From a virus, in IMG/VR virus record IMGVR_UViG_3300004231_000008, positions 1 to 38,768 of that record: DNA of 38,768 nt. One strand, written 5' to 3'. Positions 1 to 38,768 of the stretch are shown here, one piece after another. Under the pieces are notes generated by a model. It saw nothing but the letters and a program-made list of their open reading frames with translations. It was not told where the DNA came from and made no database searches. Numbering within the stretch: position 1 is the first letter of the stretch; every line of letters starts with the position of its first letter. The position numbers and the translations under genes are program-made.

Positions 1-135
1 ATCATGCGCAGGGCCATGACAAGGCACAATTGCGTCCATGAATATCGTGATTCTGGATGAATCACGTCTCCAGCGAGGATCGGCAGTTTTTCCAGAAACC
101 TACGCCAAAACCTACGCCGGAAAGAAAGGCCTCGC

Positions 136-357
136 ATGCGGGAGGAAGAGGTCTACAACTGGCGCATCCTCTGGATCGGCAAGTGGCACACCACCAGATT
201 CAAGTGCTCTGAGGCATTCATCCGCAAGACACACCCTGAGGCGATCCGCTTGGACAGCACGCGCGAGGTGCGCCAGATCCCCGAGACCGAAGCAGAGCGG
301 ATCCTGAAAGGCAGCTCAGGTGCGATCTTTGTCTGCAGGCCGAAGCTCGACCGGTAG
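136..357 (+). CDS. Small hypothetical phage protein
   Basis: This is a 73-residue ORF of ordinary composition. It is rich in W, R and E (for example YNWRILWIGKWHTTRF), and a PETEAE segment follows a predicted short beta/alpha region. It has no signal peptide or membrane segment. It converges on the leftward lysis operon, and a strong hairpin terminator follows at 371-418. It resembles short phage proteins carrying a W-R-x-x-W-x-x-x-T-T-R stretch, but I cannot name a family. The zinc-knuckle ORF on the other strand would overlap it, so at most one is translated over the shared bases. Function unknown. Confidence 0.45.
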   Translation: MREEEVYNWRILWIGKWHTTRFKCSEAFIRKTHPEAIRLDSTREVRQIPETEAERILKGSSGAIFVCRPKLDR

Positions 358-484
358 CCCACAAACGCAAAAAGCCCACCGGGCCACGCATCACTTGGAT
401 GGTGGCCCGGTGGGCTTTGTTGGGTTGCCACGGGCAATCCTTGGCCAGGTGATGGCCGGATCTCCCGCACAACGTGCAGATCAT
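218..484 (-). CDS. Putative zinc-knuckle small protein (C-terminus doubtful)
   Basis: The first 20 residues read MICTLCGRSGHHLAKDCPWQ, a CCHC-type knuckle (C-x2-C, then H-H, then C). Its ATG overlaps the stop of the preceding gene as ATGA, the coupling used throughout this operon, which supports translation. Phage-encoded CCHC mini-proteins of about 30-60 residues are common at late-operon ends. The frame has no stop before the terminator hairpin at 371-418 and runs on to 218 through low-complexity sequence antisense to another ORF, so only about the first 35-40 residues look like real protein. Possibly a stop was lost or the 3' end degraded. Role unknown; nucleic-acid binding is inferred only from the knuckle. 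Confidence 0.45.
   Translation of the reverse strand: MICTLCGRSGHHLAKDCPWQPNKAHRATIQVMRGPVGFLRLWATGRASACRQRSHLSCLSGSALLRSRGSGAPRACCPSGSPQGVSCG
371..418. terminator. Bidirectional intrinsic terminator closing the lysis operon
   Basis: There is a perfect 17-bp inverted repeat (371-387 with 402-418) around a 14-nt loop. The stem is GC-rich in the middle and its ends are AAA/TTT, so short T runs follow on either strand. It lies downstream of the rightward ORF at 136-357 and of the leftward late operon, where a shared terminator is expected. Confidence 0.75.
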
Positions 485-798
485 GGCGCGATATCGCCTG
501 CCACTATGTTTCCATGCCACCCACACCTTGCATCACAGCCGATGCTCGGGAGCAGCGTAGGAGCCTCCATATTTCCGTCCCAATGCCAGCGCTTTACTCC
601 GCGTGAATCAGCGTCAATATTCGGTCCAAGTGTCAGAGGCACAGCACAAATGCGCTTCTTGTCACCACGACACCAGAATTGAATGGTATCTATGCCCGTC
701 GCATTGAAACCACTACCGCCGGCAAGTGTGGTGTAGCCAAACTGATCACGAGCAATCGCATTCCCATTGAGACTGAAAGGGACCATCGACAGCTTCAT
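481..798 (-). CDS. DUF6527-like phage protein
   Basis: A 105-residue protein ending in a motif series typical of DUF6527-like phage proteins: FWCRGD, then WHWDGNMEAPTLLPSI, then CGWHGNIVAGD. The Cys and His residues (CDARCGWHG) suggest a small metal site. Its start overlaps the stop of the Rz gene as ATGA, and its stop overlaps the start of the zinc-knuckle ORF. It sits at the end of the lysis cassette, where such proteins are often found. The biochemical role of the family is not known to me; the assignment rests on motif resemblance. Confidence 0.7.
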   Translation of the reverse strand: MKLSMVPFSLNGNAIARDQFGYTTLAGGSGFNATGIDTIQFWCRGDKKRICAVPLTLGPNIDADSRGVKRWHWDGNMEAPTLLPSIGCDARCGWHGNIVAGDIAP

Positions 799-1319
799 TG
801 CCTCAGCTCACAAACCAGCTTCGGGTTGTGCACATACGCGTGCAGCACCCCGTAATCTATGGCGAGGCTTTGGGCGTCGGCGGCGAGCTGCCAAAGATCG
901 TCGCTAATCTGTCGGGGAAGCTGTACGACGGCGGGGCCTGCGTCAGGGGCGGCTCCAGGCGCTGGGCTTTCGGCGCCTCCACCACTACGCCCACATCCAG
1001 CGGCTTGCGGGTTGGTGATGAAGCGCAGGCCTGGACCAGCACGGCGAGCGCGCAGATCAGCAGCATTCTTGGATTGAAGGTCTTCACGGTTTTTCTCCAG
1101 TTCGGATTTGAGGTTGGCCAGCTCGGCCAGTGCGGTGAGCTTTTCTTGGGTCAGGGTGGCCAGCTTGGCAGCGGCCTCGCTTTTCTGCTGACCCATGACG
1201 GCAGCAACCTCGGCCGCGCGGCGGTCGTAGCCCAGGCCCTCGATGTATTGCTCACCGTAAAACAGCGCGGCCAGCAGCGCCAGGACGGCGGCGATCTTGA
1301 TCAGGATGTCGGCGATCAT
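795..1319 (-). CDS. Rz: Rz-type inner-membrane spanin
   Basis: A 174-residue protein with one N-terminal membrane segment (about residues 3-22, MIADILIKIAAVLALLAALF). A long charged, Ala-rich coiled coil follows (about 35-95), then a Pro/Ala-rich stretch and a C-terminal domain, as in i-spanins. In Gram-negative phages Rz pairs with the lipoprotein Rz1 to fuse inner and outer membranes at lysis. The decisive support is a second lipoprotein-encoding frame nested inside it. A GTG start 12 nt upstream is possible, but the ATG at 1319 overlaps the preceding stop as ATGA and is preferred. Confidence 0.85.
   Translation of the reverse strand: MIADILIKIAAVLALLAALFYGEQYIEGLGYDRRAAEVAAVMGQQKSEAAAKLATLTQEKLTALAELANLKSELEKNREDLQSKNAADLRARRAGPGLRFITNPQAAGCGRSGGGAESPAPGAAPDAGPAVVQLPRQISDDLWQLAADAQSLAIDYGVLHAYVHNPKLVCELRQ
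857..1087 (-). CDS. Rz1: Rz1-type outer-membrane spanin lipoprotein nested in Rz
   Basis: A 76-residue frame lying entirely inside Rz. It starts at GTG with an upstream GGAG. The N-terminus is a lipoprotein signal: Lys2 and Arg7, a hydrophobic core MLLICALAVLVQA, then Cys21 in a VQAC lipobox. The mature part is Pro-rich, as o-spanins are. Known biology: the acylated protein sits in the outer membrane and binds the Rz C-terminus across the periplasm. An ATG at codon 8 would still leave a lipobox but would remove the positive residues, so the GTG is preferred. Confidence 0.85.
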   Translation of the reverse strand: MKTFNPRMLLICALAVLVQACASSPTRKPLDVGVVVEAPKAQRLEPPLTQAPPSYSFPDRLATIFGSSPPTPKASP

Positions 1320-1606
1320 GCTTTCACCCACTTTCCGCCAGTGATAAACCCATGGTCTCCACAGGCACGGCAGGCCAAAGATGGAGATAGCGTCACCGGG
1401 TTGTCGGTCACTAGCTCCCAGCTATCGTTAGGGAGTCCACTTTTGAACTCTGCCACCCACGCATGGCCTCGGAATGGAATGGCGCTTTCACAAAGTAAGC
1501 CCGCAGGCGTCTTGTGTGTAACGATGGCACCCGCCCGGTCGTCGCCTTTGTAGCTGGTGAACTCGATGGTGTGGTCGTCACCCAGATCAATCACGAATTC
1601 AGTCAT
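1316..1606 (-). CDS. Hypothetical phage protein with C-terminal Cys/His motif
   Basis: A 96-residue protein with a beta-rich N-terminal half and a conserved-looking tail, CRACGDHGFITGGKWVKA. The C-x2-C-x2-H arrangement with HGFI and a terminal KWV resembles short phage proteins found beside endolysins. It has no signal peptide or membrane span. It is coupled on both sides: its start overlaps the endolysin stop by 4 nt, and its stop overlaps the Rz start. Function unknown; a small metal-binding fold is inferred. Confidence 0.65.
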   Translation of the reverse strand: MTEFVIDLGDDHTIEFTSYKGDDRAGAIVTHKTPAGLLCESAIPFRGHAWVAEFKSGLPNDSWELVTDNPVTLSPSLACRACGDHGFITGGKWVKA

Positions 1607-2178
1607 ACCAGCACCCTCCGTGCAGCCTTGTACAGCCGGGTCCGGTCTTCCCAGCCGTTGCTGTCCCCATCGGCCGCCGTCTTGCGCCCCCGGTTGATGA
1701 TGTCGCAGTAGCCGTCAAAGTCGTCGATGTCGGCGAAGCGCTGGCAATCCCGCATGGCGATGTAGTCCCCTGCAGCCAGCGCGGCCCACTGGGGCAAGGC
1801 CAGCGCGTCGGGATCTGCCTCGAAGTCAGGCACCTCCATATCCGGGAAGCGCGCACGCAGCCGATCGCGCACCGCGGCGTGGTTAAAGCGTCCCGTGGTC
1901 TGCAGCATGCCGTGGCCACAGAACCGGCGCCCGTCGCCGGGCTGGGTGTTGCCGAGGTCGGCCCGGCCCTCGTAGCGCTTCTGCGCATCGGTCGGGCCCC
2001 ATATCTCGGTCAGGAAATGCAGGCCGCCGGTCTCATGGCCGACGTTGGCCAGGAACATGGCCTGCCGGATAGGCGTGTCGATGTCAAACAGCTTCATGGC
2101 CGTGGTCAGGGACTCGGCGCAGCGCTCGGCGCGATCAGGTCTTGCGCCGGTGCAGAGGGCGATCAGTTCTGGGTTCAC
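1603..2178 (-). CDS. Glycoside hydrolase family 19 endolysin
   Basis: A 191-residue chitinase-class lysozyme that cleaves the glycan backbone of peptidoglycan. The GH19 catalytic region is visible at residues 40-52 (QAMFLANVGHETGG, probable catalytic Glu49). A glycine-rich segment (RRFCGHGMLQTTGRFNH) and a C-terminal INRGRK stretch follow, as in phage GH19 lysins. It begins at GTG with an AGGAGA ribosome site. There is no signal peptide or SAR segment, so release should depend on the holin candidates just upstream. Its length matches phage GH19 endolysins. Confidence 0.9.
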   Translation of the reverse strand: MNPELIALCTGARPDRAERCAESLTTAMKLFDIDTPIRQAMFLANVGHETGGLHFLTEIWGPTDAQKRYEGRADLGNTQPGDGRRFCGHGMLQTTGRFNHAAVRDRLRARFPDMEVPDFEADPDALALPQWAALAAGDYIAMRDCQRFADIDDFDGYCDIINRGRKTAADGDSNGWEDRTRLYKAARRVLV

Positions 2179-2483
2179 GAGGCATCTCCTACCCGGCGCT
2201 TGGGCCGATGAATATCTTTGACGAATTGCGTCGGCACGCCGTGGCGCCAGTGCTGGGCCATGACGATCTGCATGAACACGATGGCGCCCACGATCAGCAG
2301 CGTCACCCAGTCAGGCAACCAGCCATAAGCCGGTGCGGCCATGCCGGCCAGGGCGGCCGTGCCCACTGCCAGCAGGGCCAGGCGCACGTCGAGCTTGGTG
2401 GTCTTGTCGGCCCGCACGGACCGACAGAACACCGACCACAGCAGGGCCAGGCACAGCCCTTCCCAGGTGAGCAGCGTGTTCAT
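2175..2483 (-). CDS. Small membrane protein, holin candidate
   Basis: The real start is the ATG at 2483, overlapping the upstream stop as ATGA, which gives 102 residues; the frame extends further upstream but as low-complexity sequence. There are about three membrane segments: residues 7-17, 31-49 (LALLAVGTAALAGMAAPAYG) and 51-68 (WVTLLIVGAIVFMQIVMA). A basic C-terminal tail follows. Size, topology and position directly ahead of the endolysin suit a class I-type holin or a holin partner. No family signature is certain. Confidence 0.7.
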   Translation of the reverse strand: MNTLLTWEGLCLALLWSVFCRSVRADKTTKLDVRLALLAVGTAALAGMAAPAYGWLPDWVTLLIVGAIVFMQIVMAQHWRHGVPTQFVKDIHRPKRRVGDAS

Positions 2484-2881
2484 TCCTTGCCTCCTGTCTC
2501 GGGCTTGGTGGCGCCACCGGTGCTGATCACCAGGCGGATGCGATCTCGCACCGCGTCGATGATGTCTTGCCAGCGGTTGCCCAGCATGCCGATCACCAGC
2601 GACACGACGCCATACAGCTCGGTTACCGGAATCTTGAAATACGCGCCCAGCAGCGCGGCAATCAGCGCCGTGAGCAGCACCGCCGTCAAGATGCATCGCA
2701 GCATCAACAAGGCGCCCTGCGTGCGCGTGGTCAGCGTGGTGTTGGACAGCGCCCACAGCCCGCCCGAGACACTGCCCAGCATGATGACCAGGTAAGGACC
2801 GGCAAGCGGCCCCGCTACGGCCGTTGCCACGGTGACCAGCGACACGCCAGCGGCGGCAGTTTGGATGATGGGTTCAGCCAT
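2480..2881 (-). CDS. Membrane protein, second holin/antiholin candidate
   Basis: A 133-residue protein with hydrophobic segments at about 10-48 (VSLVTVATAVAGPLAGPYLV, then IMLGSVSGGLWAL) and 58-80 (LMLRCILTAVLLTALIAALL), plus a weaker one at about 88-98. A charged tail with WQDIIDAVRDRIR follows. It is coupled by 4 nt to the next membrane protein and then to the GH19 endolysin. Holin/antiholin pairs in tandem before an endolysin are usual in phages of this type. Which of the two forms the lesion cannot be told from sequence. Confidence 0.65.
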   Translation of the reverse strand: MAEPIIQTAAAGVSLVTVATAVAGPLAGPYLVIMLGSVSGGLWALSNTTLTTRTQGALLMLRCILTAVLLTALIAALLGAYFKIPVTELYGVVSLVIGMLGNRWQDIIDAVRDRIRLVISTGGATKPETGGKE

Positions 2882-2905
2882 TGGTATTGTTCTTCCTGGT
2901 AGTTT

Positions 2906-3268
2906 TCAAATGTGATCGCCGTCTGGGTCGTAGGGGTTGAGCAGCGGCACAAACCAGTCCGCAACCGCAAGCCGCCTGCCCGATCCGGTCTTACGAGTGC
3001 GCTTGAGCCGGTCGGTCACCAGCAGCTCGCGGTTCTGCCACTGCGGCCACTCCCACAGCAGGATGCTGAAAAGCAAGGTGTTGCAGTAGAAATCCACCAC
3101 ATAGCCGACCCACAGCCACGGGTAACCCCAAATTGCCGCACGAATGGTCAGCGTGCCCGCAGCCTTGGCCCGCTTGAGGTTCATGACTGCCAGGTACAGC
3201 AGCCACAGCACGGGCAGCGAGAGGGGGATGCTCAGCAGGAAGCAGATGATGAAGGTGATGGTGGTCAT
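2906..3268 (-). CDS. Phage membrane protein of unknown function
   Basis: A 120-residue protein with a strongly hydrophobic N-terminus (about 3-28, TITFIICFLLSIPLSLPVLW and onward). A second membrane segment lies at about 50-72 (PWLWVGYVVDFYCNTLLFSI). The cytoplasmic-type tail carries TDRLKRTRKTGSGRR and ends in LLNPYDPDGDHI. A similar tail, ending in a Pro-Asp-Pro-x-Gly-x-His-type motif, is common in small phage membrane proteins between tail fibre and lysis genes. It overlaps the preceding gene by 4 nt. A role in lysis or superinfection is possible but unproven. Confidence 0.7.
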   Translation of the reverse strand: MTTITFIICFLLSIPLSLPVLWLLYLAVMNLKRAKAAGTLTIRAAIWGYPWLWVGYVVDFYCNTLLFSILLWEWPQWQNRELLVTDRLKRTRKTGSGRRLAVADWFVPLLNPYDPDGDHI

Positions 3269-3666
3269 GCCAGGATTTCCGCTGCGCGCCCTGCCGCCAG
3301 CAATCCAACGGCTTCCAGCGCATGCACGCCAGCAGCCGTGTCGAGGTCATCCAGGTGAACCACGTCGGTGACCGCGTTCATCAGTTCGATGTAGTCGTTC
3401 ACCACCGGGTTTGTCGCACCAGCGGCGCGGATCGCGATGCGCTCGGCCTGCGTCATGCGCTTGAGGTAGGCGACTTTTCTCAGGACGCGAACGGGTGGTG
3501 CGGTGGGTGCGGTGAACACGCCGGTCGCCTCGTCGTGGCGCTTATGCAGGGTTGTGCCGAATTGCTCCTCCGTGATTTCAATCATGTGTTCAGCCTCAAT
3601 TGGGCTGTGTGTCATCGTTTCTGCGACAACGATGCGGGTTGCTATGTTGATTTGTGCGTAGAACAT
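3265..3666 (-). CDS. Hypothetical tail-region protein
   Basis: A 133-residue soluble protein. The first half looks beta-rich (MFYAQINIATRIVVAETMTH), with a Pro-rich linker at about 51-60. The second half is helical and Ala-rich (RKVAYLKRMTQAERIAIRAA). The arrangement, a small domain after the fibre genes with a helical C-terminal part, is like short tail-fibre-associated or assembly proteins in many siphophages. It is coupled to the membrane gene downstream. I do not recognise a named family. Confidence 0.6.
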   Translation of the reverse strand: MFYAQINIATRIVVAETMTHSPIEAEHMIEITEEQFGTTLHKRHDEATGVFTAPTAPPVRVLRKVAYLKRMTQAERIAIRAAGATNPVVNDYIELMNAVTDVVHLDDLDTAAGVHALEAVGLLAAGRAAEILA

Positions 3667-3668
3667 GA

Positions 3669-4091
3669 TTAATACCTCTCCACCACTTCGTAATTGATAA
3701 TTCCACCGCCCGTGTAACCTCCGCCACCGTTTACCGCCAACGTAGTTGAATTGCTCAGGTAGCCGCCAATCACCGCCTGGACAATCCCACTGTTATCTTT
3801 TCCGAATCCAACGCAATATGTTTGGCACTTCGCGATGTTCACAGCAGAAATGGTGATTGCCGTCACCGTCGGGGACGCGGTACCACGCTGAACACTCTTC
3901 ACTGCCCGGTCCCCCGTCGGCTGCCAGTTGGTCGGGTCGCTGGCCGGGTCGGTCGTGCCGCCGCCGGCGCTCTTGCGCATGTAGTACTGGAAGTCGCTGG
4001 GAGACGCGACAACCTTGGTAGCTGGATACGTGGTGCCACTGACCCAGAACTTGGGCGTGGCGCCCCCCAGAAAATCGCTTGCTGCGCTCAT
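3669..4091 (-). CDS. Tail-tip/fibre protein with W-x-SGTTY carbohydrate-binding-like module
   Basis: A 140-residue protein. Residues about 15-60 form a module beginning FWVSGTTYPATKVVASPSDF and ending in GGTTDPASDPTNWQPTG, which recurs in the two preceding ORFs. The C-terminal half is Gly/Thr-rich and beta-like (NGGGGYTGGGIINYEVVERY). The module resembles small chitin-binding-type (CBM5/12-like) beta folds by its aromatic spacing; this is inference. The position at the distal tail end suggests receptor or polysaccharide contact. It overlaps the preceding gene by 4 nt. Confidence 0.65.
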   Translation of the reverse strand: MSAASDFLGGATPKFWVSGTTYPATKVVASPSDFQYYMRKSAGGGTTDPASDPTNWQPTGDRAVKSVQRGTASPTVTAITISAVNIAKCQTYCVGFGKDNSGIVQAVIGGYLSNSTTLAVNGGGGYTGGGIINYEVVERY

Positions 4092-4759
4092 TGCGAAACC
4101 CTCCAGGTGGATGTTGAATATTTGGCGATCAGGTGGTGGGTATCCAGGTCCATGTCTTCGGCCAACGCCTCGATGGTGCTGCCGTTGCGGGCAAGCACGT
4201 TGGTGTAGCCGTTAGACGAGGTGACCTCCACCGCGTTGTTGTTGCCCGGTGTGGCGGGCAGGCTCAGAGTGCACACGCCTGCATAGATGATTTCGTAGTG
4301 GAGGCCGGCCACGGCGGTATAAGTGGCGGCGTTGACCTGCACGATGGGGCGGTTGAGGTCGATCAGTCCATAGTTGGTCGGGTCAAGACTCGGATCAGTT
4401 GTGCCTCCGGTGCTGGTGGTCAGCTTGCGGTACAGGCGGCCATTGGCGGGCGATGAAACCACGGTGTATTGCGCCACGGTGGAGCCACTGACCCACGGCG
4501 CGGCGCCGGCATAACCTGCGGCCAGGGCGGTGTTGGCAGCCGTAGACACCGCGTCGGCTGCGGTGAGCAATGCATTGGCATGAGCTGCCTGCGCGTTTGC
4601 GTAGACGTTGGCCTTCAGAAGGTTCTCGTCCGTCTGGAATTGTGGGAGCTGGCCTAAAAAGGCGTCTCCGTTGGCATCAAAATTCGCAGGGTTGGCAGTG
4701 CTCGGCGGTGTGCCGAGCGCCGGCCCGTCTGCTGGGGGTGCGACTGCTGGGGTTGGCAT
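4088..4759 (-). CDS. Tail fibre/receptor-binding-type protein
   Basis: A 223-residue protein. A Pro/Ala-rich N-terminus is followed by an Ala-rich helical stretch (about 45-85, ANAQAAHANALLTAADAVST), typical of fibre shafts or trimer stalks. One copy of the W-x-SG module follows (PWVSGSTVAQYTVVSSPANG to TDPSLDPTN), then a beta-rich C-terminal head. The head ends in TWRVSQ and contains NGYTNVLARNGSTIE, a pattern seen in phage fibre tips. It is coupled by 1-4 nt to the genes on both sides. It is likely part of the tail-tip adhesion complex; the target molecule is unknown. Confidence 0.65.
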   Translation of the reverse strand: MPTPAVAPPADGPALGTPPSTANPANFDANGDAFLGQLPQFQTDENLLKANVYANAQAAHANALLTAADAVSTAANTALAAGYAGAAPWVSGSTVAQYTVVSSPANGRLYRKLTTSTGGTTDPSLDPTNYGLIDLNRPIVQVNAATYTAVAGLHYEIIYAGVCTLSLPATPGNNNAVEVTSSNGYTNVLARNGSTIEALAEDMDLDTHHLIAKYSTSTWRVSQ

Positions 4760-5958
4760 CAGATTTCCTCAAGTTGAAGGGATACGTTTGCGGATGGATG
4801 GCGTTTGGCGTTGATCGTGAAAATCCTCCAAATGCCGGGGATCAAGAAGGCGTCGAACCAGTTACTACCGATCTGGTCATCCAGGGCGCTCCACAGCGCG
4901 ACCTTGGCGTTGGTGTCCACCCGAAGATCACGCAGCCTGTTGACCATGTCCGCCGTGGCGCGCAGGGTCAGGTTGGCCTTGGGCACCGTGGGGCGCGGCA
5001 CCAGGGTGGCGATGCTGCCGTCGATGTCGCGCTCAATCTCGCTGAAATTCAGCACGTCGCTCTCGGCGTCTTCGGTGGCCATGCCCATGTCTACCGCGCG
5101 GCCCAGGAAGACGCGGCCGCACTTGACGGTGGAGCCCGTGATAGTGATGGTGAGCGTGGCGCCCGACACCGGAGGGATATCGAACGCAATCAGGGCCGGC
5201 CGGTAGCGGAACGCGCCGAAGAAGTAATCGGTCCAGGTGAGGGTGTTGCGTAGCAGGCAGCTGATGGTCTTGTCGTAGTAGACCGTTGCGCCCACCGCCA
5301 GATGCAGGTTCACGCTGCTGCCGTACAGACCTGTGAGGCCAATAGCGTCAATGCGCGACGGCAAGGTGAGCACGTTTACCAGCGGGCTGGGTGCCACTGA
5401 TTGCTGACTGCTCTTCAGGTCGTGCATAGCCCACTTGCGGGTGGCGCCGGTGTCTTTCCAGTTCAGTGGATCCAGCTCGGGCACGATGGTGCCCGCGCCG
5501 GCAGAGATCCGCGTGAATTTGCGGTGCACGCCGGTGCGGATGACTTCATCTGCCGAAAGGTACGCGGTGCCGCTGATCCACACCCGCTCGTACGGGCCCA
5601 GATCCAGCCACTGCTCGGGGTTCAGCTCGGGCGACAGGGTGCGCAGATCCGTCCAATTGGTGGGGTCTGCAGAGGGATCTGTGGCCCCTGCGCCGGCAAC
5701 GATGCGCTTGTACTCGAATCCGTTGGCCGCGCTCTTGCGGATGTCACCAATGATGTAGGTGGTGCCGGTGACCCACAGTGGGTAGACCGCCATGGTGATG
5801 CGGCTGTATTCGTGGAACACGGTGCCGTCCACACGGCGGATATCGCCAACCGCATAGACGGTGCCGCTGACCCACAAGGCGGATGGCGCCACCGGCTCGG
5901 CCAGGGTGCTGCTGGTGAGTATTGCATCGGTGACAGTGATGGGGGGAATGCATTTCAT
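4759..5958 (-). CDS. Large tail-tip protein with three repeated W-x-SGT modules
   Basis: The ATG at 5958 overlaps the tape-measure stop as ATGA and gives 399 residues; the open frame upstream of it is antisense-like low complexity. Three W-x-S/T-G-T-x-Y modules occupy about residues 28-170 (LWVSGTVYAVGDIRR, LWVTGTTYIIGDIRKS, VWISGTAYLSADEVIR). They are followed by a beta-sandwich-like region and a C-terminal region (DVLNFSEIERDIDGSIATL). That last part resembles distal-tail or tail-adaptor proteins located right after tape-measure genes. Expected role: tail tip assembly and host-surface contact. Confidence 0.7.
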   Translation of the reverse strand: MKCIPPITVTDAILTSSTLAEPVAPSALWVSGTVYAVGDIRRVDGTVFHEYSRITMAVYPLWVTGTTYIIGDIRKSAANGFEYKRIVAGAGATDPSADPTNWTDLRTLSPELNPEQWLDLGPYERVWISGTAYLSADEVIRTGVHRKFTRISAGAGTIVPELDPLNWKDTGATRKWAMHDLKSSQQSVAPSPLVNVLTLPSRIDAIGLTGLYGSSVNLHLAVGATVYYDKTISCLLRNTLTWTDYFFGAFRYRPALIAFDIPPVSGATLTITITGSTVKCGRVFLGRAVDMGMATEDAESDVLNFSEIERDIDGSIATLVPRPTVPKANLTLRATADMVNRLRDLRVDTNAKVALWSALDDQIGSNWFDAFLIPGIWRIFTINAKRHPSANVSLQLEEI

Positions 5959-8900
5959 GGGGTTACCACGGTGACTTGAATGGAGTTGGTCTTGGGCATG
6001 GCCAAGGCCAACCGGCGGTCGAGCTTTTCGCCAGCACCGGCACCTCTGCCGGTGTTGGCTTCGATGGCATCCAGGCGCAGGGCCATGGCCCGCAGGGCGG
6101 CCACCATTTCGGTGTTGTCGCCACCGACCATGGCGGTGGTGTTCACCGCGTCGAAGGTGCGGGCCGGGGGGACATAGGCCGCCTCTTGCCACTTGGCCAC
6201 AGACAGCGTGGAGCCCGAGGACGGGACACCGGCCACACGGCCCAGCGAATCGACGATGTAGCCGACCAGCAGGGCCTGGTCGAGTGCGGTCTTGCTGCTG
6301 CGCTCCCCGGACTTGGCCAGCAGCTTGGCGATGTTGGGCAGGTCCTGGTAAGCCGCCAGGTTGCCGGCCTGGGCCTGCGCGATCTCTATGGCGAACTGGG
6401 CCTGCGTGCGGGCAAAGCTGTCTTTGCCGGTGCCTATCAGCGTTTCGCGCAGGTCGCGCATGGTGTCCACAATCGCCTGGGTGGCCCTTTGCCAGTCCGT
6501 CAGTCCGGTGGAGGCTGCACTACCGCCACCGCCACCTCCAGATGCGCCGCCTTGCGCATTCACCGGTGCTGTGATACCTGCAAAGGCCTTGGCCTGGGAC
6601 AGCACGGCGTCCGCGCCACGGGTGTTGCCAGCGGCAAGCAGCTGCTCGTACAGCGCGCGGGCATCGCCACGCGAGGCGTTGCCGATCTGGTCGACCGTCA
6701 GGTTGACGCCACCGTCAGACAGGCCCTTCTGGATCTGGGAGACCGTAAAAGCGCGAACCTCGGACGATGATGCGTAGTCACCAATGACGCTGGCCATGCG
6801 GGCAGCAGCGGCTTCGGATGCGCTAGCAGCAGCGTCAAACGCCGGGGATAAGGCCAGGATTCCGGCGACCAGGCGTTGGCCGGACTCGGTAGTGATGTCG
6901 ATGCCGGCGACCAGATCGCGGAATTGATCGCGGGTGGCGGGTGCAGACACGCCCAGCGCGGTGAAGGATGCGTTCAGGCTGGCAACACTGCTGGCGGCCT
7001 TTTCGCCGTCGCTGTAGAACTTTTCGTAGTAGGCTGAAACGGTGGACTGTGCCTTGTCGCGGCCGCCGAATGCATCCATCAGGCCCGCTGCAGCCGTGGC
7101 GCCGTCGATGCCCAAATGCAAGGCCGAGAAGCCCAACTGATCCAGGGTGTGGTTGACCGTTGTGAAATCAACGGCCAGGCGCTGCAGGGTCTGCGACGAG
7201 GTTTCGCCAGACTTGGTCAAAGCGCTGATATCCGCCCCGTAGGCGGCGCTGATCATGTCATCCACAAAGCCGCCAATGGCTTTGTCGATTGCGGCCTTTT
7301 GAGCATCGGGGTCGAGCCCACTCAGGCTCAAGTCGATCTGCTTGGTGAATCCGTCCACCGCATCAGCGCTCAGGCCAATGGCAGCGGCATAGCCCTTGGT
7401 GGCGGCCGTTACAACGGTGACGGCTGAGTTGACGTATGCCGATGTGCCGGCATCCGCTTCGGAGTACTCCGAGTTGTGGGTAGTAAACGCACCAATACCG
7501 AACAAGCCGTGGTGGTCTTCGGTGTAGTCGGTGCGCTTTTGGATGATGGAGCCGGTGGCCGACAAGGTGCCCGAGATACCATCGCCCACCTTGTCAATCT
7601 TGGGGCCGCCCAACTGGGTGGACAGCGCAAGCGCAACCCAACCCCACACCGGGATGGCGGCCATTGCGCTGGAGAAGCTCGCAGACGCGCCCGCGCCTGC
7701 GGTGATGGACGCCGCCGCTTCGGTGTAGGTGGCGGCCAGTGCGGCATTGGAGCCAACGATCTCAGCGGCGGCGGCGGTGTAGGCGGAAGCGGCGGCGGCT
7801 GCAGCCTCGGAACTGAGGGCAACACCCGCACCATAGGCGGAAATGCTGGCAGAGCCGGTGATGTTGCCGATGGCGGAAATACCGCCGCCCACGCCGGCCA
7901 TGCCGCTGCTGTAAATGCTGCTGCCGGTTTGGGCCAAGCCTACGCCGCTGGAAACTGTGCCCACCCCGCTGCCTGATGAACCCTGTGGGGATACGCCGAA
8001 GAAGCCCGCAATGCCCTTGGCCCAGTCACCCATGATGGGGTCGATGAAGGGCCGCAGCACCAGGCGGTCAAATGCGTTTACCACGGAGTCGCGGAAGCCA
8101 CGGACAGCACCGGCAACGCCGTCGCTCTTGATGCCGCCGATGATGCCGTCGGACAGGTCGCCTTTGATTTGGGATATCGCGCCGGCCCAGTATTGGACGG
8201 TGATGCTTGTGCTGGCCTGCGCGGCCTGCTCAGAGGCTTGCTGGGTCGCTGTGGCAATGGCCTTGTTGCGGTCTTCAACCGACTTGAAGTCGGTGCGTTT
8301 TAGCTCGGCGATCTTCTTTTCCAGATCCAGCTGGATGCGCAGTTTCTCCAGGCCGAGCGCACGCGCCTGGTCGGTGGCGCCTACCAGGCTGACCTCAAGT
8401 GCGCTGAATCGATTGATGGACTGCAGGGCCTGTGCCTGATCGCGGAATGTGTCGTCAACGCCTTTGGCGATCTGGGCGAGGCGCAGCTGCTCAGCAGTGA
8501 TGGCGGCGGCGTCTTCGCCCTTCATGGCCTCATAGGTGGCCTGGATGGCCTTCTTCTGCCGGTCCCACGCCACAGTGACGGCGTTCACGCCCTTAGTCTG
8601 CTCGGTCGCCCGCTCCTGTGCCAGCGCGGCGATCTGAGTGTCAAGCGCGACCACTTCTCGCTCGCTGTTTTGGCGGCCGGCCACGATGGCGCGCTCGGCC
8701 AGCAGGGCGTTGCGGCGCACATCTATTGCCTTGACGGTCTGCTCGGTGGTGGCGGTGATCTGGCCAATCTCTGTGAGCTGGCCGGTGGCGCGCAGGGTGT
8801 TGATCTGGTCTTGCGCGCGGGCGATGATCTGCAGCTTGGCGTCTTCGGCCTGCTTGACGGCGGCGATGCTGGTGCCGGTGTCGTACTTTTGATCAACCAG

Positions 8901-10400
8901 GGCGAGCTGGTCTCTTATTTCGGACGGAGAGGCCTTGGCAGCGGCACCGCGGTTGGTGATGGATTCCCGCTCGATGTCGCGCTTGTCCCGGTTGGGGCGG
9001 CTGGCGGCCATCTGGTCGCTCCAGGCCATCTGGGCTTTTTCCAGCTCGTTCTGCTTGGCCTTTTCGGCTGCAGAGCCGGCTATCACACTGGCCGACGACT
9101 GCAAGATGAACAGACGGTCTTTCTCAATCTTGAGCTGCTCGCGGGCTTGCTCCAGGCCTGCAAAGTTGACAATTGCTCCGAGGGGCGTATCAACCTTTTG
9201 CTGCAGTTCGGCCACGACTTTCTTTTGCGCCGTGACGCGATCAGGCAACGGCACTTCAGAGCCCGCGAAGCCCTTGACGGCCTTCATCGCACCTTCGACG
9301 TTTTGGCGGATGGACAGCCACATGCGGTCCACTGGGCCCAGACCGGCCTCTAGCCCGTCTGCCATGCGAGCCTGCGCCTGTGTGAATGCGTCTTGGGCCA
9401 GCTTTCCGGCCTCCAGGTGACGGCCGCGCTCCTCCAGCGCCTTGATCTGCGCGTAGATGCTGGCCGTGAGGTAGTTGGTCTTTTCGTTGAGGGTGACCGA
9501 AGCCTCAACGGGCGAGCGCTTGAGCGACTCATAGGCCTCGACCATCTTGGCGATGGCTGGGCCACCCAAGCGATCCAGACGGATGGCGGATGCGGTGACC
9601 CGCTCGATTGAGTCGGCTGACACGGCGCCTGATTTGGCAAAGTCGGCGAGTGCCGTGGCGTTGAGCCCGGCACTGGCCGCCATGGACTGCAATTGGCCCG
9701 CGCTGACGCCTGCCGCGCCACCGGTGAGGGTGACGGTGTCGCGCAGTTGCTTGGCATCGTTGGATGCGCTGTAGGCCGCATACCCCAGCGCCCCAACCGC
9801 CGCCGTGACCAGCACAACAGGGTTGGTCGCCAGACCGACGATATAGCCGCCCAGGGCCCGGGCCGCATTGCCCGCACCGCCAAACATATCCTTGAGCTGC
9901 CCACCTTGCTGCAGCAGCACAGTCAAGGGCGCCTGGCCGCCCTGCAGGCTGGTGACGATGTCGGTGAACTGCGCCGGCACACCGCGCAATGCCGCGCTGG
10001 TGGCCTTGGCGGACATCTCCATGCTGCCAAGGCCTTTGGTAGCCGCAATTTGGGCCCGCTCTGCGGCCTTGAGCTGGGCGATGTAAGGCGCGATGATGGC
10101 AGGGTCCACGCCCTTGAAGTCGGCCTTGATCTGCAGCGACTCCGACATGGACTTGCCAGCCGTGGCAAGGTCCACCTGCGCCCGCTGGATCTGGCTGACG
10201 ATGGACTTGGTGGCGCGCTCCACGGCCTTTGCAGAGGTGTCAGCACCCGTGCCGAGCTGGCCCAGGCCAGCGGCACCGGTCTTGCCCGCGTCGGACGCGG
10301 CTTGGCCCAGGCCGGCCAGGGAGCGCTTGGCGCGGTTGACACCGGCTTCTACGCCGCTGGCGTCCGCGCCAATTTCGATCTGAGTCTTCAAGCCAGACAT
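5955..10400 (-). CDS. Tail length tape-measure protein
   Basis: A 1481-residue protein, the longest gene here, directly after the tail chaperones. It sets tail length and is probably ejected with DNA. The N-terminus (MSGLKTQIEIGADASGVEAG) is followed by a conserved block at about 141-175 (VPAQFTDIVTSLQGGQAPLT, then LLQQGGQLKDMFGG), characteristic of the prophage tail-length tape-measure family (PF06791-like). Hydrophobic segments occur at about 185-205. Long Ala/Lys/Glu-rich coiled-coil stretches (about 300-700) lead to a Gly/Ala/Ser-rich central region with membrane-like segments (about 770-900). Ribosome-site quality is weak (TTGTCCTATTTTTG lies upstream in the reverse sense), so coupling to the chaperone gene 10 nt upstream is likely. 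Confidence 0.95.
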   Translation of the reverse strand: MSGLKTQIEIGADASGVEAGVNRAKRSLAGLGQAASDAGKTGAAGLGQLGTGADTSAKAVERATKSIVSQIQRAQVDLATAGKSMSESLQIKADFKGVDPAIIAPYIAQLKAAERAQIAATKGLGSMEMSAKATSAALRGVPAQFTDIVTSLQGGQAPLTVLLQQGGQLKDMFGGAGNAARALGGYIVGLATNPVVLVTAAVGALGYAAYSASNDAKQLRDTVTLTGGAAGVSAGQLQSMAASAGLNATALADFAKSGAVSADSIERVTASAIRLDRLGGPAIAKMVEAYESLKRSPVEASVTLNEKTNYLTASIYAQIKALEERGRHLEAGKLAQDAFTQAQARMADGLEAGLGPVDRMWLSIRQNVEGAMKAVKGFAGSEVPLPDRVTAQKKVVAELQQKVDTPLGAIVNFAGLEQAREQLKIEKDRLFILQSSASVIAGSAAEKAKQNELEKAQMAWSDQMAASRPNRDKRDIERESITNRGAAAKASPSEIRDQLALVDQKYDTGTSIAAVKQAEDAKLQIIARAQDQINTLRATGQLTEIGQITATTEQTVKAIDVRRNALLAERAIVAGRQNSEREVVALDTQIAALAQERATEQTKGVNAVTVAWDRQKKAIQATYEAMKGEDAAAITAEQLRLAQIAKGVDDTFRDQAQALQSINRFSALEVSLVGATDQARALGLEKLRIQLDLEKKIAELKRTDFKSVEDRNKAIATATQQASEQAAQASTSITVQYWAGAISQIKGDLSDGIIGGIKSDGVAGAVRGFRDSVVNAFDRLVLRPFIDPIMGDWAKGIAGFFGVSPQGSSGSGVGTVSSGVGLAQTGSSIYSSGMAGVGGGISAIGNITGSASISAYGAGVALSSEAAAAAASAYTAAAAEIVGSNAALAATYTEAAASITAGAGASASFSSAMAAIPVWGWVALALSTQLGGPKIDKVGDGISGTLSATGSIIQKRTDYTEDHHGLFGIGAFTTHNSEYSEADAGTSAYVNSAVTVVTAATKGYAAAIGLSADAVDGFTKQIDLSLSGLDPDAQKAAIDKAIGGFVDDMISAAYGADISALTKSGETSSQTLQRLAVDFTTVNHTLDQLGFSALHLGIDGATAAAGLMDAFGGRDKAQSTVSAYYEKFYSDGEKAASSVASLNASFTALGVSAPATRDQFRDLVAGIDITTESGQRLVAGILALSPAFDAAASASEAAAARMASVIGDYASSSEVRAFTVSQIQKGLSDGGVNLTVDQIGNASRGDARALYEQLLAAGNTRGADAVLSQAKAFAGITAPVNAQGGASGGGGGGSAASTGLTDWQRATQAIVDTMRDLRETLIGTGKDSFARTQAQFAIEIAQAQAGNLAAYQDLPNIAKLLAKSGERSSKTALDQALLVGYIVDSLGRVAGVPSSGSTLSVAKWQEAAYVPPARTFDAVNTTAMVGGDNTEMVAALRAMALRLDAIEANTGRGAGAGEKLDRRLALAMPKTNSIQVTVVTP

Positions 10401-10410
10401 TGGGTTTGTC

Positions 10411-11108
10411 CTATTTTTGTTGGTCGTTCATCGCGCTGAGCGCGGCCTGCTCCATGACCTGGATATCCAGTTCGAGCAGGTCAACTTCTTCGGGGGAAAG
10501 GTTCAGGCGGTCGAGCCTTCGGTGCAGCACGCCGTAGTCCAGGCCCGTGGGGCCGCCAAAGCCTGCGCGCCACTGGGTTCGCATGTAATAGAAAACGTCG
10601 AACGCCTGGTAGTGCTCTGGCCAGACTTCTGTGATGTCAAGGTCGGCCTCAGTAAGCCCTGCAGCTGCCAGCTCCCCCTTGCTGGGCGGAGCTGTAAAGA
10701 GTGCATGGCCTACAGCGGTAAGTTTCCCAAGCTGCCTTCGGTGACGGCTAGGCGGTAGCCGTCGACGATGGCGACGATTGCCGCGGGGAGTTCATCGCCT
10801 AGTTGCTCGCAGGCGGCGTGGGTGAAATCAGCCTCTACGTCCCATCCGTTGGCAATCTTCAGCAGGTAGTCGGCGTTGGCTAGGTCGGTTGCAGCCAGGT
10901 GGCCTGCAAGGGTGAAGGTTTCACCAGTCTCCAGTTCGGCGGCCTGCTTGACTGCCTGTGCGCGGGCTTCGTCTACCAGGGCGCCGAACTCTTTGCGCGT
11001 GCGGTAGATATAGTTCATTTCGATGCTTCCGGTGGTGCCGTCGAGCATGGTGAACTTGACTGTTTTCTTGAAGTGTTTGGGGGCAGCGCCCAGTTTGATT
11101 TTTGCCAT
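10411..11108 (-). CDS. Tail assembly chaperone, long (GT-like) -1 frameshift product
   Basis: Reading -1 after the heptamer at 10722-10728, the ribosome leaves the 0-frame stop (10710-10712) behind and continues for 103 codons to a TAG at 10411. The predicted fusion is about 232 residues. I translated the extension by hand. It contains ITEVWPEHYQAFDVFYYMRT and WRAGFGGPTGLDYGVLHRRL, the pattern of DUF1799-like second tail chaperones, and it has no ATG of its own near its start. In lambda the T domain reached by -1 slippage binds the tail tube. Slippage itself is inferred from the heptamer and frame. Confidence 0.75.
10710..11108 (-). CDS. Tail assembly chaperone, short (G-like) form
   Basis: The real start is the ATG at 11108 (MAKIKLGAAPKHFKKTVKFT), 132 residues. 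It has a beta-rich N-terminal half (TVKFTMLDGTTGSIEMNYIY) and a helical C-terminal half (FTHAACEQLGDELPAAIVAI). It lies between the tail tube gene and the tape measure, where lambda G lies. Such chaperones coat the tape measure before tail tube polymerisation. Its last codons contain the heptamer GGGAAAC in the phase needed for -1 slippage, making this the short product of a G/GT pair. Confidence 0.85.
   Translation of the reverse strand: MAKIKLGAAPKHFKKTVKFTMLDGTTGSIEMNYIYRTRKEFGALVDEARAQAVKQAAELETGETFTLAGHLAATDLANADYLLKIANGWDVEADFTHAACEQLGDELPAAIVAIVDGYRLAVTEGSLGNLPL
10722..10728 (-). promoter_or_regulatory. Predicted -1 ribosomal frameshift site (GGGAAAC)
   Basis: On the minus strand the heptamer is G-GGA-AAC in the zero frame, an exact X-XXY-YYZ slippery site like lambda's GGGAAAG. 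It lies four codons before the stop of the short chaperone. The -1 frame downstream encodes a conserved-looking domain without its own start. Confidence 0.75.
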
Positions 11109-11167
11109 GATGTTGTTGCTCTTAAAGTGAAGAAAAAAGACCCGGCAAGGTGCGACCAAGCGGGCAT

Positions 11168-11207
11168 AAAAAGGCCCCAGGGATTGGTGAATCCGAGGGT
11201 CCGGGCC
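11168..11207 (-). terminator. Intrinsic terminator candidate after tail tube gene
   Basis: On the minus strand, GGCCC pairs with GGGCC (11203-11207 with 11173-11177). An inner GGATT/AATCC stem lies between them and five T residues follow the outer arm. The structure is interrupted, so termination may be partial. It lies between the tail tube gene and the chaperone gene. Confidence 0.45.
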
Positions 11208-11222
11208 AAAACCGGTGAGGGC

Positions 11223-11867
11223 TTAGGTGGCGTAGCGCACTGGGCGGCCTTGCAGGGCGCAACCGCCTTTGCAAGCCATGAGGTTGCCCTTGGTGAGCGA
11301 TGGGGTCTCGTCGAAGGCAAAGATGCCGTTGTAGAGGATCATTCCGCCCTGTGGCAGGGTGGCCCGCAGACCGGTGGTGGCGCGGGAAATGGCGGCATTC
11401 TTGATAGCGATGTAGCCGGCCAGCGTGGGGTCGTCCGCGATCTCCAGGGCCAGCGATTGGGCGCTGGTGGTGGTGGGGATCTGCGAGTCAAAGTCTTGCT
11501 CCAGGAAGGAGTAGGTTTGGTATTGCGGATCGCCACCAGAGCTGGTGCAGCCCAGCACCTGCGTAATCTGTTGCCAGGTGTTGATCTTGCGGATGGTGCC
11601 AACGCCGGTGCCCGCCGGGAACAGGGTGGTACTGGTGGTATCGAAGCCCTCCAGTACCAGGTTTGCACCGGTGGGCGACTTGACGCGGAAGATACGGCCG
11701 TTGGCACGCGACCAGCCGGACGTGAATTCAACCAGGTCCAGCGCAGCAAGACCATTGACGACGGAAAGCACCGCCTCGGCCGCATTGGATGCGGCCGTGA
11801 CGGTGAGCGGAGCGGCATACGCCGTAGCGATGGCCAGGATGATGCCGTTGGGCAGCGAGACTGACAT
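11223..11867 (-). CDS. Major tail tube protein
   Basis: A 214-residue protein of the Phage_tail_3-like tail tube family. It starts MSVSLPNGIILAIATAYAAP, has beta strands with Gly turns (SGWSRANGRIFRVKSPTGAN), and carries the conserved central stretch RKINTWQQITQVLGCTSSGG followed by FLEQDFDSQIPT. It forms the stacked hexameric rings of the siphovirus tail. A good ribosome site (AAGGAA) precedes the ATG. The gene has terminator-like hairpins on both sides, suggesting it is partly insulated and may be expressed at a level different from its neighbours. Confidence 0.9.
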   Translation of the reverse strand: MSVSLPNGIILAIATAYAAPLTVTAASNAAEAVLSVVNGLAALDLVEFTSGWSRANGRIFRVKSPTGANLVLEGFDTTSTTLFPAGTGVGTIRKINTWQQITQVLGCTSSGGDPQYQTYSFLEQDFDSQIPTTTSAQSLALEIADDPTLAGYIAIKNAAISRATTGLRATLPQGGMILYNGIFAFDETPSLTKGNLMACKGGCALQGRPVRYAT

Positions 11868-11887
11868 GGTGAGTTCCTTTCGGGAAT

Positions 11888-11919
11888 AAAAAAACCAGCC
11901 GTGGAGAGCCCATGGCTGG
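11888..11919 (-). terminator. Intrinsic terminator candidate upstream of tail tube gene
   Basis: Inverted repeat CCAGCC/GGCTGG (11895-11900 with 11914-11919), extended by TGG/CCA across one mismatch. On the minus strand seven T residues follow it directly. It is the second of two hairpins in the 140-bp gap ahead of the tail tube gene. Confidence 0.6.
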
Positions 11920-11945
11920 CGGTTGACATGCCCGAAACGGGCAAC

Positions 11946-11979
11946 AAAAAAGCCGCAGCGGATTGCTCTGCAGCGGCTT
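11946..11979 (-). terminator. Intrinsic terminator after tail completion gene
   Basis: Perfect 7-bp inverted repeat AAGCCGC/GCGGCTT (11950-11956 with 11973-11979). On the minus strand it ends in a run of six T residues. It follows the stop of the tail-completion gene and is the first of two tandem hairpins. Confidence 0.65.
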
Positions 11980-12011
11980 GCTCGGGGTGCCTTGCGGCTT
12001 AATTCATCTGT

Positions 12012-12371
12012 CTATCGGTCGGACCACACACTAAAGTCCTGCATGGAGCCGTACAACTTGGTATCGGGTTCGTATCTGTCTATCACGCCGCCCTTGGCTT
12101 CGGCCTGGAAGGCGGTGGCCAGCACCATGGCGGACTCCACTTGCAAAATGAGCGCCTTGGCGGCGGCGCGGGTATCGGCCCACACGTTGATCTGGTAGCT
12201 GCCGTTTTTCTTGCTGGGCATGGCTCGCTCCAGGAACGCGATGGGCACGCCACCCACCTGCTGGTAGGTGATGTAGGGCCGGGGGGCATCTGGCGGAGCG
12301 AGGTCCGGATAGACGCTGCCGACTGCTACCAGGGCGGCCAGCGTGTCTTTGATGTCTGCTTCTACTGTCAT
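12012..12371 (-). CDS. Tail completion/terminator protein (DUF3168-like)
   Basis: A 119-residue protein of the DUF3168-like tail terminator type. It has an N-terminal helix (ADIKDTLAALVAVGSVYPDL), then PRPYITYQQVGGVPIAF with beta strands, and QINVWADTRAAAKALI, a hallmark of that group (strand then helix). Members cap the tail and dock it to the head. It overlaps the HK97-gp10-like gene by 4 nt, and a terminator follows it. Length is typical. Confidence 0.85.
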   Translation of the reverse strand: MTVEADIKDTLAALVAVGSVYPDLAPPDAPRPYITYQQVGGVPIAFLERAMPSKKNGSYQINVWADTRAAAKALILQVESAMVLATAFQAEAKGGVIDRYEPDTKLYGSMQDFSVWSDR

Positions 12372-12814
12372 GATCCCGATCCGGTGTAGGGAGACAAGGA
12401 CTTTTCCAAAGTCTGCTGAGCCACTCTAAGCGCTGCACCCTGGGCCGCGTCAAATGCGGGGCGGACAAATGGGCGAGCCGCCATGCGGCTGGTGCCATGC
12501 TCAACCAGGTGGCCGTGCGGGGCCTTTTTGGCGTTCCAGCTCACGTGGTAGGTGGCCTTCTTGCCATCGACGGAGTTGTCTTCGCTGTAGACCTGGTAGA
12601 TGGCAGCCTTGAGCGCTCCAGGCACGGACATACGCCCGTCGCCAAGGCTGGTTGGGCGGTCAGCAACCGGCGCCAGAACGCGGACCATGCTGTACAGCAC
12701 CTGCGCGCCGGCCTGCGCTGCGGGGCGCGTAGCCTCACCCGCTGCCTGGGTGAGTGCATCGAGTTGGGCATCAATGTCGGCGGTGTCGAAATTGCAGTGG
12801 AATGTTTCAGCCAT
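12368..12814 (-). CDS. HK97 gp10-like head-tail joining protein
   Basis: The start is taken at the ATG at 12814 (MAETFHCNFD), 148 residues; the upstream in-frame extension is antisense-like. Its features match the HK97 gp10 family: an early helix with Ala-rich repeats, then VSWNAKKAPHGHLVEHGTSR and MAARPFVRPAFDAAQ. The motif HLVEHGTSRMAARPF is the family's most conserved stretch. The protein sits at the head-tail interface. It overlaps the closure protein gene by 8 nt. Confidence 0.9.
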   Translation of the reverse strand: MAETFHCNFDTADIDAQLDALTQAAGEATRPAAQAGAQVLYSMVRVLAPVADRPTSLGDGRMSVPGALKAAIYQVYSEDNSVDGKKATYHVSWNAKKAPHGHLVEHGTSRMAARPFVRPAFDAAQGAALRVAQQTLEKSLSPYTGSGS

Positions 12815-13136
12815 TGCTTGCCCCCGTGGTGCAAACCAGATCGATATGGCGGTGGCCCTCCAGGTCTGGCAGCACGGCATTGATGTCGTACACCACAGCG
12901 CCCAATACCACGCGCATGCCTGACGTAATAGGCGTGGTGCGCCAGCGGATGCGGATGCTGGTCTGCACAGTGCTTACGTCTGCACTGGCCTTGATGGCGG
13001 AGGAGCCGGCCGGGTTGCGCAACCAGGCCCAAGGGGCGCACACGTCGCTCCAGGACTGCACGGGCTGGCCCAGGGGGTCCTGGCCAGGGGTGAGCTGCTG
13101 GATGGTCACCAGGCGGTTGTATTTGCCGGCGCTCAT
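12807..13136 (-). CDS. Head closure protein (SPP1 gp16/HK97 gp9-like)
   Basis: A 109-residue protein starting MSAGKYNRLVTIQQLTPGQD, the usual opening of the phage head-tail adaptor/stopper family. It continues with GQPVQSWSDVCAPWAWLRNP and IRIRWRTTPITSGMRV, and all these positions are typical of that family. It closes the connector after DNA packaging. Its start touches the stop of the connector gene. Confidence 0.9.
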   Translation of the reverse strand: MSAGKYNRLVTIQQLTPGQDPLGQPVQSWSDVCAPWAWLRNPAGSSAIKASADVSTVQTSIRIRWRTTPITSGMRVVLGAVVYDINAVLPDLEGHRHIDLVCTTGASNG

Positions 13137-13711
13137 TACTGATACACCATGTAGTAGTCCAACATGTGGTCCGCAAAGCCCAGCGACAGCACGGCGCCGT
13201 GGCCTATGGTCTCGGCCTCGCGGTTGGCGTGCATGGCGGCCACCATCAGCAGGATCCAGTTCTTGATGGGCTGCGGCACGGCGGCAGCATCCGCATAGCC
13301 CGCCACATAGCGCAGGGCCACGGCGTTGACCTGGTCGCGCGTGCTGGGCCAGCTGGTGGAATAGGCGGGCACCACGTAGGCCGGGCCGTAGTCATCGGCG
13401 GCGTCCAGCGCGTAGGCATCGCTGGCCAGCGTTTGCTGCGCGCCAGACGCGTCATAGTATTTCAGGCTGGTCACACTGGCGGCGGGGATGCGGGTGAGCT
13501 TGAAGGCATCGGGGAACTCGTCCAGTACCAACTCCCAGGTTTGGGGCATGACGGCGCGGCCACCCATCGCGGTCTCGGCCATTTGGGTGGCGGTCATGAT
13601 GTAGCCGGTGATCAGCGTGTCCTCGTCGGACGTATCGACCCGGCATTGCTGCTTAGCCTCGGCCAGGCTGATGGCCAGGGCGGTGGCGGGGGTGATGAGT
13701 TTGAGTGCCAT
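13136..13711 (-). CDS. Head-tail connector protein (gp6-like adaptor)
   Basis: A 191-residue mostly helical protein. The N-terminal block ISLAEAKQQCRVDTSDEDTL with TGYIMTATQMAETAMGGRAV is diagnostic for phage gp6/gp15-like adaptors. It is followed by a beta-hairpin domain (TWELVLDEFPDAFKLTRIPA) and a C-terminal helix (KNWILLMVAAMHANREAE). The ring binds the portal and receives the closure protein encoded next. The family without the beta domain is about 100 residues; this longer form is common in Burkholderiales phages. Confidence 0.9.
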   Translation of the reverse strand: MALKLITPATALAISLAEAKQQCRVDTSDEDTLITGYIMTATQMAETAMGGRAVMPQTWELVLDEFPDAFKLTRIPAASVTSLKYYDASGAQQTLASDAYALDAADDYGPAYVVPAYSTSWPSTRDQVNAVALRYVAGYADAAAVPQPIKNWILLMVAAMHANREAETIGHGAVLSLGFADHMLDYYMVYQ

Positions 13712-13735
13712 GGTGGTCTCTGTCTGTCTATCTGG

Positions 13736-15190
13736 TTAACCGATGCGTGCCGGGCGGGTGCCGCTCTGCACGCGCCTGGTGCGATCGCTCTGCTGGTTTC
13801 TGGCGGGGCGGGTGATGGCCCCTGCAACTTGGATGGGCGCGCCGCCGTATGCCGTAGCAGTCGGCGCCATAAGTGAAACATCTGAAAACAACCCGGTTGC
13901 CGACGCGCCACCGGATGCCGTTGCACCCGCTGGAGAAAGCACCAGCGCCATGAAGGTTGCAAAAGCGTTCCCCGTACCTCCTGCCGACGCTGTGGCTGTG
14001 GGCGACGTGATGGATACGCTGCTCGGTGTCGCGCTGGCACTTGCCTTGCCAGTCGCTGTGGCGGTTGGCGGGGTCAATGTGACGCTATCCAGCGATCCGG
14101 ATGCGTTGCCAGCTGCCCCGCCGGATGCTGTGGCAGTGGGGCCTGCAATGCTGACGGATGCGAGCGATCCGCTGGCCGCTGCACTGCCAGCACCAGTGGC
14201 TGTTGGCGGGGTGATCGCTACCGCGTCGAAGTTTCCGGAGGCGTTGCCGACACCACTGGCCGCGACCAGCTCCCACGCACCCACGTCATAGGCCGATCCT
14301 TGCGGCCTGGCAGTGCCTGCAATGTCATTCGCCGCGTTCGTCGTGTCCGTCGTGCCAACGTCCAGCAGCGCGGAACCAGCCTTGATCCTGAAATCGCGTG
14401 TCGCGTCTGTCTTGCTTTCAAAGCCAGATCCGGTCGAGGTGTCGTAGGCAACCGTTGTGCACCCGCTGGGTGGCGACGATGTGTCGGTGTAGCAGGTGGT
14501 GTACGTTTTGGAGGTCGACCCACCGGCCAGCGTGGTAGCACCGCCAAAGAACGCGCAGTTCTTGAACGTTGCAGCGCCGTAGCTTCCGTTGAAGATGTTG
14601 GATGTGCTGCTACCGGTGCGCGCAAATGTACAGTTGTAGGCCGACGAACCGTTTGACAGCGCCGCAATGACACCTGTCGATCTGCCGACCACCAAGGTAT
14701 TTTTGACTGTGCAGGCACCGTACGTCTTCAACGCTTCATTCGAGACACCCGAGTTTTCGATGATGCACTTGTCCATCACCAGGCCGGTGGTGCCAGAGCC
14801 ATTGAAAGCCGTTGCCGTCCCGGCCAGGATCTGCAGCTTGCTGATGCGAAAGTAACTTTCGTTCACCGCGACCGGTGCAGACCATGCGTAGGTGCTGCGA
14901 ATGCCTGCCCCGTTCGATGCGTTGTAGCGCAGCGCGTTGGTCTGGACACTGGCGTTGTCAACGAAGCCTGCGCCCGTGTAGGTCGTAAGTTCCTTGTAGC
15001 GCGTCGCGTCGGTCGTTGACCCCGATACCGTCAGCAGGGCCGCAGAGCTGCTGAAAAATTCCTGGTTGAAGCACTGCCCTTGCCACACCTGGTCAACCGT
15101 TACCAGGTTGGCAGGGGATGCATCCTCCCACGCCTGCAAGGTGGTGTAGTCCCCACCAGTGCCGATAGTCTTGACGACGGTGGTGGTCAT
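13736..15190 (-). CDS. Beta-helix structural protein with six 23-residue repeats
   Basis: A 484-residue protein. The N-terminal about 290 residues have right-handed beta-helix features: TTLQAWEDASPAN near the start, then repeated short strands with Asn/Cys ladders (KCIIENSGVSNEALKTYGAC, VKNTLVVGRSTG, YNCTFARTGSS, FKNCAFFGG), followed by GTARPQGSAYDVGAWE. Residues about 315-452 are six tandem 23-residue repeats around SVxIxxPTATAxG. The tail is basic. Known analogues are capsid decorations or glycan-binding spikes, but family identity is uncertain. It lies in the head-tail gene block, not the fibre block, so a virion surface role on the head or neck is inferred. Confidence 0.75.
   Translation of the reverse strand: MTTTVVKTIGTGGDYTTLQAWEDASPANLVTVDQVWQGQCFNQEFFSSSAALLTVSGSTTDATRYKELTTYTGAGFVDNASVQTNALRYNASNGAGIRSTYAWSAPVAVNESYFRISKLQILAGTATAFNGSGTTGLVMDKCIIENSGVSNEALKTYGACTVKNTLVVGRSTGVIAALSNGSSAYNCTFARTGSSTSNIFNGSYGAATFKNCAFFGGATTLAGGSTSKTYTTCYTDTSSPPSGCTTVAYDTSTGSGFESKTDATRDFRIKAGSALLDVGTTDTTNAANDIAGTARPQGSAYDVGAWELVAASGVGNASGNFDAVAITPPTATGAGSAAASGSLASVSIAGPTATASGGAAGNASGSLDSVTLTPPTATATGKASASATPSSVSITSPTATASAGGTGNAFATFMALVLSPAGATASGGASATGLFSDVSLMAPTATAYGGAPIQVAGAITRPARNQQSDRTRRVQSGTRPARIG
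13835..14248 (-). repeat. Six tandem 69-bp coding repeats
   Basis: Six consecutive 23-codon units in the 3' part of the beta-helix gene. By hand each unit has a Gly/Ala-Ser start, an SVxIxxPTATA core and a Gly-rich end, with no length change between units. The DNA is diverged, so this is not a recent duplication. Confidence 0.8.
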
Positions 15191-15516
15191 GGCTTCTTCA
15201 CCGCAGCGACAACAATCTGGGCCCGTGTCAATGGGATGATGTCCTGCGTCCGGTCACCCGCGAACAGCGCCGGGTTTGGCAGGCGGCTGAAGTCAATCGT
15301 CCACTCGCGACGGCGCTTGACGTTCGGGTTATTGGACTTGGACAAGAAGGCATCTGCCTGGGATTGCAGGACGTTGACGCTCACAATGCGCCAGTCAGGG
15401 TTGGCCAACTCGGCAGCGGACCATGCCCAACCATCGGGGCAAATGGCGATCACATCGCCGGCCTTTGATGCGTCTTTGGCCTGGCCTTTGTCAACGACAC
15501 GAATCAGGACTTCCAT
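15187..15516 (-). CDS. Hypothetical head-region protein
   Basis: A 109-residue protein that starts MEVLIRVVDKGQAKDASKAG. It contains GDVIAICPDGWAWSAAELAN and WRIVSVNVLQSQADAFLS. The opening strand with DVIAVxPDGxxWxxxE is frequent in small phage proteins near capsid genes, but I cannot assign a family. It is coupled to the sulfotransferase-like gene (TGATG overlap) and to the beta-helix gene (4 nt), so it is expressed with both. Confidence 0.65.
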   Translation of the reverse strand: MEVLIRVVDKGQAKDASKAGDVIAICPDGWAWSAAELANPDWRIVSVNVLQSQADAFLSKSNNPNVKRRREWTIDFSRLPNPALFAGDRTQDIIPLTRAQIVVAAVKKP

Positions 15517-16025
15517 CAGTACCCCCAGCGCGTCAGTAGTTCAGGGCCACCTTCAGCCGCCCACACAGCCTCGACCTCTGGCGACCAGATGGCGCGGTAA
15601 TCAGAGTGCTGGGCGAACCAGGTAGCCGTCAGACCCTCCAGCTCATCAAATGCGCCAGGCAAATACGGGGTTTGCAGATAGGCGGCGATGCGCTTCATCC
15701 CTGCATCGGTCGCGGTCAGGTCTTCATACCGCACAACCAGCGTTTGCGTGTCGGTCAGCCAGCCCTCGTAGGCGGCCATTTCCTCGACAAGCGATGCGGT
15801 CTGGAACAGGCGGAACGCCGTAATGAACATGCCCGGCGTCACCGGCTGGCCATTGAAGCGCAACCAGGAGCAAATCACATTGCGCGGGTCGCGCTTGATG
15901 AAAATATGCTGCCCGATGGGGCCCGAGTACTCAACATGGTCGACCACACATGGCTGGCCGAGCAGTTGCACGGCCTTCACTAGGGCGTGGTTTCCGCTCT
16001 TTGCAAAACCTGTTGTCGTTACCAT
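15516..16025 (-). CDS. Sulfotransferase-like protein
   Basis: A 169-residue protein with a compact sulfotransferase pattern. Residues 6-15 (GFAKSGNHAL) match the phosphosulfate-binding loop usually written PKSGTxW. Residues 44-54 (KRDPRNVICSW) match the RDPRxxxxS 3'-phosphate motif. VVRYEDLTA at about 97-105 matches the RYEDL motif. The family moves sulfate from PAPS to a hydroxyl or amine. It is shorter than cellular enzymes (about 250-300). It overlaps the APS-kinase-like gene by 7 nt, so the pair may make and use PAPS. The acceptor is unknown; a virion or host-surface glycan is inferred. Confidence 0.75.
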   Translation of the reverse strand: MVTTTGFAKSGNHALVKAVQLLGQPCVVDHVEYSGPIGQHIFIKRDPRNVICSWLRFNGQPVTPGMFITAFRLFQTASLVEEMAAYEGWLTDTQTLVVRYEDLTATDAGMKRIAAYLQTPYLPGAFDELEGLTATWFAQHSDYRAIWSPEVEAVWAAEGGPELLTRWGY

Positions 16026-16333
16026 TGCTTTTGATCCCGCGTGTCTTCAATGCAAATAAATGTGCAGCCAGTGATGGCATGCACCATCGCCCGCAGTTCT
16101 TGCGTTGGGCATATCGTGGAAACCACGACGTTGAAGCCCTGCCGATCCAGAACCCGGGCGAGGTTGGCGATGCGCAGGTTCTGCGTTTTCCGGTCCTCGT
16201 CAGAGAACGCCAGATCGGTCCAAACCCGGCGCATGTCGTCGCCGTCGAGGTGGACCGTGCGGGCATCCAGCAGCTTGCGGGCAAGAGTCGACTTGCCGCA
16301 GCCGCTGGGTCCGTAGATCCACTGGATGGTCAT
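16019..16333 (-). CDS. Mini APS-kinase-like P-loop protein
   Basis: A 104-residue protein with a Walker A loop at 8-15 (GPSGCGKS), then HLDGDDMRRVWTDLAFSDED (28-47) and DRKTQNLRIANLARVLDRQG (47-66). DGDxxR, the FSxxDR block and the N-x-R helix are APS kinase (CysC) hallmarks; VVVSTICPTQELR matches the following strand and Pro turn. CysC is about 200 residues, so the C-terminal third is missing or replaced by a short tail ending EDTRDQKQW. Whether it still makes PAPS is open; a generic small nucleotide kinase is the alternative. It lies just upstream of the sulfotransferase-like gene. Confidence 0.7.
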   Translation of the reverse strand: MTIQWIYGPSGCGKSTLARKLLDARTVHLDGDDMRRVWTDLAFSDEDRKTQNLRIANLARVLDRQGFNVVVSTICPTQELRAMVHAITGCTFICIEDTRDQKQW

Positions 16334-16339
16334 GACGCC

Positions 16340-16759
16340 TTAGCCGTTGACGTACAGAGGGGCCGTGAACGTGACGTTGAAGTCAGATGCGGTTGAGGTG
16401 ATGGTCCCGCCAAAATCCACAAAGGTGACAAGCTCGTCGGTTGCAGCAGAGCCAATGACTTTGTAAACCCAGCCACCGACCGCGCTGAGCGTTGAACCCG
16501 TCCAGCCTGGCAGCAAGTTGCCGAACGTGACCGGCGTTCGATCGTTGGTCGTGTCGATTGCTCCAACGGTAGCCGAGACCGCCACTCCGCCCGCCGTGTA
16601 TCCAGTGCCGGTGATCTCGTTCGTGACGTCATTGCGAAAGTCGTAGGCGTCGTAGTTGGCTTCTGACGGCAACGACGAGACCAACAGGAATTTGAAGGTG
16701 CCGGTGAAGTACGCATCGGCCATGCGCTTGGTGAGGGTGAGGCTGTTTCCGTTTGCCAT
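16340..16759 (-). CDS. Structural phage protein, probable head decoration or minor virion protein
   Basis: A 139-residue beta-rich protein starting MANGNSLTLTKRMADAYFTG. It has FLLVSSLPSEANYDAYDFRN followed by EITGTGYTAGGVAVSATVGA and a late LVTFVDFGGTITSTASDFNV. The EITGTGYTAGG plus FVDFGG pair marks a widespread phage family of about 130-150 residues found after the capsid gene. No biochemical role is established to my knowledge. The ribosome site GGAG lies inside the preceding 24-residue ORF, suggesting coupling. Confidence 0.7.
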   Translation of the reverse strand: MANGNSLTLTKRMADAYFTGTFKFLLVSSLPSEANYDAYDFRNDVTNEITGTGYTAGGVAVSATVGAIDTTNDRTPVTFGNLLPGWTGSTLSAVGGWVYKVIGSAATDELVTFVDFGGTITSTASDFNVTFTAPLYVNG

Positions 16760-16763
16760 GGGG

Positions 16764-16838
16764 TTACTCCTGGTTTGCGCCCATCAAGGCGTAAAGAAAT
16801 ATGTAGACGACGATGAGGCCGATTGCGAATAGAGTCAT
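16764..16838 (-). CDS. 24-residue single-span membrane peptide
   Basis: The translated minus strand gives MTLFAIGLIVVYIFLYALMG followed by ANQE. It is an almost pure membrane helix followed by a short polar tail. It starts at ATG with CAGGTG upstream and stops 4 nt before the next gene's start. The next gene's GGAG ribosome site lies in its last codons. It is too short to be called by length-based gene finders. Tiny hydrophobic ORFs are known in phages, but this one's role is unknown. Confidence 0.5.
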   Translation of the reverse strand: MTLFAIGLIVVYIFLYALMGANQE

Positions 16839-16910
16839 GAGGGTCACCTGCTGTGGTTGCTCTGGAATGCGCTACCGTTGCCGGGAGCGCACTGCGCAGC
16901 ATTTACTTGG

Positions 16911-17117
16911 TCACTTTTTTGATTTGGCGGGCTTTGCAGGCGCTCGGACTGCAGTCTTGGCAGGAGCAGGCGCCGCGCCGGTGTATTTCGCCGCACCACA
17001 TTCATTGACCAGGTGGGCGGCAAAGTCACTATCCGTGCGCAACACGGTGCCGGACTTCAGCGTGCCATAGCGAGCAGTAATGGCCATGCCGGTGATTTCG
17101 ATTTCGACTTGTTCCAT
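16911..17117 (-). CDS. Small hypothetical head-region protein
   Basis: A 68-residue protein. The N-terminal half is beta-like (MEQVEIEITGMAITARYGTL), followed by SGTVLRTDSDFAAHLVNECG. The tail is an Ala/Pro/Lys-rich extension (about 46-68) ending AKPAKSKK, which looks disordered and basic. It lies just downstream of the major capsid gene. Small proteins of this form (a start strand, then FAxxLV near the middle) are common there. Function unknown; DNA or capsid contact through the basic tail is only a guess. Confidence 0.6.
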   Translation of the reverse strand: MEQVEIEITGMAITARYGTLKSGTVLRTDSDFAAHLVNECGAAKYTGAAPAPAKTAVRAPAKPAKSKK

Positions 17118-17188
17118 GGTGATGAAACTCCAAAGTAAAGAGCCGGCTCCTACTGAGGTGGCCTGCTCTTGATGGGTGGGAATGCCGC

Positions 17189-18511
17189 TTATGCGGGTGT
17201 CAGGTCACCGTAGCGGGCAGCAGCGGGTTTCTCAACCGTCAGCGCCAGGCGGCGCATCGCGCGGATGGTCACCAGGCCCAGCTGGAAGTTGTTTTCGTCG
17301 CTGTCGGACAGTTCGACGGTGATGCCTTCGCGGTTGTGCAAGGTGGCCGCCTGAGACAGGTTGCCAACCCAAACGGTGTCGGCAGTCATGGCGTTGGATG
17401 CCACAACTGGCCGGCCCCACAAGGCTGGTGCAACGGCCGAGCCTGGATCACCCAGCAAGTAGCGGCCTTGGCTGTCTTTGGTCAGGCGCATGGTCCACCA
17501 GTCGCCCGTGTTCAGCACCACTGCGTCGGCGGGGTAGTCCGCCAGTGCGCTGTCACCGATCATCTTGCCGATCAGGTCAAAGCGGTTGGTGGGCGATAGG
17601 CCCAGGGCGGTGAGCGATGCGGTGGTGTAGCCGTGTGCGGTGAAATTTCCCGCAGTGGTGAGGCCACTCAGATTGGGCGTTGTGCCGTTACCCGAAACCA
17701 GCTGGTTCTCCACCCGCAAGTTCACACCGTAGACCATGCGGCGGTTGATGTACGCAGCCAGGGCGGCGTTGTCCATCGCCAGTTGGCGGGTGATCTTGAT
17801 GAAGTGGGCCACATTTTGCACAGGCATGGTGCCAGGCGTGAATGTGATACTGGACTGGGCGAGCTGGGCGCCTTCGGCGGCTTCTGCTGCGGAGTTGGTG
17901 AAGACGTTTTCACGCACCCAATCGATGGCGTTGGACGTGGTGGGGATCGAGGTCAGCAACTCTTCAATGGTGAAGACACGGAACGCACCTTCCACAATGC
18001 CGGGGCGCCGCTCGCTGTACGTGTTGCCGATCGCGTTGGTGACGGTGTTTTTCAACTCCACGCCGACAGAACCGCGGCTGGTCTTCTTTTGGAAGCTGGC
18101 GTATTCGGCATTCTTGATGAACTGCGCGCCGTACGATTCGTCTTGCTTGGTTTCGGCTGCCGGTGCAGTGCTTTTTTGCTCGATGGCTAGCAAGCGGTCA
18201 GCGAGTTCGCGCTGCTGAACACCAATGTTCTCGAGTGCCGTCTTGGTATCGGCGCTAACTTTGCCAATCGTAGCCATTTCGCCATCGGCCTTGTCCGACA
18301 TGGCCTTGAGTTTGGCTTCCACACCGTCCATGGCCTTCATGACCAGGTCGATGTTGCCGATACCCATCATGGACAGGCCTAGACCCGCCTCCTGGTGCGA
18401 TGCGAAGAAGGCCGCAATAGGGCTGGTGTCGATGCCAGCTGCCTGGGCGCCGATGGTGGCAAAGGCCAGACCGCACACGGCGAGTGTGATGATCCATTTG
18501 GATGTTTTCAT
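17189..18511 (-). CDS. Major capsid protein, HK97 fold
   Basis: A 440-residue protein. Residues about 50-110 are a charged coiled coil (the scaffolding delta-domain type). The HK97-type capsid core follows from about residue 140, with FRVFTIEELLTSIPTTSNAI, then NVAHFIKITRQLAMDNAALA and the C-terminal RPVVASNAMTADTVWVGNLS. A cognate protease lies next door. Unusual: the N-terminus, MKTSKWIITLAVCGLAFATI with GAQAAG, looks like a Sec signal peptide with an AQA cleavage site. An AAGGA ribosome site 7 nt before this ATG argues that it is the true start. The segment would be lost if the protease removes the delta domain. Confidence 0.95.
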   Translation of the reverse strand: MKTSKWIITLAVCGLAFATIGAQAAGIDTSPIAAFFASHQEAGLGLSMMGIGNIDLVMKAMDGVEAKLKAMSDKADGEMATIGKVSADTKTALENIGVQQRELADRLLAIEQKSTAPAAETKQDESYGAQFIKNAEYASFQKKTSRGSVGVELKNTVTNAIGNTYSERRPGIVEGAFRVFTIEELLTSIPTTSNAIDWVRENVFTNSAAEAAEGAQLAQSSITFTPGTMPVQNVAHFIKITRQLAMDNAALAAYINRRMVYGVNLRVENQLVSGNGTTPNLSGLTTAGNFTAHGYTTASLTALGLSPTNRFDLIGKMIGDSALADYPADAVVLNTGDWWTMRLTKDSQGRYLLGDPGSAVAPALWGRPVVASNAMTADTVWVGNLSQAATLHNREGITVELSDSDENNFQLGLVTIRAMRRLALTVEKPAAARYGDLTPA

Positions 18512-18520
18512 GGTGATTCC

Positions 18521-19210
18521 TTACAGAGTGAAGTGGAGGTTTTGGAGGCGCTCGGCGAGAGCGGCGTAGCTTTTCGCTTGAGGGTCTGGTGGGGCATCCC
18601 GCCCGCCCATAATCTCGCGCGCTCGGGTGACAATCGCCATTGCCTCCCATTTGGGCAGCCCCGCATCCCGCAGTAGCCGCTCAAGGTCTCGCTCGGTCTT
18701 GCACTCGGGCAAGAGAGCTTCAAAGTCAATGCTTTTGACGCTGGCCAGATCAATGCGGGCCTCGTTGTCAGCGGGGAACACAACTGGCGACACCTCAGCC
18801 AGGCGGCTCCACTTGTGGATGAGGCGGCCACCGTCTTCGGTGATCTTGAAGTCGCCTTTTTGAAGGTATCCACCGATCGACAGACCGTCGAGGGTCTCGT
18901 GCTTCATGGCGGCACGGACGTCGGCTGCCAGGCTAAGGCCCGGGGTCAGCTCGCCAGAGAGATACAGGCCGGTGCTGTCTTCCTTTGCACTGGTGTATTT
19001 GCCAATGGGCATGCCCCATTCGTGGTTGAAAAACATCTTCGGCATGGCTGCCTTGAGTGTTTCCAAGAATGCGCCGGGGAGGATGGTGTCTTTGTAGGAA
19101 TCGACCCCATTGAAAACGGACGCATAGCCGCTGAAGGTGCCAATATCGCCGTGGGTTTTGAGGTGAACCTCAGTTAGCGAGAGTGTCTTGCGTAGAAACA
19201 GTGCTGCCAT
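18521..19210 (-). CDS. Prohead maturation protease (HK97 family)
   Basis: A 229-residue serine protease of the HK97 prohead family that removes scaffold segments during capsid maturation. It shows the typical start with YASVFNGVDSYKDTILPGAF. The catalytic His lies in FNHEWGMPIG (His63), and the catalytic Ser in LDGLSIGGYL (Ser111). AEVSPVVFPADNEARI follows at about 150-165. It overlaps the portal gene by 41 nt and precedes the capsid gene by 10 nt, the classical order. It carries a C-terminal extension of about 50 residues. Confidence 0.95.
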   Translation of the reverse strand: MAALFLRKTLSLTEVHLKTHGDIGTFSGYASVFNGVDSYKDTILPGAFLETLKAAMPKMFFNHEWGMPIGKYTSAKEDSTGLYLSGELTPGLSLAADVRAAMKHETLDGLSIGGYLQKGDFKITEDGGRLIHKWSRLAEVSPVVFPADNEARIDLASVKSIDFEALLPECKTERDLERLLRDAGLPKWEAMAIVTRAREIMGGRDAPPDPQAKSYAALAERLQNLHFTL

Positions 19211-20417
19211 TGATGGCTCCTTTTACTTTGCCAAGCAGTGCCAGTGGCACCAGGTTGCTTTGGGCGGTGAGTTCGTCGCCGCCTTTGATGGGAGGGTCGT
19301 TTTCTAGTTGACGGCATTCATTGCGGGTTTTGATGCCGTTTTGGGTTGCCTTGGCATAAATTTCCATGCGGTCTTTGAGGCTTCCGCGCAATAGCGCGTC
19401 CAATGCATATTCAGAGGTGTGGACTGAGCGCTGTCGTGGGGTCATTACCCGTTTGCGTACAGCCTGCTCGACGTTGACACACACAGGGCGAACAGCAAAC
19501 TTGACAAATCCATCAATAATTTGCTCGATGCCGGTGCCCCAAGCGGTCACGTTGCTGTGGTGAGCCAGGACGGGTGGTACATCGAACCAGCGGCAGATCT
19601 CTTCAACGCTGAACTTGCGGGTTTCGAGCAGCTGCTGATCCTCTGGGGTCATACTGATCTGCTCATATTTCATGTTGGCTTCCAGAATCTGGAGCCGCGA
19701 TGTGGAGCCCTCTGCCATTTCACTGAATGACCGTTTCAAAGCGGTGCGTTGCTCTGGGTTGAGCACCTTGTCGATCATCAGAATGCCGGTGGGTTTGCCG
19801 CCGCTGCCAAACACCTTGTTGGCAGCAGTCTGGGCCTTGGCCGCCTCATCAACCGCGGGGCGCATGTAGTCCAGCTTGGCAAGGCCGGTGGTGCCGTTGC
19901 CCAGGTTCTTGAGGTGGAGCACGTTGTCCGCGCTGAGGATGGCGACGTTGCCTTGGATGTAGTAGCTGTAGACCATGGAGCCGTCATCCAGCACCTTGAC
20001 CTCTACCTGGTCAGCGGCCATGGGCCACATGGCGTAGACCTCGCCCCTGATATCACGCTCCAGTCGGGCGTAGGCGTTACCGCGCAGGTCATGGTTCATC
20101 ATCATGGCGCGCCAGAACTCGAACGGGGTCATCCTGGAGTTCGGGGATTCGTGCAGCAGCTGGTAAAGGCGGCTGGTGCGGGCCAGGGTGCGCTGCCCAT
20201 TGATGCTTTCGTACGTGAAGAACGGCAGGCTGGCGATGGTTGTGGCGCGGCGGTCGATGCAAGCCCACACCGTGCTGAGCTGCAGCGATCCATCGACGCC
20301 AACATTGGTCGTGTCCGGTACCAACGTTGTGCCAGGCGCAGAATTTTGGATTCCTGGGCTGTCAGCAATGGCGTTGAAGCGACCAAAGTAGCCAGTGAGA
20401 CGACTAAAAAAGCTCAT
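19170..20417 (-). CDS. Portal protein (HK97 family)
   Basis: A 415-residue protein of the HK97 portal family, which forms the dodecameric DNA channel at one capsid vertex. Features: a start with MSFFSRLTGYFGRFN; VWACIDRRATTIASLPFFTY and LLHESPNSRMTPFEFWRAMM in the first 120 residues; RGNAYARLERDIRGEVYAMW; then GILMIDKVLNPEQRTALKRS and EEICRWFDVPPVLAHHS around residues 200-290. All are conserved portal positions. It overlaps the protease gene by 41 nt, and the terminase large subunit gene ends 5 nt upstream of its start. Confidence 0.95.
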   Translation of the reverse strand: MSFFSRLTGYFGRFNAIADSPGIQNSAPGTTLVPDTTNVGVDGSLQLSTVWACIDRRATTIASLPFFTYESINGQRTLARTSRLYQLLHESPNSRMTPFEFWRAMMMNHDLRGNAYARLERDIRGEVYAMWPMAADQVEVKVLDDGSMVYSYYIQGNVAILSADNVLHLKNLGNGTTGLAKLDYMRPAVDEAAKAQTAANKVFGSGGKPTGILMIDKVLNPEQRTALKRSFSEMAEGSTSRLQILEANMKYEQISMTPEDQQLLETRKFSVEEICRWFDVPPVLAHHSNVTAWGTGIEQIIDGFVKFAVRPVCVNVEQAVRKRVMTPRQRSVHTSEYALDALLRGSLKDRMEIYAKATQNGIKTRNECRQLENDPPIKGGDELTAQSNLVPLALLGKVKGAINGSTVSTQDTLAN

Positions 20418-20422
20418 GCTGG

Positions 20423-22105
20423 CTATCCACCAATGGGTGAGTTAATGAAGTCATCAATGTTTTCCTTTGGCTGTGATGCCAGCGCTCGGCCCAGTGCCAT
20501 CAGCATGGCCATCGGGCCGTCGATCTTGTTTTCGGGGCGCTCTTTGGTGGGTGATCGCAGCTCGTTGAACTTGCTGACCTTCACCACCAGGTTGCTCACC
20601 ATCCAGGTCATGACGGGGTTGCCGTCAAACTTCAGTTTTTTCTCAAGCACCAGGTTCTCCACCTGGATCAACGGTGGCGTGAAGAAGAGCGACCGTTGGG
20701 CAATCTCAACCAGCGGCAGGCCTTCTTCGATCAGCTTCCCCGCGAAATACATGCTCAGAGCCGGGTCAAATGCGATCTCCTGCACGTCAAACTGCTTGCA
20801 GAAGCCGCGCAGATCGTCGGCCAGCACGTCAAAGTCGGTGATGTCGCCATCGGTCACCTGCACATAGCCCGATCGCGCCCAGCCACTCAGGTGGGCGTTG
20901 CCGCTCTCCTGCACCGCCAGCTCGTTCAAGTACAAACGTATGCACACGTGCCACACGCCATCGCGCTGAAACACCAGGCAGAGGGCTGCGAAGTCTTTCT
21001 TCTGCGCCAGGTCTAGGCCCATCCAGCACTTCTCGCCAGCGAAATCGCTCAGTTGCATGGCAGGGTCCGCACAACGCTCCCACGCCCGCATGTCCATCCA
21101 TGGACTCTCGCCGTTGACCCAGACATTGAGGCGCTTGGTCAGGAAGTTGTTCAGCGCGCTGGGCATGGCAGCGGCCTTGCGGGCGGCTGCCTCCATGTCA
21201 TCCTGGAGCACCGACACACCCCAATTCGGATTGGCCTTGGCCCAGGTCGTCGGGTCCATGGGGTCATCCTTCTCGTCAATCGAGTAGATGATCCCGAACA
21301 TGGTGGCATCGTCAATCACCCGGTCCAGCACCTTGGTGATGTGGGTGCGCCGCTCGTAGCAGATGCCGCTGCGGTCAGTGCCGGCAGTCGTGATCAGCCA
21401 CAGCAGACTCTGTTCTCGGGCTCCTCGGGCCGTATCAATCACGTCGTACAGGTCGCGTTTCTTGTGCGCGTGCAGCTCATCGATCACCGCGCAGTGGACG
21501 TTCAGTCCGTCCTGCGTGCTGGCTTCAGCGGCCAGCGGGGAAAACTTGCTCGACGTGTGCGCCACCGTGATGCTGTGCGTCAGGATCGCCACGCCCAAGT
21601 AGGTGCGCATGTCGGGCGTGCGCTCGGCCATGCCCTTGGCATCATCAAAGACGATGCGTGCCTGGTCGCGGGTAGTCGCCGCGCTGTACACCTCGGCGCC
21701 CTGCTCTCCATCAGCCGACAGCATGTACAGACCGATGCCAGCCGACACCAGGCTCTTGCCATTCTTGCGCGGCACCTCGATGTAGGCTTCGCGGAAGCGC
21801 CGCAGGCCGGTCACGCGGTGCACCCAGCCGAACACGGTGGTGACAATGAAGCACTGCCATGGATCCAGCACCAGCAATCGACCTTCGCGTGCCCACTTGC
21901 CCTTGATGTGAGGCAGCAGCTCCAAGAAAGCGCAGATCCGGGCGGCCCGATCGGCATCAAATACCCAAGGCCATTGCTCGCTGGGTTCGCGTGCCAGGTC
22001 GTCCGCCTGCCGGTCAATCGCCAGGCGCGTCCATTTGCAGGTCGGGATCTCGCCGGCCTGCACCCGCCGCATGTAATTTTGGGCGGCGTCTACATACTTG
22101 TTCAC
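20423..22105 (-). CDS. terL: Terminase large subunit
   Basis: A 560-residue packaging motor of the Terminase_1 type. The ATPase domain has a Walker A-like loop at about 111-118 (VPRKNGKS) and Walker B in HCAVIDELHAHKKRD (DE pair). The nuclease domain starts near KCWMGLDLAQKKDFAALCLV, with a further acidic site in EIAFDPALSMYFAG. It begins at GTG overlapping the small-subunit stop (GTGA). Phages with this P27-type/Terminase_1 pair usually package from cos ends; that is family knowledge, not shown here. Confidence 0.95.
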   Translation of the reverse strand: MNKYVDAAQNYMRRVQAGEIPTCKWTRLAIDRQADDLAREPSEQWPWVFDADRAARICAFLELLPHIKGKWAREGRLLVLDPWQCFIVTTVFGWVHRVTGLRRFREAYIEVPRKNGKSLVSAGIGLYMLSADGEQGAEVYSAATTRDQARIVFDDAKGMAERTPDMRTYLGVAILTHSITVAHTSSKFSPLAAEASTQDGLNVHCAVIDELHAHKKRDLYDVIDTARGAREQSLLWLITTAGTDRSGICYERRTHITKVLDRVIDDATMFGIIYSIDEKDDPMDPTTWAKANPNWGVSVLQDDMEAAARKAAAMPSALNNFLTKRLNVWVNGESPWMDMRAWERCADPAMQLSDFAGEKCWMGLDLAQKKDFAALCLVFQRDGVWHVCIRLYLNELAVQESGNAHLSGWARSGYVQVTDGDITDFDVLADDLRGFCKQFDVQEIAFDPALSMYFAGKLIEEGLPLVEIAQRSLFFTPPLIQVENLVLEKKLKFDGNPVMTWMVSNLVVKVSKFNELRSPTKERPENKIDGPMAMLMALGRALASQPKENIDDFINSPIGG

Positions 22106-22674
22106 TGCACCAGCTGCGGCCGCGCGGCAAACTGAGCGAAGCCCTGCGGAGCAGTAGTGGGTGCCGGGTCAATGCCAGGCAGAGTGGGTTGCACGTAGTT
22201 CGATGCCTGCACCCGGCCCCGGGCCGCTGGGCTCAGGCCGAAATGCATCAGGTAGCGGTTGACTTGCTCGCGGTGCGACTTGATCAGCTGCACGATCACG
22301 CTCTGCTGGGCGTACCCGCTGGGTGTCACCGCGTGGCTCGCCTGGTACACGGCATCCGCATAGTCCATTCCGGTGTCGACCAAGCGCGAGACCATGCCAT
22401 TGAATGAGGTCTCCAGCTCCGACAGCCGACCAACCGCCTGGCAGTAAAGCGCCAGGGCAGCACGATCAAGGCCGCTGATCAGCCCCAGTTCAAACAGGAA
22501 GGGCGTGATCCGCTTCCATTCCTTGCGCGCCTCAATGCTCAGGTGCTTTGGAGCACTTGGGATCTCAACCTGCGGGTTGATGCCCTCGGCCAGGTTGAGC
22601 GCCCGCTTTCCGGGGTTTCCTTCCAGGGCCCGCAGCGCGGCAGGCTTCGGCAGCGGTCCGCGTGATCCTGTCAT
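22102..22674 (-). CDS. terS: Terminase small subunit, P27 family
   Basis: A 190-residue protein beginning MTGSRGPLPKPAALRALEGN, with PGKRALN right after. This is the hallmark opening of P27-family small terminases (RGRxPxP...EGNPGKR). A helical middle (APKHLSIEARKEWKRITPFL) and a C-terminal helix with SPAARGRVQ follow, as in relatives that bind the packaging site. It is coupled to TerL by 4 nt. A hairpin (GCCCGGT/ACCGGGC, 22701-22720) and an AAGGAAA ribosome site precede the ATG. Confidence 0.92.
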   Translation of the reverse strand: MTGSRGPLPKPAALRALEGNPGKRALNLAEGINPQVEIPSAPKHLSIEARKEWKRITPFLFELGLISGLDRAALALYCQAVGRLSELETSFNGMVSRLVDTGMDYADAVYQASHAVTPSGYAQQSVIVQLIKSHREQVNRYLMHFGLSPAARGRVQASNYVQPTLPGIDPAPTTAPQGFAQFAARPQLVQ

Positions 22675-22817
22675 GGTGAAATTTCCTTATCGATTGATTC
22701 GCCCGGTACATCGACCGGGCCCAGCGCGGGGGTACCCCTCCCCCCAAAACCTGCGCGCGTAAAAATTGTCGGAACCGGTCGGTTTCCGGTCGAGGGGCGG
22801 CAGACTTTTGTTCCCCC
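22675..22817. other. Non-coding gap between HNH gene and terS; candidate cos region
   Basis: This 143-bp gap contains two symmetric elements: GCCCGGT/ACCGGGC (22701-22720) and the palindrome GGGGTACCCC (22729-22738). A GC-rich stretch with ACCGGT-like symmetry follows near 22770. In HK97-like phages with a P27/Terminase_1 pair and an upstream HNH gene, the cohesive-end site usually lies here, and HNH proteins take part in cos cleavage. Placement is by synteny only; no overhang sequence can be read. Confidence 0.3.
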
Positions 22818-23177
22818 CTACCCTGCACGGCGGCGTATCCCTCGGAGCTTCTCAGCCTCGCTCTTGATGTCGTGGCACGCATTGCACAAGCCCTGCGTGT
22901 TGTCCTGCGTGTCCTCGCCGCCCTCACCGAGCGGGACAATGTGGTCACGCTGGGTAGCGAGCGCCACACGCCCTTGCTTTTGGCACTCGACACACAATGG
23001 GTTGTCGGTGAACAGCGCGGCACGCATGGCCTGCAGACGCCTGCCTGTCACACGCTTTGTCGCTGTTGGTGCCTTGGCCCATACCTTGGCTGGATGCTTG
23101 GGGCAACGGCTTGTGCCATCACGCACCAGGACACCGCAGCCTGGGTGGCCGCATGGTTTGGGTGCTGCTGATGGCAT
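22818..23177 (-). CDS. HNH endonuclease, packaging-associated
   Basis: The ATG at 23177 gives 119 residues; the longer frame upstream runs into the terminator region and is not credible. The N-terminus has Cys residues of a small zinc site (C9, C15, C25). The HNH core is RDHIVPLGEGGEDTQDNTQG (78-97), then LCNACHDIKS with C-x2-C-H, and residue 62-65 CVEC is a second zinc pair. HNH proteins encoded next to terminase genes cut at cos with TerL in HK97-like phages. It is the first gene after the Q-region terminator and thus part of the late operon. Confidence 0.9.
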   Translation of the reverse strand: MPSAAPKPCGHPGCGVLVRDGTSRCPKHPAKVWAKAPTATKRVTGRRLQAMRAALFTDNPLCVECQKQGRVALATQRDHIVPLGEGGEDTQDNTQGLCNACHDIKSEAEKLRGIRRRAG

Positions 23178-23270
23178 GTTCTTACCCGGCTTCCAGCTTG
23201 CCAGGCTGTGGAGTGTCCGGTGTCCGCATTTACTTTTGCGAGATGGCCGCGCGGTGGTGTGTATGTGGGC

Positions 23271-23307
23271 AAAAAAAATGCCCCTGCAAGTAGTGGCCTG
23301 CAGGGGC
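23271..23307 (-). terminator. Strong intrinsic terminator downstream of Q-like gene
   Basis: Perfect 9-bp inverted repeat GCCCCTGCA/TGCAGGGGC (23280-23288 with 23299-23307). On the minus strand eight T residues follow the hairpin. It stands between the antiterminator-like gene and the packaging genes, as expected for a terminator that Q-type proteins override. Confidence 0.8.
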
Positions 23308-23340
23308 TTTGGTTGTGTGTACCTGTTGCATGCGCGCAAG

Positions 23341-23379
23341 TACATAGAGTGCCTGAAATGTACCAAATATCTCTATGTA
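23341..23379. promoter_or_regulatory. Inverted repeat between Q-like gene and late terminator
   Basis: Perfect 9-bp repeat TACATAGAG (23341-23349) and CTCTATGTA (23371-23379) separated by 21 bp of AT-rich DNA, at the 3' end of the Q-like gene and ahead of the terminator. This is where a late promoter and Q-binding element would lie. No confident -35/-10 pair was found, so the assignment is positional. Confidence 0.4.
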
Positions 23380-23780
23380 GACAAACTCTTTTTTGAATCC
23401 TTGGCGAGCTGCGCCTTGACTGCATCACGGTCCTCAAACCAGCGCTGGATGGCGCGATCGGCATCACCCAGGTTCTGATTGACCGTGCTCTCAGCTCGGC
23501 CCATCTGCAGGGCCACCTTATGGCGGGGGAGGCCCTTGGCATAGGTCAGCAGCACCACCATGTAGAGGTGTGACTGGGTGAACCGCAGGGACTTCACTGC
23601 ATCATCTGTCTCACTGGCTTCCAGGCTGCGCACATCAACCCAGCCATCCGATCGACCACCCGATGGAGCCAGCCGTGCAAAGGGGGATTGCTTTGGGTAA
23701 CCCAGCGCACCGGCCTCGCTCTGCTGCGCCCACCGGCCCCAGTTCTCCAGACGCAACTTGATCGCTTCAATGCGTGCCAT
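23373..23780 (-). CDS. Antiterminator Q-like protein
   Basis: The ATG at 23780 (MARIEAIKLRLENWGRWAQQ) gives 135 residues. The W-x-R-W helix start, SEAGALGYPKQSPFARL and the C-terminal helix-turn-helix region resemble phage late-antitermination (Q-like) or RinA-like activators. That C-terminal region includes LLTYAKGLPRHKVALQMGRA followed by ESTVNQNLGDADRAI. The context fits well: last early gene, immediately before a strong terminator and the late genes. It overlaps the upstream gene by 14 nt. It is likely the switch to late transcription. Confidence 0.7.
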   Translation of the reverse strand: MARIEAIKLRLENWGRWAQQSEAGALGYPKQSPFARLAPSGGRSDGWVDVRSLEASETDDAVKSLRFTQSHLYMVVLLTYAKGLPRHKVALQMGRAESTVNQNLGDADRAIQRWFEDRDAVKAQLAKDSKKSLST

Positions 23781-24087
23781 TGGCGGCTCCTTGCTGGCTT
23801 TCAGCAGCCATAGGCCAGATGCACACGTATGCACAGCCCAGCGTCACCATGGTTCGGGCGATGTAGTCGGTAACTTCAGTCAGTGAGAATGGAGTGCCCA
23901 CCACACGCCCACGCTCAAAGGCATAGAAGCAATTGGGCTCACCCCGCAGACCCTTGCGCACCAGCACGTAGGCCTCATTGCCGATCAGATACGCCTTGTC
24001 CTGGATCGATTTGTAAGTCTCAGGCATGAACCGCTTGATCTCCTCAATCTGGGCCGATACATCCCCCTTTGCTGTCCTGGTGTCCAT
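23767..24087 (-). CDS. Hypothetical early protein upstream of Q
   Basis: The ATG at 24087 lies 9 nt after AAAAGG and is preferred over the ATG at 24096 that touches that site; it gives 106 residues. Visible parts: helix AQIEEIKRFMPETYKSIQDK, a beta stretch NEAYVLVRKGLRGEPNCFYA, and FERGRVVGTPFSLTEVTDYI. The last part reads like a small family of phage proteins placed before Q genes. There is no membrane segment, but its C-terminal part contains Cys and Trp (YVCIWPMAAES). Function unknown. Confidence 0.65.
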   Translation of the reverse strand: MDTRTAKGDVSAQIEEIKRFMPETYKSIQDKAYLIGNEAYVLVRKGLRGEPNCFYAFERGRVVGTPFSLTEVTDYIARTMVTLGCAYVCIWPMAAESQQGAANGTH

Positions 24088-24096
24088 ACTGTCCAT

Positions 24097-24474
24097 CCTT
24101 TTCTATAGAGTTAATAGGTGAAGCGCAGTGCACGCGAGCGCGCGCTAGGGTGTGTGTGCCTGCCTGTGCCTGCCCGCCTTGGGATATGGCACTGGGCACT
24201 GATCACAATCCACTTGGCAATGCAGCAGCTTCAACTCCCAAAAGATGGAAAGAAGGGCTGCTGGTGGTCTCTATGCAAACCACTGGCCACCATGGACACT
24301 TGGACACTTCGCTAGGTCATGGGCCCGTGCGATGACTTCCCCGCTACCGCACCGCAATGGGGGGCGCGACGTTGAACACGTCCCCCCAGCCCTTCGGGCG
24401 CACTACTGCCAATCTTGCGTCTGGTAGTGCTTGCTGCACGGCGCGTTTGTTGCACCATGAGCGTTTCTATTCGC
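24097..24474. other. 378-bp non-coding gap in the early operon with one hairpin
   Basis: No convincing gene on either strand. It contains a purine/pyrimidine-alternating GTGTGTGCC-type stretch (about 24150-24175) and a tandem TGGACACTT repeat (about 24293-24309). It also holds a GC-rich hairpin: GGGGGG (24359-24364) with CCCCCC (24382-24387) around GACGT/ACGTC and a 3-nt bulge. It separates the primase-helicase gene from the Q module. An origin or a processing/termination site is possible; nothing decides between them. Confidence 0.4.
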
Positions 24475-27168
24475 TCAAAATGGCACATCGTCACCGTCCT
24501 CTTCAGTTGGTCCTTCTGCCTCGCCCTTGGGCTCTGCAGTCATGTCCTGGTCATCTTCCACAGAAGGCCAGTCGGCGGGCCGGGTGTAACCCCATGCCCT
24601 TGCCCCATTGATCTGTTTCTTGACGCGGCTCCAGCCCTCGTGGTCCAGCCAGCCGCGGATCTGCGCCTCCAGGGCCGGGCTGCTCTTGGCAGCATCGACG
24701 CCCAGGGCCAGGGTTAGCTGCGCGATGGTCACAAAGTCCGTCAGCTGGTTGACCACCGACTGGATGCCAGTGGCCGCAGGGGCGCGGGTCAGCACATGCA
24801 GCAGCTCGGACAGCACGGCGGTCTCCACCAGGCGGCTTTCCTGCATGGGCACAAACAGCCGGCGCTCGGCATCTGGCGTTGGCGTGTAGGGCGTGCCGGC
24901 CTGGTAGAGCGCATAAGCCTCGGCCAGCAGCTGGTCGCGGTACTTGATCAGCCACTCAGTGTTGATGACATGGCGCACCGGGACGGGCCAGAAGCGCCGA
25001 TTGCCCGTGCGGTCGCGCAGGTAGGTGTTCTCGTTCGTCGTCCCCACCAGCACGCACTGGCGCGGGAACGTGCCCACGGTTGCGCCATAGGCCACGCGGT
25101 ACCGGTCGACCTTGCTGCTGATAAACGCCTTGATGGCGCCCACTTCGGCCTTGCTGAAGTGCGTCATCTCGGCGATCTCATAGACCCACAAGCCCTGCAC
25201 CTGCTCCTGGGCTTCCTTACCACGGCCCACCTCAAACGGCGTGTCGCTGTAATACTGCGAGCCCGCCAGAATCTCCACCATGGTGGACTTGCGCAGGCCG
25301 CCCACGCCCTCCAGCACCGGGCAGTAATCAAACTTGCAGCCGGGTTCCATCACGCGGTTGACCATGCCCAACAGCCAGCAACGCCCCACAATGGTCAGGT
25401 ACTCAACCATGGCGGGCTTAATAGTGGGTTCACGCGTCACGCCATGCTTATCGATCCACGGCGCCGGATGCTCCCCGAGTACATGGATCAACCACTTGTC
25501 GATGCGGCTCTTGCCGTCCGGCACCAGCGCCTGCAGCTGCTCGCGCACCGGGTGGAAGCGCCGCGTGTGCGCCACCGTCTGAATAGCCTCAATCAGTGCA
25601 GCTCTAGCGATGCTTGGCAACCCATAGGCCTCTGTCAGATATTTACCCAGTAGCAAATCGGTTGCATCGGTAATGTCGCCGACCTTGGAATGCGGCCACG
25701 GCCACAGCACCCGGCTCTGCACGTTGTTGCTCAGCTCGTTGTAGGCCAGCACCGGCTCCAGCACCGGATCACGCTCCAGGATCAAGATCACCATCTTGCG
25801 ACTGGTCAGCCAGCGCTTGTTGACCTTGTCGTAGTAGGGCACCAGCCAGGCCGGGATGCGCCGGCCGCTGATCACGGTAAAGCCATCCTCGTCGATAGCA
25901 CTGTCCCCAGTGTCAACGGAAGCCACGATTTTTTTTGCGTCGCCTGCCTTGCCACTTGCTGCCGGTGTTTCTACCCCTGGCAACGGCTGCGCCCCGCCAA
26001 AGAAGTCCAGCACCCGCGCACCATCCCATCCATCGACAGTGATAGCGTCGGCACAGTCCCAGCCATCCGGCACAGCCAAAGGCTCAGGGATTGGCAGCAG
26101 CTGGACAGTGCAGGCATGGGTATCGCGCAGGATCGCGCCTATGCCCAGCATGGCGGCCATGCCAGGTTGCTTTTCAACTGGCAGCAATGGCTTGATGGCC
26201 TGCGCCATGGTGCGGCCCAGGTCGGTCTCGATGCTCGCCTTCTCTTTGGCAGTCAGCGGCTCCCGCTTGCCATCGCAATCCGGCCACAGCAACACCGTGC
26301 AGCCATTCAACCAGTGCCAATCTGCCTTCTTCCAGGCCTTGCAGCCACCGGCCCAGCTGGCCACCAGGTAGATGCCCGGTGCAGTGGCATCGAGCAGCTG
26401 CTGCAGAATGCCCGCCTTCTTTTCGCCTTCGACCAGCACCACAGTGGGCATGTTGGCCGCCAGCGGCGACACTCCACCAGGGAAATACAACGGCCTGGGC
26501 TCGTCCCAGGTCTTCCAGTGCCAGCGGCTGGCACCATCGCGGGCCGACGTGCACCAGGTATAGGGCAGCGTCTCTTTGCCGCCATCGCTGGTGCCAAAGC
26601 GCACCACGTAGCCATACAGCTCGCCGTCGATCCGGTAGGTGGCCGTGTGCTGGATGTCCTCAGGCGCGCGGAACTGGTGCTTGAACGTAGCGGCCGGCGC
26701 CATGTCAGGCACAGGGGTGACCGTCTTCCAGCCTTCATCAACTTTGGGCGGCTTGGGTGGTGGCTCGGGCCGCGCCGGCCGGGGGGCCACAGGCTCACCA
26801 GATGAGCCTGACCGTGCGGGCTGCACACCGGCCACATCCTCCAGCCCTTCTTCGCGCGCCACCTGCAGCGCGGCCTTGCCCATTGTCAGCCCATTGATGG
26901 CCGCATACAGGCTGATCAGGTCGTTGCCCTTTTCATCGGTCGCAAAGTCGCCCCAGCGGCCGTTGGTCAGGTTCACCGAGCAACTGGTGCCCGTACCGCC
27001 AGACAGCGAACCGCACGCATACTCATGGCCCCGTTGCACCCCGCCCGGCAACCACGCGGAAACCAGTGTGTCAGCGCGGGCCAGCAGCGCATCTGCCAGC
27101 TCGGCAAACTTGATGGGTGGCAGCGGGTCGCGCTGACCGTTATTGCTCTGGTTGTTGTGGTCCGTCAT
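24475..27168 (-). CDS. Primase-helicase: TOPRIM domain plus VapE-type helicase
   Basis: An 897-residue replication protein. The N-terminal about 110 residues include WGDFATDEKGNDLISLYAAI, the usual start of phage primase-like proteins. At about 240-310 a TOPRIM-like fold shows VVLVEGEKKAGIL and LLWPDCDGKREP. The C-terminal half matches virulence-associated E helicases: P-loop LEGVGGLRKSTMVEIL (about 617-630), then VYEIAEMTHFSKAEVGAIKA, VLVGTTNENTYLRDRTGNRR (sensor region) and FWPVPV. It should prime and unwind at the phage origin. The length fits fused primase-helicases. It is the main early gene of the leftward operon. Confidence 0.9.
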   Translation of the reverse strand: MTDHNNQSNNGQRDPLPPIKFAELADALLARADTLVSAWLPGGVQRGHEYACGSLSGGTGTSCSVNLTNGRWGDFATDEKGNDLISLYAAINGLTMGKAALQVAREEGLEDVAGVQPARSGSSGEPVAPRPARPEPPPKPPKVDEGWKTVTPVPDMAPAATFKHQFRAPEDIQHTATYRIDGELYGYVVRFGTSDGGKETLPYTWCTSARDGASRWHWKTWDEPRPLYFPGGVSPLAANMPTVVLVEGEKKAGILQQLLDATAPGIYLVASWAGGCKAWKKADWHWLNGCTVLLWPDCDGKREPLTAKEKASIETDLGRTMAQAIKPLLPVEKQPGMAAMLGIGAILRDTHACTVQLLPIPEPLAVPDGWDCADAITVDGWDGARVLDFFGGAQPLPGVETPAASGKAGDAKKIVASVDTGDSAIDEDGFTVISGRRIPAWLVPYYDKVNKRWLTSRKMVILILERDPVLEPVLAYNELSNNVQSRVLWPWPHSKVGDITDATDLLLGKYLTEAYGLPSIARAALIEAIQTVAHTRRFHPVREQLQALVPDGKSRIDKWLIHVLGEHPAPWIDKHGVTREPTIKPAMVEYLTIVGRCWLLGMVNRVMEPGCKFDYCPVLEGVGGLRKSTMVEILAGSQYYSDTPFEVGRGKEAQEQVQGLWVYEIAEMTHFSKAEVGAIKAFISSKVDRYRVAYGATVGTFPRQCVLVGTTNENTYLRDRTGNRRFWPVPVRHVINTEWLIKYRDQLLAEAYALYQAGTPYTPTPDAERRLFVPMQESRLVETAVLSELLHVLTRAPAATGIQSVVNQLTDFVTIAQLTLALGVDAAKSSPALEAQIRGWLDHEGWSRVKKQINGARAWGYTRPADWPSVEDDQDMTAEPKGEAEGPTEEDGDDVPF

Positions 27169-27248
27169 GCCACGTCACCCCAATTGCAGGGGGCAGTTGT
27201 CCCGACCGGTGCTACCACCGGAGTCTTGATGAGTGTCATGTTGTTGCG

Positions 27249-27566
27249 CTACCGGTTCCAGTGCGCCAGGCAGCATTCCAGATCGACCCAGCCGGGCCCG
27301 GAGGCCAGATCTGCGGGCGGCTCCACCGGCGCGTACTCAGCCACTGGGCGGTTGCGGTAGTCCACGTGGCGCTCGCCCACAATCTTGAGCTGGCCACGGT
27401 CCCTGAGCTTTGGCACTAGGGCCCGGGCCACCTTGTAGCCCACCTGGCTGCGGTGCACCAGCTCCAGCAGCGTGGCACCCTGCCCGCTCTCGGCCCGCTC
27501 GACCCGCAAGGCATGTGCAGCCTGCAGCAGGGCCAGATGGGTTTCGCTGGCGGGGCGCATCAGCAC
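27249..27566 (-). CDS. Small winged-helix-like early protein
   Basis: A 105-residue protein with a helical N-terminus (ETHLALLQAAHALRVERAES), then QGATLLELVHRSQVGYKVAR and ALVPKLRDRGQLKIVGERHV. This has the helix-turn-helix-wing shape of small phage DNA-binding proteins near replication genes. The start may be GTG at 27566 or the ATG at 27560, which forms a TGATG overlap with the preceding stop. Its product may assist loading of the primase-helicase encoded next; that is inferred from position. Confidence 0.6.
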   Translation of the reverse strand: MLMRPASETHLALLQAAHALRVERAESGQGATLLELVHRSQVGYKVARALVPKLRDRGQLKIVGERHVDYRNRPVAEYAPVEPPADLASGPGWVDLECCLAHWNR

Positions 27567-27946
27567 ACCGCCCTGATACCGCCCCGCGCCTTCAGGTGCT
27601 CCATGGCCTTCATCGCACGCTCCATCGTGTTCGCGGCGCTGGCGATCACCTCCACCAGCTTGACCGCCTCATCTTCTGGAGCCTTGCGATCTGGGCGGGC
27701 GTGCAAGGTCTCGTCGCAGGCGTGGTGCAGCGGGTCATAGCACTCGCAGAATGTCATCAGGCGGATCACCTGGCCAAACGTCAGGCGCTGGTCACCCGTA
27801 GGGCTGACGCACTCCTTCAGACGCGCATATGCGCTCTCAGGCTTCATGTCCGGGAACATGTGCGCGGCCACGATCTTGAAGGGCTTGCCACTGTCACCAA
27901 TCGCCGTGGCGATCGCATCGAATTCATCGTCGTAAAACAGTTTCAT
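27560..27946 (-). CDS. CII-like phage regulatory protein (tentative)
   Basis: A 128-residue protein starting MKLFYDDEFDAIATAIGDSG. KPFKIVAAHMFPDMKPESAYARLKECV forms a helix-turn-helix-like region, and RLTFGQVIRLMTFCECYDPL follows. The C-terminal helix is AVKLVEVIASAANTMERAMK. This layout matches a family common in Burkholderiales prophages, often labelled phage regulatory or CII-like protein. It lies between the cro-like gene and replication genes, as cII does in lambda. DNA targets are unknown; iterated CCCCTAAA elements lie just upstream. Confidence 0.6.
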   Translation of the reverse strand: MKLFYDDEFDAIATAIGDSGKPFKIVAAHMFPDMKPESAYARLKECVSPTGDQRLTFGQVIRLMTFCECYDPLHHACDETLHARPDRKAPEDEAVKLVEVIASAANTMERAMKAMEHLKARGGIRAVC

Positions 27947-27964
27947 GGTTGGTTCATCCAGCTT

Positions 27965-28001
27965 CCCCTAAAAAAAAGGGGCGTTTAGGGGTATTTAGGG
28001 G
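27965..28001. repeat. Iterated CCCCTAAA elements upstream of CII-like gene
   Basis: TTTAGGGG occurs at 27984-27991 and again at 27994-28001, a 10-bp spacing. Its inverse CCCCTAAA is at 27965-27972, with a partial third copy between. The set sits about 20-55 bp upstream of the ATG at 27946, so a regulator-binding cluster is plausible. The remaining bases to 28246 hold no convincing gene. Confidence 0.5.
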
Positions 28002-28246
28002 AGACGTGAAAAGGCAAAAAAAACACACTGAGGGCATGGAACAAAACGACGCCGCAATAGAAAGCACCCACCGCCCCAGCGCGCCAATCAGCACACGCTT
28101 GCCTGCGGGGACTGAAGGCGTCAGGGAGCAAAACGCCGCAACTTCCAGCGCGCTGGATCGAATGACGGTGGGCGGGGAAATGGTGGGCAGCCCGCCTCAC
28201 TACACTGATGGCTCTCACACACATCAACTTCGCAAAGAGGCTACCC

Positions 28247-28483
28247 ATGAAACACTCGATAGAAGAATTGCAATTCGCGGCAACAGTGCGCGAACTTGTT
28301 CGCAAACGCCAAAACTTCTTAGCCAAAGATATGACGCCGGAAGAGGCACAGGAGTTTTCCAGCAAGCCGGCAGACGACTTGATTGCCGATGTGATGAGAG
28401 AACTTGGTGGCATCGCAAATGTCATCAAGAAGTCACAACAAGCGGAGCCAGATTTGAAACCCAACAATCAAGCACCTTCCTGA
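28247..28483 (+). CDS. Small hypothetical protein, rightward
   Basis: The ATG at 28247 has AAGAGG 6 nt upstream and gives 78 residues. It is mostly helical and charged: MKHSIEELQFAATVRELVRK, then NFLAKDMTPEEAQEFSSKPA and DDLIADVMRELGGIANVIKK. Its base use is less GC-rich than its neighbours. It runs against the leftward early operon and its last 59 bases overlap the next ORF on the other strand. It could be a small toxin/antitoxin-like or moron gene; no family recognised. Confidence 0.55.
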   Translation: MKHSIEELQFAATVRELVRKRQNFLAKDMTPEEAQEFSSKPADDLIADVMRELGGIANVIKKSQQAEPDLKPNNQAPS

Positions 28484-28685
28484 CTGCATCCACTTCGCGA
28501 GCGACATGTTCAAGCTTGGCGTCTAGGCTAGTCAGCGGGCCTCCCTGCAGTGTCAAGTCGAGCCCGTACCAACGATCGGGAATAGCTGTGGATTCCGCAG
28601 ACCCAATCGGGTGGTGCACTACGACTCGCCCTGACTTAATTTTTCGGCACAGGACCAATCGCTTGTATGTGGTGCTACGCGGCAT
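28425..28685 (-). CDS. Small hypothetical protein, leftward
   Basis: An 86-residue protein starting MPRSTTYKRLVLCRKIKSGR. Its ATG follows a good ribosome site (AAGGGGG). It contains VVHHPIGSAESTAIPDRWYG and a helix with SLDAKLEHVAREVDAVRKVL. It fits the leftward early operon between the cro-like and CII-like genes. Its 3' end overlaps the rightward small gene at 28247-28483. Both have good ribosome sites, so a convergent overlap is possible. Function unknown. Confidence 0.5.
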   Translation of the reverse strand: MPRSTTYKRLVLCRKIKSGRVVVHHPIGSAESTAIPDRWYGLDLTLQGGPLTSLDAKLEHVAREVDAVRKVLDCWVSNLAPLVVTS

Positions 28686-28741
28686 GGGATACCCCCTTTG
28701 CTACGTTTTCAGTAGCTACTTGAAAAAATATGGAGAGCCCC

Positions 28742-28999
28742 ATGGAAGAACCCACCGAGTGGCAGCTGCTGATTGGGCAGCTGGCGGCGGATGCGCTGGT
28801 GCGCGATGCGTTGTTGGTGTCGCTGATGGAGGTCATTCCCGACCTCCACGCGCGAATAGAGGCGAAGGTGGCGGTAACGGCCCCCGGCGTTGGGATGGGC
28901 TTGCCTCTGGCAGTAAAGGGCGCGTTCCAAGACCGGCTAGCCGAAGTGCAAGCGCTTCTCGCCAATGCCTATCCATCTCCCGACGACGCCACGCAATAA
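28742..28999 (+). CDS. Small helical hypothetical protein, rightward
   Basis: The start is taken at the ATG at 28742 because GGAGAG lies 5 nt upstream; an ATG at 28730 has no such site. This gives 85 residues, acidic and helical: MEEPTEWQLLIGQLAADALV, then LVSLMEVIPDLHARIEAKVA, and AFQDRLAEVQALLANAY. The opposite-strand reading is low complexity and rejected. It lies between the cro-like gene and the early operon in the opposite direction, suggesting an independently expressed accessory gene. No family recognised. Confidence 0.5.
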   Translation: MEEPTEWQLLIGQLAADALVRDALLVSLMEVIPDLHARIEAKVAVTAPGVGMGLPLAVKGAFQDRLAEVQALLANAYPSPDDATQ

Positions 29000-29016
29000 G
29001 TTTGATTGGCTTCATC

Positions 29017-29358
29017 TCACACCACCCGCGTAGTCGGCAATTTTTCGCGGCGGCCACCCTGCCGGCGCTGGGCGCTGATAAAAAGCGGCTCGAGTTGCGC
29101 AATGGCTTCAACAACTGGCTTAGCAGCGGTGGCGATGGCTGGCTCGGTACTCCTGATGTAATTCCAGTCGACATCAGGCCGCAAAGACTCGCAACGCACA
29201 GCACCATCGGTGATTCGCTCAATCAATGGGCATTTGTCCGCTGGTATCTGCCGCTGGCCGTCACGCCAGAAGCAGACAGCCTGGGGTGTAACCCCGAGTG
29301 CTCGGGCAAAGTTGGTCACGCTGCCCAACACCGATATTGCGTCTTTAATTGCATTCAT
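29017..29358 (-). CDS. YdaS/Cro-like transcription regulator
   Basis: The ATG at 29358 (MNAIKDAISVLGSVTNFARA) gives 113 residues; a TTG two codons upstream is less likely. Residues about 5-60 form a helix-turn-helix of the YdaS/Cro type: LGSVTNFARALGVTPQAVCF, then WRDGQRQIPADKCPLIERIT and RPDVDW. It is divergent from the cI-like gene, with three operator-like sites between. No ribosome site is seen, and a TAGAAT box 7-12 nt upstream suggests a leaderless message. Expected role: lytic-side regulator at the head of the leftward early operon. Confidence 0.8.
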   Translation of the reverse strand: MNAIKDAISVLGSVTNFARALGVTPQAVCFWRDGQRQIPADKCPLIERITDGAVRCESLRPDVDWNYIRSTEPAIATAAKPVVEAIAQLEPLFISAQRRQGGRREKLPTTRVV

Positions 29359-29365
29359 TCGCAAT

Positions 29366-29429
29366 ATTCTACACTTGTAGAACGCAAATATCTACAAGTG
29401 TGTTTGCGATATTTTCTACAACTGTTTAG
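29366..29429. promoter_or_regulatory. Immunity operator: three 16-bp sites between cro-like and cI-like genes
   Basis: Three related sites: 29367-29382 (TTCTACACTTGTAGAA, a near-perfect palindrome), 29390-29405 (ATCTACAAGTGTGTTT) and 29414-29429 (TTCTACAACTGTTTAG). They start 23 and 24 bp apart, like lambda OR1-OR3. A leftward -10 (TAGAAT) overlaps the first site. The consensus is TTCTACANNTGTAGAA. Binding by the cI-like and cro-like proteins is inferred from position. Confidence 0.75.
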
Positions 29430-29440
29430 CCTCTGACCCA

Positions 29441-29854
29441 ATGGCTACAGGCAAACAAATCAAACACTACCGAGGGAAGGCAAAGTGGACGCTGCTGGAC
29501 CTTTCGGAGGCAAGCGGCGTGGATGTCGGGACGATTTCCGCCCTTGAAATCCGTGACAGCAAGCGATCTGCCTACTTTCAGCCGATTGCCAGTGCCTTCG
29601 GATTGACTGTTGAGCAGCTTTCAGACCTGACACAGGACCACGAGCTGGTTCTGAACAAGAATATCGTTGCGGAACCCGTGGCAAAGTACATCACCACTTC
29701 AACGATCACTGACCCATGGGTGCTAGAAGCGGTCAGAATCGTTAGCGGCCTCCAGGAGCACCAGCGTGAAGGTGCAATTGCCGATTTGCGGAAATATGTT
29801 CAAAATCTGGGGCCGCCCCGCAACGGCCAAGCTCTACTTGTGGCCGCTGGATAA
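29441..29854 (+). CDS. CI-like lysogeny repressor (XRE family)
   Basis: A 137-residue protein. A helix-turn-helix of the XRE type lies at about 5-60: KQIKHYRGKAKWTLLDLSEA, then SGVDVGTISALEIRDSKRSA and FQPIASAFGLTVEQLS. The C-terminal half (DPWVLEAVRIVSGLQEHQRE) is a helical oligomerisation-like segment rather than a peptidase domain, so a LexA-type self-cleavage domain is absent. No clear ribosome site precedes the ATG. It is divergent from the cro-like gene across the operator. It probably holds the prophage silent and also controls the rightward promoter at 30947. Confidence 0.8.
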   Translation: MATGKQIKHYRGKAKWTLLDLSEASGVDVGTISALEIRDSKRSAYFQPIASAFGLTVEQLSDLTQDHELVLNKNIVAEPVAKYITTSTITDPWVLEAVRIVSGLQEHQREGAIADLRKYVQNLGPPRNGQALLVAAG

Positions 29855-29979
29855 AGGGAGCCGCGGTGGTTATAAAAAACACACCAACCCCGCGCAACAA
29901 CAACTGAACTTCGTTGGAGAAGATCACGCAAACCCTGTTTAGCGTGGAGTGGGAATATTGCAGACTAAGGAAACAAAGC

Positions 29980-30282
29980 ATGGCTGGCGGTAAAGAACTT
30001 TTGCAAATACTCGGGTTGGCTATAGCCAGCGCGGTGGTCATTGCAATCAGCGGGGGCGGAAATGTATTCGGGATGCTGGGCTTTACTGGTCTGGGCCTGG
30101 CTGGGCTCGCCGTCTATCTGTTTCCAGCCATTGTTGGCTGGGAGCGTGAACATCCAAACCAGGTGAGCATCGCGCTGCTAAATTTTTTCCTGGGATGGAC
30201 TTTCCTTGGCTGGGTTGGGTCACTGGTGTGGGCATACAGCTCCATCCCCAAAGCCGCTCTGGCGGAGACGCCTCCAAACTAA
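29980..30282 (+). CDS. Superinfection immunity-type membrane protein
   Basis: The ATG at 29980 follows AAGGAAA; the longer frame upstream has a TTG start and is not used. It has 100 residues. There are three hydrophobic segments (about 8-26, 28-52, 66-86). The last part, REHPNQVSIALLNFFLGWTF with LGWVGSLVWA, is the hallmark of the Imm_superinfect family of small phage immunity proteins, which resemble the T4 Imm type. It likely blocks DNA entry of related phages and would be expressed from the lysogen, next to the repressor. Confidence 0.8.
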   Translation: MAGGKELLQILGLAIASAVVIAISGGGNVFGMLGFTGLGLAGLAVYLFPAIVGWEREHPNQVSIALLNFFLGWTFLGWVGSLVWAYSSIPKAALAETPPN

Positions 30283-30316
30283 TTGGAGATCAAATTGCTC
30301 AACAACCTACACGACT

Positions 30317-30406
30317 ATGGCAACGCAAAACCCATTTAAAGTTCCAGAACCCGAGCGACGCGACCGGCAGCCTAGCCCAAGCGACCACCCGCGGCCCAAG
30401 CGGTGA
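30317..30406 (+). CDS. Possible 29-residue basic peptide
   Basis: A short ORF starting MATQNPFKVPEPERRDRQPS, rich in Arg and Pro. It has no visible ribosome site and its 3' end overlaps the membrane gene on the other strand. The sequence is protein-like but too short for a verdict. It lies 34 bp after the superinfection gene. Confidence 0.25.
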   Translation: MATQNPFKVPEPERRDRQPSPSDHPRPKR

Positions 30407-30866
30407 GCGCATAGACCAACGGGGTGGCTATCGCTGCATAGCGGCAGACATCCAGCCAGGATGCCACATTGGAATTGCGGATCTTGGTGCGGTTGATGCG
30501 CGTCTGGATTCCTTCCATCTCATAACCCCTCACCTGGTCGGCGGTAAGGGCCAAATCCGGCTTGTAGCAATTGTCCGGCTCATTGGCCAACACCTCGGTG
30601 CTGCGCGTCACAATGCAATGGTGCATAAGCCAAATGGCGATCAAAGCAAGCCACGCTGATACGCCCGCTGCACCCCACACCATAGGCGTTGCCAGCCCAG
30701 GGTCTGCGAGCCGCGCCGCATAAGAAAGCGCGCCACCCATCGCCACCAACAGAATTGACAGCAGCGTATTGGCCTGCGCGGTCAACACGTCACCCGTGGC
30801 GAGACGGTGCTTCAAATTCTCGTTCGCCAGACGCTCCGCCCACTCTGAATAGCTCCATTCGCTCAT
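30372..30866 (-). CDS. Membrane protein of immunity region
   Basis: A 164-residue protein with three membrane segments, about 36-53 (LLSILLVAMGGALSYAAR), 62-82 (MVWGAAGVSAWLALIAIWLM) and 143-160. A cytoplasmic-type helix region with EMEGIQTRINRTKIRNSNVA lies between the last two. It starts after a good ribosome site (AAGGAG). It lies alone on the minus strand between the immunity genes and the rightward operon, a typical place for lysogenic-conversion or exclusion genes. No family recognised; expression from the lysogen is inferred. Confidence 0.65.
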   Translation of the reverse strand: MSEWSYSEWAERLANENLKHRLATGDVLTAQANTLLSILLVAMGGALSYAARLADPGLATPMVWGAAGVSAWLALIAIWLMHHCIVTRSTEVLANEPDNCYKPDLALTADQVRGYEMEGIQTRINRTKIRNSNVASWLDVCRYAAIATPLVYALTAWAAGGRLG

Positions 30867-30935
30867 GAGTCTCTCCTTCGGGCAACTGTAGCCCAGGTTC
30901 CGGCACTATGCCGAAATACGATTATTGCAAATATT

Positions 30936-30976
30936 TTCTACACTTGTTGACTAAACTAAATCTACGCTTGTAGAAT
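30936..30976 (+). promoter_or_regulatory. Rightward promoter overlapped by two repressor-type operators
   Basis: The -35 TTGACT (30947-30952) and -10 TAGAAT (30971-30976) are 18 bp apart. Operator-like sites lie at 30936-30951 (TTCTACACTTGTTGAC) and 30960-30975 (ATCTACGCTTGTAGAA), sharing the consensus of the cI/cro operator 1.5 kb away. One covers the -35 and the other the -10. A CI-like repressor bound here would shut the whole rightward operon, as lambda CI does at PL. A possible further half-site (TTCTAC) is at 30981. Confidence 0.8.
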
Positions 30977-31014
30977 TCACTTCTACCCGCACTCAAGCGG
31001 GCAAGGAGTGAACA

Positions 31015-31287
31015 GTGGACAAGCACACAAACTTCCAGCAGGTCATCCTGCAAGTGCTCGAAGAGCGCGTCGGCAAGACCTATGCGCAAGACAAGGCCCA
31101 TACCTGGACCAAGATAGGCGTCAAATCTGACGGCGATGCCCTGCTCTGGGCGGCCGTCCATCTGGACCCCGGAAACCTGAACGCCGTACTGGCCGCCATC
31201 GGCTGCGCCGGGGTTGACGCCTCAAGTCTGCGCAGCATCTCCAGCAGCATCCGCATGTGCATGCGACTGAACCGGGTGGCAGCATGA
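31015..31287 (+). CDS. First gene of rightward operon, hypothetical
   Basis: A 90-residue protein starting at GTG 31015 with AAGGAG 7-8 nt upstream. It opens with a helical part (MDKHTNFQQVILQVLEERVG), then AHTWTKIGVKSDGDALLWAA, and a C-terminal helix with SSLRSISSSIRMCMRLNRVA. There is no membrane segment. As the first gene after the repressor-controlled promoter it should be expressed immediately on induction. A small hairpin (CCCGC/GCGGG, 30986-31001) lies just before the ribosome site. No family recognised. Confidence 0.65.
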   Translation: MDKHTNFQQVILQVLEERVGKTYAQDKAHTWTKIGVKSDGDALLWAAVHLDPGNLNAVLAAIGCAGVDASSLRSISSSIRMCMRLNRVAA

Positions 31288-31421
31288 CCTACCGCGACGG
31301 CTTCGACAACCTGGGCAACCAGGTCCCGCCCCCCAAGCCTGACTGGCAGCACCGCGCCATCCAGTGGGCAGGCTGGTCTGCTGTGGCGGCCTTCATCTGC
31401 ATGCTGATCTGGGTGCGCTGA
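31284..31421 (+). CDS. 45-residue single-span membrane protein
   Basis: Translated by hand: MTYRDGFDNLGNQVPPPKPD, then WQHRAIQWAGWSAVAAFICM and LIWVR. The soluble, Pro-rich N-terminus is followed by one C-terminal membrane helix (about 27-44). Its ATG overlaps the preceding stop as ATGA, and the next gene starts 3 bp after its stop, so it is part of the operon. It is too short for length-based gene finders. Function unknown. Confidence 0.6.
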   Translation: MTYRDGFDNLGNQVPPPKPDWQHRAIQWAGWSAVAAFICMLIWVR

Positions 31422-31423
31422 CC

Positions 31424-31783
31424 ATGCATACGTCTGCACTCCAGGCCGTCACGGCCGAATACACCGGCACCTTGCTCCACCGCGCCCAGGTCCGCACCGC
31501 CGTGCTGGATGGCGAGGGGCACTCGGTCCCCGTGGTCTGCATGGATGTGGAGCTCCACAACGACTTCCACACCCGCACCCACTTCGAGCAGCCCTACCCC
31601 GTCGGCCACTACGCCCAGGCCGAGGCCGCTGCCCACCGCCTCAAGAAGGGCGCACTGGTCACCATCCAGGCCCCGCTGGTGGACGTGCGCATATCCGCCT
31701 GCAACGCCACGCTGATCAGCGCCGAGCCCGCGCCCGACGCCACCCAACAACCCACCCCCCAACCCCAACTGGAGCTTGTCTAG
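31424..31783 (+). CDS. Conserved-type phage early protein, unknown
   Basis: A 119-residue protein starting at ATG 31424. The upstream in-frame extension is discarded because it overlaps the small membrane gene. It is beta-rich: QAVTAEYTGTLLHRAQVRTA, then VLDGEGHSVPVVCMDVELHN and YAQAEAAAHRLKKGALVTIQ, ending in a Pro/Gln tail. Strands with a central KKGxxVTIQAP hint at an OB-like fold, possibly single-stranded DNA binding. That is inference; no family is certain. Located early in the rightward operon. Confidence 0.6.
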   Translation: MHTSALQAVTAEYTGTLLHRAQVRTAVLDGEGHSVPVVCMDVELHNDFHTRTHFEQPYPVGHYAQAEAAAHRLKKGALVTIQAPLVDVRISACNATLISAEPAPDATQQPTPQPQLELV

Positions 31784-31785
31784 CC

Positions 31786-32115
31786 ATGCCATCCGTCACC
31801 ATCACCCTCACCGACACGCCCGACGGCGGCGTGGCCGTGCACAGCAACTACGTGCCCGCTCTGGGCGCCAAGACCAGCCTGGCACAGACCGCTGCGCAGG
31901 ACATCATCAACCGGACGTGCCGCGAGTACGGCCTCAGCAACCCCACCGCAAAGATCACCGCGGCCCTGCGCGATGGCGTCGACATTGATGCCGTGCACCG
32001 CACCCGGGACAACGTGATCGAGGGCACTGAAGCCGTGCCCGATCGCCGCCGTTTCCGCGCAGTTGAAGACGGCGTGCATAGCAGCCATGACAACGTCGCA
32101 GGAGCCGCCCAATGA
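31786..32115 (+). CDS. Hypothetical early protein
   Basis: A 109-residue protein starting two bases after the previous stop. Its N-terminal half has strands and a helix (TITLTDTPDGGVAVHSNYVP, then TSLAQTAAQDIINRTCREYG); its C-terminal half is charged and probably flexible. Openings like SVTITLxDTPDGGVxV are common in phage proteins next to replication/recombination genes. It ends with ATGA coupling into the P-loop gene. No family with known function recognised. Confidence 0.6.
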   Translation: MPSVTITLTDTPDGGVAVHSNYVPALGAKTSLAQTAAQDIINRTCREYGLSNPTAKITAALRDGVDIDAVHRTRDNVIEGTEAVPDRRRFRAVEDGVHSSHDNVAGAAQ

Positions 32116-32507
32116 GCGCCGAAGCACACCAGCTCAAAAGAGGCACCGCCCTGGTCATTCGCGGCCCACAGGGCTGCGGCAAGACCACGCTGGCCCGCGA
32201 GATCGCCGCCCGCCACGGCAAGTATCAGCAAATCGAGACCGGCCCCTCCTTCGACTACAGCCTGCGCGATGCCCTCAACGGCCGCGTGCAAGTGCTGATC
32301 GTTGACGGCGTTCCAGACCACCACGAGGCCATCGACATCAAGTTGATGGTCACCAACCGCGTCACCATCGTCCGCAGTGCATACGGCGGCGGCCTCAAGA
32401 CAATCCCCTCCCCGCTGATCATCATCTGCACGCAAGACCCGCACTGGCCGCCCCAGGAGTCGCGCCGGTTCGAGGTCATCGATCTGGGCGTGGAGGCTCT
32501 GCAATGA
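32112..32507 (+). CDS. Small P-loop ATPase-like protein
   Basis: A 131-residue protein with a Walker A motif at 18-26 (GPQGCGKTT), preceded by strand GTALVIR. A Walker B-like strand is VQVLIVDGVPDHHEAIDIKL, and SPLIIICTQDPHWPPQESRR is a sensor-like strand ending in T/N. It is a minimal AAA/kinase-type fold, close in order to phage proteins that act with HD or replication partners. It is coupled by ATGA to the neighbouring genes on both sides, including the HD-domain gene. Substrate unknown. Confidence 0.75.
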   Translation: MSAEAHQLKRGTALVIRGPQGCGKTTLAREIAARHGKYQQIETGPSFDYSLRDALNGRVQVLIVDGVPDHHEAIDIKLMVTNRVTIVRSAYGGGLKTIPSPLIIICTQDPHWPPQESRRFEVIDLGVEALQ

Positions 32508-33052
32508 CCCCCACCATCCTCACGTCCAGCGGGCGCTATTTCAACCTGGTAGAGCCCAACCATCACCACGTCAACATCGGCGAGATTGCCCACGCGCTCT
32601 CGCACATCTGCCGCTTTACCGGCCACGTGCGCAACTTCTACAGCGTGGCCCAACACAGCTACCACGCCAGCTACCTGGTGGACCGCGAATACGCCCTGCA
32701 GGCCCTGCTGCACGATGCTGCCGAGGCCTACATCGGCGATGTTGCTAGCCCACTCAAGCGCCTGCTGCCGGACTACAAGGCCATCGAGGCACGTGTGGAG
32801 GCCGCCGTGTTCAAACACTTCAATTTGCCAACGGATCTGCACCCCAGCGTCAAGAAGGCCGACCTGATCATGCTGGCCACCGAGCAGCGCGACCTGATGC
32901 CAGAGCACGCCGACCAGTGGGCAAGCATCAAGAGCATTGAACCCATGCCGCAGCCTCTGCTACCCATGCCACCCCAGACAGCGCGCTACTGCTTTCTGGA
33001 CCGCTTCTTTGAACTCACCATCCACAACACCACCGACCAGGACCTGTCATGA
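32504..33052 (+). CDS. HD-domain phosphohydrolase
   Basis: A 182-residue protein of the HD superfamily. The metal site is visible: His51 in NFYSVAQHSYHAS, His70-Asp71 in QALLHDAAEAYIGD (with Glu74, Asp79), and a later Asp in KKADLIMLATEQRDLM. The opening SSGRYFNLVEPNHHHVNIGE is typical of YfbR-like phage hydrolases that dephosphorylate nucleotides. Such enzymes alter nucleotide pools during phage growth; this is inference. It is coupled by 4 nt to the P-loop gene and to the first DGR target gene. Confidence 0.85.
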   Translation: MTPTILTSSGRYFNLVEPNHHHVNIGEIAHALSHICRFTGHVRNFYSVAQHSYHASYLVDREYALQALLHDAAEAYIGDVASPLKRLLPDYKAIEARVEAAVFKHFNLPTDLHPSVKKADLIMLATEQRDLMPEHADQWASIKSIEPMPQPLLPMPPQTARYCFLDRFFELTIHNTTDQDLS

Positions 33053-33444
33053 CCACAAAACCCGCAACCACCTCCATCCCCTTCGCCCAACTGCCAGCCA
33101 TCGGTGCCGACCTCGACGGCGCCACATTCTTTGGCATCACCACCCGCAAAGACGGCACCCACTGCGCAGCCTTCCTGCTGCCCGATCAGGGCGAAAAACT
33201 CACCTGGAAGAAGGCCATGAACTGGGCCGCAAAACTCGGTGGCGAGCTACCCAGCCGCCCTGTGGCCGCCCTGCTGTTCGCCAACCTCAAGGCAAATCTG
33301 AAACCCATGTGGCACTGGACCAGCGACGAAGACGACGCTTCCTACGCCTGGGGTTGCACCTTCAGCTACGGCACCCAGATCACCAACCACAAGAGCTACG
33401 AGGGCTGTGCTGTTGCCGTCCGCTTGATTCCCATCACCGCTTAA
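33049..33444 (+). CDS. DGR target protein 1 (DUF1566/C-type-lectin-like)
   Basis: A 131-residue protein. The core LTWKKAMNWAAKLGGELPSR followed by PVAALLFANL and MWHWTSDEDDASYAWG matches the DUF1566 (Lcl_C)-like lectin fold used as a display scaffold by many DGR targets. The last 35 residues carry the variable repeat: CTFSYGTQITNHKSYEGCAV. There is no signal peptide or membrane anchor. It starts by ATGA coupling to the HD gene. Diversified surface residues T, S, Y, T, I, T are set by VR1. The partner or ligand is unknown. Confidence 0.9.
   Translation: MTTKPATTSIPFAQLPAIGADLDGATFFGITTRKDGTHCAAFLLPDQGEKLTWKKAMNWAAKLGGELPSRPVAALLFANLKANLKPMWHWTSDEDDASYAWGCTFSYGTQITNHKSYEGCAVAVRLIPITA
33337..33423 (+). 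repeat. Variable repeat VR1 of DGR target 1
   Basis: An 87-bp segment aligned to the template repeat (34522-34608). It has 8 substitutions, all at template adenines: AAT to GGT (2), AAC to ACC (3 codons), to AGC, to TAC and to ATC. All other template bases are identical. The last 39 bases are unchanged and include the GC-rich end (GGCTGTGCTGTTGCCGTCCG) that acts as the initiation-of-homing region in known systems. Confidence 0.95.
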
Positions 33445-33475
33445 TCCTTCAATCCTTTTTTCACTGGAACCAACC

Positions 33476-33934
33476 ATGTCCCAAGTCACCCTAGAAGCCG
33501 TCCAGGCCAAGCAAACCGAACTGGCCGCAATGATCCAGCAGCTGCAGAGACAAGTCGTCAGCACCACCCTGATCGAGATTGAAGACTGCACCATCGAACT
33601 CGACCCAGGCGAGCGCTATGCCGGCGCCGTGTTGGACGACGAAGGCCAGCACAAGCACCACCTGGTGCTGATGGCCCAGCGCCCCACCGACAAGCTCAAC
33701 TGGCAAGCCGCTATGGACTGGGCCACCAGCATCGGCGGTGCCCTGCCCTCCCGCCAGGAACAGGCCCTGCTCTACGCCAACTGCAAACCCCACCTGCAGC
33801 CCGTGTGGCACTGGTCCTGCGAAACCCACGCAGACGAGGCTTCCTACGCCTGGGGTTGCTACTTCGACTACGGCTACCAGTACGGCTACCGCAAGAGCTA
33901 CGAGGGCTGTGCTGTTGCCGTCCGCAGAGTCTGA
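33476..33934 (+). CDS. DGR target protein 2 (DUF1566/C-type-lectin-like, Tyr-rich variable end)
   Basis: A 152-residue paralogue of target 1. Its N-terminus has a short coiled coil (about 5-28, EAVQAKQTELAAMIQQLQRQ) that target 1 lacks. The shared core is LNWQAAMDWATSIGGALPSR with ALLYANC and VWHWSCETHADEASYAWG. The last 31 residues carry VR2: CYFDYGYQYGYRKSYEGC, strikingly Tyr/Gly-rich, as in binding surfaces. Its own ATG follows a 31-bp spacer. Oligomerisation through the coiled coil is inferred. No signal or membrane segment. Confidence 0.9.
   Translation: MSQVTLEAVQAKQTELAAMIQQLQRQVVSTTLIEIEDCTIELDPGERYAGAVLDDEGQHKHHLVLMAQRPTDKLNWQAAMDWATSIGGALPSRQEQALLYANCKPHLQPVWHWSCETHADEASYAWGCYFDYGYQYGYRKSYEGCAVAVRRV
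33838..33928 (+). repeat. Variable repeat VR2 of DGR target 2
   Basis: A 91-bp segment aligned to the template (34521-34611). It has 11 substitutions, all at template adenines: AAT to GGT, AAC to TAC in five codons, AAC to GAC, AAC to GGC and CAC to CGC. All eight AAY codons of the template are altered. Identity includes AGA beyond the point where VR1 ends, so VR2 shares a slightly longer end with the template. Confidence 0.95.
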
Positions 33935-33974
33935 TTCCTTCAATCCTTTAATCCTTTGAATTGAGCCCCGCCAA

Positions 33975-34337
33975 ATGGCCATGCACTCCGATCTTCCGAT
34001 CTACCAAACCGGCATAGACCTGCTTGACCTTGCAGTCAAGGCCCAGGTGCAAATGCCGCGCACTGTCAAACGTGCGCTCGGTGAAAAGATCACCCAGCAC
34101 TGCGTTGAAATGCTTGACCTGATGGCCTTGGCAAATGCCACGCAGCGCGATACCCGCGCTGGCCACATCGAGCAGCTGCTCGCTCGCCAGCGCGCCATGA
34201 CGGTGCTACTGCGGGTTAGCTTCAATGCTAGATACATCTCGCCCACGCTATGGGCCGTGTCTATCGAACTGCTGGGCAGCATCGGTAAGCAAGCCGGCGG
34301 ATGGCTCAAAAAATCGAACAGGGCGCCTGCTGTATGA
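33975..34337 (+). CDS. avd: Avd-like accessory variability determinant
   Basis: A 120-residue helical protein matching the Avd family in size, position and pattern. It has four amphipathic helices, with YQTGIDLLDLAVKAQVQMPR, then TVKRALGEKITQHCVEMLDL and LLARQRAMTVLLRVSFNARY, then SPTLWAVSIELLGSIGKQAG. The Avd barrel of five helical bundles binds the reverse transcriptase and template RNA and is needed for retrohoming. It precedes the template repeat directly, as in the Bordetella phage. Its stop overlaps an ATG in the RT frame (ATGA at 34334). Confidence 0.9.
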   Translation: MAMHSDLPIYQTGIDLLDLAVKAQVQMPRTVKRALGEKITQHCVEMLDLMALANATQRDTRAGHIEQLLARQRAMTVLLRVSFNARYISPTLWAVSIELLGSIGKQAGGWLKKSNRAPAV

Positions 34338-34424
34338 CGGTCAAGGCCCTCACACCCGTGCGCAATTTGAATCTGGTCGCGCCGCTGCCCCACAAGGGCA
34401 CCGACATGCACACCACGGAGACCG

Positions 34425-34521
34425 CTGCCCGCGGGCAGGCCCGGTCCGGTGCAGCCTCTAACCTGATCGGTGCACATGCATGCATGGACCTTCGGAGTAG
34501 CGGCCTACATAGCGCGCTATG
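34425..34521 (+). other. Structured spacer between avd and template repeat (two perfect palindromes)
   Basis: CTGCCCGCGGGCAG (34425-34438) and CATAGCGCGCTATG (34508-34521) are perfect 14-bp palindromes. The second ends exactly where the template repeat starts. A shorter ATGCATGCAT lies at 34476-34485. In other DGRs the RNA flanking TR folds and primes cDNA synthesis, so these are candidate elements. Function inferred. Confidence 0.6.
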
Positions 34522-34611
34522 GCTTCCTACGCCTGGAATTGCAACTTCAACAACGGCAACCAGAACAACAACCACAAGAGCTACGAGGGCTGTGCTGTTG
34601 CCGTCCGCAGA
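34521..34611 (+). repeat. DGR template repeat (TR)
   Basis: The 91-bp donor sequence. It carries eight AAY codons (one AAT, seven AAC) in the phase that matches the targets, giving WNCNFNNGNQNNNHKSY. It ends in the GC-rich GGCTGTGCTGTTGCCGTCCG shared with both variable repeats. AAC codons allow many amino acids but never a stop when adenines are randomised. TR overlaps the 5' part of the open RT frame in another phase. Confidence 0.95.
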
Positions 34612-35713
34612 TCCATACCTGTTCCAGCTGCTGGTGCAGGCCTACCTCGATTGCCGTCGCACCAAGCGCACCAGCGCCAGTGCCATGGCCTTCGAGGCCC
34701 AGGCCGAGCACAACCTATTCCAACTGCATGAAGAGCTGGCCTCGGGCACCTACAGGCCCGGCGGCTCCATCTGCTTTGTCATCACACACCCCAAGCCACG
34801 CGAAGTGTGGGCCGCACGGTTCCGCGATCGCATAGTCCACCACCTGCTTTACAACTTCATTTCGCCGCGCTTCCACGCCCGCTTTGTGGCAGGCAGCAGC
34901 GCCTGCATTCCGGGCCGCGGAACACTCTACGCGGCCAAGATGCTGGAGCACCAGGTGCGCAGCCAAACCCAGAACTGGAGCCGCCCGGCGCACTACCTTA
35001 AGTGTGACCTGGCCAACTTCTTTGTATCCATCGACAAGGCTGTGCTGCTGGAGCAGCTGCAGCGCCAGGTGACCGAGCCATGGTGGATGTCGCTGGCCGA
35101 GGTCATCCTGATGCACGACCCGCGCAACGACGTGGAGGTGCGTGGCACCCGCGCCGAGCTGGCCCTGGTGCCTCCACACAAGAGCCTGTTCAACGCAGCC
35201 CAAGGTTTCGGTCTGCCCATCGGCAACCTCAGCAGCCAGTTCTTTGCCAACGTGCTGCTGGATGACCTGGACCAGTTCGTTAAACACACGCTGCGGGCTC
35301 CTACCTACGTGCGCTACGTGGATGACTTCGTGCTGTTGCACGACAGCCCGCAGTGGCTTAACCAGGCCAAAGCGCAGATCGAGGCCAAGCTGGCCGACCT
35401 GCACCTGCAGCTCAACCCCCGCAAAACCATCCTGCAGCCCGTAGCGCGTGGCATTGACTTCGTGGGCCACCTGGTCAAGCCATGGCGGCGCATCACCCGT
35501 CGCAGGACGGTAAACGTCGCGCTGGCCCGCCTGCAAGACATGCCAGCAGCCGACCTGCACCAGAGCGCCAACAGTTACTTCGGCCTGCTACGCCAGGCCA
35601 GCCACAGCCACCACGACCGCACCCGTATCGCCAAGCTGATGCTTAAGCGCGGCCACGTCGTGCAGGGCGATATCACCAAGATTTACCGCAAGAAAGGCTC
35701 CACCCATGTCTGA
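34598..35713 (+). CDS. DGR-type reverse transcriptase
   Basis: The open frame runs from 34301, but homology begins about 34607 (DPYLFQLLVQAYLDCRRTKR), so I chose the TTG at 34598 with GAGGG 8 nt upstream (371 residues). GTG 34592, CTG 34595 and ATG 34334 (ATGA overlap with avd) are alternatives. Motifs: KPREVWAARFRDRIVHHLLY, catalytic Asp in LKCDLANFFVSID, QGFGLPIGNLSSQFFANVLL (DGR-specific I-G-x3-S-Q), YVRYVDDFVLL (the metal-binding YxDD) and LNPRKTILQPVARGIDFVGH. No thumb/maturase or nuclease extension is seen, unlike group II intron RTs. It copies TR RNA. Confidence 0.92.
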   Translation: MPSADPYLFQLLVQAYLDCRRTKRTSASAMAFEAQAEHNLFQLHEELASGTYRPGGSICFVITHPKPREVWAARFRDRIVHHLLYNFISPRFHARFVAGSSACIPGRGTLYAAKMLEHQVRSQTQNWSRPAHYLKCDLANFFVSIDKAVLLEQLQRQVTEPWWMSLAEVILMHDPRNDVEVRGTRAELALVPPHKSLFNAAQGFGLPIGNLSSQFFANVLLDDLDQFVKHTLRAPTYVRYVDDFVLLHDSPQWLNQAKAQIEAKLADLHLQLNPRKTILQPVARGIDFVGHLVKPWRRITRRRTVNVALARLQDMPAADLHQSANSYFGLLRQASHSHHDRTRIAKLMLKRGHVVQGDITKIYRKKGSTHV

Positions 35714-37757
35714 ATTCGCCAACCTCCCGCTGGACGTCATCACCAGCAGCCTCACCAACCCACGCAAGACCTTCAACGCCGCCAAGCTGGCCGAGCTGGC
35801 TGAATCCATCAAGGCCACCGGCGTGCACCAGCCCGTGCTGGTGCGCCCCCTGCCCGGCACCCGCGTGTCCGACACCGAGCGTGGCGTGCAGTACGAGCTG
35901 GTGTGCGGTGAGCGCCGCTACCGTGCCAGCGAAATGGCAGGCGTGACCACCATCCCCGCCATGGTGCGCGCCCTGACCGACGACCAGGTCATGGAGATCC
36001 AGCTGGTTGAAAACCTGCAGCGCGACGACCTGTCGGATCTGGAAGAGGCCGAAGGCTATGACGCCCTGATGCAGCACGCCGGCATCACCGCCGACTTGGT
36101 GGCCGCCAAGATCGGCAAGAGCCGCTCCTACGTCTTTGGCCGCCTCAAGCTGCTGGACCTGTGCCAGGAAGCCCGCTCCACCCTGCGCGAGGGCAACATC
36201 GACTTCAGCCGCGCCCTGCTGGTGGCCCGCATCCCCGACACCAAGCTGCAGATAAAGGCCATGAAGGAGATTCTGGCGGGCCAGGGCTACTACGGTGGCT
36301 ATGGCAGCGGCAAAGACCCGATGACCTACCGCCAGGCCGCCGAGCACGTCCAGCAGAACTACATGCTCAAGCTGTCCGACGCTAAGTTCAAGATCACCGC
36401 CGTGGATCTGGTCCCCGCTGCCGGCAGCTGCAAGGCCTGCACCAAGCGCACCGGCCATGACCCCGACCTGTTCAGCGACGTCAAGGGTGCAGACGTGTGC
36501 ACCGACCCGCCATGCTTCCACAAAAAGGAAGACGCCCACGCCGCCGCCCTGGTGGCCACCGCCAAGGAAAAAGGCCAGACCGTCATCGCGGGCAAAGAGG
36601 CCCAGGAGCTGGCCCTGACCAACTACGCCGGCACCAAGTTCAAGGGCTACAAGCGCCTGGACAGCGCCGAAGACAGCCCGACCGGCGCGCCCCTGCGCAA
36701 GATCATTGGCGAGCAGATGAAGGCCGAGGGCATCAAGCCCGTGATGATCGCCAACCCCAACCAGAAGGGCGCTATGGAAGAGTGCCTGCCCAACGAGGTA
36801 GCCCTGCGCCTGCTCAAGACCGTGGAGGGCCAGGCCGCAGCCGCCAAGGCCGTCACCCAAGAGGTGAAGGACCTGGTCAAAGACAAGAAGGCCAAGGCCG
36901 AAGCCAAAGCCAAGGCCCAGTTCGAGCAGGAGTGGCGCAACGACTTGATGATGGAAGCATGGTGCGTCATGCGCGACGATGCAGACATTCAGGCGTTTGA
37001 TACCTCCGTGCATCGCTACCTGGTGCAGCGTGCCGCCAGCAGCCTCAGCACGGACGATGCCGCCGCCATCTGCAAGATCTTGGACCTGGGCAAGGTCTCC
37101 CCCGTTGCCGGCGTGATCGCCTTCGCCAAGGAAACACCCATCCCCGAGATCCTGCACCTGCTGATCATCATGCAACAGGCATCCAGCGCCAACGAGCACT
37201 CCTATGGCGGCCGCATCGCCAATGAAGGACTGATGCTGGTGGCGGGCAACGTGTTTGGCGCGCAGCTGCCGGTCGAAATCAAGGAAATCAAGGCCGAGGC
37301 AATGGCCCGTCTGATGCCAAAGGAGGCCAAAAAAGCAAATGTCGCTCCCGCTCCCGCTGCGCGGCCTAAGGAGGGGCCGGGAGGATCAAAGGGCAAGGGG
37401 TCTGCGCCCAAAGCACCACCCGCCCGCGCTTTGAGGTTGTCGGCCAAGGAGGCAACACAAGGCATCGCTGACGCGCTGCAGGGCATCGAGGGGGCTGCTT
37501 CTGCGCCTGTGGGCGCAGTGGCGCAACCCGCTGGGCCAGCAGGGGGCGAGGTGCCCAACGTGAGCGCCGACAAGCCCAAGATCGGCGCGGCCGTGCAGAT
37601 CACCGCCGACCGGCTCAACCCCCGCCAGCAGAAGTTTGCGGGCAAGAAGGGCACCATCACCGGCAAGGTTGGCGCGGCATGGGACGTGTCATTCAAGGGC
37701 CGCACGGGTGGAATCAGCAGCTTTACCGAAGACCAGATTACGGTGGTGGCAGCATGA
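35706..37757 (+). CDS. ParB-like protein with Cys cluster and C-terminal SH3-like tail
   Basis: A 683-residue protein. Residues 1-110 are a ParB/Srx-type N-domain with GERRYRA (68-74) and VENLQR (101-106). A helix-turn-helix is at about 127-150 (ITADLVAAKIGKSRSYVFGR). A Cys cluster (C-x2-C then C-x4-C, about 242-270) suggests zinc binding. An Ala/Lys coiled coil lies at about 380-410, a Pro/Ala-rich linker at about 545-610, and the end (GKKGTITGKVGAAWDVSFKG) looks like a KOW/SH3-like barrel. ParB CTP-switch proteins bind DNA; here the role may be phage DNA handling rather than partition. It overlaps the RT gene by 8 nt. Confidence 0.85.
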   Translation: MSEFANLPLDVITSSLTNPRKTFNAAKLAELAESIKATGVHQPVLVRPLPGTRVSDTERGVQYELVCGERRYRASEMAGVTTIPAMVRALTDDQVMEIQLVENLQRDDLSDLEEAEGYDALMQHAGITADLVAAKIGKSRSYVFGRLKLLDLCQEARSTLREGNIDFSRALLVARIPDTKLQIKAMKEILAGQGYYGGYGSGKDPMTYRQAAEHVQQNYMLKLSDAKFKITAVDLVPAAGSCKACTKRTGHDPDLFSDVKGADVCTDPPCFHKKEDAHAAALVATAKEKGQTVIAGKEAQELALTNYAGTKFKGYKRLDSAEDSPTGAPLRKIIGEQMKAEGIKPVMIANPNQKGAMEECLPNEVALRLLKTVEGQAAAAKAVTQEVKDLVKDKKAKAEAKAKAQFEQEWRNDLMMEAWCVMRDDADIQAFDTSVHRYLVQRAASSLSTDDAAAICKILDLGKVSPVAGVIAFAKETPIPEILHLLIIMQQASSANEHSYGGRIANEGLMLVAGNVFGAQLPVEIKEIKAEAMARLMPKEAKKANVAPAPAARPKEGPGGSKGKGSAPKAPPARALRLSAKEATQGIADALQGIEGAASAPVGAVAQPAGPAGGEVPNVSADKPKIGAAVQITADRLNPRQQKFAGKKGTITGKVGAAWDVSFKGRTGGISSFTEDQITVVAA

Positions 37758-38707
37758 GCGAGAACACCAAAATCGAGTGGGCCGACCACACGTTTAACCC
37801 CTGGATAGGGTGCATGGCCATCAGCCCTGGATGCACCAACTGCTATGCGGCTGAATGGGCCGAACGGTATGGGAAAGACTTTGCAGCACGCACCCGCACC
37901 AAGACCTGGGGCGATCCGGTGAAGTGGAACAAGAACGCGGATGCGTTCTTTGCCGAGCATGGGCGACGGCAACGGGTGTTTTGCGCTTCACTGGCCGATG
38001 TGTTTGACAACACAGTGCCAGAGGGGTGGCGCATTGACTTATTCGCGCTGATCGAGGAGACGCCCCACCTAGACTGGCTGCTGCTCACCAAGCGGATTGG
38101 AAACGCCGCTGGCATGCTGCCGTGGAGCGCTTGCAGTGAGCCATGGCCAAATGTTTGGATTGGCGCCACCATCGTCAACGAGGAAGAAGCCGATCGGGAC
38201 ATCCCGAAGCTTTTGGCAGTACCTGCCGCCAAGCGGTTTCTGAGCATGGAGCCGCTGCTGGGGCCGGTTGACCTAGACACAATCTACAACACGGATTTTG
38301 GAGAAAGCCAACCGTACTTGCACCCACTGATCGGCCGTGTCAGCGATGGCCATGGCGACGGCTGCAGCGCGCCGGCTATTGATTGGGTCATCGTCGGCGG
38401 AGAGAGCGGCCCAGGAGCACGCCCCATGCACCCAGATTGGGCTCGTAGCCTGCGCGACCAGTGCGTGGCCGCTGGTGTGCCTTTCCTGTTCAAGCAGTGG
38501 GGAGAGTGGACGCCGGGCGTCAATGTTGAACGCCAGCGCGGAGTCATTCCTATCGCAAGTCTGTGGAACAACGAATGGCAGATATCAAAACTGAACTTGG
38601 CAACCGACGGGGGTCACATTGACGATGAGCCTGATCTGTACCGCGTTGGCAAAAAAGAAGCCGGACGCCATTTGGACGGCCGCACGTGGGATGGGGTTAC
38701 ATCATGA
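37754..38707 (+). CDS. DUF5131 (Gp37/Gp68) three-Cys-motif protein
   Basis: A 317-residue protein opening with MSENTKIEWADHTFNPWIGC and PGCTNCYAAEWAERYGKDFA. Cys20, Cys27 and Cys30 form the C-x6-C-x2-C motif of the Gp37/Gp68 family, suggesting a 4Fe-4S or radical-SAM-like site. LLLTKRIGNAAGMLP, FLSMEPLLGPVDL and IDWVIVGGESGPGARPMHPD are the other conserved blocks. It is known in phages and mobile elements, often near DNA-processing genes, but the reaction is not settled. Its ATG overlaps the ParB-like stop (ATGA). Confidence 0.9.
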   Translation: MSENTKIEWADHTFNPWIGCMAISPGCTNCYAAEWAERYGKDFAARTRTKTWGDPVKWNKNADAFFAEHGRRQRVFCASLADVFDNTVPEGWRIDLFALIEETPHLDWLLLTKRIGNAAGMLPWSACSEPWPNVWIGATIVNEEEADRDIPKLLAVPAAKRFLSMEPLLGPVDLDTIYNTDFGESQPYLHPLIGRVSDGHGDGCSAPAIDWVIVGGESGPGARPMHPDWARSLRDQCVAAGVPFLFKQWGEWTPGVNVERQRGVIPIASLWNNEWQISKLNLATDGGHIDDEPDLYRVGKKEAGRHLDGRTWDGVTS

Positions 38708-38768
38708 GCGCCAACAAGAAACCCCGCAAGGCCTACCGCCCCCGCCCGGTCACCGCCGACACCATGGC
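38704..38768 (+). CDS. Next operon gene, truncated by the window end
   Basis: It starts at ATG 38704, overlapping the DUF5131 stop as ATGA, and continues off the end. The visible protein is MSANKKPRKAYRPRPVTADT, a Lys/Arg/Pro-rich start. Function cannot be judged from 21 residues. It shows that the rightward operon continues. Confidence 0.6.
   Translation, partial: MSANKKPRKAYRPRPVTADTM

Follow-up and report, generated by a model that had tools for sequence, protein, structure and literature searches.

A two-target diversity-generating retroelement with an RT-15 leader RNA and a predicted template-closing helix in a probably temperate phage

Introduction

The diversity-generating retroelement (DGR) of BPP-1 (mtd-avd-TR-brt; Rfam RF03022, Phage_DGR) combines adenine-specific mutagenic copying of a template repeat (TR), the accessory protein Avd and a reverse transcriptase (RT) with a C-type-lectin target, in the order target-avd-TR-RT; the locus described here shares all of these traits, its RT being a homologue. 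In BPP-1, the TR starts at the end of avd, a structured spacer comes after it (RF03022, positions 2301-2433 of that locus), with 219 nt up to the RT core, and there is a single target, a tail protein. In retrons (msr-msd-RT), for their part, a structured RNA precedes the template on its 5' side, and pairing brings this 5' part to the 3' end of that template. This leader-then-template order and the pairing to the template 3' end have their likeness here, but, unlike in retrons, the RT is of the DGR type and the product would be a mutated cDNA homing into variable repeats (VRs).

The tentaclins of the gut phages nd4 and nd12 (PMC10743442) and the Bacuni phages (PMC8143477) are also served by one TR for two C-type-lectin/DUF1566 targets, although their hosts differ and their second target is either distant or N-terminally varied. 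Bacuni F2 and F4 even share a 5'-leader layout, with a possible UUAUCUG/CAGAUAA helix, but the Bacuni RT is only about 33% identical and F4 gives no match to RT-15, the leader RNA discussed below. Two targets were found in ~13% of the analysed DGR cassettes (PMC10743442), and having two per DGR is not in itself rare. Burkholderia phage Magia, the Pseudomonas phages Haboob, phPA-G, Cruim01 and LPPA56, and Shewanella phage vB_Sb_QDWS belong to the same lineage as the present cassette, with RTs 60-64% identical to it, two adjacent targets, RT-15 and the same early location. Targets reach about 220 aa in the Pseudomonas phages of the lineage, while Magia has an additional third, remote target, and its depositors had already noted the lectin fold of its DGR targets.

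The cassette and its adenine signature

The window (i.e., the whole 38,768-nt stretch of viral DNA analysed here) had been described beforehand as carrying a complete DGR with two targets in a temperate phage, and the two target genes, avd, the TR and the RT gene do lie side by side, all on the + strand, where the preliminary description had placed them. An ungapped scan of both strands returned as repeats only the TR (34521-34611) and two VRs. VR1 (33337-33423, 87 bp) differs from the TR at 8 positions and VR2 (33838-33928, 91 bp) at 11, and all 19 differences fall on template adenines, which reproduces the counts given earlier; with 24 A in the 87-base template, the chance of such a pattern is 1.3e-5 for VR1 and 8.9e-8 for VR2.

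The avd gene (33975-34337) encodes the accessory variability determinant, a four-helix-bundle protein matching PHROG 3206 ‘Avd’ (E 8e-24) and, at 39.4 bits just short of the 40-bit cut-off, Pfam bAvd (E 9e-10). The DGR-type RT (34634-35713) matches PHROG 1423 (E 1e-110) and Pfam RVT_1, and its family profile has the solved BPP-1 DGR RT (8ub7, E 5e-43) as best match, retron RTs scoring far below it in the same kind of search. Its YVDD (about 35315-35326) and GLPIGNLSSQ motifs are unchanged across an alignment of 16 relatives. The start of the RT is less certain: the frame is open from 34301 across the entire TR, conserved residues begin at 34634-34640, and in several relatives the sole possible starts lie within the TR. 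GTG 34634 is the likeliest start, the alternatives lying within the TR or ahead of it.

The adenine-specific changes, the presence of Avd, the affinity of the RT to that of BPP-1 and the C-type-lectin targets thus uphold the description as a complete two-target DGR. On the evidence of sequence, we consider it probable that the whole is a two-target DGR with an RT-15 leader and a TR-closing helix, set in the early/lysogeny operon of a Burkholderiales-type temperate phage.

Two small lectins in an early operon

Target gene 1 (33049-33444, + strand; 131 aa) encodes a free-standing C-type lectin domain of Lcl/DUF1566 type, and target gene 2 (33476-33934, + strand; 152 aa) an N-terminal helix (residues 6-27) followed by such a lectin domain. 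Target 1 matches Pfam Lcl_C weakly, under the family cut-off. Both nonetheless provide a ligand-binding scaffold of C-type lectin fold with the VR at its C-terminus, as judged from AF2 models (pLDDT 95.7 and 93.7) and from PDB searches, in which the C-terminal domain of Lcl (8q4e) was the best match of each: by fold for target 1 (E 1.4e-5), and by profile (E 2.6e-4) and fold (E 3.1e-5) for target 2.

The ATG of target 1 overlaps the stop codon of an upstream YfbR-like gene (ATGA), and target 1 is chained to early genes through such 4-nt overlaps, while the RT gene overlaps a ParB-like gene. The cassette lies on the strand of the CI-like repressor and in early-gene surroundings, both in the window and in the annotated relatives. 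The early region is flanked by Cro/CI-like regulators and many relatives of the phage sit within bacterial contigs, which indirectly supports the temperate lifestyle proposed in the preliminary description; no integrase was identified in the 38.8-kb fragment. The targets are small, signal-less Lcl-like C-type lectins of an early/lysogeny operon, outside the tail operon: a crude hydropathy scan (not SignalP) for signal peptides or membrane anchors let 10 of 203 target N-termini pass a loose limit. This points to temperate-phage DGR targets that lie outside a tail module, in a lineage that is also present in cultured phages.

Where do these lectins act? It is quite conceivable, and we entertain it tentatively, that they stay outside the virion and are produced early or in the lysogen, for instance for superinfection exclusion, for binding variable host or rival-phage factors, or for display on the lysogen. 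Their early-gene position on the CI-like repressor strand and the lack of an evident signal peptide speak for this, although C-type lectins in the cytosol would be unusual. A more doubtful possibility is that of an ordinary BPP-1-type DGR, whose lectins would be receptor-binding proteins on the tail tip and whose gene position would be incidental. The viral DGR targets known so far are mostly tail proteins (PMC8144416), and the target domain is a ligand-binding one; however, these targets span only 120-220 aa, no tail-anchoring domain was found in them, and target 1 is tied to early genes, with the structural genes on the opposite strand. In the relatives, moreover, the flanks surveyed (up to 8 kb from the cassette) held none of four structural markers but did hold ParB, YfbR and repressor genes, whereas mtd of BPP-1, next to its cassette, carries a tail-protein annotation.

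The RT-15 leader and a helix around the template

Between avd and the TR lies a match to RT-15 RNA (Rfam RF03018; 34321-34524, + strand), at 156.2 bits against a gathering score of 82 (cmscan, E 1e-37); the preliminary description makes no mention of it. The Rfam name states no function, and the family was reportedly described by Weinberg et al. in 2017. A search of a limited literature collection returned nothing on RT-15 RNA, and its link to DGRs may have been recognised earlier. RT-15 abuts the 5' end of the TR here, as it does in almost all relatives scanned by covariance model. When RT-15 itself was the starting point of a genome search, a TR with at least two VRs stood beside it in 27 of 28 new loci; this search was run on families, after a class-wide one (369 genomes) in which the centre genome alone matched. 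A single locus (L139) has RT-15 with no detectable TR or VR and, conversely, one (L075) has an RT and a TR-like sequence with no RT-15 match. The template RNA thus appears to consist of the RT-15 RNA as a structured 5' leader, then the TR. This layout is reversed with respect to BPP-1, whose structured spacer is 3' of the TR: here 183 nt of RT-15 precede the TR and only 28 nt separate it from the RT core, and RF03022 has no match in the window, so that a structured TR-RT spacer was not found.

A segment of RT-15 that is otherwise unpaired can pair across the TR, its 5' strand UUGAAUCUG (34367-34375) with CAGAUCCAU (34608-34616) at the TR 3' boundary, both on the + strand. This helix covaries as strongly as the stems of RT-15 itself: of 71,253 column pairs, 34369-34614 has the second-highest score, the other top scorers being mostly RT-15 stems, and over the RT tree each of its two sides changes 13 times, whereas the pair as a unit changes only 16 times. 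For the helix as a whole, 85.8% of cells are paired, compared with 77.2 +/- 0.9 in shuffled and at most 46.8 in slid alignments, and three loci (L060, L069, L086) have CCG/CGG in place of CUG/CAG. The identity between VR1 and TR stops exactly at 34608; among 200 cases, VR-TR identity ends before the helix base in 3 and exactly at it in 38. In the window, 2 of the 9 pairs are mismatched, and a single-sequence fold of 34321-34620 did not display the helix nor exceed its shuffles in stability (z +0.79). The comparative evidence therefore points to a helix of 8-9 bp that would tie the 3' boundary of the TR to the leader and enclose the TR.

Other pairings and readings were considered. RNAalifold, run on leader, TR and RT start, proposed a pairing of UCUGGU with ACCAGA inside the TR, which was rejected because TRs lacking ACCAGA (L027/L030, L038) keep the same leader and because it is the TR-end pairing that covaries. 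That the 3' strand is conserved merely as RT code was likewise rejected, since loci with the RT elsewhere keep it. A related proposal, which we judge improbable, has RT-15 regulate RT translation in cis, with the leader/TR-end helix as an mRNA switch outside the template RNA. The 3' strand does overlap the region where the RT frame starts in most loci; yet in L050/L052, L069 and L086, where the RT core lies 0.9-1.2 kb from the TR, past another gene, RT-15 and the TR are not parted from the closing strand and the helix is kept, and the helix encloses the TR exactly, its base being the edge of VR identity.

Candidate homing marks

A T-rich element with an 8-nt period, CTTAATCCTTCAATCCTTTTTT, follows VR1 (33440-33461), and another follows VR2 (33933-33960), both on the + strand, as candidate cis elements marking a VR. 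Such elements were found behind 53 of 86 distal, 58 of 91 proximal and 16 of 23 remote VRs, but behind only 1 of 96 TRs, with less than one per group in shuffled controls. The IMH hairpin of BPP-1 is not evident here: a comparable hairpin or inverted repeat just 3' of the VRs was discarded, as stems behind the window VRs reach at most 5 bp. Hairpins of 7-8 bp do occur behind VRs in some relatives, mostly from Pseudomonas.

Proposed mechanism

Taking the template RNA to be leader plus TR, it would be the TR-closing helix, and not a structured spacer on the 3' side, that offers the 3' end of the TR to RT-Avd; synthesis of cDNA would then begin at about C34608 and proceed leftward through the TR. 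Conjecturally, a residue of the leader may prime through its 2'-OH, like msr in retrons. Adenines would be miscopied and the cDNA would then replace VR1 or VR2, recognised through their shared GC-rich end and perhaps also through the T-rich element behind each, and the outcome would be variation of 7 (VR1) and 9 (VR2) residues on the face with which the two small lectins are predicted to bind.

We lean, with some reserve, towards the broader reading that DGRs come in two RNA architectures, the one seen here having an RT-15 leader, a UUGAAUCUG/CAGAUUCAA helix that sets the cDNA start and a T-rich element in the place of the homing hairpin. The pairing in question comprises UUGAAUCUG with CAGAUUCAA plus covarying forms, in a retron-like geometry that stands in for the 3' structured spacer of BPP-1. 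Were this true, it would give a function to an RNA family listed by Rfam only as RT-15, and a DGR would have a second way of presenting its template. It would also define a compact RNA-TR unit independent of adjacency to the RT gene (other genes being found in the interval), which could help in studying how priming works and in engineering in vivo diversification in laboratory strains.

Activity in the lineage

At least two VRs are present in 97 of the 109 loci of the lineage, in which two adjacent targets are the rule. The preliminary description had held that substitutions at non-adenine positions in related genomes would speak against a DGR, and change proved almost confined to adenines: over 211 pooled TR/VR pairs, 42.9% of A sites are changed against 0.1% of C, 0.2% of G and 0.8% of T, and 98.6% of the TR/VR differences in relatives are at A. 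It is very improbable that the cassette is decayed or inactive, since the catalytic motifs of its RT are intact, as are Avd, the two VRs and the RNA pairs, and relatives with 87% RT identity bear traces of recent activity. These traces come from a near-identical pair (L005 and L006), whose 9.3 kb around the cassette differ solely in the VRs, at 15 positions of which 14 are template A; natural DGR activity in this close relative thus appears to be recent, because the differences are restricted to the VRs and nearly all at template A. The one exception lies in VR2, where 1 of 14 differences is at a template T.

A two-target cassette and its lineage

The preliminary description had read this region as a complete diversity-generating retroelement (DGR), and every core feature tested identifies the cassette as one. 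Its template repeat (TR, 34521-34611) matches two variable repeats, VR1 (33337-33423) in target 1 and VR2 (33838-33928) in target 2, which bears out the claim of two targets, and the differences are confined to template adenines (8/8 in VR1 and 11/11 in VR2), as had also been claimed; given 24 adenines in 87 positions, the chance of A-only changes is 1.3e-5 and 8.9e-8, respectively. No third VR was found in the window. AAC and AAT make up most of the varied codons, and the encoded peptides are ASYAWNCNFNNGNQNNNHKSYEGCAVAVR (TR), ASYAWGCTFSYGTQITNHKSYEGCAVAVR (VR1) and ASYAWGCYFDYGYQYGYRKSYEGCAVAVR (VR2). The identities of Avd (33975-34337) and of the RT (ending at 35713) were confirmed with PHROGs and Pfam, the best solved-structure match of the RT profile being the BPP-1 DGR RT (8ub7, E 5e-43), and the RT motifs YVDD and GLPIGNLSSQ are invariant across the alignment of relatives.

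With the RT as query, relatives were recovered from 21 viral contigs, from cultured phages (Burkholderia, Pseudomonas and Shewanella) and from bacterial contigs, the last contributing 80 loci, mainly of Burkholderiales, Rhodocyclales and Pseudomonas. Among these relatives the substitutions are again specific for adenine, with change rates of 42.9% for A, 0.8% for T, 0.2% for G and 0.1% for C over 211 distinct TR/VR pairs. Since at least two VRs are present in 97 of 109 loci, two targets are the normal form of the lineage; relative to the RT, the first two VRs usually sit at about -700 to -850 and -1200 to -1540, and 21 loci have a third match, usually remote (in loci L014 and L065 the extra matches are pieces of a single VR). 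Several of the loci with one VR or none are incomplete, and others have a TR displaced from the RT. Among DGRs in general, two-target forms represent about 13% of cassettes (PMC10743442), with further examples described elsewhere (PMC8143477, PMC6642488).

Natural activity could be followed in related loci (L005, L006 and L007) from three viral contigs. L005 and L006 differ at 52 positions in 10.7 kb of ungapped alignment, and over 9.3 kb (positions 2514-11812) the sole differences are one in VR1 and 14 in VR2, 14 of these 15 on a template A and the other on a T adjoining an A, while TR, RT-15 and RT are identical. This is the pattern that recent mutagenic homing leaves, in a relative with 87% RT identity and not in the window phage itself.

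RT-15 RNA as the partner of the TR

Between avd and the TR lies a match to the Rfam family RT-15 (RF03018; 34321-34524, 156.2 bits), which ends 4 nt inside the TR start, a location unchanged in the 24 relatives scanned. In four loci (L050, L052, L069 and L086) the TR seemed missing at first, until RT-15 was located some 1.0-1.5 kb upstream of the RT; there the TR adjoins RT-15, and another gene separates it from the RT. Independently, an RT-15-first search in two bacterial families (40 loci, counting two centre genomes) gave 28 new loci, 27 of them with a TR and at least two VRs. RT-15 thus goes together with the TR, as both the displaced copies and the new loci indicate. In the exception, L139, RT-15 matches at 191.8 bits, the RT match close by is only short and weak, and a repeat with A bias was not found; this locus possibly is decayed or uses RT-15 differently.

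The genes inserted between TR and RT are DNA-methyltransferase-like in L050 (5022-6123) and L052 (5800-6901), and carry SCGAASAV or SGGKDS motifs in L069 (7129-8001) and L086 (6820-8001). Separately, the RT frame of the window is open through RT-15 and TR (34301-34640), and in several relatives the sole possible RT start codons are located inside the TR, so that the RT N-terminus may be template-encoded.

The window's layout, with RT-15 before the TR, differs from that of BPP-1, where the Rfam Phage_DGR RNA is placed 3' of the TR, and of Bacillus phage BalMu-1, where RT-14 is also 3'; the structured spacer that BPP-1 has 3' of its TR has no counterpart in the window cassette. In five of the six outgroup cassettes first examined, 170-344 nt separate the TR from the RT core and no more than 34 nt stand ahead of the TR, whereas the window has 183 nt before and 28 nt after. 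A layout like the window's is found in Bacteroides phages F2/F4 and BS-TP1. The F4 and F2 loci (L159, 2741-2951, and L164) combine a 5' leader with an RT only about 33% identical, and their TR end offers a possible helix, AGUUAUCUG/CAGAUAACC; judged from them, the 5'-leader architecture may extend beyond RT-15.

A covarying helix around the TR

Comparing the leader with the TR end suggested a closing helix (34367-34375 with 34608-34616), from an invariant-looking leader AAUCUG facing CAGAUU at the TR 3' boundary. By APC-corrected G (93.7, SD 4.0), the pair 34369-34614 comes second among 71,253 column pairs in an alignment of 97 distinct loci, with 97% standard pairs (G-C 61, U-A 21, C-G 9, A-U 2); the other high-ranking pairs that are almost fully paired belong to RT-15 stems. 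With the helix preset, 72 distinct sequences (five TR ends reassigned by hand, partly from sibling loci) gave 85.8% paired cells vs 77.2 +/- 0.9 when shuffled and at most 46.8 when slid, and 58 double changes vs 24.5 +/- 3.6 in shuffles. An RT tree of 123 loci places 13 changes on each side of the pair 34369-34614 (leader base and TR-end base) and 16 on the pair as a whole, which makes about 10 of them coincident. In L060, L069 and L086 the core CUG/CAG is replaced by CCG/CGG in perfect 10-bp helices, in the latter two despite a distant RT, and L148 has the form CAACCUG/CAGGUUG. Of 200 VRs, 38 have their identity edge at the first base of the helix, three before it and the rest beyond it; that of window VR1 is exactly at this first base.

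Neither the link between RT-15 and DGR templates nor the helix was found in the literature searched, which did not include the original RT-15 description, and priority is uncertain.

The observations on which a mechanism can be proposed are adenine-specific variation, the conservation of the parts, activity in nature (seen in a relative), the joint conservation of RT-15 and TR, and a covarying helix around the TR. RT-Avd would bind RT-15, the closing helix would position the TR 3' end, and synthesis would begin at the helix base; by analogy with retrons, the primer may be a leader 2'-OH, e.g., that of the invariant unpaired G34376. VR1 and VR2 would then be replaced by mutated cDNA.

On the recipient side, a T-rich element of the ATCCTTCAATCCTTT kind stands behind 58/91 proximal, 53/86 distal and 16/23 remote VRs, compared with 1/96 TRs and fewer than one per group in shuffles. 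It has an 8-nt period (TT-TT spacing of 8, 0.079 vs 0.010 shuffled) and is a candidate for helping to mark the VR as recipient. BPP-1 uses a hairpin behind its VR (PMC12875486); none like it is evident behind the window VRs.

Target proteins and genomic setting

Target 1 (33049-33444) and target 2 (33476-33934) encode 131 and 152 aa (median of 210 target calls, 154), with no evident signal peptide. Both gave confident AF2 models whose best fold match is the C-terminal domain of Legionella Lcl (8q4e), which target 2 also matches by profile. An N-terminal helix (6-27) is present in target 2 and absent from target 1; it belongs to a segment that the alignment shows to be common to proximal targets of many relatives. 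Elsewhere, gp4 of EBPR siphovirus 1 (JF412302.1, 1937-2350) is target-1-like (53% identical); no DGR RT match is listed for that record, nor was a TR/VR pair found in its first 14 kb.

BPP-1 has a tail protein, mtd, as its target; the window targets belong instead to the early/lysogeny side, a location that makes it less likely that they are tail fibres. ATGA overlaps chain target 1 to three upstream genes, the RT overlaps a ParB-like gene, and the structural genes are on the opposite strand. In relatives, ParB follows the RT on the same strand (36/36), YfbR and a repressor share the cassette strand, Cro and primase are mostly opposite, and a search of the loci for four structural markers detected none. 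Annotated phages carry the cassette close to genes for a repressor, recombination or an integrase; in the window fragment, at whose right end lies a DUF5131 phage gene (37679-38707), no integrase was identified.

Two of the phage records, OP650936.1 ('Hujiaoplasma phage zrk29-1') and OK094664.1 ('Shewanella phage vB_Sb_QDWS'), do not differ in length (47,902) or in match identities, and one of the two host labels may be wrong. Downstream of the L002 cassette (12491-12672) there are two near-identical tandem tRNA genes, possibly an attachment site, and upstream of that of the relative L012 (3071-3154) there is a C4 antisense RNA (RF01695).
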